This document shows positions 1-64,000 of a DNA stretch of 64,000 bases, in pieces. Numbering within the stretch: position 1 is the stretch's first letter; every line of letters begins with the position of its first letter. The stretch is taken from assembly GCF_014138625.1 (NCBI RefSeq), contig NZ_JACJHY010000008.1:62001-126000 (forward strand). The letters run 5' to 3'. This DNA comes from Aminobacter ciceronei. GTDB lineage: Bacteria; Pseudomonadota; Alphaproteobacteria; Rhizobiales; Rhizobiaceae. The position numbers and the translations under genes were made by a program. A model generated the notes under the pieces. That model made no database searches. It was not told where the DNA came from and worked only from the letters and a program-made list of their open reading frames with translations.

Positions 1-1360
1 CCGCTTCCGACATCGTCGGGTGCGCATGGCAGGTGCGGCCGAGATCTTCCGACGAGCCGCCGAATTCCATCAGCACCGCCGCTTCGTGGATCATCTCGCC
101 GGCGCCGAAGCCGACGATGTGCACGCCCAGCACCCTGTCGCTGTCCTTGTCGGCCAGCACCTTCACGAAGCCGTCGGTGTGCAGCATGGCGCGCGCCCGG
201 CCGTTGGCGGTAAACGGGAACTTGCCGACCTTGTAGGCAACGCCGGCCTTCTTGAGCTCGTCTTCGGTCTTGCCGACCGAAGCCACTTCGGGGCTGGTGT
301 AGACCACACCGGGGATGACGTCGTAGTTCACATGGCCGGCCTGGCCGGCGATGATCTCGGCAACCGCCACGCCCTCGTCCTCTGCCTTGTGTGCCAGCAT
401 CGGGCCGAAGACGACGTCGCCGATGGCATAGATGCCGGCAACGTTGGTGCGCAGATGGCCGTCTGTCTTGACCCGACCACGCTCGTCCATCTCGACGCCG
501 GCTTCCTTGAGCCCCAGACCGTCAGTGTAGGGCCGACGGCCGGTGGCAACGAGCACGACATCGGCCTCGATGGTCTCAGTGTCTCCTCCCTTTACCGGCT
601 CGAAGGTCACCGTCGCGCCCTTCTTGGCCTTGGCGACACCCGTCACCTTGGAGCCGAGTTTGAACTCGAAGCCCTGCTTGGCCAGCATGCGCTGGAACTG
701 CTTGGCGACGTCGCCGTCCATGCCGCCCAGGATGGTGTCGAGATACTCGACAACAGTCACCTTGGCACCGAGGCGCGCCCAGACCGAGCCGAGCTCGAGG
801 CCGATGACGCCACCGCCGACAACCACCAGATGAGCAGGCACCTTCTCCAGGGACAGGCCGCCGGTGGACGAGATGATCACCTTCTCGTCGAACTCGACAT
901 TGACGCCCGGAATGCCGGCGACGTCGGAGCCGGTGGCGATGACGATGTTCTTGGTCTCGATTTCCTGGGTCTTGCCGTCGGCCCCGGTCACGCCGACCTT
1001 GCCGGCGCCCAACACCTTGCCGATGCCCTGGAAGCTTTCGATCTTGTTCTTCTTGAACAGGAACGACACGCCGTTGACGTTGGCAGCGACGGTCGCATCC
1101 TTGTGCGCCATCATCTTCTTCAGGTTCATCTTCGGCGTGCCGACCTCGACGCCGAGCGCGTCGAAGGAATGCTGCGCCTCGGCCAGCATTTCCGACGCAT
1201 GCAGCAGCGCCTTGGAGGGAATGCAGCCGATGTTGAGGCAGGTGCCGCCGAAGGTCGCGTTCTTCTCGACCACGGCGACCTTCAATCCGAGCTGCGCCGC
1301 CTTGATGGCGCACACATATCCGCCTGGGCCCGAGCCGATTACGACGACGTCATATGCCAT
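1..1360 (-). CDS. lpdA: dihydrolipoyl dehydrogenase (E3), 3' end cut off by window edge
   Basis: FAD-dependent disulfide oxidoreductase that reoxidises the dihydrolipoyl arm of 2-oxoacid dehydrogenase complexes with NAD+, in the cytosol. Visible: N-terminal FAD-binding GSGPGG (residues 9-14), the redox-active pair Cys41/Cys46 in [13 protein letters not shown], a second Rossmann segment near residue 180 ([14 protein letters not shown]), and the C-terminal HAHPT motif (His445, His447) that carries the active-site base. 453 codons are present; the family is about 465-470 residues, so only some 15 residues are missing. The start ATG lies 26 nt downstream of the SDR stop, so it is probably co-transcribed with it. 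Being in the sucAB region, it is most likely the E3 of 2-oxoglutarate dehydrogenase. Confidence 0.96.
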
Positions 1361-1386
1361 TGTTCTTTCCTTCTTGCCTGGGGCGG

Positions 1387-2142
1387 TCAGCGACCGCCGC
1401 TCACATTCAAAATCGAGCCCGTCGTATATGATGCCTCATCCGACAAAAGCCAGATGACGGCACGGGCAACTTCTTCCGCCCTGCCTTCGCGTTTCATCGG
1501 CACGAGCCCGCGAATGGCGGCGATCCGGTCGGGCTGACCGCCCGACGCGTGGATTTCAGTGTCGATGATGCCGGGACGCACCGCGTTGACGCGCACGCCC
1601 TCGGTCGCCACTTCCTTGGCAAGCCCGATGGTCAAGGTGTCGATCGCGCCTTTGGAGGCGGCATAGTCGACATATTCGCCGGGCGAGCCGAGCGAGGCGG
1701 CCGCCGACGAGATGTTGACGATGGCGCCACCCGCGCCACCATGCAGGCTCGACATGCGCTTCACCGCCTCGCGGGCGCACAGGATCGAGCCGACGACGTT
1801 GATGCGCATCATGCGCTCGAGTCTGAAGGCGCTCATCTCGTCGACGCGCGCCTTCATGTCGACCACGCCGGCATTGTTGACGAAGGCGTCGAGCCGGCCA
1901 TAGGCGCGGTCAACCTCGGCGAACATGGCGAGCACGTCGGCCTCGTTACCGACATCGCCCTTGATGGCGATGGCATCGCCGCCTGCCGAATTCAGCTCGG
2001 CCACCAGTGCTGTGGCCGCGGCAGCGTTGGACACGTAGCTGAACGCCACGCGATAGCCGGCCTTGGCCGCCAGCCTGCAGATGGCGGCCCCGATACCGCG
2101 GCTGCCGCCTGTGACCAGCAGGACTTTTCCCTGAGCGCTCAT
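1387..2142 (-). CDS. SDR family NAD(P)-dependent oxidoreductase
   Basis: Classical short-chain dehydrogenase/reductase of 251 aa. Cofactor-binding TGGSRGIG is at residues 11-18, followed by NNAG, a catalytic Ser in NISSAAAS and the YAASK Tyr/Lys pair. The C-terminal end ([12 protein letters not shown]) is complete. The ATG chosen overlaps the stop of the upstream periplasmic gene by 4 nt (ATGA), so translation is probably coupled; a longer in-frame extension upstream has no family similarity. Substrate cannot be read from the sequence. It sits in the short-spaced run between sucB and lpdA, a neighbourhood that does not by itself imply a TCA function. Confidence 0.9.
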
Positions 2143-2633
2143 TCCTGGCACCCCTTCAGCTCGAAAACGTCCCACGGCACTTTGGAAAAGCCTTGGGGAC
2201 CATAGGCTGCAGATGTCCTGAGCCCGTGGCCCAGGTCGGAGAAGATAAGTTTCTTCGGCGCGGCCGCCGCGATGCGCTCGCGGGGCAGAAGCCCGACATT
2301 GCCCTGCTCGTCGACGCTGTAGATCACACCCTGCCACACCGTGCAGGCTTCGATCTCCTCGCCGGTCACGTCGCCTTCCGGGCACTGATGCATCAGCATG
2401 CCGTTCGGCCGCGCCACGTCCTGCGACCACATCACCACGCCGTCGAGCACGATGGAATTGTCCATCACCATCTTGAAGCTGTTGGTCACGGTTGCCGATT
2501 CCAGCGTCGGCCGGAAGTCGATCTCGGCGGCACCGTCGCGGTCGCCATAGACAGCAAGCTCGATCGGGCATGCCGCTTGCGCCACCGTCGCCGACAGCAC
2601 TGCAACAGCCGTGATCAGTGCCTGAAGCCGCAT
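2139..2633 (-). CDS. putative periplasmic protein of unknown function
   Basis: 164 aa. The N-terminus is a clear Sec signal peptide with probable cleavage after AQA (residue 20), leaving a mature protein that starts ACPIEL. The mature part has cysteines near both ends and in the middle (CP, QCPEGD, ACTVW, GCQE), suggesting two disulfides in the periplasm. I do not recognise a named domain. Its ATG shares one base with the stop of the upstream LysE gene (TGATG), and its stop overlaps the SDR start, so it is embedded in one operon. Function unknown. Confidence 0.8.
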   Translation of the reverse strand: MRLQALITAVAVLSATVAQAACPIELAVYGDRDGAAEIDFRPTLESATVTNSFKMVMDNSIVLDGVVMWSQDVARPNGMLMHQCPEGDVTGEEIEACTVWQGVIYSVDEQGNVGLLPRERIAAAAPKKLIFSDLGHGLRTSAAYGPQGFSKVPWDVFELKGCQE

Positions 2634-3277
2634 CAGCCGGCCTGCACGGTCGCGAGCTTCACGCCAAGCCCAATGAAGATCATGCCGGTCACCTTGTTGA
2701 ACCAGCGGCCCCAGGCGACGAAGCGCTCGCGTACCGAGGCCATGGTGAAGAACATCGACACGCCGACAAACCATGTAATCAGCACCACGGCCATCAACAG
2801 CCCGTAGACGCCCTTCACCGCGGCGGGCGTCTCGTGGCTGACCATCGCCGTGAACAGCGGCAGGAAGAACAGCACGGCCTTGGGGTTGAGCGCGTTGGTG
2901 ACGAAGCCCGTCAGGAAGCAGCGCACAGCAGAAATCTCCCGCGGCTCACTTGCGCCCGCCTGCACTTCGACCGACGCCATCTCCATCGGCCCGGCGCGAA
3001 GCGCCTTGATACCGAGATAGAGCAGATAGGCCGCACCGGCCCACTTGATCAGCGAAAACAGCAGCAACGACTTCGACACGATCAGCCCGATGCCCAAAAT
3101 GGTGTAGCTGACATGAAACAGCAGTGACACGCCGATGCCGAAGCTGGTGATGATGGCGGCACGGCGGCCATGCACGATGCTCTGGCGTACCACCATGACG
3201 AAATCGGCACCCGGCACCACCATCAGCACCGAGAACACGGCCAGCAGGCCGGCAAATTCGAACGCATATTGCGTCAT
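2633..3277 (-). CDS. LysE/RhtB family amino-acid exporter
   Basis: 214 aa integral membrane protein. The N-terminal segment VPGADFVMVVRQSIVHGRRAAI is the typical LysE/RhtB signature (PGP/PGA-D followed by a basic loop), and the middle NALNPKAVLFFLPLF motif (NPK) is also diagnostic. About six hydrophobic segments are visible. Family members export amino acids or derivatives by proton antiport. The start overlaps the VOC gene's stop by 4 nt and the stop overlaps the next start, so it is translationally coupled on both sides. The exported substrate is not predictable. Confidence 0.92.
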   Translation of the reverse strand: MTQYAFEFAGLLAVFSVLMVVPGADFVMVVRQSIVHGRRAAIITSFGIGVSLLFHVSYTILGIGLIVSKSLLLFSLIKWAGAAYLLYLGIKALRAGPMEMASVEVQAGASEPREISAVRCFLTGFVTNALNPKAVLFFLPLFTAMVSHETPAAVKGVYGLLMAVVLITWFVGVSMFFTMASVRERFVAWGRWFNKVTGMIFIGLGVKLATVQAG

Positions 3278-3732
3278 GCCTTGTCACTCCCCGACTGCGC
3301 GCCCAGTGACGCATTGCCCAAGGGCGCATTGAACGCCCAGACATGGCCGAACGGATCCTGGATCTTGGCGTAGCGTGCGCCCCAGAACATGTCGTCTGGC
3401 TCCATCACAGTCTTCGCACCAGCCGCCACCGCGCGCTCGACCGCCTGGTCGACCTGGCCGGGCAGCTTCAAATTGATGTTGACGGTCATGCTGGCGCCGC
3501 CGCGGGAGAGCGGCGACAACACGTCACCGCCGAATTCGGGAAACTCGTCATGCAGCATCACCTCGCTGCCGAACATGGCGAGGTTGGCATGCAGTACGCG
3601 CACGCCGTCATCGGCCATCTGCTCGAAGGTCTCGACGGCATCGAACGCCTTTTCGTAGAAGGCGATCGCCTCCTTGCCGTCCTTGACGCACAGATGCACC
3701 TGGATTGCGGGAATGTCTGGTTCGAAAGCCAT
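3274..3732 (-). CDS. VOC (glyoxalase/PhnB-like) family protein
   Basis: 152 aa, with two beta-alpha-beta-beta-beta modules of the vicinal oxygen chelate superfamily. It shows the PhnB-like pattern VHLCVKDGKEAIAFYEKAF near the start, AMFGSEVMLHDE in the first module and DPFGHVWAF at the end of the second. Most PhnB-like proteins are uncharacterised metal-binding or binding proteins; no reaction can be assigned. The 3' end overlaps the LysE start by 4 nt. The gap to the upstream MAPEG gene is 36 nt, so the five genes from MAPEG to SDR look like one transcript. Confidence 0.9.
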   Translation of the reverse strand: MAFEPDIPAIQVHLCVKDGKEAIAFYEKAFDAVETFEQMADDGVRVLHANLAMFGSEVMLHDEFPEFGGDVLSPLSRGGASMTVNINLKLPGQVDQAVERAVAAGAKTVMEPDDMFWGARYAKIQDPFGHVWAFNAPLGNASLGAQSGSDKA

Positions 3733-3768
3733 GCGACCGTCTCGTTTCGGTTTCTTCAGGCGGCAATG

Positions 3769-4188
3769 TTACGTCATCAGGCGCACGACCATCAGGACCA
3801 GCCCGGCGATCGAAACGAACCAGACGAGCGTACGCAGCACCGGAATTCCGGCCACGTACAGCAAGGCATAAACAAGGCGGGCGACGATCCACATCACGGC
3901 GCCCAGAGCACCCAGCTCGCCCGTCTTGCCTGTCACCGCCAGCGCCAACGCCAGCGCGATGAAGGCGGGATAGGTCTCCAGCATGTTGTTGAGCGACCGG
4001 ATCAGACGCCCCGAAACGATGCTCTTCGGCGCGCGGCCGTCGTCACGCGAACTGAGCAGATACTTGATGCTGAAATCGCCCGACAGGTCGAGCGAAAGCG
4101 CCTGCACCAGTATGTGCGCGATCAGCAGCACGACACTCCAGCCCAGAACCCAGATTTCAGTCGATGCTGCTGCGGGTTCCATCACCAC
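3769..4188 (-). CDS. MAPEG family membrane protein
   Basis: 139 aa with four hydrophobic segments. The RSLNNMLETYPAF motif in the second segment and ARLVYALLYVAGIP in the third are typical of the MAPEG (membrane-associated eicosanoid/glutathione metabolism) superfamily, whose bacterial members are often annotated as glutathione-transferase-like but are mostly uncharacterised. An internal ATG two codons downstream could be the true start. It is the first gene after the sucB terminator and probably heads the small operon that runs to lpdA. Confidence 0.88.
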   Translation of the reverse strand: MVMEPAAASTEIWVLGWSVVLLIAHILVQALSLDLSGDFSIKYLLSSRDDGRAPKSIVSGRLIRSLNNMLETYPAFIALALALAVTGKTGELGALGAVMWIVARLVYALLYVAGIPVLRTLVWFVSIAGLVLMVVRLMT

Positions 4189-4263
4189 TACCGCCCTCGA
4201 AGCGCAAGATAGCTGATCAGTACGGCGTCTCCGGCCGCTGGCAAGTCCGGCATTAGCTCAGGA

Positions 4264-4296
4264 AAGCAAAGGGGCCCGGTCAGCCGGGCCCCTTGA
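4264..4296 (-). terminator. intrinsic terminator after sucB
   Basis: A perfect 9-bp GC stem (4271-4279 with 4284-4292) around a 4-nt loop, followed on the minus strand by TTTGCTTT. It lies 12 nt beyond the sucB stop and separates the suc operon from the MAPEG-SDR-lpdA genes. Confidence 0.85.
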
Positions 4297-4308
4297 AGCC
4301 TTTTTCGA

Positions 4309-5580
<1,272 letters not shown>

Positions 5581-5603
5581 TTTTTTGCCTGTCCGTTCTT
5601 TGT

Positions 5604-8594
5604 TTATTCGCCGAGGGCGTCGTCGAGGAATGCCTGGAGCTGCGCCAGGTGCTTGGACATCAGGCCCGTCGCCGGGGAGGCGGCAGCCGGACGGCCGGTG
5701 TAGCGCACGCGCTGGTGCTTGGCGTCGATATGGGCGAGCACCCATTCCAGATACGGGTCGATGAACGACCACGCGCCCATGTTCTTGGGCTCTTCCTGGC
5801 ACCACACCATTTCGGCGTTGCGGAAGCGGCTGAGCTCGGTGATCAGCGCCTTGGCCGGGAACGGATAGAGCTGCTCGACGCGCAACAGATAGATGTCGTC
5901 GATACCGCGCTTCTCGCGCTCCTCGTAGAGGTCGTAATAGACCTTGCCGGTGCACAGCACGACGCGGCGGATCTTCGAGTCCTTGACCAGCTTGATCGGC
6001 TGATCGCCGAGATACTGGGCGTCGTCCCACAAGAGACGGTGGAACGAGCTCTCGCCCGAGATCTCCGACAGCGACGACACGGCACGCTTGTGGCGCAGCA
6101 GCGACTTCGGCGTCATCAGGATCAGCGGCTTGCGGAAGTCGCGCTTCAGCTGCCGGCGCAGGATGTGGAAGTAGTTGGCCGGCGTGGTGACATTGGCCAC
6201 CTGCATGTTGTCTTCGGCGCAGAGCTGCAGGAAGCGCTCGAGGCGAGCCGACGAGTGCTCGGGGCCCTGGCCTTCATAGCCGTGCGGCAAGAGGCAGACG
6301 AGACCCGACATGCGCAGCCACTTGCGTTCGCCAGACGAGATGAACTGGTCGAACACCACCTGGGCGCCGTTGGCGAAGTCGCCGAACTGCGCTTCCCACA
6401 GCGTCAGCGCCTTGGGCTCTGCGAGCGAGTAGCCATATTCGAAGCCAAGCACGGCTTCTTCCGAGAGCATCGAGTTGATGACCTCGTAACCGGCCTGCGC
6501 CGCCGACAAATTGTTGAGCGGGATGTAGCGGTTTTCGTCACGCTGATCGTAGAGCACGGTGTGGCGCTGCGAGAACGTGCCGCGCTCGGAATCCTGGCCC
6601 GACAGGCGGATCGGATTGCCGTCGAGCAGGATCGAGCCGAACGCCAGCGATTCCGCCGTTGCCCAGTCGATGCCTTCGCCCGATTCGATCGCCTGGCGGC
6701 GGTTTTCGAGGAAGCGGCCGATGGTGCGGTGGACTTCGAAGTCCTTCGGCACCTCGGTCAGCTTCTTGCCGATTTCCTTCAGCGTCTTGACCGGCACCGC
6801 GGTCTTGCCGCGGCGCTGTTCGTCCTGGTTGTCGGCCGTGCGCATGCCCGACCACGCGCCATCAAGCCAGTCGGCCTTGTTCGGCTTGTAGGCCTGGCCC
6901 GCCTCGAACTCGGCTTCGAGGAAGCCGCGCCAGTCGGCGCGCATCTTGTCGACCTCGGCCTGGTTCATCAGGCCTTCGGCCATCAGCTTGTCGGCATAGG
7001 TCTGCACCGTGGTCTTATGGGTGCGAATGTTGCGGTACATGATCGGCTGCGTGAAGGCAGGCTCGTCGCCTTCGTTGTGGCCGAAGCGGCGGTAGCAGAA
7101 CATGTCCACGACAACCGGCTTGTGGAACTTCATGCGGAACTCGGTCGCGACCTTGGCCGCGAACACCACCGCTTCCGGATCGTCGCCGTTGACGTGGAAG
7201 ATCGGCGCCTCGATCATCTTGGCAACGTCGGACGGATAGGGCGACGAGCGCGAGAAGCGCGGGTTCGTCGTGAAGCCGATCTGGTTGTTGATGATGAAGT
7301 GCAGCGTGCCGGCGACGCGATGACCACGCAGGCCCGACAGGCCGAGGATTTCGGCGATCACGCCCTGGCCGGCGAATGCCGCATCGCCGTGCAACAGCAG
7401 CGGCATCACCTTGGCGCGCTCTTCCTGCGGTACGATCTCGCCGCGGGCGCGACCGAAAAGCTGGTCCTGCTTGGCGCGTGCCTTGCCCATCACCACCGGA
7501 TCGACGATCTCGAGATGCGAGGGGTTGGCGGTCAAGGACAGATGGACCTTGTTGCCGTCGAACTCGCGGTCCGACGAGGCACCAAGGTGGTATTTCACGT
7601 CGCCCGAACCCTCGACGTCGTCAGGCGCGTAGGAGCCACCCTTGAATTCGTGGAACACGGCGCGATGCGGCTTGGCCATGACGTTGGTCAAGACATTGAG
7701 GCGGCCGCGATGGGCCATGCCGAGCACGACCTCCTTGAGGCCGAGCGAGCCGCCGCGCTTGACGATCTGCTCGAGCGCGGGGATCAGCGACTCGCCGCCG
7801 TCGAGGCCGAAACGCTTGGTGCCCTTGTACTTGACGTCGATGAACTGCTCGAAGCCCTCGGCCTCGATCAGCTTCGACAGGATCGCCTTCTTGCCCTCGG
7901 GCGTGAACTCGATCGCCTTGTCCGGACCTTCGATGCGGGCCTGGATCCAGGCCTTTTCCTCGGGATCGGAGATATGCATGAACTCGACGCCGAGCGTCGA
8001 GCAATAGGTGCGCTTCAGGATCTCGAGCATCTCGCGGATGGTCGCGTATTCGAGGCCCAGCACATGGTCGATGAAGATCGGCCGGTCGTAATCGGCGGCG
8101 GTGAAGCCATAGGCCTCAGGCGACAGCTCGTTATAATCCTCGAGCGGCTTGGCGATGCCGAGCGGGTCGAGATTGGCGTGCAGGTGGCCGCGCATGCGGT
8201 AGGCGCGGATCATCATGATGGCGCGCACCGAGTCGCGCGTCGCCTGCAGCACGTCGGCCTTGGACGGCTCGGCGCCGGTTGTGGCGACAGCCTTGTCCTT
8301 GACCTTCTTCTCGATCAGCTTCTCGACCATGCCCCAGTTGCCGTCGAGCGCGGAAACCAGTTCGCCATTGGCCTGCAGCGGCCAGCTCGGCGTCGACCAC
8401 GAGGCGCCCTTGGCGTTCTTGCGGATGTCGCCGGCGTCGTCCTTCAGCGCGCCGAAGAAGTCGCGCCACTCCTGGTCGACCGCTTCAGGGTCGTCGAGAT
8501 AGGCGGCGTGCAGCGCCTCGATGTAGTCGGCATTGCCGCCATAGAGGAACGAGGTGAGGGAAAATTGGTCGTTGGCCTGATCGGATCGTGCCAT
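5604..8594 (-). CDS. sucA: 2-oxoglutarate dehydrogenase E1 component
   Basis: 996 aa thiamine-diphosphate enzyme that decarboxylates 2-oxoglutarate and succinylates the E2 lipoyl arm. N-terminal [33 protein letters not shown]-type segment is the E2/E3-binding region typical of SucA. Central motifs include [24 protein letters not shown] and GHNEGDEP (ThDP/Mg binding), and the C-terminal [18 protein letters not shown] is highly conserved. The ATG used gives MARSDQAND; the in-frame extension further upstream lies in the intergenic palindrome and is not conserved-looking. Third enzyme pair in the mdh-sucCDAB operon. Confidence 0.97.
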
Positions 8595-8634
8595 CTTTGT
8601 CCTGCGGAGCCTCTGGCTCCTCTCCTGTTTTGAA

Positions 8635-8701
8635 GGGAGTAGCGCAGTAAGGCAGTAGGGCAATGATCTGGAATTCCTGCTGCCCGTACTGCCCTACTCC
8701 C
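8635..8701. repeat. imperfect intergenic palindrome between sucD and sucA
   Basis: The arms share GGGAGTAG...GCAGTA...GGGCA and its inverse (8635-8662 against 8679-8701), with a short AT-richer centre. In the sucDA transcript this would form a long hairpin just upstream of the sucA ribosome-binding region. It resembles dispersed rhizobial palindromic units. It could stabilise or attenuate the downstream message. Confidence 0.6.
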
Positions 8702-8715
8702 CTATTCACTTGGCC

Positions 8716-9612
8716 TTAGCCCTTGATCGCCTCGACCAGCGTGGTGCCGAGGCGTGCAGGCGACGGCGACACGCGGATGCCCGCTGCCTCCATGGCCGCG
8801 ATCTTGTCTTCCGCGCCGCCCTTGCCGCCGGAGATCACTGCGCCGGCGTGGCCCATGGTACGGCCTTCCGGTGCGGTGCGTCCGGCGATGAAGCCGGCCA
8901 TCGGCTTCTTGCGGCCGCGCTTGGCCTCGTCGATGAGGAACTGCGCTGCGTCCTCTTCGGCCGAGCCGCCGATTTCGCCGATCATGATGATCGACTTGGT
9001 CTCGTCGTCAGCCAGGAACATCTCGAGCATGTCGATGAATTCCGTGCCCTTGACCGGGTCGCCGCCGATGCCGACAGCCGTCGACTGGCCGAGACCGGCA
9101 TTGGTGGTCTGGAACACCGCTTCATAGGTAAGCGTTCCCGAGCGCGAAACAACGCCGACCGAACCCTTGCGGAAGATGTTGCCCGGCATGATGCCGATCT
9201 TGCACTCGTCCGGCGTGACGATGCCGGGGCAGTTCGGGCCGATGAGGCGCGACTTCGAGCGGTCGAGGCGTGCCTTGACCTTGATCATGTCGGTGACCGG
9301 GATGCCTTCGGTGATGCAGACGATCAGCGGGATCTCGGCGTCGATCGCCTCGATGATCGCTGCGGCGGCACCTGCCGGCGGCACGTAGACGACGGACGCA
9401 TTGGCGCCGGTCTTTTCCTTGCCTTCGGCAACCGTCGAAAAGATCGGCAGCGGCACGGAACCGTCCCACGTCTCGCCGCCCTTCTTGGGGTGGATGCCGC
9501 CGACCATCTTGGTGCCGTGATAGGCCAGCGCCTGTTCGGTGTGGAACGAACCGGTGTTGCCGGTCAGGCCCTGCACCAGGATCTTGGTGTTCTTGTCGAT
9601 GAGAATGGACAT
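8716..9612 (-). CDS. sucD: succinyl-CoA ligase alpha subunit
   Basis: 298 aa. CoA-binding and phospho-histidine subunit of succinyl-CoA synthetase, the substrate-level phosphorylation step of the TCA cycle. N-terminal CoA-binding Rossmann motif [16 protein letters not shown], then [21 protein letters not shown], and the phosphorylated histidine (His255) in [16 protein letters not shown]. Length and both ends match the family. It starts 4 nt after the sucC stop, so the two subunits are coupled. A 121-nt gap with a palindrome follows before sucA. Confidence 0.97.
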
Positions 9613-9616
9613 TGGC

Positions 9617-10813
<1,197 letters not shown>

Positions 10814-10825
10814 GCCCGTTGTCCC

Positions 10826-11954
<1,129 letters not shown>

Positions 11955-12008
11955 AGAAACAACGGGATTTACGTAAACGTCAAAGTTTTGTGACGACTTT
12001 ACGAAGAA

Positions 12009-12470
12009 ATGGTGAAGAGTACGATGCCTCCCATCGAGATCCGCAGACTCGGTCCTGGCGACGAACGCCTGCTCGACACCGTCGCCGCAGACGTCTTCGA
12101 CGAGCCGGTCGACCCGCTCCGCCTGAAGGCCTGCCTCGCCTCCCCGGGCCATCTGCTCTTCGTCGCCCTCGATGATGGCCAGGTTGTGGCGCAGGCAGCC
12201 GGCATGATCCACCACCACGTCGACAAGCCGTCGGAACTCTATGTCGACGAAGTCGGCGTCTCGCCCGCCTGGCAGCGCCGCGGCATCGCCAACCTGCTGA
12301 TGGACGCGCTGTTCAACGCCGGCCGCGAAGCCGGCTGCGAAGAAGCCTGGCTCGGCACCGAACCCGACAACCTCCCCGCCCGCGCCCTCTATGACGGGCG
12401 CAAGGAGCCGGCCGAGCCGGTGGGGAGCTTTGTGATGTATCTCTACGATCTTGGGGAAGGATCGAAATAA
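12009..12470 (+). CDS. GNAT family N-acetyltransferase
   Basis: 153 aa. The GNAT acetyl-CoA pyrophosphate loop is visible as VSPAWQRRGIANLLM (Q/R-x-x-G-x-A pattern) after the strand ELYVDEVGV, and the C-terminal half has the WLGTEPDNLPARALYDG segment typical of aminoglycoside/small-molecule acetyltransferases. Substrate unknown. A second ATG (12024) is possible. It is transcribed divergently from mdh and ends about 120 nt before a RIME-like palindrome. In other rhizobia zapE, not this gene, tends to abut mdh (see findings). Confidence 0.88.
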   Translation: MVKSTMPPIEIRRLGPGDERLLDTVAADVFDEPVDPLRLKACLASPGHLLFVALDDGQVVAQAAGMIHHHVDKPSELYVDEVGVSPAWQRRGIANLLMDALFNAGREAGCEEAWLGTEPDNLPARALYDGRKEPAEPVGSFVMYLYDLGEGSK

Positions 12471-12590
12471 GTGGAGCGTCGATGACGGCCTGACCTTCGT
12501 TTTGGCGGGGCCTACGGAAGAGAGCGGGATAGGATCCTCACGCCTTCACGCTCCGGCGATGCCGCTGGCCTGGTTTCCATCGTCTCGTTC

Positions 12591-12784
12591 CTTCGCACCC
12601 CCCTCTGCCCTGCCGGGCATCTCCCCCACAAGGAGGGAGACTAGTCTCTCCGCTGCCGGCGCTCATTCTGCAAGATTGCTGGAAATGCTCTTGCAACGTC
12701 AATGGTAAGGCAAGGCGCGGATGAAGGCATGATCTCCCTCCTTGTGGGGGAGATGGCCGGCAGGCCAGAGGGGGGTGCGAAGGA
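12591..12784. repeat. RIME-like palindromic intergenic element, copy 1
   Basis: Two arms of about 49 nt (12592-12640 and 12732-12782) form a near-perfect inverted repeat containing CACCCCCCTCTG, TGCCGG and CTCCCCCACAAGGAGGGAGA blocks, with a roughly 90-nt unrelated centre. The same arm sequence recurs at 47.8-47.9 kb. The organisation matches Rhizobium intergenic mosaic (RIME) type elements. Confidence 0.8.
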
Positions 12785-13175
12785 TCATGACGCCGAAGAT
12801 TAAGCTTCATAGGCACCACGATCAGGCTCAGCCGCCGCTCTGGGCGCGCAACCGTCATCTGCTGCATCGGGAATGCAAAGACGTAGTACCATGGGACAAG
12901 TCGCCGATCCCGCGCATGGGACCCTTGCACTACGGGGCGACGGCAGGCCGCACAGAGCGGCACATAGGGAACGCTGAGAAGGGTCAGAGACACGCGGCAT
13001 GGCCCGATGCTGCCCGCCGCGATGAAGGCCAAGACCGCTGCGACCGGCCGTCGAACACGATCCAGCCCCTGAACATCCAGAAACTGCAGCCGATCGCGTC
13101 GCCGACCCATCTGGCGGCCAAGTGGCTCCTGCCCGGCGCCCCTGGACCGGGAATACGTCTATTGCAAACAGCACC
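12785..13175. other. intergenic stretch without a convincing gene
   Basis: Several overlapping open frames exist on both strands, the longest being a minus-strand frame from 13110 that would run down into the RIME-like element (190 aa in total). None has a recognisable domain, a good ribosome-binding site or a boundary outside the repeat. It may be decayed coding sequence. I see no RNA gene here. Confidence 0.4.
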
Positions 13176-13212
13176 TGCAAAAAACCGCCGGAGCTTTCGC
13201 CCCGGCGGTGTT
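13176..13212 (-). terminator. intrinsic terminator of acnA
   Basis: On the minus strand ACCGCCGG-type stem (13184-13191 with 13202-13209) is followed by a run of T residues (TTTTTT). It lies just downstream of the acnA stop. Confidence 0.85.
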
Positions 13213-13234
13213 TCACATGAATCGCTGCGAAAAC

Positions 13235-15925
13235 TTACGCGGCGAGGTCGCGCAGAACGTACTGCAGGATGCCGCCGTTCTTGAAGTAGTCGAGCTCATC
13301 AAGGGTATCGATGCGGCAGAGGATCGGAACGTCCTTCACCGAACCGTCGGCGAAGGTGATCTTGGCCACCATCTTCTGGCGCGGCTTGATCGTCTCGAGG
13401 CCGTCGATCGTCACCTGCTCGTCACCCTTGAGGCCAAGTGTCTTCCACGACGTGCCTTCCTCGAAGGTGAAGGGGATCACGCCCATGCCGACCAGGTTCG
13501 AGCGGTGGATACGCTCGAACGACTGGGCGATGACGGCGCGAACGCCGAGCAGGTTGGTGCCCTTGGCAGCCCAGTCACGCGACGAGCCGTTGCCGTACTC
13601 GACGCCGGCGAAAATCACCAGTGGCGTACCTTCGCTGCGATACTGCATGGCGGCATCGTAGATCGGCATCTCTTCCTTGGACGGATAGTGGAAGGTGTAG
13701 CCACCCTCGCGACCGTTCTCGCCCAGCATGTGGTTGCGGATGCGGATGTTGGCAAACGTGCCGCGCATCATCACTTCGTGGTTGCCACGACGCGTGCCGT
13801 ACTGGTTGAAGTCGGCAACGCCGACGCCGTTGTCGGTCAGGTACTTGCCGGCAGGTGAAGCCGCCTTGATGGAACCAGCCGGCGAGATGTGGTCGGTGGT
13901 GATCTTGTCGCCGAACAGGCCGAGCACGCGCGCGCCCTGGATCTTGCCGATCTGGCCCGGCTTCGAGCCCATGCCGACGAAGTAAGGCGGGTTCTGCACA
14001 TAGGTCGACTTGTCGTCCCAGGCATAGGTCTGGCCTTCCGGCGCCTTGACGTTCTGCCAGTTCTCGTCGCCCTTGAAGACGTCGGCATATTTGCGGGCAA
14101 ACAGCTCGCGGGTGACGTTTTCGGCGATGAACTGCTCGATCTCGACATTGGTCGGCCAGATGTCCTTCAGGAACACCGGCTTGCCGTCACGGTCCTCGCC
14201 GATCGGCTCGGAGGTCAGGTCCAGGGTCACAGTGCCGGCGAGCGCGTAAGCGACCACCAACGGCGGCGAGGCCAGGTAGTTGGCCTGCACGTCGGGCGAC
14301 ACGCGGCCTTCGAAGTTGCGGTTGCCCGAGAGCACGGCCGCGCCAATCAGGCCCTTGTCGTTGATGGTCTTGGAGATCGGCGCCGGCAGCGGGCCGGAGT
14401 TGCCGATGCAGGTCGTGCAGCCGAAGCCGACGAGGTTGAAGCCGATCTGGTCGAGCTCCTTCTGCAGGCCCGACTTCTCGAGGTACTCGGCAACCACCTG
14501 CGAACCGGGCGCCAGCGAGGTCTTGACCCACGGCTTCTGCTTGAGGCCGATGCGGTTGGCATTGCGGGCCAGAAGGCCGGCGCCGATCAGCACGCTCGGG
14601 TTCGAGGTGTTGGTGCAGGAGGTGATCGCAGCGATCACCACGTCGCCATGGCCGAGGTCGAACTTTTCACCCTCGACCGCATAACGCTTGGCGGTGTCGA
14701 CGGTCTTCTTGTACTCGGCTTCGAGCGCGGTCGCGAAGCCCGAGGCGATGCCTTCGAGCGGGATGCGGCCTTCGGGACGCTTCGGGCCGGCCATCGATGG
14801 AACGACTGACGCCATGTCGAGCTCGAGCAGGTCGGTGAAGACAGGATCGGCCGACGAAGCGTCGCGCCACATGCCCTGCGCCTTGGAGAACTCCTCGACC
14901 AGTGCAATGCGGTTTTCGGCGCGGCCCGACATGTTGAGATAGCGAATGGTCTCGGAATCGACCGGGAAGAAGCCGCAGGTCGCGCCATATTCCGGCGCCA
15001 TGTTGCCGATGGTGGCACGGTCGGCCAGCGTCATGTTGCTGAGACCGGGGCCGAAGAACTCAACGAACTTGCCGACGACGCCCTTCTTGCGCAGCATCTG
15101 GGTGACGGTCAGCACCAGGTCGGTGGCGGTGACGCCTTCCTTGAGCTTGCCGGTCAGGCGGAAGCCGATGACCTCGGGCAGAAGCATCGAGACCGGCTGG
15201 CCGAGCATCGCGGCCTCAGCCTCGATGCCGCCGACGCCCCAGCCCAGCACGCCGAGGCCATTGACCATGGTGGTGTGCGAATCGGTGCCGACGCAGGTGT
15301 CGGGATAGGCGGTCGTCACGCCATCCTCGGTGTTGGTCCAGACCGTCTGGGCGAGGTATTCGAGGTTGACCTGGTGGCAGATGCCGGTGCCGGGCGGCAC
15401 GACGCGGAAGTTGCGGAACGCCTGCTGGCCCCACTTCAGGAACTTGTAGCGCTCTTCATTGCGCTCATATTCGAGCTCGACATTGCGGGCAAAGGCCAGC
15501 GGGGTGCCGAATTCGTCGACGATGACCGAGTGGTCGATGACGAGGTCGACCGGAACCAGCGGGTTGATCTTCTCAGGGTCGCCGCCCAGGGTCTTGATAC
15601 CGTCACGCATGGCGGCAAGGTCGACGACGGCCGGAACGCCGGTGAAGTCCTGCATCAGCACGCGGGCCGGGCGGTAGGCGATCTCGACGCCGGCGGTGCC
15701 CTTGTCGACAAGCCAGCCGGCAACCGCCTGGATGGCGTCCTTGGTGACGGTGCGGCCGTCTTCGTTGCGCAGCAGGTTTTCCAGCAGCACCTTCATCGAA
15801 TAGGGCAGCTGCGAGATGCCGGTCAGGCCGTTCTTTTCGGCCTCGATGAGGCTGTAATAGACATAGTCCGTGCCTGCAGCGGTGAGCGTGCGGCGGCAAT
15901 TGAAACTGTCGAGTGATTTGGACAC
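13235..15925 (-). CDS. acnA: aconitate hydratase A
   Basis: 896 aa. Isomerises citrate to isocitrate with a [4Fe-4S] cluster. The cluster cysteines are in [11 protein letters not shown] (around residue 440) and [12 protein letters not shown] (around 505-508), as in the AcnA/IRP1 group. [16 protein letters not shown] near the N-terminus, [21 protein letters not shown] and the C-terminal swivel-domain motif [19 protein letters not shown] are also present. Full length. Divergent from ccmA, with an Irr/ICE-like box in the shared upstream region, and followed by a strong terminator. Confidence 0.97.
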
Positions 15926-16128
15926 GTGCGATCCATCCTTGTCTGTTCAGCCTGAAAGGGAACGGACTCCGATGGGCATGCAATCACGCGCAAAGGTGCG
16001 GGTACGGCCATTTCCGCTGTCCGGTCCCAAGCAACCCGAGCCGTTCAAGGCGGCGCGTGCGCTGGTTCGGCGCAAATTCTGTTTCCATGCCGACCGCTGG
16101 CATGGTCGAGTGGCATATAGAGAATTTA

Positions 16129-16144
16129 TTGGAATAGTTCTAGA
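16129..16144. promoter_or_regulatory. candidate Irr-binding ICE-like box between acnA and ccmA
   Basis: On the minus strand the sequence reads TCTAGAACTATTCCAA, which differs at few positions from the TTTAGAA-N3-TTCTAAA inverted repeat I recall for the iron control element bound by Irr in rhizobia. A TATATG -10-like hexamer for acnA lies just downstream on the minus strand. Both flanking genes (an Fe-S enzyme and haem-delivery genes) are plausible Irr targets. Confidence 0.4.
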
Positions 16145-16209
16145 CGGAGATTCGCCTATTTTGCTGCGACGCAAAGCGGCAGCGAGATGGTTTCGGCGAC
16201 GGGGGAAGA

Positions 16210-16821
16210 ATGCGGCTGATCGCCGAAAATCTCAGCGGTGAACGGGGTGGCGAGCCGGTTTTCGAAGACATCGGCTTCACGCTGGAGAACGGCGAGGCGC
16301 TGATCGTCACCGGCCCCAACGGTTCGGGCAAGTCGACCCTGCTGCGCGTCATCGCCGGGCTTTTGCCGCATGCATCGGGACGAATCGGCATCGAGGGCGG
16401 CGGCGAGGAGTTTCCGACCGTTGCCGCAGCCTGCCACTATCTCGGTCATCAGAACGCAATGAAGGCCGCATTGACGGTTCGCGAGAATCTCGAATTCTGG
16501 CAAAGCTTTGCGGGCAGCGGAAAGCTGGGCATTGCTGACGCCCTGGACGATGTCGGCCTCGGCGGCCTCAGCCACCTGCCCTTCGGCTACCTCTCCACCG
16601 GCCAGAAGCGCCGTGCCGCGATCGCCAAGCTGCGCATCAGCCACCGCCCGGTCTGGCTGCTCGACGAGCCGACTGCAGGTCTCGACAAGGCGTCCGACGC
16701 GCGCTTGGCAGGGCTGATGCGGGATCATTGCGCGGCGGGCGGAATCGTCGTCGCCGCGACCCATCTGCCGCTTGGGCTGGAGGGAGTGAAGGCGCTGGAG
16801 ATGGGGCGGGTGCATGTCTGA
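16210..16821 (+). CDS. ccmA: haem exporter ATP-binding protein CcmA
   Basis: 203 aa ABC ATPase of the cytochrome c maturation (System I) CcmABCD complex, which drives release of holo-CcmE. Walker A GPNGSGKST is at residues 35-43, a degenerate signature YLSTGQKRR around 134-142, and Walker B VWLLDEPTAG follows. Length is the usual 200-210 aa. 57 nt upstream of ccmB on the same strand. Divergent from acnA. Confidence 0.95.
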   Translation: MRLIAENLSGERGGEPVFEDIGFTLENGEALIVTGPNGSGKSTLLRVIAGLLPHASGRIGIEGGGEEFPTVAAACHYLGHQNAMKAALTVRENLEFWQSFAGSGKLGIADALDDVGLGGLSHLPFGYLSTGQKRRAAIAKLRISHRPVWLLDEPTAGLDKASDARLAGLMRDHCAAGGIVVAATHLPLGLEGVKALEMGRVHV

Positions 16822-16878
16822 AAACGCTGCCCTTCTTCCCACCCCCCTCTCCGAACAGATCAACGGAAGGCAGCTCCC

Positions 16879-17544
16879 ATGCTAGCCCTCTACCTTCGCG
16901 ACCTACGCATGGGCGTCCGCGCCGGCGGTGGCGCCTTGACGGGCGTGCTGTTTTTCCTCGCCGTCATCGTCACCATCCCCTTCGGCGTCGGGCCCGATCT
17001 CAACCTGCTTGCCCGCATCGGCCCGGCAATTCTCTGGATCGGCGCGCTGCTGGCCAGCCTGCTCGGCCTCGACCGGCTGTTCCAGGCCGACCGCGAGGAC
17101 GGCTCGCTCGATCTTCTGGTGCTCAATGCCGACCGCCACATGCTGGCGCTGACGGTGCTGGTCAAATGCCTGGCGCACTGGACAGCAAGCGTGTTACCTC
17201 TGGTTATCGCAGCCCCCCTGCTTGGCCTGTTCATGAACATGGAGCTCATCGGCATCGGGGCCGCGGCACTCACCTTGCTCGTCGGCACGCCGGCCATCGT
17301 CTTCATCGGCGCGACGGGTGCCGCCGTCACCGTCGCCCTGCCGCGGGGCGGGCTGCTGATCTCGGTGCTGGTGCTGCCGCTGGTCATCCCGGTGCTGATC
17401 TTCGGCGTCACAGCAAGCTACGGTGCTGTCAACGACCCCGACCCGTTCACCCCGCCGTTCCTGATTCTTTGCGCATTGACGATGTTCCTCGCCGTCATCG
17501 GCCCATTGGCGGCGGCGGTTGCGCTTCGCTCGGGCACCGACTGA
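16879..17544 (+). CDS. ccmB: haem exporter permease CcmB
   Basis: 221 aa, six hydrophobic segments. Typical CcmB features: N-terminal LYLRDLRMGVRAGGG, FGVGPDLNLLARIGPAILWIGALLASLLGLDRLFQADREDGSLD, and the LPLVIPVLIFG segment near the end. Start ATG has GGAAGG 8 nt upstream. It is complete at its C-terminus (LRSGTD). The next gene in System I operons should be ccmC, but here ccmD follows after only 120 nt. Confidence 0.95.
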   Translation: MLALYLRDLRMGVRAGGGALTGVLFFLAVIVTIPFGVGPDLNLLARIGPAILWIGALLASLLGLDRLFQADREDGSLDLLVLNADRHMLALTVLVKCLAHWTASVLPLVIAAPLLGLFMNMELIGIGAAALTLLVGTPAIVFIGATGAAVTVALPRGGLLISVLVLPLVIPVLIFGVTASYGAVNDPDPFTPPFLILCALTMFLAVIGPLAAAVALRSGTD

Positions 17545-17638
17545 TCACGTTTCCTTCAACCGCAACGGTGCGGCGCGGCGTCCGATTGCGCAGCGGCAGC
17601 CTCGCCGCTAAGTGAATGACATGCTCGGAAACAGCGAC

Positions 17639-17668
17639 ATGACCACGTCTTGCCAGGGTGCCCGATGA
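17639..17668 (+). pseudogene. possible ccmC remnant (internal deletion scar)
   Basis: Where a roughly 250-codon ccmC is expected there is only a 9-codon frame, ATG ACC ACG TCT TGC CAG GGT GCC CGA TGA. Its stop overlaps the ccmD start as ATGA, exactly as ccmD overlaps ccmG. This is what an in-frame deletion that kept the start and the last codons of ccmC would leave. No WWNTLHQ-type (WWD-domain) sequence is present anywhere in the window. The small frame itself could be coincidental. Confidence 0.4.
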
Positions 17669-17829
17669 GCGCGCATGCCCTCTATGTCACCGCGGCATAT
17701 GCCGTTTCGGCGATTGCCATCGTCGGACTGGTGCTGTGGATTCTTGCCGACCAGCGCGCGCGCAAGCGCGAAATGGCCGAACTTGAGGCCGCCGGCCATC
17801 GCCGTCGCTCGGACAAGGCCAAGGCATGA
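17665..17829 (+). CDS. ccmD: haem exporter protein CcmD
   Basis: 54 aa. Small single-span protein that anchors holo-CcmE release from the CcmABC complex. N-terminal periplasmic ALYVTAAYAVSAIAIVGLVLWILADQ membrane segment followed by the basic cytosolic tail typical of CcmD (RARKREMAELEAAGHRRRSDKAKA region). Its ATG sits in the ATGA overlap with the small residual frame upstream, and its stop overlaps the ccmG start by 4 nt, so operon structure is intact downstream of the missing ccmC. Confidence 0.9.
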   Translation: MSAHALYVTAAYAVSAIAIVGLVLWILADQRARKREMAELEAAGHRRRSDKAKA

Positions 17830-18404
17830 GCACCGACAGCCAGAAGCCGACGGCGCGGCCTCGCAGGCTTATGGTTCTGCTGCCGCTGCTGATTTTCATG
17901 GGCCTCGCCGGCCTGTTTCTGGCGCAGCTGCTGTCCGGCCGCGACCTCACCGCGGTGCCCTCGGCGCTGATCGGCCAGATGGCGCCAGAGACAGACCTGC
18001 CGCCGCTCGAAGGCATGCAGGTTCCCGGGCTGAACTCAGCCGACTTCGCCGGCAAGGTCACGCTGGTCAATGTCTGGGCGTCGTGGTGCGCGCCATGCCG
18101 CGAGGAACACCCGGTGCTGCTCGAACTGTCGAAGGACCAGCGCTTTTCCATCGCCGGCTTGAACTACAAGGACAAGCCCGAGAATGCCCGTCGTTTTCTC
18201 GGCGACCTCGGCAGCCCCTACAAGGCGATCGGCGTCGACCAGAACGGCCGCACGGCGATCGACTGGGGTGTCTATGGTGTGCCGGAGACCTTCCTTCTGG
18301 GCAAGGACGGCAAAGTTGCCTTCAAGCATGTCGGACCGCTGTCGCCGGAGGCGGTGAGCACGACACTCATGCCCGAAATCGAGAAGGCACTGGCGGCGCA
18401 ATAG
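17826..18404 (+). CDS. ccmG: thiol:disulfide interchange protein CcmG/DsbE
   Basis: 192 aa membrane-anchored periplasmic thioredoxin that reduces apocytochrome c. A single N-terminal membrane span (about residues 15-37) is followed by a thioredoxin fold with active site WCAPC (Cys88/Cys91), the cis-Pro segment YGVPETFLLGKDG, and a CcmG-type GLNYKDKPENARRFL insertion. Overlaps ccmD by 4 nt. Last gene of the truncated ccmABDG operon; ccmEFH are not in this window, as is usual for rhizobia. Confidence 0.95.
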   Translation: MSTDSQKPTARPRRLMVLLPLLIFMGLAGLFLAQLLSGRDLTAVPSALIGQMAPETDLPPLEGMQVPGLNSADFAGKVTLVNVWASWCAPCREEHPVLLELSKDQRFSIAGLNYKDKPENARRFLGDLGSPYKAIGVDQNGRTAIDWGVYGVPETFLLGKDGKVAFKHVGPLSPEAVSTTLMPEIEKALAAQ

Positions 18405-18527
18405 ACCGGATCGGGGCCGGCTCGCGCACCACGTGCGAATCATCAAGATTTCAACTACGTTTTCATACAACCGCTGGGGAGAGGCGCGCCGTGAGGGCGC
18501 GACCGGTGGCTGTTGGGGGAGACGTCA

Positions 18528-19418
18528 ATGCAAGACAGTTCCGCGCTCATCATTTTTCTGCCGCTCGCGCTCGGCGTCATCATGCTCGGCCTCGGCCTGT
18601 CGCTGACGACGGAGGATTTTCGCAACGTCCTGCAAAAGCCCAAGGCGGTGATCGTGGCGCTGCTCTGCCAGACCGTCATCCTGCCGCTTGCGTGTCTCGG
18701 CCTGGTCTACGTCTTCGGCCTCGAACCGGCATTGGCTGTGGGCATGATGCTTTTGGCGGCAAGCCCCGGCGGCACCTCAGCCAATCTCTACAGCCACCTG
18801 GCCGACGGCGACGTGGCGCTCAACATCACGCTGACGGCGATCAATTCGGCGCTGTCGATCGTGACGCTGCCGCTGATCGTCAACTGGTCGCTGATGCATT
18901 TCATGTCGGGCGACCAGGCGATCCCGCTGCAATTCGCCAAGGTGATGCAGGTGTTCGTCATCGTGCTCGGCCCCGTGCTGATCGGCATGTGGCTGCGCAG
19001 CCGCTTCCCTGATTTCGCCGAACGCATGGCGCGGCCGGTGAAGATCTTCTCGATGCTGTTCCTGTTCGCCGTGGTTGCCGTGGCGCTCGTGCAGGAATGG
19101 GAAACACTCAAGGCCTGGGGACCGATCGTCGGCCTGGCAGCCCTTGCCTTCAACCTCGTCAGCCTTGGCGTCGGCTATTTCGTGCCCCGCGCCGCCGGCG
19201 TCGAAAAACGGCAGGCCACCGCGATCGGCATGGAGATCGGCATCCACAACGGCACGCTGGCAATCGCCATCGCACTGAGCCCGCTGCTGCTCAACAACGC
19301 GACAATGGCGGTTCCGGCAGCGATCTACGGGCTGATCGCCTTCATCACCGCAGCGATCTTCGGCTACTGGCTGAAGCGGTCGCATGGCCGCGCGACTGCG
19401 ACGATGCCGGTGCACTGA
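18528..19418 (+). CDS. bile acid:sodium symporter / PanS-type transporter
   Basis: 296 aa with about nine membrane spans. The LGLGLSLTTEDFRNVLQKPKAV opening and the SPGGTSANLYSHLADGDVALNITLTAINS core motif are typical of the BASS (SBF-like) family, PanS subgroup; the C-terminal ATAIGMEIGIHNGTLAIAIA matches the sodium-site segment. Substrate may be an organic acid such as a pantoate-like compound, but this is not determinable here. The ATG is preceded by GGGGGAG; a TTG 15 nt upstream is less likely. A bidirectional hairpin region follows. Confidence 0.9.
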   Translation: MQDSSALIIFLPLALGVIMLGLGLSLTTEDFRNVLQKPKAVIVALLCQTVILPLACLGLVYVFGLEPALAVGMMLLAASPGGTSANLYSHLADGDVALNITLTAINSALSIVTLPLIVNWSLMHFMSGDQAIPLQFAKVMQVFVIVLGPVLIGMWLRSRFPDFAERMARPVKIFSMLFLFAVVAVALVQEWETLKAWGPIVGLAALAFNLVSLGVGYFVPRAAGVEKRQATAIGMEIGIHNGTLAIAIALSPLLLNNATMAVPAAIYGLIAFITAAIFGYWLKRSHGRATATMPVH

Positions 19419-19448
19419 GGCCACCGCGTGGCCCACGATGCTGCAAAC

Positions 19449-19523
19449 GAAAAAGGCGCTTGCGGCATCCCTTGAGGGTGCCCCTGGCGCCTTGTCGCAA
19501 CGGCCGGTCAAAAGCCGGCCGGA
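19449..19523. terminator. two hairpins between the PanS-type gene and the DUF1127 gene
   Basis: AAGGCGC (19453-19459) pairs with GCGCCTT (19487-19493) with an inner GGCATCCC/GGGTGCC stem. A second stem, GGCCGG/CCGGCC, surrounds TCAAAAG at 19502-19522. They lie between convergent genes and may terminate both. Confidence 0.6.
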
Positions 19524-19539
19524 CATTTCTGGCTAGGAA

Positions 19540-19707
19540 TCAGCCGTAGACCTGCTTGTAGGCCTGGAAAAGCATCTCGCTGCGGTCGGCGCGCATATCG
19601 GCCAGGTCGCGGCTCGAGAAGCCGTCGATTTCGGCAACGAGGCGCTTGTACTGCTTGCGCTTGGCGGCGCTCTGGCGCGCGCGGGTCAGAAGGTTGTCGA
19701 ACAACAT
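19540..19707 (-). CDS. DUF1127 domain-containing small protein
   Basis: 55 aa, basic at the N-terminus and ending in the DUF1127 motif (LVAEIDGFSSRDLADMRADRSEM). Such arginine-rich small proteins in rhizobia and Rhodobacter bind RNA or influence sRNA-dependent and phosphate/carbon metabolism. The ATG giving MLFDNLLTRARQ is chosen because the longer frame upstream has no family similarity and GGAACGC precedes it. Stand-alone gene convergent to the transporter. Confidence 0.85.
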   Translation of the reverse strand: MLFDNLLTRARQSAAKRKQYKRLVAEIDGFSSRDLADMRADRSEMLFQAYKQVYG

Positions 19708-19838
19708 CTTGCGTTCCTTTCGTCTGCCGCCCGATGCGGCTTGAACCGACCTCCCTGATCGATCCGAACATGACATAGGAACCGTTGCGCTGCAAAATAA
19801 GATGCTGCAACGCAGCAATGCACGGCGCGCATAACGAG

Positions 19839-20372
19839 TTAACGAGTGCAAACAAAACTGGAAAACGCCGCCAACCTGTCCCGCATCAATGCAATGCTAG
19901 CCGCGTCAGCAAGGATCTCGTCCATCTCCTGCGGTCTCTTGCCAAGCAGCGTAATGGTCAGGTCTTGCCCGTCAAAAAGGTCGAAGGACATTGTTTTCAT
20001 GATCTCGGCAAGGGCAGCGCGGGCAAATTGCGACCGCGGCGAGGCATGAACCTGCATCGCCGGCTTGCCGACGACGGCGTCACGTGAAACCAGCCAGTCC
20101 AGCGCATTCTTCAGTCCGCCCGGCACCCCATGGGCGTATTCAGGACAAGAGACGATCACTCCGTCGGCTCGCGTAACGGCAGCGATGAGCGCCGTCACCT
20201 CCTGCGGTGTGCGTTCACCCTCGTCATCGGGATTGAAAATCGGCAGGTGGCCAAGCCCGTCATAGACGCTGACATGGCATCCCGGTGGCGCATTGCGCGC
20301 CAGGGCGACAACAAGCGCAGTGTTGGTAGAGGCAGCCCGCTGGCTGCCGGAAAGGGCGAGAATATTGATCAA
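19839..20372 (-). CDS. NADPH-dependent FMN reductase family protein
   Basis: 177 aa flavodoxin-like fold. N-terminal phosphate loop LSGSQRAASTNTALV and the PEYAHGVPGGLKNALDWL motif are characteristic of NADPH-dependent FMN/azo/chromate reductases. The likely start is a TTG (coding the Leu before INILALSGS); no ATG is available close upstream in frame except deep inside the neighbouring gene. 41 nt downstream of the PPOX gene and probably the last gene of the dapF-to-reductase run. Confidence 0.85.
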   Translation of the reverse strand: MINILALSGSQRAASTNTALVVALARNAPPGCHVSVYDGLGHLPIFNPDDEGERTPQEVTALIAAVTRADGVIVSCPEYAHGVPGGLKNALDWLVSRDAVVGKPAMQVHASPRSQFARAALAEIMKTMSFDLFDGQDLTITLLGKRPQEMDEILADAASIALMRDRLAAFSSFVCTR

Positions 20373-20413
20373 GGCAAGGCCGCCAGCGTCGGACGATTCG
20401 TGTCCGGCGAAAG

Positions 20414-21028
20414 CTACCACATGCTCTTGCGATAGGACTCGTCCAGCGAGCGGTCGAGCGTCTCGGCATTGTCGGCGAGCGCCAGCTGGTCGCGGAGGAT
20501 CTGGCCGAGCGTAGGCAGGCTGGTGCGGTCGGGCCATGTGCCTGATACCCACAGCTCGGAACGCATGAACGCCTTGGCGCAATGCATGTAGACAGCCTTG
20601 ATCGCAACCACCATGACGGTGACCGGCAACTTGCCTTCGGCGGCGAGCCGTTCGCACAACGCCGGATCGGCGGTCAGGCGCGCATCGCCATTGATACGCA
20701 GTGTCTCGTTCATGCCCGGTATCAGGAACAGCAGGCCGACAGCGGGATTGACGATGACGTTCTCCAGCGTGTCGAGCCTGTTGTTGCCGGGCCGGTCGGG
20801 AATGGCGATGGTGGCATCGTCGAGTATGGCGACGAATCCCGGCTTGTCGCCCTTGGGCGTGACGTCGGCGTTGCCCTTGTCGTCGGACGAACCGATCAGC
20901 ACGAATGGGCTGCGCGCCAGGAAGCCCTTGGCGTGACGGTCGAGGCGGCGGAGCTCCTTGCGCACGGCGCCATCACCCGGCGCGCGATAATGTTGACGCA
21001 ACGCCTCGCGGTCGGTGATGAACTCCAT
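20414..21028 (-). CDS. pyridoxamine 5'-phosphate oxidase (PPOX) family FMN-binding protein
   Basis: 204 aa split-barrel flavin-binding protein. The segment FVLIGSSDDKGNADVTPKGDKPGFVAILDDATIAIPDRPGNNRLDT matches a PPOX-fold subgroup often annotated as MSMEG_1061-type FMN-dependent enzymes, and the middle block GLLFLIPGMNETLRINGDA is conserved in it. Reaction unknown. Starts 9 nt after the yciB stop and is followed by a flavin reductase, so a flavin-dependent pair is plausible. Confidence 0.87.
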   Translation of the reverse strand: MEFITDREALRQHYRAPGDGAVRKELRRLDRHAKGFLARSPFVLIGSSDDKGNADVTPKGDKPGFVAILDDATIAIPDRPGNNRLDTLENVIVNPAVGLLFLIPGMNETLRINGDARLTADPALCERLAAEGKLPVTVMVVAIKAVYMHCAKAFMRSELWVSGTWPDRTSLPTLGQILRDQLALADNAETLDRSLDESYRKSMW

Positions 21029-21037
21029 GATGCCCTC

Positions 21038-21685
21038 TTACTTATGGTCTTCCAACGAATGGCGCATGATGAGCGGCATCTGGCTGAAAGTGAAGAGCAA
21101 GGTTATCGGCATGATGCCCCAGACCTTGAAAGCCACCCAGGTGTCGGTCGTAAAGGATCGCCAAACAACCTCGTTGACCAGAGCAAGAAACAGGAAGAAC
21201 AGGCCCCAGCGGAAGGTCAGCTTGCGCCAGCCTTCGGCATCGAGGCGAAAGGCCGATGCAAAGACATAGCCAAGCAACGACTTGCCGAAGACAAGGCCAC
21301 CCAGTAGCACGACACCGAAAAGCGAATTGATGATCGTTGGCTTCATCTTGATGAAGATGTCGTTCTGCAGATAGAGCGTCAGCGCGCCGAATATGAAGAC
21401 AACGACGCCCGAGACCAGTGGCATGATCGGCAGCGAGCGGGTCAGCAGCCAGGAAGCCGCCAGCGCAACCGCCGTGGCAACCATGAAGAGGCCTGTGGCG
21501 ACGAAGATCGGCTTGCCAAGCTCTGCCAGTATCGGGAAGTGCGACGCCAGCCACTCGCCGCGCGCGTTGGCGAAGAAGAACACGACCAGCGGCCCGAGCT
21601 CCAGCGCCAGCTTGAGCAGCGGGCTGACGTCTTCCTTCTTGGTTTTCGGGTCCGACGGATCGCGTTCGAGGATAGGTGCATTCAT
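21038..21685 (-). CDS. yciB: inner-membrane septation/intermediate-filament-like protein YciB (IspZ family)
   Basis: 215 aa with five to six hydrophobic segments. [21 protein letters not shown] at the N-terminus, [25 protein letters not shown] in the middle and [17 protein letters not shown] near the C-terminus are typical of the YciB/septation protein A family, which affects envelope synthesis and septation. Three nucleotides separate it from the ftsY stop, so it is in the same operon. Length is slightly above the enterobacterial 180 aa owing to an N-terminal hydrophilic tail. Confidence 0.95.
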
Positions 21686-21688
21686 GGA

Positions 21689-23431
21689 TCAGGCGACTCC
21701 TGCGATCGCCTTGGCGAAATCGCTTGCCGAAAAGGGTTCGAGATCGTCGACCTGCTCGCCGACGCCGATGAAATAGACCGGCAGCTTATGTTTGGCGGCG
21801 ATTGCGACCAAAATACCGCCGCGCGCCGTACCGTCGAGCTTTGTCATCACCAGCCCGTTCACACCTGCGACATTGCGGAAGATCTCGACCTGATTGAGCG
21901 CGTTCTGGCCGGTGGTGGCATCGACAGTCTGCAGCACTGTGTGCGGGGCTTCGGGATCGAGCTTGCCGAGAACGCGCACGATCTTTTCGAGCTCGGCCAT
22001 CAGTTCGGCCTTGTTCTGCAGGCGGCCGGCGGTATCGATGATCAGCACGTCGGATCCGGCGGCCTTGGCCTGCTCGAAGGCATCGTAGGCGAGACCGGCG
22101 GCATCAGCGCCGAGCTTGGTGGCGATGACGGGCGACTTGGTGCGTTCACCCCAGATCTTCAGCTGCTCGATGGCCGCAGCGCGGAACGTGTCGCCGGCGG
22201 CGAGCATGACAGACAGCCCGCCTTCGGTGAGCTTGGCGGCCAGCTTGCCGATGGTGGTGGTCTTGCCGGTGCCGTTGACGCCGACGACCAGGATGACATG
22301 CGGCTTGTGCGACAGGTCGAGCTCCAGCGGAAGCGCCACCGGCTTCAGCACCTTCTCGACCTCGACCGCCATGATCGAGCGGACCTCGTGGTCGGAAACG
22401 TCCTTGCCATAGCGGCTCGCCGCCAGCGCGTCGGTGACCCGAAGCGCGGTCTCGACGCCGAGATCGGCGCGGATCAGCACGTCTTCGAGGTCCTGCAGCG
22501 TGTCTTCGTCCAGCTTGCGCTTGGTGAAGATGCCGGCAATGTTGCCCGACAGTTCCTTGGATGAGCGCGACAGGCCCTGGCGCAGGCGCTGGAACCAGCT
22601 CTGGCGCGGCGCGGGCGCCGCCACTTCGACGATTTCGGCCTTCTGCTCGACCTTCTTCTGGACGGTGACCTTGCCGGCCGAGGGTTTCGGCTCAGGCGCA
22701 GAGGAAGCCTGTACCGGTTCAGCGGGAGCGGGAACGACAACAGGTGCAGGCTTGGAAACGGCATCGCGCAGCGCGGCTACCGGCTGCGCTTCCTCGGCCG
22801 CCATCGCCACAGGCACAGGCGCTTCGGCTGCGATCGGCGCAGGCTCCTCGTCGACTGGCTCGACGGGACGTGGTTCAGCCACAGGTTCCGGCGGTACAGG
22901 GGCAGGCGCCTCGACGACGGGCTCTTCGACAACCGGCTCCGTTTCAGGGGCACGCATTGTCGGCTCGGGCGCAGAGGGCACCGGCTGAGCCGGAACTTCT
23001 TCGGGCAACTCCGGCGTGGACGGCTCAACCTGCGGCAGCGGAACCTCCGCCGGCGTTGGCTCCGGCTCGACCGGGCTCGGCGCAGGCACGGGCTGTTCGG
23101 CTGGCTTTTCCGGCTCGACAGCAGGTTCTTCCTGCGGAACGGGCTGCGGCCCGGGCTCGATCGGTACCGGCTGTTCGGCCGGCTTTGGCTCCGGCACCAC
23201 TGGCGGCGTCGGCGGCGTTTCTGGAGCCGGCTCCGGCGTCGGCTCTTCGATCGGAACGGCCGGTGTCTCCCCGGCAACAGGCGTTTCCGCCGCGGCCGGC
23301 ACCTCTTCCGCCGGCTTCAACGCTTCCAGAGCGTCAAAATTCAGCGGCGGCAGAACCTCGTTCTCGGCCGGCTGCTCGACAGCCTCCTTCTTGCCGAAGG
23401 AGAAAACTTTCTTGATGAACCCGAATGCCAT
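21689..23431 (-). CDS. ftsY: signal recognition particle receptor FtsY
   Basis: 580 aa. Membrane-associated GTPase that receives SRP-ribosome complexes. The C-terminal NG domain (about residues 285-580) has [17 protein letters not shown] (G1), [12 protein letters not shown] (G3), and [10 protein letters not shown] (G4). The N-terminal 250 residues are an acidic, Pro/Glu/Val-rich low-complexity region that is longer than in most FtsY proteins, preceded by the short membrane-targeting helix [12 protein letters not shown]. 13 nt after mtaB and 3 nt before yciB. The repetitive codons of the acidic region explain the many long antisense open frames here. Confidence 0.95.
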
Positions 23432-23444
23432 GCGGTCGCTTTCG

Positions 23445-24728
23445 TCAGGCCGCGCGCGCGGCGGCCGGTGCCGCTGTCAGCCGCTCGCCGTCATGTCCGG
23501 CGATGTCGACTTCCATGATTTCACCCGCCATGCCCCTGTCGATCGCAACGAGCGTAAAACCTTCCGTCCGGCCGAGCCCCTCGCGCTCGACAAGCACCTT
23601 CTGGCGCGAACCCTTGAGGCTTTCGAGATGGTGCGTATAGGCGACGTCGCCGGCAGCGCGCAGGCGGGCGGCGCGCAGCTTGACGATGTCGCGACGAACC
23701 TGCGGCATGCGCGCGGCGGGCGTGCCCTCTCGCGGGCTGAACGGGAAAACGTGGAGATGGGTCAACCCACACTCCTCGACGATGCGGATCGAATTCTCGA
23801 ACATCTCGTCGGTCTCGGTCGGAAAACCGGCAATGATGTCGGCGCCGAAGACAATGTCGGGGCGAAGCTTGCGCACATCGGCGCAGAACTGGATCGACTG
23901 GTCGCGCAAGTGGCGGCGCTTCATGCGCTTCAGGATCATGTCGTCGCCCGACTGCAGCGACAGATGCAGATGCGGCATCAGCCGGCTCTCGGTAGCGACC
24001 GCTTCGAGCAGGTCCTCGTCGGCCTCGATCGAATCGATCGAGGAGAGACGCAGGCGGCGAACGTCGGGAACCTGGCGCAGAATGGTCTTGACCAGCTTGC
24101 CCAGTCGCGGCGCGCCCGGCAGGTCGGCGCCATAGCTGGTCATGTCGACGCCCGACAGCACCACCTCGGCATAACCGTTGCCGGCCAGGCGCTTGATCTG
24201 CTCGACCACCGCGCCCATCGGCACCGAGCGCGAATTGCCGCGGCCATAGGGAATGATGCAGAAGGTGCAGCGATGGTCGCAGCCGTTCTGCACCTGGACG
24301 AAGGCGCGTGCGCGGCCTTCGATGGCATCGACCATGTGGCCAGCCGTCTCGCGCACGGAAAAGATGTCGTTGACGCGGGCCTTCTCGAAATCGTTGACGC
24401 CGAAGTCCGGCAGCGCCCGGTAATTGTGCGCCTTGAGCTTTTCCTCGTTGCCGAGCACGAGGTCGACCTCGGCCATGTCGGCAAAAGCCGCCGGGTCGGT
24501 CTGGGCGGCACAGCCGGTGACGATGATGCGTGCGTCAGGGTTCTCGCGGCGCGCCTTGCGGATCGACTGCTTGGCCTGGCGCACCGCTTCGCTCGTCACT
24601 GCGCAGGTGTTGAATATGACCGCGCCGCCCTTGAGTTCTTCAAGGCCTGCGGCCTTGGCCTCGCGCTTCATCACCTCGGATTCGTAGGTGTTGAGGCGGC
24701 AGCCGAAAGTTACGACGTCGACCGCCAT
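23445..24728 (-). CDS. mtaB: tRNA (N6-threonylcarbamoyladenosine-37) methylthiotransferase MtaB
   Basis: 427 aa radical-SAM methylthiotransferase that forms ms2t6A at A37 of tRNAs. Order: UPF0004 domain with cysteines in FGCRLN, NTCAVT and VTGCAAQ; radical SAM CDHRCTFCIIPYGRG; then HLHLSLQSGDD and the C-terminal TRAM-like region. These spacings fit MtaB/YqeV rather than MiaB or RimO. The start ATG overlaps the dapF stop by one base (TGATG), hence translationally coupled. Requires Fe-S cluster supply. Confidence 0.95.
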   Translation of the reverse strand: MAVDVVTFGCRLNTYESEVMKREAKAAGLEELKGGAVIFNTCAVTSEAVRQAKQSIRKARRENPDARIIVTGCAAQTDPAAFADMAEVDLVLGNEEKLKAHNYRALPDFGVNDFEKARVNDIFSVRETAGHMVDAIEGRARAFVQVQNGCDHRCTFCIIPYGRGNSRSVPMGAVVEQIKRLAGNGYAEVVLSGVDMTSYGADLPGAPRLGKLVKTILRQVPDVRRLRLSSIDSIEADEDLLEAVATESRLMPHLHLSLQSGDDMILKRMKRRHLRDQSIQFCADVRKLRPDIVFGADIIAGFPTETDEMFENSIRIVEECGLTHLHVFPFSPREGTPAARMPQVRRDIVKLRAARLRAAGDVAYTHHLESLKGSRQKVLVEREGLGRTEGFTLVAIDRGMAGEIMEVDIAGHDGERLTAAPAAARAA

Positions 24729-25612
24729 CAGGCGACGTCCTGCTGATCGCGACGCCAGGCGCCGGTCGCCGGATTGAAGCTGCCGGAGAATTCCCACTCG
24801 GCGGGACCGGTCATGACGACATGGTCGTCGTTGCGCCAGTCGATCTGAAGCGTCCCGCCGCTCGGCACGGTGACGATCACGCTACGGCCGGTACGGCCGG
24901 TGCGAGCGGCTGAGACGGCAGCAGCACAGGTGGCCGAACCGCAGGCCAAGGTCAGGCCGGCGCCACGCTCCCAGGTGCGCAGGTTGAGCGTCCCGGGCGA
25001 GGTCACCTGGGCGATCGAGATGTTGGCACGCTCGGGAAAGATCGGATGGTTTTCGAGCAGCGGGCCGAAACGGTCGAGATCGTAGGACCAGACGTCGTTG
25101 TCGACCCAGAAAATGGCGTGCGGGTTGCCCATCGAGGCGACCGAGGGCGAATGCAGCACAGGCTGGTCAATCGGCCCGATCTGCAACTCGATGGCGCGGG
25201 TGTCGCGGAATTCTTCCGCCAGCGGGATGTCCTGCCAGCCGAAGCGGGGAATGCCCATGTCGACCGAGATCGAGCCGTCCTCATGCTCTTCGGCATTGAG
25301 GATGCCGGCGACAGTCTCGAAGGTGAACACCTTCTGTCCGGTCTCGGCGGCCAGCGCCTGGACGACGCAGCGCGTGCCGTTGCCGCAGGCCTGGGCATGG
25401 GTGCCGTCGGAGTTGATGATCTCGATGTAGTTCACGGTGCCCGGGGTGCGCGGGTCGTGGATCGCCATGATCTGGTCGAACTTGGTCGCCGGATCGGCGG
25501 CAAGCGCAATCGCCGCGGCAGGCGTAACGCGGTCCGCGCGACCGCGCATGTCGGCAACGATAATGTCGTTGCCGAGCCCGTTCATCTTGGCGAAAGGGGC
25601 CTCAATGGCCAT
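24728..25612 (-). CDS. dapF: diaminopimelate epimerase
   Basis: 294 aa. Converts LL- to meso-diaminopimelate for lysine and peptidoglycan. The two catalytic cysteines are in QACGNGTRC and [12 protein letters not shown], in the two mirrored halves of the fold. N-terminal [13 protein letters not shown] is canonical. Heads the six-gene minus-strand run dapF-mtaB-ftsY-yciB-PPOX-reductase. Divergent from omp19 with a 220-nt shared upstream region. Confidence 0.97.
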
Positions 25613-25832
25613 GGTCGGTAAGTCTCGCGGCTGTTTGGGGCCTATATGGCGGAAACATCACCGAATTACCAGTCTCGCGGCACGTTGGCCTATTGAGACA
25701 ATTTTGCAACAATTTCATACGCAAACCCTATTTTAACCATATCAGGTTGAAATTCTGCCAACTTCGCCGCTTTAGAGGCGAATTGTCGATCGCGCGGGGG
25801 CGCCCCCAGAACTGCCCCACGGAGGGAATGCA

Positions 25833-26378
25833 ATGGCTTTTTCGAAAACCGGCCTGCTGGCCGCATCGCTGGTGGCGCTTCTGGCTGCAGCTGGCTGCAA
25901 CAGCACGCGCCTTTCCTCGATGGACACCCAGCCGGCCCCGCTGCCCGCGGCGCCCGCCGGCACTGTCACCAGCGGCCAGCTGCCGCCGCCCTCGGCACCA
26001 GGCGCCGCCGCAGGTGCTTCGCAATTTCCGGCCGCGCCGGCACAGACCCAGGTCGCGGCCCTGCCCGCCGACGGTGGCGCTGCCGCCGCCAACGCACCCG
26101 ACATCACCGCAACCAGCGTGGCTGGGGTGTGGAGCGCGTCGGTTTCCGGCCAGAGCTGCAAGGTGGCGACGCCGCAGACCAAGTTCGGCCAGGGCTTCCG
26201 CGCCGGCCCGCTGCGCTGCCCGGCTCCGATCGACGGCGTCAAGTCGTGGAACGTCGCTGGCAAGCAGCTGACGCTGTTCGATGAAAGCGGCTCGCCGCTG
26301 GCCAGGCTCTATCAATCGGGCGAAGGCCGCTTCGACGGCCAGACCTCGAACGGCCTGCCGATTTCGCTGAACCGCTGA
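25833..26378 (+). CDS. omp19: Omp19-like outer-membrane lipoprotein, protease-inhibitor (Inh) domain
   Basis: 181 aa. A lipoprotein signal peptide ends at LLAAAGC (Cys25 would be lipidated). An Ala/Pro-rich linker (about 30-90) is followed by the Inh/Omp19 beta-barrel domain: VAGVWSASVSGQSCKVATPQTKFGQG and GPLRCPAPIDGVKSW with one disulfide pair. It closely resembles Brucella Omp19 in layout and motifs. Omp19 inhibits host and own proteases at the cell surface. Followed 23 nt later by zapE, consistent with co-transcription. Confidence 0.93.
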   Translation: MAFSKTGLLAASLVALLAAAGCNSTRLSSMDTQPAPLPAAPAGTVTSGQLPPPSAPGAAAGASQFPAAPAQTQVAALPADGGAAAANAPDITATSVAGVWSASVSGQSCKVATPQTKFGQGFRAGPLRCPAPIDGVKSWNVAGKQLTLFDESGSPLARLYQSGEGRFDGQTSNGLPISLNR

Positions 26379-26401
26379 CATCTCGGCAGCCAGAGTAAAT
26401 C

Positions 26402-27589
26402 ATGCACGTTCGTGACGGCCTGCAGACTCATGTGACCGTCAGGCAGCGTTATGACCACCTGGTCGAGAGCGGCAGCATCCGCAGCGACCAGGCCCAGCTT
26501 CCGATCGTGGCCGCACTGGACCGGCTGATCGACGAGATTTCCGAGAAGAGGCTGGCGCGCAAGTCGAGCGCCCTGGGTTGGCTGTTTGCCCGGCGCAAGC
26601 CGCAGCACGAACACGTCAAGGGCCTCTACGTCCATGGCGGCGTCGGCCGCGGCAAGACCATGCTGATGGACATGTTCTTCGAGCTGGTGCCGGTCAAACA
26701 CAAGCGTCGCGTCCATTTCAACGACTTCATGGCCGACGTGCACGACCGCATCCAGAGGCAGCGGGCGGCGCGCAAGAACGGCACCTCGCGCGATGACGAC
26801 CCGATCCCCCCGGTGGCGGCGGCACTGGCCGAGGAGGCCTGGGTGCTGTGCTTCGACGAGTTCTCGGTCACCGACATCGCCGACGCGATGATCCTGTCGA
26901 GGCTGTTTTCGGCGCTGTTTGCCCAAGGCGTGGTGCTGGTCGCCACCTCCAACGTCGCGCCGCGCGATCTTTATCGCGACGGGCTCAATCGCCAACTGTT
27001 CCTGCCCTTCATCGGTATGCTCGAGCAGAACACCAACGTGCTCAACCTCGATGCCGACACCGATTACCGGCTGGAGAAGCTCGATCGCGTGCCTGTCTAT
27101 ATCAGCCCGCTCGGCGAGGCTGCCGACAAGGCGATGGACAAGGCCTGGGCCAGGATGACCCATGGTGCCGCAGCTGAGGCGGCCACCGTCGCGGTCAAGG
27201 GCCGCAAGGTCGCCGTGCCGGCGGCCGTTCCCGGCTGTGCGCGCTTCGGCTTCGCCGATCTCTGCGAAAAGCCGCTTGCGGCGCGCGACTATCTGGCGAT
27301 CACCGCACACTACAAGACCATTTTCGTCGACCATGTACCGGTTCTGGCAGAAGCCAATCGCAACGAGGCCAAGCGCTTCATCCTCTTGGTCGACACGCTC
27401 TATGACCAGCAGATCAGGCTGGTGATCAGTGCCGCCGCCACGCCCGACAAGCTTTATGTCGGAAAGCGGGGACACGAGGCCTTTGAGTTCGACCGGACGT
27501 CGTCGCGGCTTATCGAGATGCAAGGCGCCGAATGGCTCGACGGCTGGGCCGAACGGCACGCCGAGCCGGCAGCTTCACTGGCCGGGTAA
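26402..27589 (+). CDS. zapE: cell division ATPase ZapE (AFG1 family)
   Basis: 395 aa. P-loop ATPase that acts at the Z-ring in E. coli and is related to mitochondrial AFG1. Walker A GGVGRGKTMLMDMFF, the following KRRVHFNDFMADVHDRI block, Walker B CFDEFSVTDIADAMIL and the sensor LVATSNVAPRDLY are all present. In Brucella and Sinorhizobium, as I recall, zapE is immediately upstream of mdh; here mdh lies 15 kb away in the opposite orientation. The last 15 bases overlap the convergent ceramidase-like gene. Confidence 0.95.
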   Translation: MHVRDGLQTHVTVRQRYDHLVESGSIRSDQAQLPIVAALDRLIDEISEKRLARKSSALGWLFARRKPQHEHVKGLYVHGGVGRGKTMLMDMFFELVPVKHKRRVHFNDFMADVHDRIQRQRAARKNGTSRDDDPIPPVAAALAEEAWVLCFDEFSVTDIADAMILSRLFSALFAQGVVLVATSNVAPRDLYRDGLNRQLFLPFIGMLEQNTNVLNLDADTDYRLEKLDRVPVYISPLGEAADKAMDKAWARMTHGAAAEAATVAVKGRKVAVPAAVPGCARFGFADLCEKPLAARDYLAITAHYKTIFVDHVPVLAEANRNEAKRFILLVDTLYDQQIRLVISAAATPDKLYVGKRGHEAFEFDRTSSRLIEMQGAEWLDGWAERHAEPAASLAG

Positions 27590-28303
27590 GGCACCGTCCG
27601 CCGTCAAACGTGCTGGATTTTCATGAACTGCCCGCGCTGTACGTGGCCTGCCGTAGCGTGTCGTCGCGGCAAGCAGCACGCCGAGCATCAGCCCGTCCAG
27701 CATATGCCACATGAAATGCGTGCCGATCGGCATGGCGTCGCAGACCAGCGGGTCCATGACCCGGCAGGTGACGGCGCCGAGGAAGATGACGGCGGCGGCG
27801 ATGTTGTACCAGCCGGCACGGCTGCCGCTGGCGATGACCACCCAACCGAAGAAGATCAGCGCCAGGAACGGCGGCAGGTAGCCGGTAGTGCCGTTTGAAG
27901 CTGTACGCAGCCAGTCCGGCACCATGTAGGTGACGAACCCGACAGCGACATAGAAAGCAAAGAAGATCACCAGCGCTTTGGGCCATCCCATGCCGGCGAA
28001 GCGGCGCAGGTTGAACAGCGAATAGACCAGCGTGAAACCGGCGATCGGGACGATGTCGCCCCATTTGGTCGCCTCGTTGGCAAACGTATGGAACAGCGTC
28101 GAGCCGATGCCGATCGCCACCACCCACCAGCCCAGCACCTCGGCGAAAGCGCCGGCATCGCGCCGCCGTGCCTCGTAGACGCCCCACAGGCCGGCGAGGA
28201 AAAAGGCGAGATTGCTGACGGCATTGAACGGCTCGGCCCACAGACCGATGTCAGTCCGTTCGCAATAGAGATCGAGATGTTGGCTGAACTGTTCCAGCAT
28301 CAC
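27575..28303 (-). CDS. ceramidase-like integral membrane hydrolase
   Basis: 242 aa with about seven hydrophobic segments. EPFNAVSNLAFFLAGLWG, GSTLFHTFAN and HFMWHMLDGLMLG provide the Ser/His/Asp pattern of the CREST/alkaline ceramidase family (zinc-dependent membrane amidases). Bacterial members are often uncharacterised and may act on membrane lipids such as ornithine lipids or ceramides. Convergent with zapE, overlapping its 3' end by 15 nt. Lipid substrate is not inferable. Confidence 0.82.
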   Translation of the reverse strand: MMLEQFSQHLDLYCERTDIGLWAEPFNAVSNLAFFLAGLWGVYEARRRDAGAFAEVLGWWVVAIGIGSTLFHTFANEATKWGDIVPIAGFTLVYSLFNLRRFAGMGWPKALVIFFAFYVAVGFVTYMVPDWLRTASNGTTGYLPPFLALIFFGWVVIASGSRAGWYNIAAAVIFLGAVTCRVMDPLVCDAMPIGTHFMWHMLDGLMLGVLLAATTRYGRPRTARAVHENPARLTADGALPGQ

Positions 28304-28501
28304 CTTGCCTCGTCACAGCCCAATTCTACCGCCGCCAGCCAATTTTCATAACGGTAATTTGTCCCGACAGCCTGACGCAGCGGAAACTTCACTTGTTGAA
28401 AATTTCACCGCAACGTGACTTCCCGTTGAATGGCGCTTCTGCCACATATTTCAGCAACTACAAAAAAGGCCGGTTTCGCTGGCTGAGGATCTGGATCGGT
28501 C

Positions 28502-29278
28502 ATGGAGTTTCGCAGATATTTTCGGCTGGCGGCCGTGGCGCTGGTCTTTGCCGGGTTTACCGGCGCAACGCATGCCGACTCGACAACCAAGGCACCCGTG
28601 CGCCCGCTCGGCGTCATCGAACTCTTCACCAGCCAGGGCTGCAACTCCTGCCCGCCGGCCGACGAACTGTTTGCCAAATTCGCCGCCCAGGACGACATGG
28701 TCGCGCTCGCCTATCACGTCACCTACTGGGATTACCTCGGCTGGCAGGACGAACTCGGCAGCAAGGACAACACCGAACGCCAATATGCCTATATGCGTGC
28801 CTTCGGCGCGCGCTCGGTCTACACACCCCAGGCCGTCATCAATGGCCGCACCCATGTAAATGGCGCCAAGAGCGACGATGTGAACGGCGCACTCGCCAAC
28901 CTCGCCGAGACCGGCCAGGGCATGAATGTCGACCTGAAGGTGACCGACAATGGCGACACCTTCACCATCGAGGTCGGCGCCGCCACCGGCCCGGCCAGCC
29001 CGGCCCATGTGGTGATCGTGCATTATCAGCCGCCGCAGGTCGTCGACCTCCAGAAGGGCGAAAACAAGGGCCGCAGCGTCACCTACTGGAATGCCGTCAC
29101 CGACCTGCACACCGCTGGCATGTGGCACGGCCAGACGCAACGGTTCGAGCTGCCGAAGAGCGAAGTGGAAAAGAAGGGCGGCTGCGCCGTGCTGTTGCAG
29201 GCTGTCGGCAAGGATGGCGTACCGGGCCCGATTCTCGGCGCGGCTGTCGTGCGCAAGCCGTCGAAGATGGCGCTGTAG
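28502..29278 (+). CDS. DUF1223 secreted thioredoxin-like protein
   Basis: 258 aa. Signal peptide (cleavage after THA, residue 25) followed by the DUF1223 opening LGVIELFTSQGCNSCPPADELFAKFA, with a CxxC (CNSC) placed as in thioredoxin folds, then the YWDYLGWQDELGSKDNTERQ and YTPQAVINGRTHVNG segments conserved in this family. Probably periplasmic; redox or copper-related roles have been proposed but are not established. In S. meliloti, as I recall, a homologue is next to acnA; here acnA is 13 kb away. Confidence 0.9.
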   Translation: MEFRRYFRLAAVALVFAGFTGATHADSTTKAPVRPLGVIELFTSQGCNSCPPADELFAKFAAQDDMVALAYHVTYWDYLGWQDELGSKDNTERQYAYMRAFGARSVYTPQAVINGRTHVNGAKSDDVNGALANLAETGQGMNVDLKVTDNGDTFTIEVGAATGPASPAHVVIVHYQPPQVVDLQKGENKGRSVTYWNAVTDLHTAGMWHGQTQRFELPKSEVEKKGGCAVLLQAVGKDGVPGPILGAAVVRKPSKMAL

Positions 29279-29282
29279 ACGC

Positions 29283-29327
29283 AAAAAAGCCGACGCAGGC
29301 TTGTGGCCAGACGTCGGCTTCAGATTT
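29283..29327 (-). terminator. intrinsic terminator, strongest on the minus strand
   Basis: AGCCGACG (29288-29295) pairs with CGTCGGCT (29312-29319). On the minus strand the stem is followed immediately by six T residues; on the plus strand by TCAGATTTT. It can serve DUF1223 but fits better as the end of a minus-strand RNA. Confidence 0.7.
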
Positions 29328-29480
29328 TGGGATCGTCGCCCTCGTCCTGAAAAGGAGCCGAGGTTGGTTCGATCCGACTCTAGCCCGTGGGCGGGGGGCT
29401 TGGGGTTTACGAGCCGGTGCCGGACCGAACCGTCTCAGGCAACACGGGTAAATTCGTCGGACAATGGGGCGTCAGCGCGG
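29283..29480 (-). ncRNA. candidate structured small RNA in the DUF1223-DUF2794 intergenic region
   Basis: In a 373-nt gene-free stretch, GGTTCG...TCCG (from 29365) can pair with CGGA...CGAACC near 29421-29431, enclosing a GC-rich hairpin. A second hairpin CCTCG-TCCT-GAAA-AGGA-GC-CGAGG lies at 29340-29363, and the minus-strand terminator with T6 ends the region at 29283. Start, promoter and strand are inferred. I do not recognise the family; it is not tRNA, 6S, tmRNA or SRP RNA by any motif I know. The remaining 29481-29651 holds only the likely DUF2794 promoter. Confidence 0.35.
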
Positions 29481-29651
29481 ATAAAAAACGGCAGGAATGT
29501 GGCGAGTCATCACCAATTCCGACAATCTGTTTCGCAAACGTTACCGCTGCGGCAAGCTACCTTACACTCTTCATACAGGTGTTACTTGTTGCATTTCGGG
29601 TGCGAATGCGCGATTCTTTAGCCGAGGTCATGTTCTGCAAGGGAACGATTG

Positions 29652-30038
29652 ATGACTGATCGCGGCGCTGGGGCGGAGGATGGCGAGCCATCCGCGGTTT
29701 TGATCCCGCTCCATGAGGCCCGTCGGGAGCGACAAGATCTCCCGGTGGCATTCGAGAGACGGGAACTCGACCAGATTCTCAGGCTCTATGGGCGCATGGT
29801 TGCCGCCAATGAGTGGCGCGACTACGCCATCGACCATCTCAGCGACCGCGCCGTCTTTTCGGTATTTCGCCGCACCAGCGAAACGCCGCTATTCCAGATC
29901 GTCAAGGATCCCAGGCTCGCCCGCAAGCAGGGCGCCTTCTCGGTCATCGCCGCCGGCGGCCTGATCCTCAAGCGCGGCCACGAATTGGCCCGTGTGCTCG
30001 GCGTCTTCGACAAGCGCCTGAAGGTGGTGGAAGCCTAA
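29652..30038 (+). CDS. DUF2794 domain-containing protein
   Basis: 128 aa soluble protein found mainly in alphaproteobacteria. The body FERRELDQILRLYGRMVAANEWRDYAIDHLSDRAVFSVFRRTSETPLFQIVKDPRLA matches the compact DUF2794 pattern. Function unknown. ATG chosen over the TTG one codon upstream; AAGGGAACG precedes it. Preceded by a long non-coding stretch with a candidate small RNA, followed by 140 nt before an acetyltransferase gene. Confidence 0.88.
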   Translation: MTDRGAGAEDGEPSAVLIPLHEARRERQDLPVAFERRELDQILRLYGRMVAANEWRDYAIDHLSDRAVFSVFRRTSETPLFQIVKDPRLARKQGAFSVIAAGGLILKRGHELARVLGVFDKRLKVVEA

Positions 30039-30178
30039 AGTCGTCTCGACCGGTGCGCCAAGCGCGAGTTGGAGCGCATCGGGCCATAATGCCGCGATGC
30101 TTGCGCCAGAGACCGAATCCCGCTCCCCAGCCCTTTCCTCGATGCTATCAATTCCGCGACTGAATGCGGAACAAGCCA

Positions 30179-30697
30179 ATGGGCGCCAAGAAGACAGAAC
30201 CGGCCGCCATTCTCATCCGGCCGGCAACCACTGACGATTCGCCGTTGCTGATGAAGGCGATCATCGGCCTTGCCGCGCATGTCGGTGAGGCTGACGGCAT
30301 CGCCTGCACGGAAGACGACATCCGGCGTTTCGGCTTTGGCGAAAAGCCGGCCTTTGAAGCGGTCATCGCCGAGATCGACGGCGCTTTCGCCGGCATGTGC
30401 CTGTTCTTTCCGATCTTCTCGACCTGGTATGGTCGTCCGGGCGTCTTCGTGCAGGACCTGTTCGTCGACCAGCAATTCCGCAGCTTCGGCATCGGCGAGC
30501 GGCTATTGCGCCATGTCGCCCGGCTTTGCCGGGACAGAGGCGGCGTCTACATCAGGCTCGCGGTCGATGAGGACAATGCGCGGGCGCATCCCTTCTACAC
30601 CAGGCTCGGCTTTGCCTGGACGAAGGACCAGAGGTCCTACATTGCCGGCGGACCGACATTCCAGGCGCTGAGCCAAACGACGGGGGAGCCGGAATGA
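30179..30697 (+). CDS. GNAT family N-acetyltransferase
   Basis: 172 aa. GNAT core: N-terminal ILIRPATTDDSPLLMKAI, strand FVQDLFVDQQFRSFGIGERLLRHVA containing the acetyl-CoA loop (Q/R-x-x-G-I-G), and C-terminal NARAHPFYTRLGFAW. This layout resembles diamine (spermidine/spermine-type) N-acetyltransferases. An ATG at 30164 is an alternative start. It overlaps the next gene, an acetylpolyamine-type deacetylase, by 4 nt (ATGA), which suggests an acetylation/deacetylation pair acting on related substrates. Confidence 0.87.
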   Translation: MGAKKTEPAAILIRPATTDDSPLLMKAIIGLAAHVGEADGIACTEDDIRRFGFGEKPAFEAVIAEIDGAFAGMCLFFPIFSTWYGRPGVFVQDLFVDQQFRSFGIGERLLRHVARLCRDRGGVYIRLAVDEDNARAHPFYTRLGFAWTKDQRSYIAGGPTFQALSQTTGEPE

Positions 30698-31719
30698 AAA
30701 CCTTCTATGCCGAGGAGCAGAGGCGGCACGACCCCAAGGCGTTCCTGTCGACGGGAATGCAAAAGCCCAATCCGGAACAGCCCGAACGCGTCGAGCGCCT
30801 GCTGGCGGGCTCCCGGGCGGCCGGCTCGACGATCCATCGCCCGGCCAGCTACGGCCTCACCCCGATCGCTGCGGTCCACACGCCCGAATACATCGAGTTC
30901 CTCACCCACATCTTCGAGCGCTGGCAGCGCATGGAGGGCGCTTCCGCCGAGGTCATTCCCAACGTCCATCCTTTTGCCCGCAACGGCAGCTACCCAGCGG
31001 GTGCGGCCGGCCAGGCCGGTTACCACATGGCCGACACCGCCTGCCCGATCTCGGCAGAGACCTTCGACAGCGCCTGCTGGAGCGCATGGAGTGCCGTCGC
31101 CGCCACAGAGGCTGTGATGTCGGGTGAACCGGCGGCCTACGCGCTGTGCCGCCCGCCCGGCCATCATGCCTTTGCCGACGTCGCCGGCGGCTTCTGCTTC
31201 TTCAACAATTCGGCCATCGCCGCGCAGCGGCTGCGGGCGACCGCCTCGCGCGTCGCCATCCTCGATGTCGACCTTCATCACGGCAACGGCACGCAAGGCA
31301 TCTTTTACGCGAGACCGGACGTGCTGACAGTGTCGCTGCACGCCGATCCGAGCCGCTTCTACCCGTTCTTCTGGGGCCATGCCGACGAGCGCGGCGAGGC
31401 TACCGGTCTCGGCTACAACCTCAACCTGCCCTTGGCGCGCAAGTCGGGCGATACCGAGTTCCTGGAGGCGCTCGGCCACGCCATCAGCCGCATCCGGGCC
31501 TTTACGCCCGACGCGCTTGTCGTGGCACTCGGGCTCGATGCCTTCGAAGGCGACCCGTTCGGCGGCTTGTCGGTGACGACATCGGGCTTTGCGCGCATCG
31601 CCGAGGCGATTGCCCAGCTAAGGTTGCCGACTGTCATCGTCCAGGAGGGCGGCTATCTCTGTGACGCGCTCGGCGACAACCTGACCGCCTTCCTCACCGG
31701 TTTTTCCGGCGCGAACTAG
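30694..31719 (+). CDS. histone deacetylase/acetylpolyamine amidohydrolase family protein
   Basis: 341 aa zinc amidohydrolase. Active-site motifs of the class: RPPGHHAF (tandem His), GGFCFFNNSAIAA, DVDLHHGNGTQGIF (metal Asp/His) and the late VVALGLDAFEGDPFGGLSVT and VQEGGY blocks. The overall pattern is nearer to bacterial acetylpolyamine amidohydrolases than to AcuC. Probably removes acetyl groups from polyamines or related amines in the cytosol. Start overlaps the upstream GNAT stop. Ends flush against the convergent HdeD-like gene, with no intervening base. Confidence 0.92.
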   Translation: MKTFYAEEQRRHDPKAFLSTGMQKPNPEQPERVERLLAGSRAAGSTIHRPASYGLTPIAAVHTPEYIEFLTHIFERWQRMEGASAEVIPNVHPFARNGSYPAGAAGQAGYHMADTACPISAETFDSACWSAWSAVAATEAVMSGEPAAYALCRPPGHHAFADVAGGFCFFNNSAIAAQRLRATASRVAILDVDLHHGNGTQGIFYARPDVLTVSLHADPSRFYPFFWGHADERGEATGLGYNLNLPLARKSGDTEFLEALGHAISRIRAFTPDALVVALGLDAFEGDPFGGLSVTTSGFARIAEAIAQLRLPTVIVQEGGYLCDALGDNLTAFLTGFSGAN

Positions 31720-32271
31720 TTAGCGCGCCGCGCGAATGCTCCAGGCGCGGTAGAACAACAGCAGCGCATAGGCGAGCATCAGGATCATGGCGATGCGCAG
31801 CAGCGTTTCAGCGCTTGAAAGCGGCACGAACATCAGCGCCAGGCCAAAGGCGGCATAGACCGCGCCGCCGACAAGTGTCGGCCACAGCCGCGTCTGCCGC
31901 TCGCTATCGAGAAAGCTCGACGCCATCTCGATCAGGCCGACGAGCAGCGCCAGCAGGCCGACGATCCATGTCAGCGCCGACAAGGTGAACACGCTGGTCA
32001 ACAGGCCGCTGGCGACGACGATCGCGCCCGCGGCGATCGACAACAGGTTGCGGACCAGCCCGAGCGTCTGGCCGGTCGTGCGTGGCGGCGAGCGGTCGAG
32101 CGTCACCAGGCCCAAAATGCCGTCGACGAGCAACAGCCCGCCGCCGACCAGCACCAGCAATTGCACCGCCTGGGACGGATAGAAGAAGGCGACCAATGCC
32201 GCCGCCGCGATCAGAACTCCCCGCAACGCCGTCAGCGTCGCGTCGAACCGCTTGGTCTTGCCGTCGGCCAT
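31720..32271 (-). CDS. HdeD-like (DUF308) membrane protein
   Basis: 183 aa with six hydrophobic segments arranged as three pairs, the GILAxxxG-type repeats of the HdeD/DUF308 family (LLVDGILGLVTL, GLIEMASSFLDSERQ, LLFYRAWSIRAAR at the end). HdeD helps acid tolerance in E. coli, but most homologues are uncharacterised. The ATG giving MADGKTKRF is preferred; the frame extends 58 codons upstream without similarity. Convergent with the deacetylase and divergent from the GGDEF-EAL gene. Confidence 0.87.
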   Translation of the reverse strand: MADGKTKRFDATLTALRGVLIAAAALVAFFYPSQAVQLLVLVGGGLLLVDGILGLVTLDRSPPRTTGQTLGLVRNLLSIAAGAIVVASGLLTSVFTLSALTWIVGLLALLVGLIEMASSFLDSERQTRLWPTLVGGAVYAAFGLALMFVPLSSAETLLRIAMILMLAYALLLFYRAWSIRAAR

Positions 32272-32508
32272 GCCCTGCTCCTGCTTAGACTGAGACAACC
32301 ATTTGTCGAAGAAATGCGCGCGGTTCGCAACCGTGATGCTGTGATAGCCTTCCCGCGGCGGACAGCTCGCGGGCAGCGCGTACACCGCGACCAGATGCGC
32401 GTACCGCGTGAATAAAAGCCTGCTTAGATTAGGAATTTCTTTCATCTTTCGGGAGGAGACTTAGCCACGGCCTGACCAGACAGTCTTGGCGGGCATGGGG
32501 GCGTGGCA

Positions 32509-34575
32509 ATGTTCAAGGTCATTTCCTGTCTTGCTTACGAGCATGACTATTCGTTCGTCGTGGTCGCCGCGATCGTCTGTATTGCCGGCGCGGCCATGAC
32601 TATTCGGCTTTTCGAGCGTGCCTCTCGTCTCTCGGCCAGTGCCCGCTCCTCTTGGATCATGCTTTCCGGCATCGCCTGCGGTGCCGCGATCTGGACCACA
32701 CATTTCGTTGCCATGCTTGGCTTCCAACTGCCGTTCGAGGCAGCCTTCGACCCGCTTCTGACCATCGCCTCGCTGCTCATCGCCATCGCCTTCACCGCCG
32801 CCGGACTGCATCTTTCAGCGAGCCCGCCCAATGGACTGCCGGTCGAGACGGGCGGCGCGGTGATCGGCGCGGGTGTGGTTGCCATGCATTTCACCGGCAT
32901 GCGCGGCTTCGAGATCGCCGGCCGCATCGAGTGGGATGCCGGTCTCGTCGAGGCCTCGATCCTGTTTGCCGTAGCCTTCGGCGCACTCGCCATGCATCTG
33001 GCGGCGCGGCAGCGCATTCGCTACGCCAAGCCGCTCTCGGTGCTGGCTCTCGTGCTTGCCATCTGCGCCATGCATTTCACTGCCATGGGCGCTGCCACCA
33101 TTGTGCCCGATCCGTCGGTTCCGGTGCCGACAAAGGTGTTGTCGAGCGAATTCCTCGCCGTTCTGGTGCTCGCCACCATGGCGATCATCGCTGGGCTGAC
33201 GCTTTACGTGATGGACGCCAAGTCGCAGCGCGAACTGGTCGACAGCTTCCGCCATGCCGCCCAGCACGACCCGCTGACCGGCCTGCCCAATCGCGCCTTC
33301 CTGTCCGACAACCTGCCCGGCATGCTCAAGCGCAGTGCTGCCGCCGGCAAGGAAGCCGCTGTCATTGTGGTCGACCTCGACCGCTTCAAGGAGATCAACG
33401 ACGTCCACGGCCACCACGCTGGTGACCTGCTGTTGCAGACGGTGGCCAACCGGCTGAAGATCCTGACCGGCCCCGGTGAACTGGTGGCGCGCGTCGGCGG
33501 CGACGAGTTCATCGCCGTCAAGCAGGACATTTCGAGCAAGGAAGAAGTCGATCGCTTCGTCATCAGGCTGATTTCCGGTGTGCTCGACCCGATCCAGAAC
33601 AAGTCCAAGACGTTGTCCGTCGGCGCCAGCATCGGCATCAGCCTGTTCCCGCACCACGCCAGCGACGCCGACGAGCTGATCGGCGCGGCCGACCTTGCCA
33701 TGTACCGCGCCAAACGCGCCGTAACAGACAAGGTCTGCTACTACGACCGCTCGATGGACGAGGGCCGGCGCGAGCGCAGCGCGCTCGCCATGGAACTGCG
33801 GCACGCACTGGAGCGCGACGAGTTCGAACTCTATTACCAGCCGCAGCTCGACATGAAGACTGGCGAGGTCACCGCCTATGAGGCGCTGCTGCGCTGGCAT
33901 CATCGCGAACGCGGCATCGTTGCGCCGGAAGAATTCATCCCCATCGCCGAGGAGAATGGGTTGATCATCCCGATCGGCGAGTGGGTGCTGAAGACCGCCT
34001 GCGCCGAGGTTGCCGGCTGGCGCAAGCCCTACAAGATCGCCGTCAACATCGCCGCCGCCCAGCTGGTGCAGGCCGACCTGACCAAGGTTGTGCATGAGAC
34101 GCTGCTTTCGACCGGCCTTGCGGCCTCGCGGCTGGAGCTCGAGATCACCGAGGCCAGCATCATCGAGGACCGCGACCGCGCCCTGCACGTGGTGCGCCAG
34201 CTCAAGGCGCTCGGCGTGACCATCGCCATGGATGATTACGGCGTCGGCTATTCCTCGCTGTCGACGCTGCAGATCTTCCCCTTCGACAGGGTCAAGATCG
34301 ACCGCTCCTTCGTCGAGGACGTCAGCAATGACAGCGCAGCCGCAGCGATCGTGAGGGCAACGATCCTGCTCGCCAACGACCTGCGCATCCCGGTTCTGGC
34401 CGAAGGCGTGGAAAAGCGGGAAAGCTTCGAGTTCCTGCGCGCCGAAGGCTGCACCGAGATGCAGGGCTTCCTGTTCGGCCGGCCGTTGCCGCTGTCGGAG
34501 ATTGCAAGCCTCGTCGGTCGCAACGAAGCTCCCGGCAACATGCGCTCGGAGCTCCAGCGGTCGAGCGCTGCCTGA
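32509..34575 (+). CDS. MHYT-GGDEF-EAL cyclic-di-GMP signalling protein
   Basis: 688 aa. N-terminal MHYT sensor domain (residues 1-230) with seven membrane spans and three MHxx-type motifs (TTHFVAM, AMHFTGM, AMHFTAM), proposed to bind copper or a gas. A GGDEF domain follows (about 250-420) with an intact GGDEF in RVGGDEF, then an EAL domain (about 430-680) with YEALLRW, ITEASIIEDRD and the DDYGVGYSSLS metal loop. Both diguanylate cyclase and phosphodiesterase activities are therefore possible. ATG preceded by GGGGG; a GTG two codons upstream is less likely. Membrane protein. Confidence 0.95.
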   Translation: MFKVISCLAYEHDYSFVVVAAIVCIAGAAMTIRLFERASRLSASARSSWIMLSGIACGAAIWTTHFVAMLGFQLPFEAAFDPLLTIASLLIAIAFTAAGLHLSASPPNGLPVETGGAVIGAGVVAMHFTGMRGFEIAGRIEWDAGLVEASILFAVAFGALAMHLAARQRIRYAKPLSVLALVLAICAMHFTAMGAATIVPDPSVPVPTKVLSSEFLAVLVLATMAIIAGLTLYVMDAKSQRELVDSFRHAAQHDPLTGLPNRAFLSDNLPGMLKRSAAAGKEAAVIVVDLDRFKEINDVHGHHAGDLLLQTVANRLKILTGPGELVARVGGDEFIAVKQDISSKEEVDRFVIRLISGVLDPIQNKSKTLSVGASIGISLFPHHASDADELIGAADLAMYRAKRAVTDKVCYYDRSMDEGRRERSALAMELRHALERDEFELYYQPQLDMKTGEVTAYEALLRWHHRERGIVAPEEFIPIAEENGLIIPIGEWVLKTACAEVAGWRKPYKIAVNIAAAQLVQADLTKVVHETLLSTGLAASRLELEITEASIIEDRDRALHVVRQLKALGVTIAMDDYGVGYSSLSTLQIFPFDRVKIDRSFVEDVSNDSAAAAIVRATILLANDLRIPVLAEGVEKRESFEFLRAEGCTEMQGFLFGRPLPLSEIASLVGRNEAPGNMRSELQRSSAA

Positions 34576-34588
34576 AGCCTGTCAGGCC

Positions 34589-35452
34589 TCAGCGCGCTTC
34601 CGGCCGTGGCGTGTAGCCGTCGGACTGGATGACAGGCAGGTGCGTCCAGGCGTCGTTGGCCATGCGCATCCAGGCACCGGCGGCAAGCGCGCCGCCATCG
34701 ACAAGGATCGTCGTGCCCGACACCCAGCCTGACAGCGTGTCCGACGCCAGGAACAGTGCGGCACCCGCCGAGTCCGAACCCTCGCCAAAGCGGCCAATGG
34801 GGAACCAGCGCTTGAGGTGCTCGAGATTTTCCTTGGGCACGCGCGGCGTCGCCACGATCTGCGCCGAATTGGTGGTCTCGGGCGCAATGGCGTTGACGCG
34901 GATGCCATGCTGGCCAAGCTCGACGGCGAGGCTCTGGGTGAAGCCGGTGACCGCTGCCTTGAAGGCCGAATAGACAACCGTCATCGGGATGCCGCGGAAG
35001 GCCTCGATGGTCGAAACGTTGATGATGCTGCCGCCTTGCCCACTTGCCCGCATCAGCGGGATCGCCGCCTTGCTGACATGGAACATGTGCAGCAAGTTGA
35101 CGTGGTAGAGCGCGTTCCATTCGGCCTCGGTCGACTGCTCGAACGGCGTCTTGAAGCCGAGATAGTCGCCGACATTGTTGACCACCACATCGAGCCGGCC
35201 GAAGCTGCCACGCACCGCTTCGACAAGGCGCGCCACGTCATCCGCCTTGCGTACGTCGGCTTCGACGACGAGGTGATCGGGGCCCAGCGTCTCGCGCATC
35301 GATGTCACCCGAACGGGGTCGATCTCGGCGACAGCAACCTTCATGCCGGCGCGCGCAAAGAGTTCGGCCGTGGCGCGGCCGATGCCAGCGCCGCCGCCGG
35401 TTACCAGCGCGACTTTGCCGGCGAGGCCAAGGATGGAGATTTCGTCGGGCAT
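34589..35452 (-). CDS. SDR family oxidoreductase
   Basis: 287 aa classical SDR. TGGGAGIGRATAELFARAG near residue 16-30, NNVG, catalytic Ser in INVSTIEAF, and YSAFK Tyr/Lys. C-terminal SGTTILVDGGALAAGAW is followed by an extra 25-residue tail (MRMANDAWTHLPVIQSDGYTPRP) not usual for SDRs. Its 5' neighbour is an NTF2-like protein and then an NAD-epimerase, all on the same strand with 37 nt and 21 nt gaps, suggesting a small catabolic or degradative operon. Substrate unknown. The longer upstream frame is discounted. Confidence 0.92.
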   Translation of the reverse strand: MPDEISILGLAGKVALVTGGGAGIGRATAELFARAGMKVAVAEIDPVRVTSMRETLGPDHLVVEADVRKADDVARLVEAVRGSFGRLDVVVNNVGDYLGFKTPFEQSTEAEWNALYHVNLLHMFHVSKAAIPLMRASGQGGSIINVSTIEAFRGIPMTVVYSAFKAAVTGFTQSLAVELGQHGIRVNAIAPETTNSAQIVATPRVPKENLEHLKRWFPIGRFGEGSDSAGAALFLASDTLSGWVSGTTILVDGGALAAGAWMRMANDAWTHLPVIQSDGYTPRPEAR

Positions 35453-35489
35453 CTTAGTCTCCGCAGTCGATGGTTCCGGCGCCGGCAGC

Positions 35490-35933
35490 TCAGCTCGCCG
35501 CGTCCTGCGCCTCATATGTGTGGGTGCCGACCACCACCAGCTCGCGGCGCGCAACGCGCCATCCGTCAGGGGTGCGGACGAAGCGATCCTGGTAGCGGAT
35601 GGTCATCTCGTAGCAGAGGTAGCGGCCGGCCGGATCGCGGAAATAGTGTCGTGCGATGCAATATGTCTCGCCTTCGGCACCGCCCTCGACCGGCCTGACC
35701 GCCTGATTGAGCACGGCATGGAAGGTCTTGAGATAGCGGCCGGCGACCATCGCTGGAATGCCGCGCAGTTGGGCGAGACCCTCGAAGGTCCCACGCGGCG
35801 CGATGACCGCGCCATCAGCGGTGAACTGCGCGGCGAGCAGGTCGCCATCGCCAGTGTCGACGGCATAGGCATAGCGCTCCGACACCCGCCGCAGCGCCAC
35901 TTCCATCAGCAGATCCGCCTGATTGTCGGCCAT
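35490..35933 (-). CDS. SnoaL/NTF2-like family protein
   Basis: 147 aa cone-shaped alpha+beta fold. Typical opening ADLLMEVALRRVSERYAYAVDTGDGDLLAAQFTADGAVIAPRGTFEG and closing WRVARRELVVVG of SnoaL_4-type polyketide cyclase/ring hydroxylase beta-like proteins. Such proteins accompany SDRs in degradation of aromatic or steroid-like compounds, but also include binding proteins. Lies between the SDR and the epimerase in one direction. Reaction cannot be assigned. Confidence 0.87.
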   Translation of the reverse strand: MADNQADLLMEVALRRVSERYAYAVDTGDGDLLAAQFTADGAVIAPRGTFEGLAQLRGIPAMVAGRYLKTFHAVLNQAVRPVEGGAEGETYCIARHYFRDPAGRYLCYEMTIRYQDRFVRTPDGWRVARRELVVVGTHTYEAQDAAS

Positions 35934-35954
35934 GACGTCCTCCCCGGAGAAGCG

Positions 35955-36860
35955 CTACCGGCCCGAGACCTGCGCGAAGACCTCGCGCAGCGCCCGCTGC
36001 ACGTCGTTGCGGCGATAGCCGAGCAGCTTGGTCTCCTCGGCCTCAGGCTCGTAGGCGAGGATGTTGCCACGGCCCGGAACGATGAACATGTCGGGCAAAA
36101 GCGGGTGCTCCTCATTGCGCTCCTCGACCCGGTGCGGATTGCCGACGGCGTCGAACAGCGACTGGAAATACTGCTGGAACGTCAGGTTCTCGTCGCCGAC
36201 CAGATAGGCCTTGCCGCTCTCGGCGCGCTGGAAAGCTCCCCAGATGGCTTCCGCCAGCGACTGCACCGACATGTAGTTTGTGCCGCCCGGCGGCGCGAAG
36301 ATCGGCATCTGCGTCTCGCCGCGCGCATAAGCCATCAGCGTCTCGTAGCGCTTGGTCGGCAGACCCTGGACATAGCCGACGATCGACGGCGGGTTGAGCG
36401 TCGAGACGTTGAAGTCGGCGGTCGCAAGCGCACGCACGCCTTCGTCGGCAAGGCTGCGGCCACGCACATAGGCGTTTGTCTCCACCAGGTTCGGCATGAC
36501 CTGGTGATAGTAGCTGCCGATGTGGACGACGCGACGGACGCCGGCCTTGCGCGCCAGCTCGACGAAGGTCGGCACGCCCTCGATCTGCATCTTGGTCCAG
36601 AACTCGTTCTCGTCGACGCCCTTGGGCAGGTGGCGGATGTCGTTGCCGGCGGCAAACAGGATGCCGTCGAATGGCGAGAGGTCGGCAGCCGAGAAATCAC
36701 CCTTGGTGTAGTCGCCATAGATGGTCGGATAGGCCGCCATCGGGGTCGTCTCGGGTGCCGGCTTGCGTGCCGCCAGCACCACTTCGTTGCCTTGAGCCTT
36801 GAGGTAGGCGGCGGTGTGGCCGCCGATCATGCCCGTTCCGCCAATGATGAGGATTTTCAT
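35955..36860 (-). CDS. NAD(P)-dependent epimerase/dehydratase family protein
   Basis: 301 aa extended-SDR/NmrA-like Rossmann protein. N-terminal MKILIIGGTGMIGGHTAAYL, HIGSYYHQVMPN in place of the usual catalytic Tyr-x3-Lys region, and NPPSIVGYVQG. The YxxxK motif is not obvious, so it may act as an NAD(P)-binding reductase or regulator rather than a sugar epimerase. GGGAG sits 7 nt upstream of the chosen ATG. First gene of the three-gene SDR/NTF2/epimerase set, downstream of the copper cluster. Confidence 0.88.
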   Translation of the reverse strand: MKILIIGGTGMIGGHTAAYLKAQGNEVVLAARKPAPETTPMAAYPTIYGDYTKGDFSAADLSPFDGILFAAGNDIRHLPKGVDENEFWTKMQIEGVPTFVELARKAGVRRVVHIGSYYHQVMPNLVETNAYVRGRSLADEGVRALATADFNVSTLNPPSIVGYVQGLPTKRYETLMAYARGETQMPIFAPPGGTNYMSVQSLAEAIWGAFQRAESGKAYLVGDENLTFQQYFQSLFDAVGNPHRVEERNEEHPLLPDMFIVPGRGNILAYEPEAEETKLLGYRRNDVQRALREVFAQVSGR

Positions 36861-36937
36861 GCGCGCGCTCCCGGGCATCTGCAAAAAAGATGGCCGGACG
36901 ATAGGCAGCGTCACGGGTACGGCATCGTCCGTATCGA

Positions 36938-38584
36938 CTACCAGCCGGTGGCAGGACGACTGGCGACCGCGCCGTCCAGAGTGACCACCTGCCCTTCCGC
37001 CATGTCGATGTCGATGGCGACGGCCCATATGCCCGGCGCCGGCAGGTCGAGGCTGTCGATTCGCCAGGTGCCGTCGCCGGGCTTGTAGGCGTCGGCCTTG
37101 ATTTCGGTCGAGCCGGACTGGCTCAGCCGCAGCACGACGCCGCGCGCATCGAGCGGGCCGAAATCGCCAGTCATCACCATGATCGAGGCGCTGACGGCGC
37201 CGGCATGGCCGGGGCTGAGGGCAAAGTCGGCCATGGCCACCGGCGTATGGATGTGAATTGCTGCAGGCTCCGCCGCCTCGACGGCCAGAACGCGCGGTGG
37301 CGGCGTGAAGCGGAAGCCGGCAACGAGACCGAGGATCGCGACCATCAGCAGCGTCTCGACCAGGATGCTGCGCACCAGCAGGCGCTGTGCCCCACGCTGC
37401 TCGGCCAAGGCCGGTTTCGTCAGCTGCCAACGGTTGAAACCGGCGAGCGCAAGCAGGGCGAAAGCCAGCACCAGCTTCGCCGACAGCAGCAGCCCGTATC
37501 CGGTATGCCAGAGCGCGGGAACTGCCTCGACCTGGATGACTGTCAGCACGAGACCGGCGGCGACCAACGCCGCAACCACATAGGGAATGGCCACCGAAAA
37601 CCGTCGCAGCGCCAGCTCGGCGCTTTCTCCACCTTCGCGCCAGCAAAAGGCCAGCGGCAGCAACGCCCCGGCCCAGAAGGCGATGCCGGTCCCATGGACA
37701 AACACCATCGGACGCGTCAGCCATTGCGGGGTTGCGGCACTGGCATGGCCGCTCGCGGCCAAGGCGGTGCCGACGCCGACGAGGCCGGCAAGCGACAGCC
37801 AACGGGCCAGGCTGGCATCGCTGGCGAGTGCCAGCAGCGCCAGCGACAGGGCGATGAAGGCGATAGCCGCGGTGAAGGCATAGCTGGTCGCAGCCGCCGC
37901 CTGCCAGCCCATGCCCTGACCGAACAATGCGAGCGGCGCGCCGAGCGCATCGAGCCCTTGCAGCCCGAAGGAGACGGGTGCTGCGACAAGGCCCGCAACG
38001 AGCAGCGCGCCGATGACACCGACACCGGAGTGCTTGCCGGGCATGAGCCAGGCGAGCGCGAATGCGCCACCGACGCCAAGGAACAGGCCGAGATAGAGCA
38101 CCAGCTTGGCGCTCCAGATGGCAAGTCGCAGCGACGTGTCGTTCAGCTCAGGTGCAGCGGGAGGCGTGACACTCGGATTGCCGACCGAAAAGGACAACAC
38201 GCCCGCCACAGGGTGCCCGTCGGAAGAGACGACGCGCCAGGACAAAAGGTAGGTGCCTTCGGCCTTCCAGCCCGGCCAGGCAATCGCCAGGTCGGCGCCA
38301 TTTGCCTTGGCTGTCAGGCGCTTTTTGGTGCCGTCGGGCCCAATCAGCTCGGTGACCAGCGGCGCCACAGTCTCGCTGAAACCGAGCAAGAGTTCGGCGG
38401 GGGCTGCCTGCACCACCGCACCTTCGACAGGCGTCGAGCGCAGCAACGAGGCATGAGCACGTGCGACCGACGTCGTGCCCAGAAAGGCACTGGCGGCCAT
38501 GATCAGGCCGCACAGGAAAACGAGCAGGCGCGCGCCGTCGCCAACAATGCCGCCCCCGGTCAGGCAAGGAAAGCGCGCGCCCAT
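36938..38584 (-). CDS. copper resistance CopC-CopD fusion protein
   Basis: 548 aa. Signal peptide, then a CopC domain (about residues 42-135) beginning at AHASLLRSTPVEGAVV (the N-terminal His ligand after processing) and including SSDGHPVAGVLSF with Cu-binding His. A CopD membrane domain (about 150-420, eight spans) has MVFVHGTGIAFWAGALLPL and ALWHTGYGLLLSAKLVLAF. The C-terminus (about 450-548) is a YtkA/FixH-like beta domain (ADFALSPGHAGAVSASIMV). Fusions of this type import or handle copper across the inner membrane. Next to a PCu(A)C chaperone. Confidence 0.93.
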   Translation of the reverse strand: MGARFPCLTGGGIVGDGARLLVFLCGLIMAASAFLGTTSVARAHASLLRSTPVEGAVVQAAPAELLLGFSETVAPLVTELIGPDGTKKRLTAKANGADLAIAWPGWKAEGTYLLSWRVVSSDGHPVAGVLSFSVGNPSVTPPAAPELNDTSLRLAIWSAKLVLYLGLFLGVGGAFALAWLMPGKHSGVGVIGALLVAGLVAAPVSFGLQGLDALGAPLALFGQGMGWQAAAATSYAFTAAIAFIALSLALLALASDASLARWLSLAGLVGVGTALAASGHASAATPQWLTRPMVFVHGTGIAFWAGALLPLAFCWREGGESAELALRRFSVAIPYVVAALVAAGLVLTVIQVEAVPALWHTGYGLLLSAKLVLAFALLALAGFNRWQLTKPALAEQRGAQRLLVRSILVETLLMVAILGLVAGFRFTPPPRVLAVEAAEPAAIHIHTPVAMADFALSPGHAGAVSASIMVMTGDFGPLDARGVVLRLSQSGSTEIKADAYKPGDGTWRIDSLDLPAPGIWAVAIDIDMAEGQVVTLDGAVASRPATGW

Positions 38585-38588
38585 GATG

Positions 38589-39119
38589 TCAGTGGCCCGA
38601 ATGGTCCTGGCTCTGGCCGCCGATCTTGTCGGCCTGGAACTCGACGGTCACCGTACCGGCCTTTTCGAAGGTCAACGTGCCGGAGAACTTGTCTCCTTCC
38701 TTGACCTGCGCCTTCAGGCCGATGAACATGATGTGGTAGGCGCCCGGCTTGAGCGCGACCTCGCCGCCGGCCGGGATTTCGAGGCCGTCGGTAATCTGGC
38801 GCATCTTCATCACGCCTTTGGCGTCTACCGCCATCTCGTGAATCTCGGCCTTTTCGGAAACGTCGGACTGGATCGAAACCAGGCGGTCGGCCTGGCTGCC
38901 GTTGTTCGTGATGGTCAAATAACCGGCAGCGACCTTGGCGCCGGCCGGCGTAGCGCGCGACCAGGGGTGGCCGATCTCGAGATCGCCCGCCTTGAAGCCA
39001 TGGGCGAGCATCTGCTGGGTCGAAGCGAAGAGCAGCAGCAGCGCAAAGACGGCGATGCCGATACGCTCCTCGAAGCTGCGGAAAAGCGGGCGCGAAAAGG
39101 CGCGAGCGGAACGGGTCAT
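38589..39119 (-). CDS. periplasmic copper chaperone PCu(A)C
   Basis: 176 aa. Signal peptide to MLAHG, then the PCu(A)C domain with the metal-binding set H94-E-M96, M106, H129-x-M131 (HEM...MKM...HIM), plus a His-rich tail ending QDHSGH. Delivers Cu(I) to the cytochrome oxidase Cu sites and buffers periplasmic copper. 4 nt upstream of the CopC-CopD fusion on the same strand, so co-expressed with it. The ATG giving MTRSARAF is preferred; an upstream extension is likely artefactual. Confidence 0.93.
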
Positions 39120-39212
39120 GGAAAACTCCGGATGTCTAAGGCGCCGGCACATGCGGCGCAGGGTCTGTCGAGATATGCGAATTCGTCCGGCTGCAGCTAT
39201 GCGGCAGCCGTC

Positions 39213-39593
39213 TCAGACCAGTGGTGGCGGCGCGCGCGGATTTCCGGGGTCGTGCTCCGGCGCTGTCGCCGCATCGGGTCTGAGCGCCAGAAAGACGGTC
39301 TTTGTCTCGATCTGGCGCCCGAGCAGAAGACCAGCGCCATCGGGCGGCATCACCGCGAGCGGCGAGACCATGTTGCAGCCAAGCGTGCAACACGCGGTCA
39401 AGGCAGGATGTTCGCTCTTGGCCGGTGCGGTGTGGCCGCTTGCCGAGGTGATGCAGAGCGGGTTGCCGAAAATGTCGAGCGGCGGCGTGCCCTGGCCGAG
39501 CGCCACGGCACCCGCCACCGTCTGCAGGACGAGCATCAGCGCCGCGACATGCGCGACCCCGAACCCAAATCCCTTGCGGCGAAATCCGACCAA
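39213..39593 (-). CDS. DUF2946 family putative secreted protein
   Basis: 126 aa if started at the TTG giving VGFRRKGFGFGVAHVAALM (AAAAGG about 9 nt upstream); a longer ATG start at 39710 is possible. A hydrophobic signal-like stretch is followed by DIFGNPLCITSASGH and LTACCTLGCNMV, giving clustered Cys/His/Met residues that could bind metal. DUF2946 genes often sit beside PCu(A)C and copper transporters, as here. Function unproven; start uncertain. Confidence 0.65.
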   Translation of the reverse strand: MVGFRRKGFGFGVAHVAALMLVLQTVAGAVALGQGTPPLDIFGNPLCITSASGHTAPAKSEHPALTACCTLGCNMVSPLAVMPPDGAGLLLGRQIETKTVFLALRPDAATAPEHDPGNPRAPPPLV

Positions 39594-39779
39594 GCGTCGC
39601 GACCTTTTCTTTTCGGGGCCACTGATAGCATCGATGGCACGAAAGCGAAAATGGACCACGCTGCGACAAATTCTTTGTTCGAGCGAACGCCCGTCTCTCC
39701 CGTCGGCCATCGTCGCATCGGACGATGGCCTTCATTGCCATCACCGGTACGACTTGCAGTCGAGCGCGGGAGAATACGC

Positions 39780-40724
39780 ATGAAGGCTGGCATATCGGGG
39801 TTGCGCGACGTCTGGCGCGGCGGCGTCGCCACCTGGGAATGCGACGAAATGGGCCATATGAACACGCGCTTCTACGTGGCGCGCTGCATGGAGGCCATCA
39901 CCATGCTGTTCGGCCGGTCTGGCCTGCCCCGCCTGTTGGCGGTCGGCTCGGAGACGACATTGGCCGTCAGGACCATGCATATCCGCTTCCTGCGCGAGGC
40001 GCGGGCCGGAAGCTCGATGCACATCTCGGCGGGGTTCGCCGCCATAGGCAACGGCACGGCCGACATCGTTGCCATGATGTTCGACACAGCCTCGAATGAT
40101 TGCGCCGCGACCTTTCGCATCCGCCTTCATCATGTCGCATCGACGGACGGCAGCGGGCGGCCATGGCCTGAGACCTTCGCCAATCATATTGCGACCGAGC
40201 TCACCGAGACGCCGAGGCTGGCAATGCCGCGTGGCACAGGCGATCTTCCCACGATGATATCCGCATCGGGCGTGCGGGCCGAACAACTCGGCCTGCATCG
40301 GCTCGGCCAAGGCGCTGTGCCGCATCAGGCCTGTGACCCCTGGGGCAGGATGCTGCCTTACGCCTTCGTCGGCGCCATGGCCGACAGCGTCCGCAACATC
40401 ATCACGCCGCTGCGCGAGGCCTGCGCCCGCCACAGCGACAGGACTGGACCACATTTCGGTGCCGCAGCACTCGAGTTCCTGATCGGCGTGGACGGCCTGC
40501 CCGCAAGCGGCGACTGCTGGGAGGTGCGCTCCGGCCTCGCCCGCGTCGACGGGCGGACCATGAACATCGTCAACTGGATGCTCGACCCGTTCTCCGGAAG
40601 GCCGTTCGGCTCGATGGAGGTTGTGGCCATCTGCTTCGACCTGGAAACGCGCAAGCTTCTGCCCATCGCGCCGGCAGCACAAGCGGAGTTGGCGGGATGG
40701 ACAATCCCCGACCTCACACTCTGA
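39780..40724 (+). CDS. double-hotdog acyl-CoA thioesterase-like protein
   Basis: 314 aa. The N-terminal half begins with a 4HBT pattern: VATWECDEMGHMNTRFYVARCMEAI, then MHIRFLREARAGSSMHISAG. The C-terminal half (about 180-314) has a second hotdog-like unit (GRMLPYAFVGAMADSVRN and FGAAALEFLIGVDGLPASGD). This resembles long-chain acyl-CoA thioesterases with fused hotdog domains, but the substrate is unknown. GGGAGAAT precedes the ATG. Divergent from the copper cluster. A much longer frame running upstream on this strand is not coding. Confidence 0.85.
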   Translation: MKAGISGLRDVWRGGVATWECDEMGHMNTRFYVARCMEAITMLFGRSGLPRLLAVGSETTLAVRTMHIRFLREARAGSSMHISAGFAAIGNGTADIVAMMFDTASNDCAATFRIRLHHVASTDGSGRPWPETFANHIATELTETPRLAMPRGTGDLPTMISASGVRAEQLGLHRLGQGAVPHQACDPWGRMLPYAFVGAMADSVRNIITPLREACARHSDRTGPHFGAAALEFLIGVDGLPASGDCWEVRSGLARVDGRTMNIVNWMLDPFSGRPFGSMEVVAICFDLETRKLLPIAPAAQAELAGWTIPDLTL

Positions 40725-40824
40725 ACCGCAAGCGGAGACGCCGCCCGCTTCTGCGGACGGCGCCTGAAGTCATGCGGCGGCTGTGGCGTGGCCGATGCCA
40801 GCGCCGCAACCGGTGTCGGCTTGC

Positions 40825-42339
40825 TCAGTCGATGTCGAAGCTGACGCCCTGGGCCAGCGGCAGCGCCTTGGAGTAGTTCACCGTGTTGGTGGCGCGGCGC
40901 ATATAGGCCTTCCAGGCGTCCGAGCCGCTTTCGCGGCCGCCGCCGGTCTCCTTCTCGCCGCCGAAGGCGCCGCCGATCTCCGCACCCGAGGTGCCGATGT
41001 TGACATTGGCGATGCCGCAGTCCGAACCCTCGACCGAGAGGAAGCGCTCGGCTTCCTGCAGGTCGAGCGTGAAGATCGACGACGACAGGCCGGCGCCGAC
41101 CGCATTGTGCAGGTCGAGCACAGCATCGAAGTCGGAATATTTCATCACATAAAGGATCGGTGCGAAGGTCTCTTCCAGCACCGGACCTGTCTGATCAGGC
41201 ATCTCGACCAGTGCCGGCTTGACGTAATAGGCGCCGTCATGGCCCTGGTCGACGCGCGCACCACCGGTGATCTCGCCGCCGGCCTCGGCCGCGTGCCTCA
41301 GCGCCTTCTGCATGCCGTCGAAGGCGGCCTTGTCGATCAGCGGGCCGACGAGCGCCGAGCTTTCCAGCGGGCTGCCGACCGAGACGCTCTGATAGGCCTT
41401 CTTCAGCCGCGGCACGAGCTGGTCGTAGACGCTGTCATGGACGAACAGGCGGCGCATGGTCGTGCAGCGCTGGCCGGCGGTGCCCATGGCGCCGAAGGCG
41501 ATGGCGCGCAGCGCCATGTCGAGATTGGCCGAGGGGCAGACGATGCCGGCATTGTTGCCGCCGAGTTCGAGGATGGCGCGGGCGAACCGTTTGGCCAGAC
41601 GCGGGCCGACGTCACGGCCCATGCGGGTCGAGCCGGTGGCCGAGACCAGCGGCACCTTGGGGTGGTCGACAAGCACCTCGCCGATGGCGCGATCGCCGAT
41701 CAAAAGCTGCGACAGGCCTGCGGGCGCATCAGCGCCAAAACGTTTTGCCGCACGCTCGAAGATCGCCTGGCAGGCAAGGGCGGTCAGCGGCGTCTTTTCC
41801 GACGGCTTCCAGACCACCGAATTGCCGCAGACAAAGGCCAGGGCTGCATTCCACGACCACACCGCAACGGGGAAGTTGAAGGCCGAGATGACGCCTGTGA
41901 CGCCGAGCGGATGCCAGGTTTCCATCATGCGATGGCCGGGACGCTCGGTGGCAATGGTCAGGCCATAAAGCTGGCGCGACAGGCCGACGGCGAAGTCGCA
42001 GATGTCGATCATCTCCTGGACTTCGCCGAGGCCCTCGGAGGTGATCTTTCCCACCTCGATCGAGACCAGGCGGCCGAGATCGGCCTTTGAAGCGCGCAGC
42101 TCCTCGCCGAGCAGGCGGACAAGCTCGCCGCGCTTCGGCGCCGGCACGTTGCGCCAAGCTTTGAAGGCGGCATCGGCGCGGGCAATTACGGCTTCCGCCT
42201 CGGCTGATGAGATCGACTTGAGCGCGCCGATCTGCTCGCCCGTCACCGGGCTGCGCACGATCAGGTCGCCGCCGGTGAAGGCAGCTGACGCAACGCCAAG
42301 CCGCTCCAGAAGAGCGGCGGTTTCGCTGGTCATGTTCAT
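40825..42339 (-). CDS. amaB: ALDH7-type aldehyde dehydrogenase (L-aminoadipate-semialdehyde/piperideine-6-carboxylate dehydrogenase)
   Basis: 504 aa. Catalytic Cys in GTAGQRCTTMRRLF and catalytic Glu in ILELGGNNAGIV; NAD-binding SATGSTRMGRDV. The C-terminal NVNIGTSGAEIGGAFGGEKETGGGRESGSDAWKAYMRRATNTVNY is characteristic of the ALDH7/AASADH group, which oxidises alpha-aminoadipate semialdehyde in lysine catabolism. Starting at ATG 42339 with AAAGGAA upstream; an in-frame ATG 47 codons further up gives an unconserved extension. No other lysine-catabolic gene is in the window. Confidence 0.9.
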   Translation of the reverse strand: MNMTSETAALLERLGVASAAFTGGDLIVRSPVTGEQIGALKSISSAEAEAVIARADAAFKAWRNVPAPKRGELVRLLGEELRASKADLGRLVSIEVGKITSEGLGEVQEMIDICDFAVGLSRQLYGLTIATERPGHRMMETWHPLGVTGVISAFNFPVAVWSWNAALAFVCGNSVVWKPSEKTPLTALACQAIFERAAKRFGADAPAGLSQLLIGDRAIGEVLVDHPKVPLVSATGSTRMGRDVGPRLAKRFARAILELGGNNAGIVCPSANLDMALRAIAFGAMGTAGQRCTTMRRLFVHDSVYDQLVPRLKKAYQSVSVGSPLESSALVGPLIDKAAFDGMQKALRHAAEAGGEITGGARVDQGHDGAYYVKPALVEMPDQTGPVLEETFAPILYVMKYSDFDAVLDLHNAVGAGLSSSIFTLDLQEAERFLSVEGSDCGIANVNIGTSGAEIGGAFGGEKETGGGRESGSDAWKAYMRRATNTVNYSKALPLAQGVSFDID

Positions 42340-42591
42340 GCTGAATTCCTTTCCTCGTTCCTCACCCGCCCCGGGGCCGTTTGCGCGTGTGTTCGCGTCG
42401 TCGGTCGGGGCATTATCGCTTCGTTTCTCGACGGCCTTGGCCGCAAGACGCTTGGCAATGGCTATAGCCTGATCGACCACCTCAGCGCCACATCGGCGAT
42501 CGCTGTGAGCGTGCTGTCCGGCGAATTGGCCAGACGTGATCCAGCGCCACGCGGTACGCGCGGCGAAGCTGACATCGATGTGAGGGAGGCT

Positions 42592-42717
42592 GAAAAAACA
42601 ACACCCGCCGGGGGAGGAGGTCCGGCGGGTGTCGTATTTGTGGCCAGCGTCTGGGAGGAGGTAGGCGCTGACCTATTCGTCGGAAACCTGGGAGGAGGTA
42701 GGCCCGACAAATTCGAT
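42592..42717 (-). ncRNA. alphaproteobacterial anti-Shine-Dalgarno sRNA with three hairpins (cuckoo/ar14-type)
   Basis: On the minus strand there are three successive hairpins, each exposing ACCTCCTCCC in its 10-nt loop (loop positions 42690-42699, 42653-42662 and 42612-42621). The stems pair exactly: GTCGG/CCGAC with CCT/AGG; CAGCG/CGCTG with CT/AG; and a perfect 11-bp ACACCCGCCGG/CCGGCGGGTGT. The last stem is followed by TTTTTT (42593-42598) and doubles as a terminator. A CTTTAA-18 nt-TAGATA promoter (-10 at 42724-42729) predicts a start near 42717. The flanking stretches 42340-42591 and 42730-42897 hold no gene that I can see. Confidence 0.88.
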
Positions 42718-42897
42718 GACTGATATCTAGCTCCGCTGCGTATCGATTTAAAGTGTTGATATTGCATAGGAGCTTTGCGTTTTGTGCAATGCAGCAAGAG
42801 GCGCCGCGCTGCACCATCTTGCGGACGCTGCGTAAGCAGCCCTGATAGGGGAACCTTGCGCAACCGCGACGGTTAAAGGGGCGACGGCAGGAAGGCC

Positions 42898-43536
42898 ATG
42901 GTCGACTATCGGGCAGCGCGCCTCAACATGGTGGAGTACCAGATCGCCCGGCGTGGATTGACCGAGCCGGCGGTGCTGGAGGCCATGGCCGCGGTGCCGC
43001 GTGAGAAATTCGTACCCACGGCCCTGCGCGACCGCGCCTACGACGATACCGCCCTGCCCATCGCCCACGACCAGACTATATCGCAACCTTATATCGTCGC
43101 GCTGATGGCCTGGGCGGCGGAACTCGAGCGCGGCAACAAGGTTCTGGAGATCGGCACCGGCTCGGGCTATGCGGCGGCCGTCATGGCCAGGCTAGCCGGC
43201 CGCGTCGTCACCATCGAGCGCATCGCTTCGCTGGCCGACAGCGCCAGGGCTCGGCTGAACAAGCTCGGCCATGCGAATGTACAAGTCATCGCGGGAGACG
43301 GCTCGGCCGGCTGCGAGGCCGAGGCGCCGTTCGACGCCATTCTCTCGGCAGCGGGTTCACGCACCGTGCCGTCGGCGTGGAAGGAACAGCTTGCGATAGG
43401 CGGACGGCTGATCATGCCCTTGGGCCCGTTCGGCGACCAGCAATTGGTCAAGATCGTGCGCAACGGCGAGAACGACTATGCGCGGAAGACGCTCGTGGCC
43501 GTGCGTTTCGTGCCGCTTCTCGGCGGCACGGGCTGA
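42898..43536 (+). CDS. pcm: protein-L-isoaspartate O-methyltransferase
   Basis: 212 aa SAM-dependent repair enzyme for isoaspartyl residues. Motif I VLEIGTGSGYAAAVMARLAG, pre-motif DQTISQPYIVALMAW, and SRTVPSAWKEQLAIGGRLIMPLG (motif III). Length fits the family. Start ATG preceded by GGCAGGAAGG. Divergent from the sRNA/ALDH region and ends 4 nt before the convergent acetyltransferase. Cytosolic. Confidence 0.94.
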   Translation: MVDYRAARLNMVEYQIARRGLTEPAVLEAMAAVPREKFVPTALRDRAYDDTALPIAHDQTISQPYIVALMAWAAELERGNKVLEIGTGSGYAAAVMARLAGRVVTIERIASLADSARARLNKLGHANVQVIAGDGSAGCEAEAPFDAILSAAGSRTVPSAWKEQLAIGGRLIMPLGPFGDQQLVKIVRNGENDYARKTLVAVRFVPLLGGTG

Positions 43537-43540
43537 CGGC

Positions 43541-44116
43541 TCAGCCCTTGCCGCCTTTGGCGACGAAGCGCCGTTCCAGCATCGAGCCCGGATCCGGCGG
43601 CAGTGTCGCGCCGCCATTCAGCGCCAGTTGCATGAACACGGTGTCGAGCCAGCGGCCATGCTTGTAGCCGGAGCCTTCCATGCGGCCGGTGTGATGGAAA
43701 CCGAGCCTTTCATGCAGCTGCACCGAAGCGCTGTCGGCATGGCCGTCGCCGATGACGGCGATGATCTGTCGAAAGCCGAGAACAGTTGATTCGTCGATCA
43801 GCGCCTGCATCAGCGCCTTGCCGATGCCGGCGCCCTTGGCTTCCGGCGCAACATAGATCGAATCCTCGACAATGAAGCGATAGGCAGGGCGCGCACGGAA
43901 CGGGCCGGCATAGGCATAGCCCAGAATGACAGCGTCGCGCTCGGCGACGAGGTAGGGATAACCGGCATCCGTCAGGCTGTTGTAGCGCTCCCCCATCTCG
44001 GCGCGCGAGGGCGGATCGAGCTCGTAGCTCGCCGTGCCGTTGAGGACCGCGTCGGCATAGATTTCGGTGATCCGGTCGAGGTCGTCAGGCAGCGCGTGCC
44101 GAATCTTCATGCTCAT
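43541..44116 (-). CDS. phosphinothricin-type GNAT acetyltransferase
   Basis: 191 aa. Opens with KIRHALPDDLDRITEIYADAVLNGTASYELDPPSRAEM, the PAT/YncA signature, continues with YAGPFRARPAYRFIVEDSIYVAPEAKGAGIGKALMQALI (acetyl-CoA loop KGAGIG) and HERLGFHHTGRMEGSGYKHGRWLDTVFM. The group acetylates phosphinothricin-like compounds, methionine sulfoximine or related amines. Downstream of BI-1, separated from it by a terminator-like hairpin; convergent with pcm. Confidence 0.92.
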   Translation of the reverse strand: MSMKIRHALPDDLDRITEIYADAVLNGTASYELDPPSRAEMGERYNSLTDAGYPYLVAERDAVILGYAYAGPFRARPAYRFIVEDSIYVAPEAKGAGIGKALMQALIDESTVLGFRQIIAVIGDGHADSASVQLHERLGFHHTGRMEGSGYKHGRWLDTVFMQLALNGGATLPPDPGSMLERRFVAKGGKG

Positions 44117-44168
44117 TTTTTAGGCAATCCATTCTTCTGCCTCCATTAGAGCAAAGCTCCGAACAAAT

Positions 44169-44199
44169 GAAAAGGGCGGCCATTGGCCGCCCTTCGAAA
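44169..44199. terminator. hairpin downstream of the Bax-inhibitor-1 gene
   Basis: A perfect 10-bp stem AAGGGCGGCC (44172-44181) / GGCCGCCCTT (44185-44194) with a 3-nt loop, followed on the minus strand by TTCATTTG. Confidence 0.65.
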
Positions 44200-44217
44200 G
44201 TCTGATGGTCCAGCTGA

Positions 44218-44997
44218 TTATTCGCGGTTGCCCAGGAACGACAGCAGGAACGAGAACAGGTTGATGAAGTCGAGATAGAGCGTGAGCGCGCCCATGATCG
44301 CCTTGCGGCCGGAGACGAGCACGTCGTCGCCGTCGAAATACATCTCCTTGATCTTCTGCGTGTCGTAGGCGGTCAGGCCAGCGAACACCAGCACGCCGAT
44401 CGCCGAGATGGCGAACTGCAGGGCCGGCGACTGCAGGAAGATGTTGACCACCATCGCGATCAGCAGGCCGATCACGCCCATGGTCAGGAACGTGCCCATG
44501 GCGGTCAGGTCACGCTTGGTCGTGTAGCCGACAAGCGAGAGCGCACCGAAGGCGGTCGCGGTGATGAAGAAGGTCTGGACGATGCTGGCGCTGGTGTAGA
44601 CCAGGAAGATCGACGACAGCGACAGGCCCATCAGGCCGGCGAACACCCAGAACGCGGTCTGCGCGCCGGAAACGCTCATCGACTGGATGCGGGCGCTCAG
44701 GAAGAACACCATGCCGAGCGGAGCCAGCATGACGACCCACTTCAGCGGCGAACCATAGAGCGCAACGCCGAGGCTGGTCAGCATCTTGCCGTTGCCCATC
44801 GTGGCGACGGCGGTGGCCGGATCGTTGGTGGTCGCCAGCGTCATGGTGCCCAGCGCTGCAAGACCGGTGATGACCAGGCCGAGCGCCATAAGGTTGTAAA
44901 CCTTGAGCATGTAGGCGCGCAGGCCTTCGTCGATCGACGCGTCGGTGCGGCTGCCTGCCGTCGCCATGCGCGTCTGGTAGTTTCTAAAGTCGGACAT
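44218..44997 (-). CDS. Bax inhibitor-1/YccA family membrane protein
   Basis: 259 aa with seven hydrophobic segments. MLKVYNLMALGLVITGLAALGTM near the N-terminus, SLSSIFLVYTSASIVQTFFITATAFGALSLVGYTTK in the middle and VFAGLTAYDTQKIKEMYF near the end are the BI-1 motifs. Bacterial members modulate the FtsH protease or act as pH-sensitive calcium channels. Start MSDFRNYQT is preferred over the upstream in-frame extension. Stand-alone gene, with its own terminator. Confidence 0.93.
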   Translation of the reverse strand: MSDFRNYQTRMATAGSRTDASIDEGLRAYMLKVYNLMALGLVITGLAALGTMTLATTNDPATAVATMGNGKMLTSLGVALYGSPLKWVVMLAPLGMVFFLSARIQSMSVSGAQTAFWVFAGLMGLSLSSIFLVYTSASIVQTFFITATAFGALSLVGYTTKRDLTAMGTFLTMGVIGLLIAMVVNIFLQSPALQFAISAIGVLVFAGLTAYDTQKIKEMYFDGDDVLVSGRKAIMGALTLYLDFINLFSFLLSFLGNRE

Positions 44998-45192
44998 GGT
45001 TTCCTCTGTTGCTTCTGCCCCGTCGGGTGTCAGGCCGAGACCCAGGCGCCGCTGGCGGGACTCCAGCATGCCTCCGCCGAAATATGATGTTTCTTTCAGA
45101 CCTAAACAAGGCCTGTAACGCCTTGAAACCGGCTGTGAGCGCACAATCTCATACAAATGTCGTTGAAGTCCAGCCCGCGCAACGGCATTTCG

Positions 45193-47736
45193 TCATTCGC
45201 TGCGCAGCACCGGCGCCGCCTTGTGGCCGAGCACCCGCCAGGTGCCGACCAGACCGAAGCCGACGGTCAGCACCAGGGCAAAGACGATCGTCGCAACCGC
45301 CACCTCCGGCAGGAAGGACGATGGCAGCGTCATGATTCGCGCGACGACGAACCAGGCCGCGACCCCGCCGGCGGCGAGCGCGAAGATGGCGGTGGCGAGG
45401 CCGATCAGCATGTATTCCAGCGAAAACGCCGATATCAACGTCCGCCGCGTCGCACCGAGCGTCTTCAGGATGACCGCGTCATGGACCCGGGCACGGTTGC
45501 CGGCGGCAAGTGCGCCGGCCAGCACCAGCACCGAGGCGATCAGCGCCACGCCGGCAGCGGCACGGATCGCAGTACCGAGCTGGGCGACCAGCCGGTTGAC
45601 GACGTCGAGCGCGTCCTTCACCCGCACGGTGGTGATTGCCGGATAGCTGCGCGTCACCGCGTTCAGGATCTTAGCCTCGTCGGCAGGGACAGCCTTGTCT
45701 TCGGTCAGCGTCGCCAGCCAGCTGTGCGGCGCACCGGCGAAGGTGTTGGGTGAAAACACCATGACGAAGTTGATGCCCATCGATTCCCACTGCACTTCGC
45801 GGAAATTGGCGATCTTGGCCGTGACGTTGCGGCCCAGCACGTTGACGGTGACCATGTCGCCAATCTTGAGGCCGAGTTCGCCCGCCTCTTGTGCCGAGAA
45901 TGACACCAGCGGCTCGCCCGAATAGTCGGCCGGCCACCACGTGCCTTGCGACAGCGTCGAATTCTCCGGCAGGTTCTTGGCATAGGTCAGGCCACGGTCG
46001 CCGCGCAGCACCCAGGCGCCTTCCGGCGGTACGTTGAGTTTCTGCACGTCGGTGCCGTTGAGCGCCATGACACGGCCGCGCAGCATCGGCACCCGCACCA
46101 GCTTGCCGCCGGGCGCCTCTGTCGCAACCAGCCTGGCAAAGTCGTCGACCTGGTCAGGCTGGATGTCGACGAAGAAGAAGTTCGGCGCCCGCTCCGGCAG
46201 GCTGCCTGATATCTGGCGGCGCAGATTGCCGTCGATCAGCGCCAGCGTGACGAGAAGCGTCAGCCCGAGGCCGAGCGACAGCACCACGGACGGCGTCAAA
46301 GCGCCGGGGCGGTGGATGTTGCCGACGGCGAGCCTGAGCGCGGTCGAGCGCACACGCGGGCTTTTCCGCGCCAGCCACTGCACCGCAACGGCCACGGCGC
46401 GCAGCACCAGAAACGAAAAGATCGTCGCTCCGACAAAAATGGTGGCGATGCGGCGGTCGCCGGCGAACCAGATCGCGAGCGCCGCGAGTATGGCGGCGAT
46501 GCCCAAAGCGGTTGCGATGTAGACCAGCCGCGGCAGGCCCCGACCTTCAAAACCCATCTCGCGGAACAGCGCGGTGGCCGGCACGTCGCGGGCACGGCCG
46601 AGCGGCAGGATGGCGAAAGCAAGCGTCACCAGGACGCCGAACAGAGCGGCCATGGCAAGTGCCGCCGGGTAGACGCCGGCTTCGGCCGGCACCGGGATGA
46701 CCGACTGGAGTGCTGCGCTCGCCGCAAACGGCATCAGCGCGCCGAGCGCCAGGCCGATGGCGATGCCGAGACCTGCAATAAGCAGGATCTGGATGAGATA
46801 AACTGTCAGTACGAAGCCGCCCGAGGCGCCCAGGCTCTTGAAGGTGGCAATGACGCCACGCTTGCCGTCGAGATAGGCGCGCACGGCATTCGCTACGCCA
46901 ACACCGCCAACGACCAGTGAGGTCAAGCCGACCAGCGTCAGGAACTGGGTGAAGCGTTCGATGTTGGCCGACAATGCCGGCGCGGCATTGGTCCTTGTCC
47001 GCACGCTCCAGCCAGCCTCGGGGAATTCGGCATTCGCCCGCTCGCGCACATCAGCCACTTCGGCTTCGCTGGTACCGACAGGCATGCGCAGCTTGTAGGC
47101 GTGTTCGACGAGACTGCCGGGCTGGATCAGTCCGGAAGTGCTCAACCCTTCCATCGACACCAGCAGGCGTGGCGCAAAGCCGAAGCCGTCGGAGACCGCG
47201 TCAGGCTCGGTGACAAGCTTTGCCCGGAGTTCGAAGGTCGCGCTGCCGAGCTTGATGCGGTCGCCAAGCTTGAGGTTGAGCCGTTCGAACAACAGATCGG
47301 GGGCCACCGCGCCGAAGATGCCCGAGCGCTCGGCAAAGAGTTCGGCGCGGGGCAGCGCCGGCTCCGTCACCAGTTGGCCGTAAAGCGGATAGGCGTCGTC
47401 GACCGCCTTGGCTTCGACAAGCGACTGGTCGGAACCGTCTTCCAGCCGCGCCATCGAGCGCATGCCGGCATTGTGCGAGACGGTGCCGAGGCTTTCGAGG
47501 AAGGTCTTTTCCTTGTCGGTCGCCTCGCGCTGGATCAGCTGGAAACGGATGTCGCCGCCGAGCAGCGCCTGACCCTCGCTGGCAACGCCGGCGGTAATCG
47601 CCCGCGCCACCGAATTGACGCCGCCGATTGCCGCCACGCCGAGCGCGATGCAGGTCAGGAAGATCAGGAAGCCGCGCAGGCCGCCACGCATTTCACGCGC
47701 GGCAAAGCGGAAGGCGAGAGGCAGGTCCTTCAGCAT
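45193..47736 (-). CDS. ABC transporter permease, FtsX/MacB-like (YbbP family)
   Basis: 847 aa with ten or so membrane spans: one at the N-terminus (FLIFLTCIALGVAAIGGVNSVARAI), two FtsX-like bundles of three to four spans in the middle and C-terminus, and two large periplasmic domains. The layout matches YbbP, the permease that pairs with YbbA. These systems are thought to extract or export lipids or hydrophobic substrates and are not importers. It is separated from its ATPase by 223 nt containing a RIME-like palindrome. Its partner is the ATPase upstream. Confidence 0.92.
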   Translation of the reverse strand: MLKDLPLAFRFAAREMRGGLRGFLIFLTCIALGVAAIGGVNSVARAITAGVASEGQALLGGDIRFQLIQREATDKEKTFLESLGTVSHNAGMRSMARLEDGSDQSLVEAKAVDDAYPLYGQLVTEPALPRAELFAERSGIFGAVAPDLLFERLNLKLGDRIKLGSATFELRAKLVTEPDAVSDGFGFAPRLLVSMEGLSTSGLIQPGSLVEHAYKLRMPVGTSEAEVADVRERANAEFPEAGWSVRTRTNAAPALSANIERFTQFLTLVGLTSLVVGGVGVANAVRAYLDGKRGVIATFKSLGASGGFVLTVYLIQILLIAGLGIAIGLALGALMPFAASAALQSVIPVPAEAGVYPAALAMAALFGVLVTLAFAILPLGRARDVPATALFREMGFEGRGLPRLVYIATALGIAAILAALAIWFAGDRRIATIFVGATIFSFLVLRAVAVAVQWLARKSPRVRSTALRLAVGNIHRPGALTPSVVLSLGLGLTLLVTLALIDGNLRRQISGSLPERAPNFFFVDIQPDQVDDFARLVATEAPGGKLVRVPMLRGRVMALNGTDVQKLNVPPEGAWVLRGDRGLTYAKNLPENSTLSQGTWWPADYSGEPLVSFSAQEAGELGLKIGDMVTVNVLGRNVTAKIANFREVQWESMGINFVMVFSPNTFAGAPHSWLATLTEDKAVPADEAKILNAVTRSYPAITTVRVKDALDVVNRLVAQLGTAIRAAAGVALIASVLVLAGALAAGNRARVHDAVILKTLGATRRTLISAFSLEYMLIGLATAIFALAAGGVAAWFVVARIMTLPSSFLPEVAVATIVFALVLTVGFGLVGTWRVLGHKAAPVLRSE

Positions 47737-47786
47737 GGGAGCACCTGCGATCCGAATGCCTCATTCCGCAACGCTGGCGCTCTACG

Positions 47787-47947
47787 TTGCCCCCCTCTGC
47801 CCTGCCGGGCATCTCCCCCACAGGGGGGGAGATTGGAGGCGGCGTCCTTGCCGCCGTTCTTGCGGCCTCGAATATTGGCTGAGACGACGGCGAAGGCTGA
47901 TCTCCCCCCTTGCGGGGGAGATGGCCGGCAGGCCAGAGGGGGGTGCT
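47787..47947. repeat. RIME-like palindromic intergenic element, copy 2
   Basis: Arms at about 47788-47832 and 47900-47946 form an inverted repeat with CCCCCCTCTG, CTGCCGG and ATCTCCCCC blocks, almost identical to the copy at 12.6-12.8 kb, but with a different centre. It lies inside the putative ABC operon, between ATPase and permease, and may act as a mRNA hairpin there. Confidence 0.8.
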
Positions 47948-47959
47948 CAGAAGCGAAAA

Positions 47960-48667
47960 TCATGCCCGGACTTTCTCGGCCAGAGGCGCAATTGTCGCCG
48001 TCTCGATCCGCCCGGAGCGCATCGCCACCTGCCGGTCGCAGCGCGCGGCGAGTGCTGGATCGTGCGTCACCAACACCAGCGTCATGGCGCGTTCGGCGGC
48101 CTTGGCGAACAGGAGGTCGGCGATCTGCCGCCCTGTCGCCTGGTCGAGATTGCCTGTCGGCTCGTCGGCGATGAGGATGGCAGGCTCCGGCGCCAGCGCA
48201 CGCGCAATCGCCACGCGCTGCTGTTCGCCGCCCGAAAGCTCGCCCGGATAGTGCGTGACGCGGTCGGCGAGGCCGACGGCCGCGAGCTCGCGTTCAGCGA
48301 TGGCAAAGGCGTCGCGCTTGCCGGCCAGTTCGAGCGGCACGGCGACGTTTTCCAGCGCGGTCATGTTGGGGATCAGATGGAACGACTGGAAGACGATGCC
48401 GATGTTGCGGCCGCGAAACGCCGCGATCTGGTCCTCGCTGCGGCCGTTGAGCAGCTCGCCGGCGATCTTGACCGTGCCGCCATCGACACGTTCGAGTCCG
48501 GCCAGAACCATCAGCAGCGTCGATTTGCCGGAACCGGAAGGGCCGACGATGCCGGTGGCCTCGCCGGCGGCGACATCGAGGCTCACGCCCTTCAGCACAT
48601 GCACTGAAGAAGCCCCCGTCCCAAGCGTCAACGACACGTCTCTCAGTTCGATGACTGCTTCTGTCAC
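47960..48667 (-). CDS. ABC transporter ATP-binding protein (YbbA/LolD-like)
   Basis: 235 aa. Walker A GPSGSGKSTLL, signature LSGGEQQR, Walker B LIADEPTGNLD and switch His in LVTHD. The FQSFHLIPNMTALENVAVPLELAG block is the LolD/MacB/YbbA-type hallmark. It should energise the adjacent permease; substrate unknown. Divergent from the arylesterase, with a short 64-nt intergenic region, an arrangement also seen for ybbA and tesA in E. coli. Confidence 0.94.
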   Translation of the reverse strand: MTEAVIELRDVSLTLGTGASSVHVLKGVSLDVAAGEATGIVGPSGSGKSTLLMVLAGLERVDGGTVKIAGELLNGRSEDQIAAFRGRNIGIVFQSFHLIPNMTALENVAVPLELAGKRDAFAIAERELAAVGLADRVTHYPGELSGGEQQRVAIARALAPEPAILIADEPTGNLDQATGRQIADLLFAKAAERAMTLVLVTHDPALAARCDRQVAMRSGRIETATIAPLAEKVRA

Positions 48668-48731
48668 GGCAAATCTGTCCTATATGAAAATCTAAGAGGC
48701 GTGAATTTTTCCGTCATATGGGTTTTGAAAC

Positions 48732-49364
48732 ATGGCATTGAAACATCTGACCTTCGCATTCCTTGCCGTCTCTCTGGCCTTTTTCACGACCATTGCCCCG
48801 GTTTGGGCCGAACCATTCAAGATCGTCGGCTTTGGCGACAGCCTGATGGCCGGATATGGCCTCAATCCCGGCGAGAGCTTTCCCGAAAAGCTCGAAAAGG
48901 CGCTACGCAACAATGGTCACGATGTCGTGATTACCAATGCCGGCGTCTCTGGCGACACCACAAGCGGCGGCCTGTCGCGGCTCGACTGGTCCGTCCCCGA
49001 CGGAACGCAGCTGGTCATACTGGAGCTCGGCGCCAACGACATGCTGCGCGGCATCGACCCGGCGCTCGTCGAGCAGAACCTCGACAAGATGCTTGCCCGG
49101 CTCCGGGAGCGAAAGATCGAGGTGCTGCTGGCCGGCATGGTTGCGGCGCCAAATCTCGGTCACGCTTATGGCGAACAATTCGGCAGGATCTATCCGAGGC
49201 TGGCCGAGAAGTACGGCGTGACGCTTTATCCGTTCTTTCTCGATGGCGTCGCCGGTGATCCGAAACTGCTTTTGGAGGACGGCATGCACCCAACAGCAGA
49301 AGGTATCGACCGCATGGTCGCAAAGGCGCTGCCGACTGTCGAAAAGGCAGTTGCCGGCAAATGA
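48732..49364 (+). CDS. tesA: GDSL-family arylesterase/thioesterase (TesA-like)
   Basis: 210 aa SGNH hydrolase. A signal peptide (cleavage near VWA, residue 26) is followed by block I GFGDSLMAGYGLN (nucleophile Ser), block II NAGVSGDT, block III LELGANDMLRG and block V DGMHPTAEG (Asp/His). Periplasmic esterase or lysophospholipase. Divergent from ybbA-like ATPase, matching the conserved tesA/ybbAP neighbourhood of other bacteria, which supports a role linked to that exporter. Confidence 0.93.
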   Translation: MALKHLTFAFLAVSLAFFTTIAPVWAEPFKIVGFGDSLMAGYGLNPGESFPEKLEKALRNNGHDVVITNAGVSGDTTSGGLSRLDWSVPDGTQLVILELGANDMLRGIDPALVEQNLDKMLARLRERKIEVLLAGMVAAPNLGHAYGEQFGRIYPRLAEKYGVTLYPFFLDGVAGDPKLLLEDGMHPTAEGIDRMVAKALPTVEKAVAGK

Positions 49365-49504
49365 ACGTCGTCATGCATCGTTGCAACACATCCGATTTCG
49401 TTGCGTGGTCGAAACAGCAGGCGCTGAACAAAGCCCTTGCCCGGCGCAGCGATCGATGATTCGCTGAGCCCTACGAACTGCGATTCGAGGAAGGGAGCCT
49501 GGCC

Positions 49505-50101
49505 ATGCCGCGACTTTTCACCGCCCTCGAAATTCCGCGTGATGCCGCCTTATCGCTGTCGCTGCTCAGGGGCGGCCTGTCAGGCGCCCGCTGGATCGAC
49601 GTCGAAAACTACCACCTCACCTTGCGTTTTTTCGGCGACATCGAAGGCCACGTCGCCGACGAGATCGTCGAAGCACTCGACCGTGTCGACCGTCCGAGCT
49701 TCCAGCTCACGCTTTCGGGTGTCGGCGCCTTCGGGCAGAAAAAGCCGCATGCGGTCTGGGCCGGCGTCACACCGTCGCCGGAGATGAACGCGCTGCAGGC
49801 CGAAATCGAGCGCATCAGCAAGCGCCTCGGCCTGCCGTCGGATCCGCGCAAGTTCACCCCGCATGTCACGCTGGCGCGGCTCAGGAACACCAGCCCGCTC
49901 GATGTCGCACACTATCTGTCAGCGCGCGGCAACTTCGCCACCGTGCCCTTCCGTGTCGGCCGCTTCGTCTTGATGTCGTCGCGCGACTCGGTCGGCGGCG
50001 GCCCCTACATCGTCGAGGAAGCCTGGCCGCTGAATGGCGTCGACGCCCGCGCTGCCAGCCGGTCGGCAAGCGCCTCCGAAGCGTCGCGGATCATGCGGTA
50101 G
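49505..50101 (+). CDS. thpR: RNA 2',3'-cyclic phosphodiesterase (2'-5' RNA ligase family)
   Basis: 198 aa. The two HxTx catalytic motifs are HLTL (His37, Thr39) and HVTL (His120, Thr122), with FTALEIP at the start, as in ThpR/LigT proteins. Hydrolyses 2',3'-cyclic phosphates in RNA and ligates half-tRNAs in vitro. GGAAGGGAGCC precedes the ATG. Its last 97 bases overlap, in antisense, the end of the convergent phosphatase gene; the 18-residue Ala/Ser-rich tail may owe its composition to this. Confidence 0.93.
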   Translation: MPRLFTALEIPRDAALSLSLLRGGLSGARWIDVENYHLTLRFFGDIEGHVADEIVEALDRVDRPSFQLTLSGVGAFGQKKPHAVWAGVTPSPEMNALQAEIERISKRLGLPSDPRKFTPHVTLARLRNTSPLDVAHYLSARGNFATVPFRVGRFVLMSSRDSVGGGPYIVEEAWPLNGVDARAASRSASASEASRIMR

Positions 50102-50523
50102 ACCGCAGCGAAGCCGTCTTCCCCGCCGTAATAGGGATCGGGCACGTCGCGTGGTCCACCCACGGCCTGGCCGATGAAAAGCTCGACACGCTCGGCCAAG
50201 CTCGCCGGCGCAAGCGCCCGGAGATCGTCGACATTGGAGCGATCCATGCCGAGGATCAGGTCGAAGCGCTCGAAATCGCGCGCCACAACCTTGCGGGCCT
50301 GCTGGGCGGTGATGTCGATGCCATGCTCGGCCGCAACCGCGATCGACCGCGGATCCGGGGCCGAACCCGCGTGCCAGCCGCCCGTGCCAGCCGAGTCGAT
50401 TGTGTATTCGCCATCTAGCCCGCGCTCGGTGAGCACGGCCCGAAACACACCTTCGGCAAGGGGCGAACGGCAAATGTTGCCGAGGCAAACGAACAGAATT
50501 GATTTTACCGGCTTCTCGCTCAT
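50005..50523 (-). CDS. low-molecular-weight protein tyrosine phosphatase
   Basis: 172 aa. The P-loop VCLGNICRSP is at residues 12-21 (nucleophile Cys13, Arg19), and the general acid Asp lies in VPDPYYGG. Cytosolic. In many bacteria LMW-PTPs act on tyrosine kinases of exopolysaccharide export or on stress proteins. The ATG giving MSEKPVK is chosen; a longer frame further upstream runs into the promoter of the pterin dehydratase. Its 3' end overlaps thpR by 97 nt tail-to-tail. Confidence 0.94.
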   Translation of the reverse strand: MSEKPVKSILFVCLGNICRSPLAEGVFRAVLTERGLDGEYTIDSAGTGGWHAGSAPDPRSIAVAAEHGIDITAQQARKVVARDFERFDLILGMDRSNVDDLRALAPASLAERVELFIGQAVGGPRDVPDPYYGGEDGFAAVYRMIRDASEALADRLAARASTPFSGQASSTM

Positions 50524-50572
50524 CGATCCCGCGCTATGCTGGTGAACACTTCGCATATCACGGGAGCATGAA

Positions 50573-50869
50573 ATGGCCAGAGAGAAACTTGGACAGCAGG
50601 AGCTGAAGGCAGCGCTCGACGCGCTCGGCGGCTGGACACTCGCCGCCGACGGGTTGTCGATGTCGCGCAGCTTCGTGTTCAAGAACTTCAGTGAGGCCTT
50701 CGCCTTCATGACCCGCGTCGCCATGGCGGCAGAACAGCTCGACCACCACCCCGACTGGTCGAATGTCTACAAGACGGTCGACGTCACGCTGAACACCCAC
50801 GACGCCGGCGGGCTGACCGAGCTGGATTTCAAGCTGGCCAAGCGCATGAACGGCTATTTCGGTTCCTGA
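50573..50869 (+). CDS. phhB: 4a-hydroxytetrahydrobiopterin dehydratase
   Basis: 98 aa, the usual length for pterin-4a-carbinolamine dehydratase. Motif AEQLDHHPDWSNVYKTVDVTLNTHDAGGLTELDFKLA contains the conserved E-x3-HHP and HxxGGLT-D elements around the active site. Recycles the pterin cofactor of phenylalanine hydroxylase, or serves related pterin chemistry; no phhA is in the window. Divergent from the LMW-PTP gene by 49 nt. Confidence 0.94.
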   Translation: MAREKLGQQELKAALDALGGWTLAADGLSMSRSFVFKNFSEAFAFMTRVAMAAEQLDHHPDWSNVYKTVDVTLNTHDAGGLTELDFKLAKRMNGYFGS

Positions 50870-50991
50870 GGCCGGCATCTTGCAGAGGGGACCGAACCTT
50901 CCCACATCTTTGATCGCGCATTGGCACCGAAACCGGAACCGGTTTCCGGCAAGCGTGAGAAGATAGAGTTCGGGCAAAGGAGATTGTCTGG

Positions 50992-51360
50992 ATGGTGAAG
51001 TTCCCCGGCTTTGACGGCTTTCGCGGCGGCGTGAACGGCGCTCCGGCAAGCGAAGCCGAGGTGCGCGAGAAGTTCTGGCGCACCGCCAAGCGCGCTGCCC
51101 GCCACGTACCTTTCATGGAAGAGGTGGTGGCGGCCTATTATTGCGCGCTGGACAAGGACACGCCGCTGCGAGCCAAAGGTATCCTGTTGGCGGCGCTCGG
51201 CTATTTCATCCTGCCGGTCGACACCATTCCCGATGTCATACTGGGCCTCGGCTTCACCGACGACATCGCCGTGCTGACCGCTGCGATCACGGCGGTCCGG
51301 GCGCACATGACACCGGCCCACCGCATTGCCGCGAAGGAAGCGCTGTCACAGGACCAATGA
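50992..51360 (+). CDS. DUF1232 (YkvA-like) protein
   Basis: 122 aa. The DUF1232 core KGILLAALGYFILPVDTIPDVILGLGFTDDIAVLTAAI is a single membrane-associated hydrophobic unit with the typical YF-PxD-xIPD motif. Function unknown across the family. A short imperfect palindrome around CCGAAACCGGAACCGGTTTCCGG sits just upstream at about 50927-50952. Downstream 51361-51599 holds only the likely ialB-type promoter and no gene. Confidence 0.87.
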   Translation: MVKFPGFDGFRGGVNGAPASEAEVREKFWRTAKRAARHVPFMEEVVAAYYCALDKDTPLRAKGILLAALGYFILPVDTIPDVILGLGFTDDIAVLTAAITAVRAHMTPAHRIAAKEALSQDQ

Positions 51361-51599
51361 CAGCGCTGCCCGCTTGTTTCATCCTGAAACGAAAAGTCAA
51401 ACTCTTGCCGTTTTCGTGGTTTTCAACCACGTCAGGGACAAGGTGCCCGTCCACGATGGGCAGTTCGGCGGGGTTCCATGCGATGAATGTCCTTTCTGAA
51501 AAGCATTCACCCTTTGGTAACCCAGATTAAATCAAAATGAAGCGAACGGGCGGGCGCGCAGTCGGCCTGCCCCGCTCCATTTGAACTACAGGAAAAACG

Positions 51600-52103
51600 A
51601 TGCGCGGTTTGATAGCTACAATTTCGGGTCTGGTGCTTGCAGTGTCGGCAATGCCGGCGCTCGCCCAGTCGGCGACCAAGATCGGCCAGCACAACGCCTG
51701 GGGCACCTACAGCTACCAGGCGCAGAACGGCAAGGTCTGCTACGTGCTGACGGTGCCGACCGACAAGCAGCCGTCGACGCTCGACCATGGCGACATGTTC
51801 TTCTTCGTCAGCCAGCGCCCCGGCCAGAAGGTTTCCTTCGAGCCGCAGTTCATCGCCGGCTACAATTTCCAGGAAAACTCCAAGGTCACCGTCACCATTG
51901 GCGACAAGTCGTTCTCGATGTTCACCAAGGGAAAGTCGGCCTGGGTCGAGAACGCAGCCGAGGAACCTGCCCTGATCAGCGCCATGAAGGGCGGCTCGGA
52001 CATGAAGGTCTCGGCCAAATCAGGCCGTGGCAACCCGACCAATTACGTCTTCTCGCTCAAGGGCATTTCGGCGGCGCTGACGTCGATCACCACCTGCAAG
52101 TAA
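51600..52103 (+). CDS. invasion-associated locus B (IalB) family protein
   Basis: 167 aa. Signal peptide cleaved near ALA/QSA (residue 23). The mature protein matches the IalB family: WGTYSYQAQNGKVCYVLTVPTDKQPSTLDHGDMFFFVSQRPGQKVSFEPQFIAGYNF, with a Cys in the early strand and a final TTCK. Periplasmic or outer-membrane-linked; in Bartonella IalB affects erythrocyte invasion, whereas rhizobial copies have no proven role. Followed by a perfect terminator. Stand-alone gene. Confidence 0.93.
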   Translation: MRGLIATISGLVLAVSAMPALAQSATKIGQHNAWGTYSYQAQNGKVCYVLTVPTDKQPSTLDHGDMFFFVSQRPGQKVSFEPQFIAGYNFQENSKVTVTIGDKSFSMFTKGKSAWVENAAEEPALISAMKGGSDMKVSAKSGRGNPTNYVFSLKGISAALTSITTCK

Positions 52104-52127
52104 GCGCAGACGCAAGACAGGTTTTCG

Positions 52128-52160
52128 AAAGCCGGGCGGCCCGATCGCCCGGCTTTTTTG
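52128..52160 (+). terminator. intrinsic terminator after the IalB-family gene
   Basis: Perfect 10-bp stem AAGCCGGGCG (52129-52138) / CGCCCGGCTT (52146-52155) with a 7-nt loop, followed by TTTTTT on the plus strand. Confidence 0.9.
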
Positions 52161-52182
52161 CGACAGGAGCCGGGGTCTGCAG

Positions 52183-52671
52183 ATGCACAGGATCATTGAC
52201 GGGACCAGTAGCCATCTCGACCGGGCCGCGATCATCTGGGCGCGGGCGACGGCGGTGCGCGACAACGATCCTGATGTGGCGACGCTCGACGAGGCGCGGC
52301 CGATCATTTCGCGGGTGCTCACCAGCTCGGAGCGGGCTCTGCTCGCCATCGCCGAGGCCACCGATGGGACCGCTGTTGCCTTCGGTGCCATTGCGCCGAT
52401 GCCGGGAGATGGCAACGTGGAACTACACTATTTCGGCGTCGACCCGAACCATTGGGGCAAGGGCGCGGCAGTCGAATTGCTGGCCGGCATCGCAGCGCTG
52501 CTGCGCGAGCGCGGCTTCGATGCGGCCGAACTCGCGGTCTATTCGGACAATGAGCGCGCCGTCCGGCTTTACGAACGTCTCGGCTGGCGGCGCCTGGGCG
52601 AACCGGTGCCACACCAACGCAGCGGCCGGCCAGAGCAGCGCTACCGGCTGGTGCTCCGCCCAACCGCCTGA
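52183..52671 (+). CDS. GNAT family N-acetyltransferase
   Basis: 162 aa. The GNAT acetyl-CoA motif is visible in VELHYFGVDPNHWGKGAAVELLAGIAALLRERG, with a slightly altered loop (HWGKGAA), followed by AELAVYSDNERAVRLYERLGWRRLG, the typical motif B. The N-terminus is acidic with no clear substrate-specific signature. Starts 23 nt after the terminator of the IalB gene and is convergent with the DUF1294 gene. Substrate unknown. Confidence 0.88.
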   Translation: MHRIIDGTSSHLDRAAIIWARATAVRDNDPDVATLDEARPIISRVLTSSERALLAIAEATDGTAVAFGAIAPMPGDGNVELHYFGVDPNHWGKGAAVELLAGIAALLRERGFDAAELAVYSDNERAVRLYERLGWRRLGEPVPHQRSGRPEQRYRLVLRPTA

Positions 52672-52683
52672 AACATCTTCGGC

Positions 52684-53016
52684 CTAGGACACGGCCGGCC
52701 GGCTCAGCGCATCAAGCAACCCCGAGGCCCATTGCGGCGCGATCAGCCAGATCGCCAGTACGGCAATGGCGACCGCATGCGCGATGACAATTGTGTAGAG
52801 CCGCGATCGGAACGGCTCCTTGCGGGTCTTGTGTCGGAACAGGTGCTGGGCCGACAAGGCACCCAGGCTGCCACCGGCGAAGGCGAGCCAGAGCAGGGTT
52901 TTCTCGGGGATGCGCCGGCCGCCGGCGCGGGCCAGATACTTGTCGCGCCAGAAGGCAGCGAACGCCGCAAGATTGACGACGAGCGCCACCAGGACAACGT
53001 TAAAGATGTTGCTCAT
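52684..53016 (-). CDS. DUF1294 domain-containing membrane protein
   Basis: 110 aa with about three hydrophobic spans. VLVALVVNLAAFAAFWRDKYLARAGGRRIPEKTLLWLAFAGGSLGALSAQHLFRHKTRKEPFRSRL is the standard DUF1294 pattern, including the K/R-rich loop HKTRKEPF. Function unknown. The ATG giving MSNIFNVV is chosen; a longer frame upstream begins at a non-ATG codon. Convergent with the upstream GNAT gene and divergent from rlmN by 144 nt. Confidence 0.85.
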   Translation of the reverse strand: MSNIFNVVLVALVVNLAAFAAFWRDKYLARAGGRRIPEKTLLWLAFAGGSLGALSAQHLFRHKTRKEPFRSRLYTIVIAHAVAIAVLAIWLIAPQWASGLLDALSRPAVS

Positions 53017-53160
53017 CGGGCCAGCATCCCAGCCATTGCCTAACAGACTGCAAAGCTGCGGCACAAATGCATGGCCGCCAAAACGTGACGCAGCGCCAGA
53101 CCTGTGATATGTCGCGCCAAAATCCTACATTTGCCGATATCTGCAGCTAGCTGAGCCCGA

Positions 53161-54396
53161 ATGACCCTTTCGCTCGACCTTACCACCGATGCTACCCGTG
53201 ACGCGTTGCGCGCCCGTGCGGCCGCGCCCGTCAAGGGCGAGCTGATCGGCCTCACCCGCGAGGAGCTTGCCGAAGCGCTCGTTACATCAGGCGTCGTCCC
53301 CGAACGCCAGGCCAAGATGCGTGTCCAGCAACTCTGGCACTGGCTTTATGTCCGCGGCGTCTCCGACTTCGCCGACATGTTCAACATCTCCAAGGACCTG
53401 CGCGCCGAGCTCGCCAAGCACTTCACAATCGCGCGGCCGGAGATCGTCGAGGAGCAGATTTCCTCGGACGGCACGCGCAAGTGGCTGTTCCGTTTCCCGC
53501 CGCGAGGCGCCGGTCGCCCGGTTGAAATCGAGACCGTCTACATCCCCGAGGAAGGCCGCGGCACGCTGTGCATCTCGTCGCAGGTCGGCTGCACGCTGAC
53601 CTGCTCGTTCTGCCACACCGGAACCCAGAAGCTGGTGCGCAACCTGACGGCGGAAGAGATCCTGGCGCAGCTGATGACGGCACGCGATCGGCTCGGCGAT
53701 TTCCCCGACCGCGACACGCCCGCCGGCGCCATTGTTCCGGCCGAGGGCCGCAAGGTCTCCAACATCGTCATGATGGGCATGGGCGAGCCGCTGTACAATT
53801 TCGAGGCGGTCAAGAAGGCGCTGCTGATTGCCTCCGATGGCGACGGGCTGGCGCTGTCCAAGCGCCGCATCACGCTGTCGACCTCGGGTGTCGTGCCGGA
53901 AATCTTCCGCACCGGCGAGGAAATCGGCGTCATGCTGGCGATCTCGCTGCACGCCACCAATGACGACCTGCGCGACCTGCTGGTGCCGATCAACAAGAAG
54001 TACCCGCTCAAGGATCTGGTCGACGCCTGCCGCAACTATCCCGGCCTGTCGAACGCCCGCCGCATCACCTTCGAATATGTGATGCTGAAGGACGTCAACG
54101 ACAGCCTCGAAGATGCCAAGGCGCTGGTCAAGCTGCTCAAGGGCGTGCCGGCCAAGATCAATCTGATCCCGTTCAATCCATGGCCCGGCACCAACTATCA
54201 GTGCTCGGACTGGGAAACGATCGAGAAGTTCGCCGACTACATCAACAATGCCGGCTATGCCTCGCCGATCCGCACCCCGCGCGGCCGTGACATCCTCGCC
54301 GCCTGCGGCCAGCTCAAGTCGGAATCCGAGCGCATGAAGAAGAGCGAGCGCCTGGCGCTCGAGGCGATGATGATCGCGGGACACGGCGAGGCGTGA
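53161..54396 (+). CDS. rlmN: dual-specificity 23S rRNA/tRNA (adenine-C2) methyltransferase RlmN
   Basis: 411 aa radical SAM enzyme that methylates A2503 of 23S rRNA and A37 of some tRNAs. Fe-S motif [27 protein letters not shown]-binding [39 protein letters not shown] and the C-terminal catalytic region [19 protein letters not shown] with the resolving Cys. Length is slightly over the usual 380-400 because of an N-terminal basic leader. Its stop overlaps the next gene's GTG start. Confidence 0.96.
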
Positions 54397-54860
54397 GCCG
54401 CGTCCTCGTCTATCTCGGCAAATTCGCCCACATGGTGCTGGGCTATGCCGCGGCGTCCATTGCCGCCAGCGCCTTCCTCAACGTTGTGTTCCTTGGCGTT
54501 GCGGGCCTGATAGCCACCGACATACCGCCCGAGGTAGCCAGCGGCTCGATGGTCTTCACCATTCCGTTCATCGCGCTGTTCGTCGCCTATTTCGGCTTCG
54601 TGCCGGCAGTCGTCGTCATGCTGCTCGCCGAATTGCTCGGCAAGCGCGACTGGCTGTTCTACGCCCTTGCCGGCGGCTTCGTGGCGCTGGTCTTCATAGG
54701 CGTCGCCTACCAGAGCGGCGACGGCGGCTTCGCCTATCGCGATCCGCTCTGGCCGGTGTCGATCATCGGCAGCGGTTTGGTCGGCGGCATCGCCTACTGG
54801 TTCGTCACCGGCCGCTTCGCCGGCGCGCTCAGGAATACCCCTACTTCGCCTGCGCCGTGA
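54393..54860 (+). CDS. conserved hypothetical membrane protein
   Basis: 155 aa with four hydrophobic spans ([105 protein letters not shown]). I do not recognise a named family. GTG start overlaps the rlmN stop (GTGA), so it is co-translated with rlmN. Its 3' end overlaps the convergent LysE gene by 20 nt. No function can be assigned. Confidence 0.75.
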
Positions 54861-55482
54861 GAATCTTCAGCGCGAAGGCCGAGAACACCCCTGCAAACAG
54901 ATAGTCGACGATGCGCGTCACGCGCGGACTCTTCTTGAGCAGCCCGGCGAATTTGTCGGCGGCAATCACCATCGGCGCCGTCACCGGCAGCGACAGGACG
55001 ATGAACATCGCACCGAGGAAGAACAGCTTGCCCGGCGCGTTGGTGTCGTGGGCCGAAACGAACTGCGGCAGGAACGTCATGAAGAACAGGATGATCTTCG
55101 GGTTGAGCAGATTGATGCCGAGGCCGGTGGCCCAGTTCTGGAACACAGAGCGCGGCGCACGCTTGGTGGTGTCGGGCGAGAACGCCGAACCCTTGGTGAT
55201 CGCCTGGAAGGCGAGCCAGACCAGGTAGCCGGCACCGACGACCTTGAGCGCCATGAAGGCTTGCGGCGAAGCGACGATCAGGGCCGAGAGGCCAAGCGCC
55301 ACCAGCGTGGTGTGGATGACGATGCCGGTCATCGCGCCTGCCATGCAGGCAAAGCCGGCCTTGCGGCCTTCCGACAACGCGCGGCCGACGAACAGGGTCA
55401 TGTCGGGTCCGGGCGTGATCGCGATGATGAAGGTTGCGATCGCGAACTGGATGATGGTCGACCAATCGGGAATGAAGGACAT
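54841..55482 (-). CDS. LysE/RhtB family exporter
   Basis: 213 aa with six spans. AITPGPDMTLFVGRALSEGRKAGFA (LysE signature), GINLLNPKIILFFMTFLPQF (NPK motif) and the final [17 protein letters not shown] are diagnostic. Exports amino acids or derivatives. The ATG giving MSFIPDWSTI is chosen; the upstream extension to 55554 lacks similarity and starts with a different codon. Not close to any biosynthetic gene that would name its substrate. Confidence 0.93.
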   Translation of the reverse strand: MSFIPDWSTIIQFAIATFIIAITPGPDMTLFVGRALSEGRKAGFACMAGAMTGIVIHTTLVALGLSALIVASPQAFMALKVVGAGYLVWLAFQAITKGSAFSPDTTKRAPRSVFQNWATGLGINLLNPKIILFFMTFLPQFVSAHDTNAPGKLFFLGAMFIVLSLPVTAPMVIAADKFAGLLKKSPRVTRIVDYLFAGVFSAFALKILTAQAK

Positions 55483-55665
55483 AATCGGGCCGCCGGATCT
55501 GCCTGGAAGGCAAGGGTTGTGGGGATTTTCCGGCAATAGCCCTAATCGCACCAATTCGGCGCTTCAACCGGAAAATAGCAGGCCAGAGCAGGGCACCGGC
55601 CTGACAAATGAAGATGAAAGACGGACCGCCGAGCCGAATGGCCCGGCGCTACACCTCGGCGTGGC

Positions 55666-56931
55666 TCAGCTGTCGAAGTAGCTCTGCGTGCCGTGCGCCT
55701 CGATCGCCTCAGCGAGACGGCCGAGCGCATGCACATAGGCGGCTGTCCGCACCGAGATCTCCTTCTTGCTGGCGACGTCCCAGATGGCGCGGCCCTCGCG
55801 TTCCATGATGGCGCGCAGCCGGTCGTGAATCTCCTCGATCTGCCAGTAGAAGCCCTGGCGGTTCTGCACCCATTCGAAATAGGAGACGGTGACGCCGCCG
55901 GCGTTCGCCAGGATGTCGGGCAGCACGACGATGCCCTTCTTTTCCAGGATGGCGTCGGCTTCCGAGGTCACCGGACCGTTGGCGAGCTCGAGCACGATGC
56001 GCGCCTTGACGCTGTCGGCGTTGTCGACGCGGATCATGTTTTCCAGCGCCGACGGCACCAGGATATCGCAGTCGACGCCGACGAGCGCGTCGCCGGCAAG
56101 CAGCTCATGACCGTGTTGACCGGCGGTCGAGGTCACCGAACGGGCGCTGTTCTTGGCCGCAAACAGGCGGTCGAGGTCGAGGCCGTCGGATGCATGCACG
56201 GCACCTTCCGAATCCGACACGGCAATGATCTTGTGGCCGTCCGAGGCAAGCAGGCGGGCGATATGCTGGCCGGCATTGCCAAAGCCTTGCACGGCAATGC
56301 GCAGGCTGCCCTTGAGCCCGAGTTCGTCGGCGAGGTGCCGCACGAGATAGAAGCCGCCTCGCGCGGTGGCGTCGCCGCGGCCGAGCGAGCCGCCCAGCGC
56401 CAGCGGCTTGCCGGTGATGACGGCGGGCGAAGCCTGACCGACGATCTGGGCGTACTCGTCGGCCATCCAGCCCATGATCATCGAGTTGGTGTAGACGTCT
56501 GGTGCCGGGATGTCTCGGTCGGGCCCGATGATGCGGGCGAAGGCCTGCATGTAGGCACGCGACAGGCGCTCCAACTCGGCTTTGGACAGCTTGCGCGGGT
56601 CGACCTGCACAGCACCCTTGCCGCCGCCATAGGGCAGGTTCATCACGGCGCATTTGAAGGTCATCCAGAACGCCAGCATCTCGACCTCGTCGGCGGTCGA
56701 TTCCGGATGGAAACGGATGCCGCCCTTGGTCGGGCCACGGGTGTCGTCATAACGGCAGCGCCACGAGAGGAACGATTTTCGCGAGCCGTCGTCCATGCGG
56801 ATCATCAGCCGTGCCTTGGTCGTCTCGCGGGCGAACTTCAGTTTCTCGATCACGTCGGCGTCGACGTTCAGGTGTTTTGCCGCCTCGTCGAGGCGCACGA
56901 GTGCATGATCAAGAAGACTGCCTTCTGTCAT
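55666..56931 (-). CDS. Glu/Leu/Phe/Val dehydrogenase family (NAD(P)-dependent glutamate dehydrogenase)
   Basis: 421 aa. The signature NLPYGGGKGAVQVDPRKLSKAELERLSRAY (catalytic Lys) follows RGPTKGGIRFHP; the NAD(P)-binding RIAVQGFGNAGQHIARLL and the LANAGGVTVSYFEWVQNRQGFYW segment complete the family pattern. Catalyses reversible oxidative deamination of glutamate or a branched amino acid. GDHs of this form (RocG/GluD-type) are typically catabolic. Divergent from the peptidase/peptide-transport operon, so both may serve amino-acid use as carbon and nitrogen source. Confidence 0.93.
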   Translation of the reverse strand: MTEGSLLDHALVRLDEAAKHLNVDADVIEKLKFARETTKARLMIRMDDGSRKSFLSWRCRYDDTRGPTKGGIRFHPESTADEVEMLAFWMTFKCAVMNLPYGGGKGAVQVDPRKLSKAELERLSRAYMQAFARIIGPDRDIPAPDVYTNSMIMGWMADEYAQIVGQASPAVITGKPLALGGSLGRGDATARGGFYLVRHLADELGLKGSLRIAVQGFGNAGQHIARLLASDGHKIIAVSDSEGAVHASDGLDLDRLFAAKNSARSVTSTAGQHGHELLAGDALVGVDCDILVPSALENMIRVDNADSVKARIVLELANGPVTSEADAILEKKGIVVLPDILANAGGVTVSYFEWVQNRQGFYWQIEEIHDRLRAIMEREGRAIWDVASKKEISVRTAAYVHALGRLAEAIEAHGTQSYFDS

Positions 56932-57276
56932 AATGAGTATGTCCTGTGATTGGATTGGCAATGTGATGCACGGCTCATCGACCGCACCCGACCCGCCTGC
57001 ACAAAAAAGCGCCAGCGCACAACGTCCAGCCAGAGCCAATCACTGCCGCTGCGTCAGCCCCGGCGGCAGCCGAGGGCGGTCAACCCCTCATATAGAGCCT
57101 GTTTGAGGACCGTGGCGGCCGATTCAGGCGCGAGTGGTCCAGGCATGGCTTAGTGTTGGTCCTGGATAGGGCTTCCCCAGCGGAACCGCGGCTTCGACCC
57201 ATCGGGTGCCCGTTGGCACATGTTGACTCCCCCCGCCCGGCATCCTTCAACTGCCTTCCACTTACAGGAGTGGGTA

Positions 57277-58335
57277 ATGCAGGCAGTATTCGACGGTCAC
57301 AACGACGTCCTTTTCCGGTTGTGGCAGAACGCCGCCAAGGGCGCCGATCCGGTGGCCGAGTTCATCGAGGGCACCCGCCAGGGCCACATCGACATGCCGC
57401 GCGCCGCAAAGGGCGGCCTCGCCGGCGGCCTCTGCGCCATTTACATCACCTCGGCCAGCATGCCCGACGAGCTGCGCGACGAAAACGGCCACTACGCCAT
57501 TCCGCTGTGCAAGCCGCTCGAACGCGCCCCGTCGCTCGACATTGCGCTCGACATGGCCTCGATCGCCTTCAGGATCGAGCGCGCCGGCGGCTGGAAGATC
57601 TGCCGCACAGGCGCCGACATCGACGCTGCGCGTGCCGAAGGCAAGTTTGCAGCCGTGCTGCACATGGAAGGCTGCGAGGCGATCGACGCCGATCTCGCCG
57701 CACTCGACGTGTTCTATGCCGCCGGCCTGCGCTCGCTCGGCCCTGTCTGGAGCCGCAACACCGTCTTCGGCCATGGCGTGCCCTTCGCCTTCCCGTCGAG
57801 CCCCGACACCGGCCCCGGCCTGACCGAAGCCGGCAAGAGGCTGGTCAAGGAATGCAATCGCATCGGCATCGCCATCGACCTTGCCCACATCACCGAGAAA
57901 GGCTTCTGGGACGTGGCCAAGCTCAGCGACCAGCCGCTGGTCGTCAGCCACTCCAACGCTCATGCGATTACGCCGATCAGCCGCAACCTGACCGACAAGC
58001 AGCTTGCAGCGGTGCGTGAGAGCAACGGCCTTGTCGGCCTGAACTTCGCCGTCACCATGCTGCGCGAGGACGGGCTGAAGAGCGTCGACACGCCGCTATC
58101 GGACATGATTCGCCATATCGACTATCTCGTCGAACATGTCGGCATCGATGGCGTGGCGCTGGGTTCGGACTTCGACGGCGCCACCGTGCCGGCCGAGATC
58201 GGCGATGCCGCCGGCCTGCAGAACCTCGTTGCCGCCCTCAGCGGCGCGGGCTACGGTGACGACGATCTGGCGAAAATCTGCCGCGACAACTGGCTGAGGG
58301 TCTTGCGCTCGGCCTGGCACGAAACGGCAGCCTAA
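57277..58335 (+). CDS. membrane dipeptidase family (renal dipeptidase-like) zinc hydrolase
   Basis: 352 aa. Metal ligands: His and Asp in FDGHNDVL near the N-terminus, Glu in LHMEGCEAID, and later His in LVVSHSNAHAI and the C-terminal GVALGSDFDGA, the family's binuclear-zinc pattern. Cleaves dipeptides, or D/L-mixed peptides. CAGGAG lies 8 nt upstream of the ATG. No signal peptide, so probably cytosolic, where it would hydrolyse peptides delivered by the transporter encoded immediately downstream (33 nt). Confidence 0.93.
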   Translation: MQAVFDGHNDVLFRLWQNAAKGADPVAEFIEGTRQGHIDMPRAAKGGLAGGLCAIYITSASMPDELRDENGHYAIPLCKPLERAPSLDIALDMASIAFRIERAGGWKICRTGADIDAARAEGKFAAVLHMEGCEAIDADLAALDVFYAAGLRSLGPVWSRNTVFGHGVPFAFPSSPDTGPGLTEAGKRLVKECNRIGIAIDLAHITEKGFWDVAKLSDQPLVVSHSNAHAITPISRNLTDKQLAAVRESNGLVGLNFAVTMLREDGLKSVDTPLSDMIRHIDYLVEHVGIDGVALGSDFDGATVPAEIGDAAGLQNLVAALSGAGYGDDDLAKICRDNWLRVLRSAWHETAA

Positions 58336-58368
58336 CAACAAATAATCGTCAACTTGGGGAACTGAAAA

Positions 58369-60009
58369 ATGATGCTTGGTAAAATGAACGGACACTTCCG
58401 TCTGATGCTTGCCGGCGCCGCTCTGTCGGCGATCGTCTTCGCGGCGCCGGCACTTGCGGCGACGCCGGCCGACACGCTGGTCCAGGCATGGGCCATCGAC
58501 GACACCATCACGCTCGACCCGGCCGAGTCCTTCGAGCTCAGCCCGGCCGAATTCCTCGGCAACGCCTATGACATGCTGGTGCGTCTCGACATCAATGACA
58601 CCACCAAGGTGCGTCCCGGCGTCGCCGAAAGCTGGACCGTCTCCGACGACGGCCTGACCTACACTTTCAAGCTCAAACCCGGCCTAAAGTTCGCCTCGGG
58701 GAACCCGATCACCGCCAAGGACGTCGCCTGGTCGTTCGAGCGCGTCGTCAAGCTCGACAAGAGCCCGGCCTTCATCCTCACCCAGTTCGGCTTGACCAAG
58801 GACAACGTCACCGAGAAGGCCAAGGCTGCCGACGACAGCACCTTTGTCTTCACCGTCGACAAGTCCTACGCGCCGTCCTTCGTGCTCAACTGCCTGACCG
58901 CCACCGTCGGCGCCGTCATGGACAGCAAGCTGGTGCTCGAACACGTCGCTCCTGTCACACCGACTGACGACTACAAGTTCGACAACGACTTCGGCAATGG
59001 CTGGCTCAAGACCGGCTATGCCGGCTCGGGTCCGTTCAGGATCCGCGACTGGCGCGCCAACGAGATCCTCGTGCTGGAGCGCAACGACAACTATTACGGC
59101 GACAAGCCGGCGCTTGCCCGCGTCATCTACCGCCATGTCAAGGAAAGCGCGACCCAGCGCCTGATGCTCGAAGCCGGTGACATCGACGTCGCCCGCAACC
59201 TCGAACCGGGCGACCTCGATGCCGTTTCCAAGAACGCCGAGCTGACGACGACTAGCGCACCCAAGGGCACTGTCTACTACATCAGCCTGAACCAGAAGAA
59301 CCCGAACCTGGCAAAGCCCGAAGTACGCCAGGCGATGAAGTACCTGCTCGACTACGATGCGATCGGCTCGACGCTGATCAAGGGCATCGGCGAAATCCGC
59401 CAGACCTACCAGGCCAAGGGCGTGCTCGGCGCGCTTGACTCGAACCCCTTCACCTTCGACGTCGCCAAGGCCAAGGAACTGCTGGAAAAAGCCGGCCTGA
59501 AAGACGGCTTCTCCGTCACCATGGACGTGCGCAACACCCAGCCGGTCACCGGCATCGCCGAAGCCTTCCAGCAGACAGTCGGCCAGGCCGGCATCAAGGT
59601 CGAGATCATCCCCGGCGACGGCAAGCAGACGCTGACCAAGTACCGCGCCCGCAACCACGACATGTATATCGGCCAGTGGGGCATGGACTACTGGGATCCG
59701 AACTCCAACGCCGAGACCTTCACCTCCAACCCGAACAATGCCGACGACGGCACGGTGAAGACGCTGGCCTGGCGCAACGCCTGGGACGTGCCGGAGCTGA
59801 CCGAGAAGACCAAGGCTGCCCTCCTGGAACGCGACAACGACAAGCGCGCGACCATGTACAAGGAGTTGCAGCAGGCCGCCCTCGACACCAGCCCGTTCGT
59901 GCTGATCTTCCAGCAAACCGAGGTCGCCGGCCTGCGCGGCAACGTCAAGAACTACAAGCTCGGGCCGAACTTCGATTCGAACTTCGTCGCCCCCGTGACC
60001 AAGGAATGA
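58369..60009 (+). CDS. peptide ABC transporter substrate-binding protein (SBP family 5)
   Basis: 546 aa. Signal peptide to ALA (residue 30), then the SBP_bac_5 signature: DTLVQAWAIDDTITLDPAESFELSPAEFLGNAYDML, GVAESWTVSDDGLTYTFKLKPGLKFASGNPITAKDVAWSFERV, and WRNAWDVPELTEKTKAALLERDNDKR near the end. Binds oligopeptides, dipeptides or related ligands in the periplasm. Second gene of the dipeptidase-transporter operon; 107 nt separate it from the first permease. Confidence 0.93.
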   Translation: MMLGKMNGHFRLMLAGAALSAIVFAAPALAATPADTLVQAWAIDDTITLDPAESFELSPAEFLGNAYDMLVRLDINDTTKVRPGVAESWTVSDDGLTYTFKLKPGLKFASGNPITAKDVAWSFERVVKLDKSPAFILTQFGLTKDNVTEKAKAADDSTFVFTVDKSYAPSFVLNCLTATVGAVMDSKLVLEHVAPVTPTDDYKFDNDFGNGWLKTGYAGSGPFRIRDWRANEILVLERNDNYYGDKPALARVIYRHVKESATQRLMLEAGDIDVARNLEPGDLDAVSKNAELTTTSAPKGTVYYISLNQKNPNLAKPEVRQAMKYLLDYDAIGSTLIKGIGEIRQTYQAKGVLGALDSNPFTFDVAKAKELLEKAGLKDGFSVTMDVRNTQPVTGIAEAFQQTVGQAGIKVEIIPGDGKQTLTKYRARNHDMYIGQWGMDYWDPNSNAETFTSNPNNADDGTVKTLAWRNAWDVPELTEKTKAALLERDNDKRATMYKELQQAALDTSPFVLIFQQTEVAGLRGNVKNYKLGPNFDSNFVAPVTKE

Positions 60010-60116
60010 TCTCTCGCAACGGCGCGTCCTCAGGGGCGCGCCAGGCACCGCTGTAACCATGCGAGTCTGCGCATGACCTCCGGCAAGCCGGGGGCGCGCG
60101 CAAGAGGATCGGACCA

Positions 60117-61184
60117 TTGAGCACCGCTGACACACAGACGCCCGCGAGGCGCGCTGACAGGCGCGCCTCCGCCACACTCAAGGCGATCGCCAGTTTCGTG
60201 GTGATCGTTGCTACAACCTATCTCGGCCTTTTGGCCGTGACCTTCTTCATCGGCCGTGTCGTTCCGATCGACCCCGTGCTCGCCATCGTCGGCGACCGCG
60301 CGCCGGCCCATGTCGTCGAGCGCACGCGCGAGGAGATGGGCTTCAACCTGCCCTACTACCAGCAGTTCTATCTCTATGTGAAAGGCGTGCTGTCGGGCGA
60401 TTTCGGCACCTCGGTGCTGACCACAAATCCTGTCATGGCCGACATCCGCCGCGTCTTCCCGGCGACGATGGAGCTCGCCACCGTCGGCACCATCATCGGC
60501 GCAGCACTTGGCATCCCGCTCGGCGTGCTCGCCGCCGTCAAGCGCGGCAGCCTCGCCGACCAGATCGTGCGCATCATCGGCCTGATCGGCTATTCGGTGC
60601 CGATCTTCTGGCTCGGTCTTTTGGCGCTTCTGGTGTTTTATGCCCGCCTTGGCTGGACCGCCGGCCCTGGCCGCATCGATGTGGTGTTCGAATACACCTT
60701 CACCCCGATCACCGGCTTCTACCTGCTCGACGCGGTGCTCAATCGCGACTGGGCCGCCTTCAAGGACATCTTCGCCCACATCATCCTGCCGGCTTCGCTG
60801 CTCGGCTATTTCTCGCTCGCCTATATCAGCCGCATGACGCGCTCCTTCATGCTGAACGAGCTGAGCCAGGAATATATCGTCGCGGCCCGTGCCAAGGGCC
60901 TGTCCGAGCGCCGCATCATCTGGGGCCACGCGCTGCGCAACGCCGCCGTGCCGCTGGTCACCGTGATCGCCTTGTCCTACGCCGGCCTGCTCGAAGGCTC
61001 GGTCCTGACCGAAACGGTCTTCGCCTGGCCCGGCCTCGGCCTCTACATCACCAACTCGCTGCAGAACGCCGACATGAACGCGGTGCTGGGCGGCACGATC
61101 GTCATCGGTTCGGTGTTCATCGCGCTCAACCTGCTCTCCGACCTGCTCTATCGCCTGCTCGACCCAAGGACGCGCATCCGATGA
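60117..61184 (+). CDS. peptide ABC transporter permease (DppB-like)
   Basis: 355 aa with six core membrane spans. TTG start preceded by AAGAGGATC; no ATG is available early in the frame. EEMGFNLPYYQQFYLYVKGVLSGDFGTSV and ISRMTRSFMLNELSQEYIVAARAKGLSERRIIWGHALRNAAVPLVTV (EAA motif that contacts the ATPase) are typical of DppB/OppB permeases. Overlaps the next permease by 4 nt. Pairs with DppC-like and the two ATPases. Confidence 0.94.
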   Translation: MSTADTQTPARRADRRASATLKAIASFVVIVATTYLGLLAVTFFIGRVVPIDPVLAIVGDRAPAHVVERTREEMGFNLPYYQQFYLYVKGVLSGDFGTSVLTTNPVMADIRRVFPATMELATVGTIIGAALGIPLGVLAAVKRGSLADQIVRIIGLIGYSVPIFWLGLLALLVFYARLGWTAGPGRIDVVFEYTFTPITGFYLLDAVLNRDWAAFKDIFAHIILPASLLGYFSLAYISRMTRSFMLNELSQEYIVAARAKGLSERRIIWGHALRNAAVPLVTVIALSYAGLLEGSVLTETVFAWPGLGLYITNSLQNADMNAVLGGTIVIGSVFIALNLLSDLLYRLLDPRTRIR

Positions 61185-62098
61185 GCGACACGACCATGAC
61201 CCGACGCGAATGGCTGCTCACCGACCGACCGCAGTCGCGCCTGCAGGCCCGGCTTGGCCGCGCCTATGTGACCTGGCGCCGCTTCACCGCCAATCGGCTT
61301 GCCGCCATCGGTCTCGGCATCATTCTTCTGCTGCTGTTCGTCGCCGCCTTCGCTCCACTTCTGGCACCGCATTCGCCCTATATCGGCGACCTCAAGAACG
61401 CCCGCCTGCTGCCGGCGAGCTCCACCTACTGGCTCGGCACCGACGACCAGGGCCGCGACATCCTTTCGCGCCTGATCTACGGCTCACGCCTGACCTTGCA
61501 GGTCATCGTGCTGGTGGCGATCATCGCAGCGCCGATCGGCCTGCTGGTCGGCACGGCTGCGGGGTATGCCGGCGGCTGGATCGATGCGGTGCTGATGCGC
61601 ATCACCGACATCTTCCTCGCCTTCCCCAAGCTGGTTCTGGCCCTGGCCTTCGTCGCAGCCCTCGGGCCCGGCATCGAAAACGCCATCATCGCCATCGCGC
61701 TGACCTCGTGGCCGCCCTATGCCCGCATCGCGCGCGCCGAAACGCTGACCGTGCGCAACTCCGACTACATCGCCGCCGTCAAGCTGATGGGCGCCTCGCC
61801 GATGCGCATCGTGCTGCGTCACATCATGCCGCTGTGCATCTCGTCGCTGATCGTCCGTGTCACCCTCGACATGGCCGGCATCATCCTGACGGCCGCTGGC
61901 CTCGGCTTCCTCGGCCTCGGCGCCCAGCCGCCGCTGCCGGAATGGGGCGCAATGATCGCCTCGGGCCGTCGCTTCATCCTCGACCAGTGGTGGGTGGCGG
62001 CAGCCCCCGGTGCCGCGATCCTCATCGTCAGCCTCGGCTTCAACCTGCTCGGCGACGGCCTGCGCGACGCCCTCGACACACGCAGCGGTGGCCAATGA
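61181..62098 (+). CDS. peptide ABC transporter permease (DppC-like)
   Basis: 305 aa with six membrane spans. N-terminal soluble part followed by WLGTDDQGRDILSRLIYGSRLTLQV, the DppC/OppC hallmark, and NSDYIAAVKLMGASPMRIVLRHIMPLCISSLIVRVTLDMAGIILTAAGLGFLGLG (EAA loop region). Start overlaps the DppB-like stop by 4 nt and its own stop overlaps the ATPase start, so the transporter is translated as a unit. Confidence 0.95.
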   Translation: MSDTTMTRREWLLTDRPQSRLQARLGRAYVTWRRFTANRLAAIGLGIILLLLFVAAFAPLLAPHSPYIGDLKNARLLPASSTYWLGTDDQGRDILSRLIYGSRLTLQVIVLVAIIAAPIGLLVGTAAGYAGGWIDAVLMRITDIFLAFPKLVLALAFVAALGPGIENAIIAIALTSWPPYARIARAETLTVRNSDYIAAVKLMGASPMRIVLRHIMPLCISSLIVRVTLDMAGIILTAAGLGFLGLGAQPPLPEWGAMIASGRRFILDQWWVAAAPGAAILIVSLGFNLLGDGLRDALDTRSGGQ

Positions 62099-62928
62099 AC
62101 ACGTTGCTCAATGTCGAAGACCTCAGGGTCTCCTTTCCCACCCGCACCGGCGTGGTGGAGGCCGTACGCGGCGTCTCCTTCTCACTCGGTCAGGAGCGGC
62201 TGGGCATCGTCGGGGAGAGCGGCTCGGGCAAATCGCAGACCGGTCGCGCCATCATGGGCCTGACGCCGCAGCAGGCAGAGATCACGGCCAGGCGGCTGGA
62301 ATTCAGCGGCATCGACCTGCTGAAGGCTTCCGTGACGGAGCGCCGCGCTTTGCGCGGCAACCGCATCGCCATGATCCTGCAGGATCCGAAATACTCGCTC
62401 GATCCGGTCATGACCATCGGCCGCCAGATTGTCGAGACGCTGCGGACGCATGAGAAGATCGGCAAGTCGGCGGCCCGAGAGCGCGCCCTCGACATGCTGG
62501 CGGCCGTACAGATCCGCGATCCCAGACGCGTCTACGACCTCTTCCCACACGAGGTTTCCGGCGGCATGGGCCAACGCGCGATGATCGCCATGATGCTGAT
62601 CGCCGGGCCGGAACTCTTGATCGCCGACGAACCTACATCAGCGCTCGACGTCACCGTCCAGCTCGACATCTTGCGCATTCTCGACCGGCTGGTGATCGAC
62701 CGCGGCATGGGACTGATCTTCATCTCGCACGACCTGCGCCTGGTCTCGACCTTCTGCGACCGCGTCATCGTCATGTATGCCGGCAAGATCGTCGAGGAAC
62801 TGAAGGCCTCGGAACTGGCGCAGGCGAAACATCCCTACACACAAGGCCTGCTCAACTGCATGCCCAAGATCGGCGCCGACCGGCACCCGCTGCCCGTGCT
62901 CGACCGCCAGCCGGAGTGGCTGCTGTGA
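62095..62928 (+). CDS. peptide ABC transporter ATP-binding protein (DppD-like)
   Basis: 277 aa. Walker A GESGSGKSQTGRAI, the LQDPKYSLDPVMTIGRQI block specific for oligopeptide ATPases, signature HEVSGGMGQRAMIAMML (variant of LSGGQ), and Walker B ELLIADEPTSALD. The C-terminal HPYTQGLLNCMP is typical of DppD. ATG overlaps the DppC-like stop (ATGA). Energises the same transporter together with the DppF-like ATPase downstream. Confidence 0.95.
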   Translation: MNTLLNVEDLRVSFPTRTGVVEAVRGVSFSLGQERLGIVGESGSGKSQTGRAIMGLTPQQAEITARRLEFSGIDLLKASVTERRALRGNRIAMILQDPKYSLDPVMTIGRQIVETLRTHEKIGKSAARERALDMLAAVQIRDPRRVYDLFPHEVSGGMGQRAMIAMMLIAGPELLIADEPTSALDVTVQLDILRILDRLVIDRGMGLIFISHDLRLVSTFCDRVIVMYAGKIVEELKASELAQAKHPYTQGLLNCMPKIGADRHPLPVLDRQPEWLL

Positions 62929-63674
62929 CCCCTGCTCTCTCGATCGACAAACTGCGTGTGGTCTACGACGATTTCGTCGCGCTGAAGGACGTCAGCGTGA
63001 CCGTGGCGCAAGGCGAATCCTTCGGCCTCGTCGGCGAATCCGGCTCGGGCAAATCGACGCTGCTGCGCGCCGTCGCCGGTATCGCGCCCGTCTCCAGCGG
63101 CACCATCGACGTCAGCGGCAAGCGGTTGGGCAAGCTCAGGGACAAGGAATTCTATCGTCAGGTGCAGATGGTGTTCCAGGACCCGTACGGTTCGCTGCAC
63201 CCGCGCCAGACCGTCGACAGGTTGCTGCTCGAACCGCTCGACATTCACGGTTTCGGCGACACCGAGAAACGCATCCAGCGCGCGCTCGACGAGGTCGGCC
63301 TCGGCTCCGGCTTCCGCTTCCGCTACTCGCACCAGCTCTCGGGCGGCCAGCGCCAGCGCGTGGCGATCGCCCGTGCGCTGATCCTCGAACCGTCGATCCT
63401 GCTGCTCGACGAGCCGACATCGGCCCTAGATGCTTCGGTGCAGGCCGAAGTGCTCAACCTGCTCGAACAAGTGCGCCGCGACCGCAAGCTGACCTTCGTC
63501 ATGGTCAGCCACGACCTCGGCGTCATCACCCACATGTGCGAGCGGCTGATGGTGATGCAGGGCGGACAGGAGGTCGAACGGCTGCAGGCCGGCGACCTCG
63601 CCACGCGAAACGTGGCGCAGGACTACACGCGCAACCTTCTCGTTGCGAGCGAAGGTTTCGTCCGCGACGCCTAG
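62925..63674 (+). CDS. peptide ABC transporter ATP-binding protein (DppF-like)
   Basis: 249 aa from the GTG that overlaps the previous stop as GTGA; a GTG three codons upstream is an alternative. Walker A GESGSGKSTLLRAV, MVFQDPYGSLHPRQTV, signature SHQLSGGQRQRVAIA and Walker B ILLLDEPTSALDASVQ, with the DppF-type QAGDLATRNVAQDYTRNLL tail. Second ATPase of the dipeptide-type transporter. Followed by a long inverted repeat before an RbsD-like gene. Confidence 0.94.
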   Translation: MTPALSIDKLRVVYDDFVALKDVSVTVAQGESFGLVGESGSGKSTLLRAVAGIAPVSSGTIDVSGKRLGKLRDKEFYRQVQMVFQDPYGSLHPRQTVDRLLLEPLDIHGFGDTEKRIQRALDEVGLGSGFRFRYSHQLSGGQRQRVAIARALILEPSILLLDEPTSALDASVQAEVLNLLEQVRRDRKLTFVMVSHDLGVITHMCERLMVMQGGQEVERLQAGDLATRNVAQDYTRNLLVASEGFVRDA

Positions 63675-63681
63675 GGTGTTA

Positions 63682-63714
63682 CGGAAATGCGGAAGTCCGT
63701 TTTCCGCATTTCCG
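63682..63714. repeat. 13-bp perfect inverted repeat after the peptide transporter operon
   Basis: CGGAAATGCGGAA (63682-63694) and its exact inverse TTCCGCATTTCCG (63702-63714) enclose a 7-nt loop, without a T-tract. It may be a mRNA stabiliser, attenuator or a regulator-binding palindrome for the following gene. Confidence 0.6.
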
Positions 63715-63839
63715 CGAAAGGCGAAAATGTCAGATGGACAGCTTGCGCGCGCAAGCACTTGCCTGCAATTCTGGATTGGAAACTATGGCGTTCAGGTGAG
63801 GCCGCCCCGCATCCGCAACCCGCATCTCAGGTGACAAAA

Positions 63840-64000
63840 ATGCTCCTTGGCATCGATCCGCTGCTTGGCCCCGACGTGCTCTACGTGCTCCGCGCCATGG
63901 GCCATGGCGACGACCTTGTTATCGCCGATGCCAATTTCCCGGCCGATGCGATGGCGAGGCAGACCGTCTTCGGCCGGCCACTGCGCATCGACGGCGACAT
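63840..64000 (+). CDS. RbsD/FucU family protein, 3' end cut off by window edge
   Basis: The 53 visible codons (MLLGIDPLLGPDVLYVLRAMGHGDDLVIADANFP...) carry the RbsD/FucU signature: the early D and the MGHGDDLVIADANFP active-site loop, with His/Asp residues. These proteins are pyranases or mutarotases that interconvert sugar anomers; some act on L-fucose. AGGTG precedes the ATG. The gene continues past the window, so it may be linked to further sugar genes that are not visible. Confidence 0.88.
   Translation, partial: MLLGIDPLLGPDVLYVLRAMGHGDDLVIADANFPADAMARQTVFGRPLRIDGD

Follow-up and report, generated by a model that had tools for sequence, protein, structure and literature searches.

A relocated ccmC and a conserved short frame ahead of ccmD in Aminobacter and related rhizobia

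The ccm genes of the window and the location of ccmC

The window, that is the whole stretch of 64,000 nucleotides of Aminobacter ciceronei DNA that was analysed, carries part of a System I operon for the maturation of c-type cytochromes. The genes ccmA, ccmB, ccmD and ccmG are all intact, and each of them scores above the cut-off of its NCBIfam model (the ccmA, ccmB, ccmD and dsbE models). The features of the locus are as follows.

13235-15925, minus strand: acnA, divergent to ccmA
16210-16821, plus strand: ccmA, haem exporter ATPase (TIGR01189, 227.5 bits, cut-off 131.6)
16879-17544, plus strand: ccmB, haem exporter membrane subunit (TIGR01190, 256.1 bits, cut-off 156.2)
17586-17591, plus strand: -35-like box TTGCGC of a putative former ccmC promoter; a similar pair with N17 spacing stands before ccmC at both of its locations and in related gaps
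17609-17614, plus strand: putative -10-like box TAAGTG, ending 6 nt before ATG 17621
17621-17668, plus strand: 15-codon stub frame, MLGNSDMTTSCQGAR followed by a stop, predicted to be leaderless, putative ccmC remnant; its stop overlaps the ccmD start
17639-17668, plus strand: 9-codon frame of an earlier note on this DNA, equal to codon 7 to the stop of the stub
17665-17829, plus strand: ccmD (TIGR03141, 53.7 bits, cut-off 25.95)
17826-18404, plus strand: ccmG, DsbE family thiol:disulfide oxidoreductase (TIGR00385, 180.8 bits, cut-off 123.15)

The ccmB stop (17544) is separated from the ccmD start (17665) by 120 nt that contain no ccmC. The earlier note had read the locus as ccmA-ccmB-(120 nt)-ccmD-ccmG with ccmC absent, and the gene calls and the NCBIfam scores agree with this. 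Compared with the System I ccmABCDG operon of alphaproteobacteria, the window shares the order acnA-ccmA-ccmB-ccmD-ccmG, but in the source genome ccmC alone lies outside the operon, behind chvA, and its position is taken by a 15-codon stub. The 9-codon frame that had been noticed in the gap is present, from ATG 17639 to TGA 17666-17668, but the start lies earlier, at ATG 17621, which gives 15 codons. Its TGA overlaps the ccmD ATG (ATGA 17665-17668), as had been described, in the same manner as the ccmD TGA (17827-17829) overlaps the ccmG ATG at 17826. The stub and ccmD thus have the geometry of a coupled pair, in which the upstream stop overlaps the downstream start.

The source genome is a 6.77 Mb draft assembly in 96 contigs. 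PF01578 has two matches in it, one on contig C28, which is CcmF, and one on contig C4. The latter is an intact CcmC of 254 aa (L002:1303-2067, minus strand), and it gives the only match to TIGR01191 in the genome (274.7 bits, cut-off 186), which places it in the CcmC family. Residues 12-233 align to residues 6-225 of the solved CcmC 7f02_C with an E value of 1.4e-64, including the sequence WGTWWVWD. A tryptophan-rich WWD motif defines the CcmC family. The gene lies directly behind chvA and ahead of a nitronate monooxygenase-like gene. Among the explanations offered in the earlier note was that ccmC had moved elsewhere, and the genome-wide search that it proposed found just this, one intact ccmC on another contig. 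We regard the relocation of ccmC as close to certain, and it is an ordinary event.

The other System I genes are also in place. Contig C28 carries CcmE, CcmF, the N-terminal CcmH and the C-terminal part of CcmI together, and the System I set is therefore represented by ccmA, B, D and G in the window, C on contig C4, and E, F, H and I on contig C28. Since ccmC and ccmI, E, F and H are present, a maturation defect does not follow from the sequence, and the failure of c-type cytochrome maturation that had been feared loses its ground. What looks like a fatal loss from an operon for respiratory assembly is here an old, shared relocation, and recognizing it guards against a wrong loss-of-function annotation.

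Distribution and history of the arrangement

The same arrangement is found in the relatives. Among 10 Aminobacter genomes, 9 have ccmB and 9 have ccmC. All nine ccmC loci have the gene behind chvA, and at all nine ccmB loci ccmD follows ccmB without ccmC. The tenth genome (G157, 81% complete) matches neither ccmB nor ccmC, likely because it is incomplete. In the genus of genome G073, probably Mesorhizobium, ccmB is present in 61/61 genomes and ccmC in 60/61. There is no ccmC between ccmB and ccmD at any of the 30 ccmB loci fetched from this genus, and chvA is upstream of ccmC in 28/30 fetched loci (in the 1.5 kb retrieved for each). An assembly error or a ccmC deletion peculiar to the strain, as the earlier note had also considered, might be suspected in a draft of 96 contigs. 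However, the junction is common to 9/9 Aminobacter and 30/30 G073-genus ccmB loci, several of them on single-contig genomes, and an intact ccmC lies elsewhere in the genome. We therefore reject this explanation with near certainty.

The wider family was sampled with 151 genomes, and the places of both ccmB and ccmC are listed for 149. The two genes are adjacent (within 500 nt, on the same strand) in 101 of the 149, on one contig but otherwise placed in 28, and on different contigs in 20. The position of ccmC next to chvA is found in 15/149 family genomes. Among the named loci, 12 of 80 have it, and they belong to Aminobacter, Mesorhizobium and one Hyphomicrobiales MAG. Mesorhizobium sp. L-8-3 has kept the operon arrangement.

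Other departures from the operon were seen in this sample. Many of the 28 genomes with non-adjacent genes on one contig (e.g., G027, G037, G052 and G099) have 0.5-5 kb between ccmB and ccmC, as if this junction tolerated insertions. In G022, G033, G083 and G131 (L065-L067, L069), ccmC-ccmD-ccmG left ccmAB as a block, and in G102 (L068) ccmC and ccmG are together with no match to ccmD. Two ccmC matches each were found in G128 and G132 in the family search.

The chvA-linked state does not come out as a single clade in our trees, which join two or three genes or use CcmC alone. It needs five changes on the AcnA+CcmA+CcmB tree and four on the RpoB+AcnA tree, where the AU p value of 0.048 is near 0.05. 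On the CcmC tree it also takes four changes, and this tree is compatible with one origin. A duplicated ancestor with differential loss, a reversal or a transfer are each possible histories. In six readable operon-state relatives no CcmC match remains behind chvA (the contig of a seventh ends there), and the promoter-like pair described below is absent from the first 300 nt behind chvA in the same six.

A promoter-like pair and a conserved short frame

A pair of boxes, ATTGC(G/C)-N17/18-TATNTA, stands upstream of ccmC at both of its locations, relocated and operon, and in most cases 6 or 7 nt lie between its end and the ccmC ATG. With the start chosen to fit, it is found at 59/61 relocated and 17/17 operon loci. 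The consensus was drawn after part of the loci had been seen, and those unseen at that time are only the ccmC loci L210-L248, where 37 of 39 have the pair, and a fresh set of 30 genomes described below. A score with fixed spacing is passed by 49 of the 50 relocated and 22 of the 29 operon ccmC loci, with seven operon loci lacking the pair; some genomes are counted here in more than one locus. Letter shuffles pass this score in 24/10000 cases for the relocated and 56/5800 for the operon loci. Among the control genes it is passed by ccmA in 2/128, ccmB in 0/135, ccmG in 0/132 and ccmD in 0/110 cases, and by acnA in 0/118, chvA in 0/39 and the monooxygenase in 0/13. A plain scan for E. coli-style sigma-70 promoters finds none in 16000-18600 of the window, and in such a scan TTGCGC at 17586-17591 is no match to the consensus.

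The spacing between the pair and the ATG suggests that transcription starts on or beside the ccmC ATG and that the mRNA is leaderless. In Sinorhizobium meliloti, 171 leaderless start sites have been mapped, all starting with AUG, and the promoter search in that work allowed 5-12 nt from the promoter end to the start site (PMC3616915). The 6-7 nt found for ccmC are within this range, though ccm genes are not named in the relevant passages of that paper. We infer that ccmC is one of these leaderless genes, and the pair would mark it as a separately promoted unit. This could matter for the cell. Excess CcmB expels haem, and complexation with CcmACD is a safeguard (PMC11868835), and therefore a ccmC expression split from that of ccmAB could be of consequence.

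A similar pair has also stayed behind at the old position. We collected 50 ccmB-ccmD gaps, from 15 family genomes, 6 more Aminobacter and 29 more genomes of the genus of G073, and all of them had been viewed before they were scored. The pair is in 50/50 gaps at a lenient threshold, at which it is also found in 1310 of 5000 shuffled gaps. An ATG follows the -10 box by 5-8 nt in 38 of the 50 gaps. Each of these 38 ATGs runs in frame, over 13-25 codons, to a stop that shares an ATGA or GTGA with the ccmD start, as against 24 of 140 shuffled gaps with such an ATG. One short frame alone is unremarkable, but its presence across relatives is beyond chance. When the 38 are placed on a CcmA/B/G tree, the stub changes its length at least 16 times, always by whole codons and never with the frame broken. 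The spacing between the ccmB stop and the stub ATG, in contrast, changes modulo 3 at least 15 times. The same rules were applied to the fresh set of 30 further genomes. There 26 gaps are coupled, one with a frame of only 7 codons, and 2 of 28 ATGs are uncoupled (the frame stops 1 nt before ccmD in L279 and 62 nt before it in L303). In the remainder, L297 is without the pair and the region fetched for L290 is too short.

The peptide itself behaves differently from the frame. Between the members of 28 similar pairs of stubs, 49, 76 and 52 differences fall on the first, second and third codon position. By this spread the peptide is seemingly free while the frame is held, and selection on its amino acids, which would concentrate differences at third positions, is not supported. 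Probably the stub peptide is irrelevant, and the frame is what is kept.

These data have to be weighed against a simpler explanation. Following a plain relocation, the promoter may still drive ccmD-ccmG, with the short frame being unselected debris and ccmD using its own ribosome-binding site. In support of this, a Shine-Dalgarno core stands before ccmD in 27 of the 38 coupled gaps, 12 of the 50 gaps do without the ATG (two of these, G134 and G067, have by eye a slightly displaced in-frame ATG), and the differences by codon position show no conservation of the peptide. Debris is not expected to keep the frame between ATG and overlap in all 38 cases through so many frame-preserving changes of length, and the Shine-Dalgarno core is present in only 2/9 Aminobacter junctions, the one in the window not among them. 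We consider this explanation unlikely, though it deserves to be kept in mind. Because of the Shine-Dalgarno core, coupling may be dispensable in the 27 gaps that have it. Where the ATG is missing, a Shine-Dalgarno site was expected to replace the stub, but the core is found in 3 of those 12 gaps, against 27/38 of the coupled ones. We favor a selected frame.

Origin and proposed role of the stub

It is likely that the stub derives from ccmC. In 10 of the 14 operon-state relatives inspected, the stop of ccmC and the start of ccmD share the same kind of overlap. In Mesorhizobium composti the stub (L182, picked by eye) reads MSDTTRTGPGWTAIA, compared with MSDTTSRFSGWNDLA in a related ccmC. This stub agrees with ten ccmC 5' ends at 18-24 of 42 nt, and codon shuffles do as well in 1-224 of 5000 cases. 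It agrees with the ccmC of its own species at 23 of 42 nt, which shuffles equal in 16/5000. The window's own stub has no comparable likeness to ccmC in the comparisons made. An in-frame deletion that left the start and stop of ccmC, as the earlier note had suggested, is thus the probable origin, since the gap still has the promoter-like boxes, the start position and the overlap at the stop, and the stub of one relative resembles a ccmC 5' end. Separately, a match of the 3' ends of stubs to the C-terminus of ccmC (AER-type tails), judged by eye, is suggestive only.

We propose the following mechanism, which builds on the observed gene positions and the observed conservation of the frame and the boxes. 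The ancestral ccmC would have been a leaderless gene, coupled to ccmD through ATGA. It would have been moved or copied along with its own promoter, from which transcription would begin at or immediately beside the ATG. In-frame shortening of the old copy would then have spared the promoter, a start codon where ccmC used to begin and the TGA overlapping the ATG of ccmD. A ribosome may load on the leaderless ATG 17621, read 15 codons, stop at 17666-17668 and restart at the ccmD start at 17665. The coupling of the stub to ccmD would in this way replace the coupling of ccmC to ccmD in the ancestral operon. We give the whole account, in which ccmC was relocated with its promoter and a leaderless stub starts ccmD translation, a probability of about two thirds. 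The transcription start, the translation of the stub and the re-initiation in this account are predictions from sequence.

The new part of the account is the retained leaderless stub. Its conservation as a frame has good support, and its mechanism is a prediction. With a confidence only a little above even, we suggest further that a gene has been reduced here to its initiation function. A leaderless start, 7-25 free codons and the overlapping stop would be kept by selection as a ribosome-loading device for ccmD in several genera. Should the stub act in this way, it would offer a natural case for comparative study in which only the translation start of a gene is left, and rhizobia would allow a direct test of leaderless initiation with termination-reinitiation.

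Instead of being a simple coupling device, the stub could be a regulatory leader peptide or attenuator that senses haem or an amino acid. A precedent exists in rhizobia, peTrpL of S. meliloti, a leaderless leader peptide of 14 aa (PMC10117765), and our stub is of similar size, is also rhizobial and is also predicted to be leaderless. In addition, several Aminobacter stubs contain one Cys. However, peTrpL is part of a tryptophan attenuator (PMC10117765), whereas no attenuator-like structure was found at the stub. The region 17621-17720 has no stable RNA structure (z 0.89; 162/200 shuffles fold at least as well), and there is no terminator-like site at or near the stub. The lack of clustering of differences at third codon positions also speaks against a sensing peptide. 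We consider a leader role improbable and favor coupling to ccmD.

A second parallel is known from E. coli, where mRNAs with a 5'-terminal AUG that opens a short upstream frame have been described (Beck et al. 2016, PMC4965119). The stub likewise has an AUG at a predicted 5' end, and its short frame precedes a cistron that it may influence, as such frames may in E. coli (PMC4965119). It differs in that it is apparently what is left of a whole gene and that its stop overlaps the next start. A search of the open-licence literature found no title on a moved rhizobial ccmC or on a stub before ccmD in these bacteria.

Some of the gaps contain inserted DNA. An Imm50 immunity-protein gene (PF15594, 52.3 bits) lies between ccmB and the stub in L014 (4855-5247), the only copy scanned, and by eye the same insert is in L021, L191, L193, L194, L199, L204 and L208. 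The six loci of the genus of G073 that carry this insert are missing the leaderless ATG. In L185 and L188, whose gaps measure 262 and 270 nt, inspection by eye shows a common insert of about 140 nt between ccmB and the stub. Parts of it look palindromic, and it may be a dispersed repeat.
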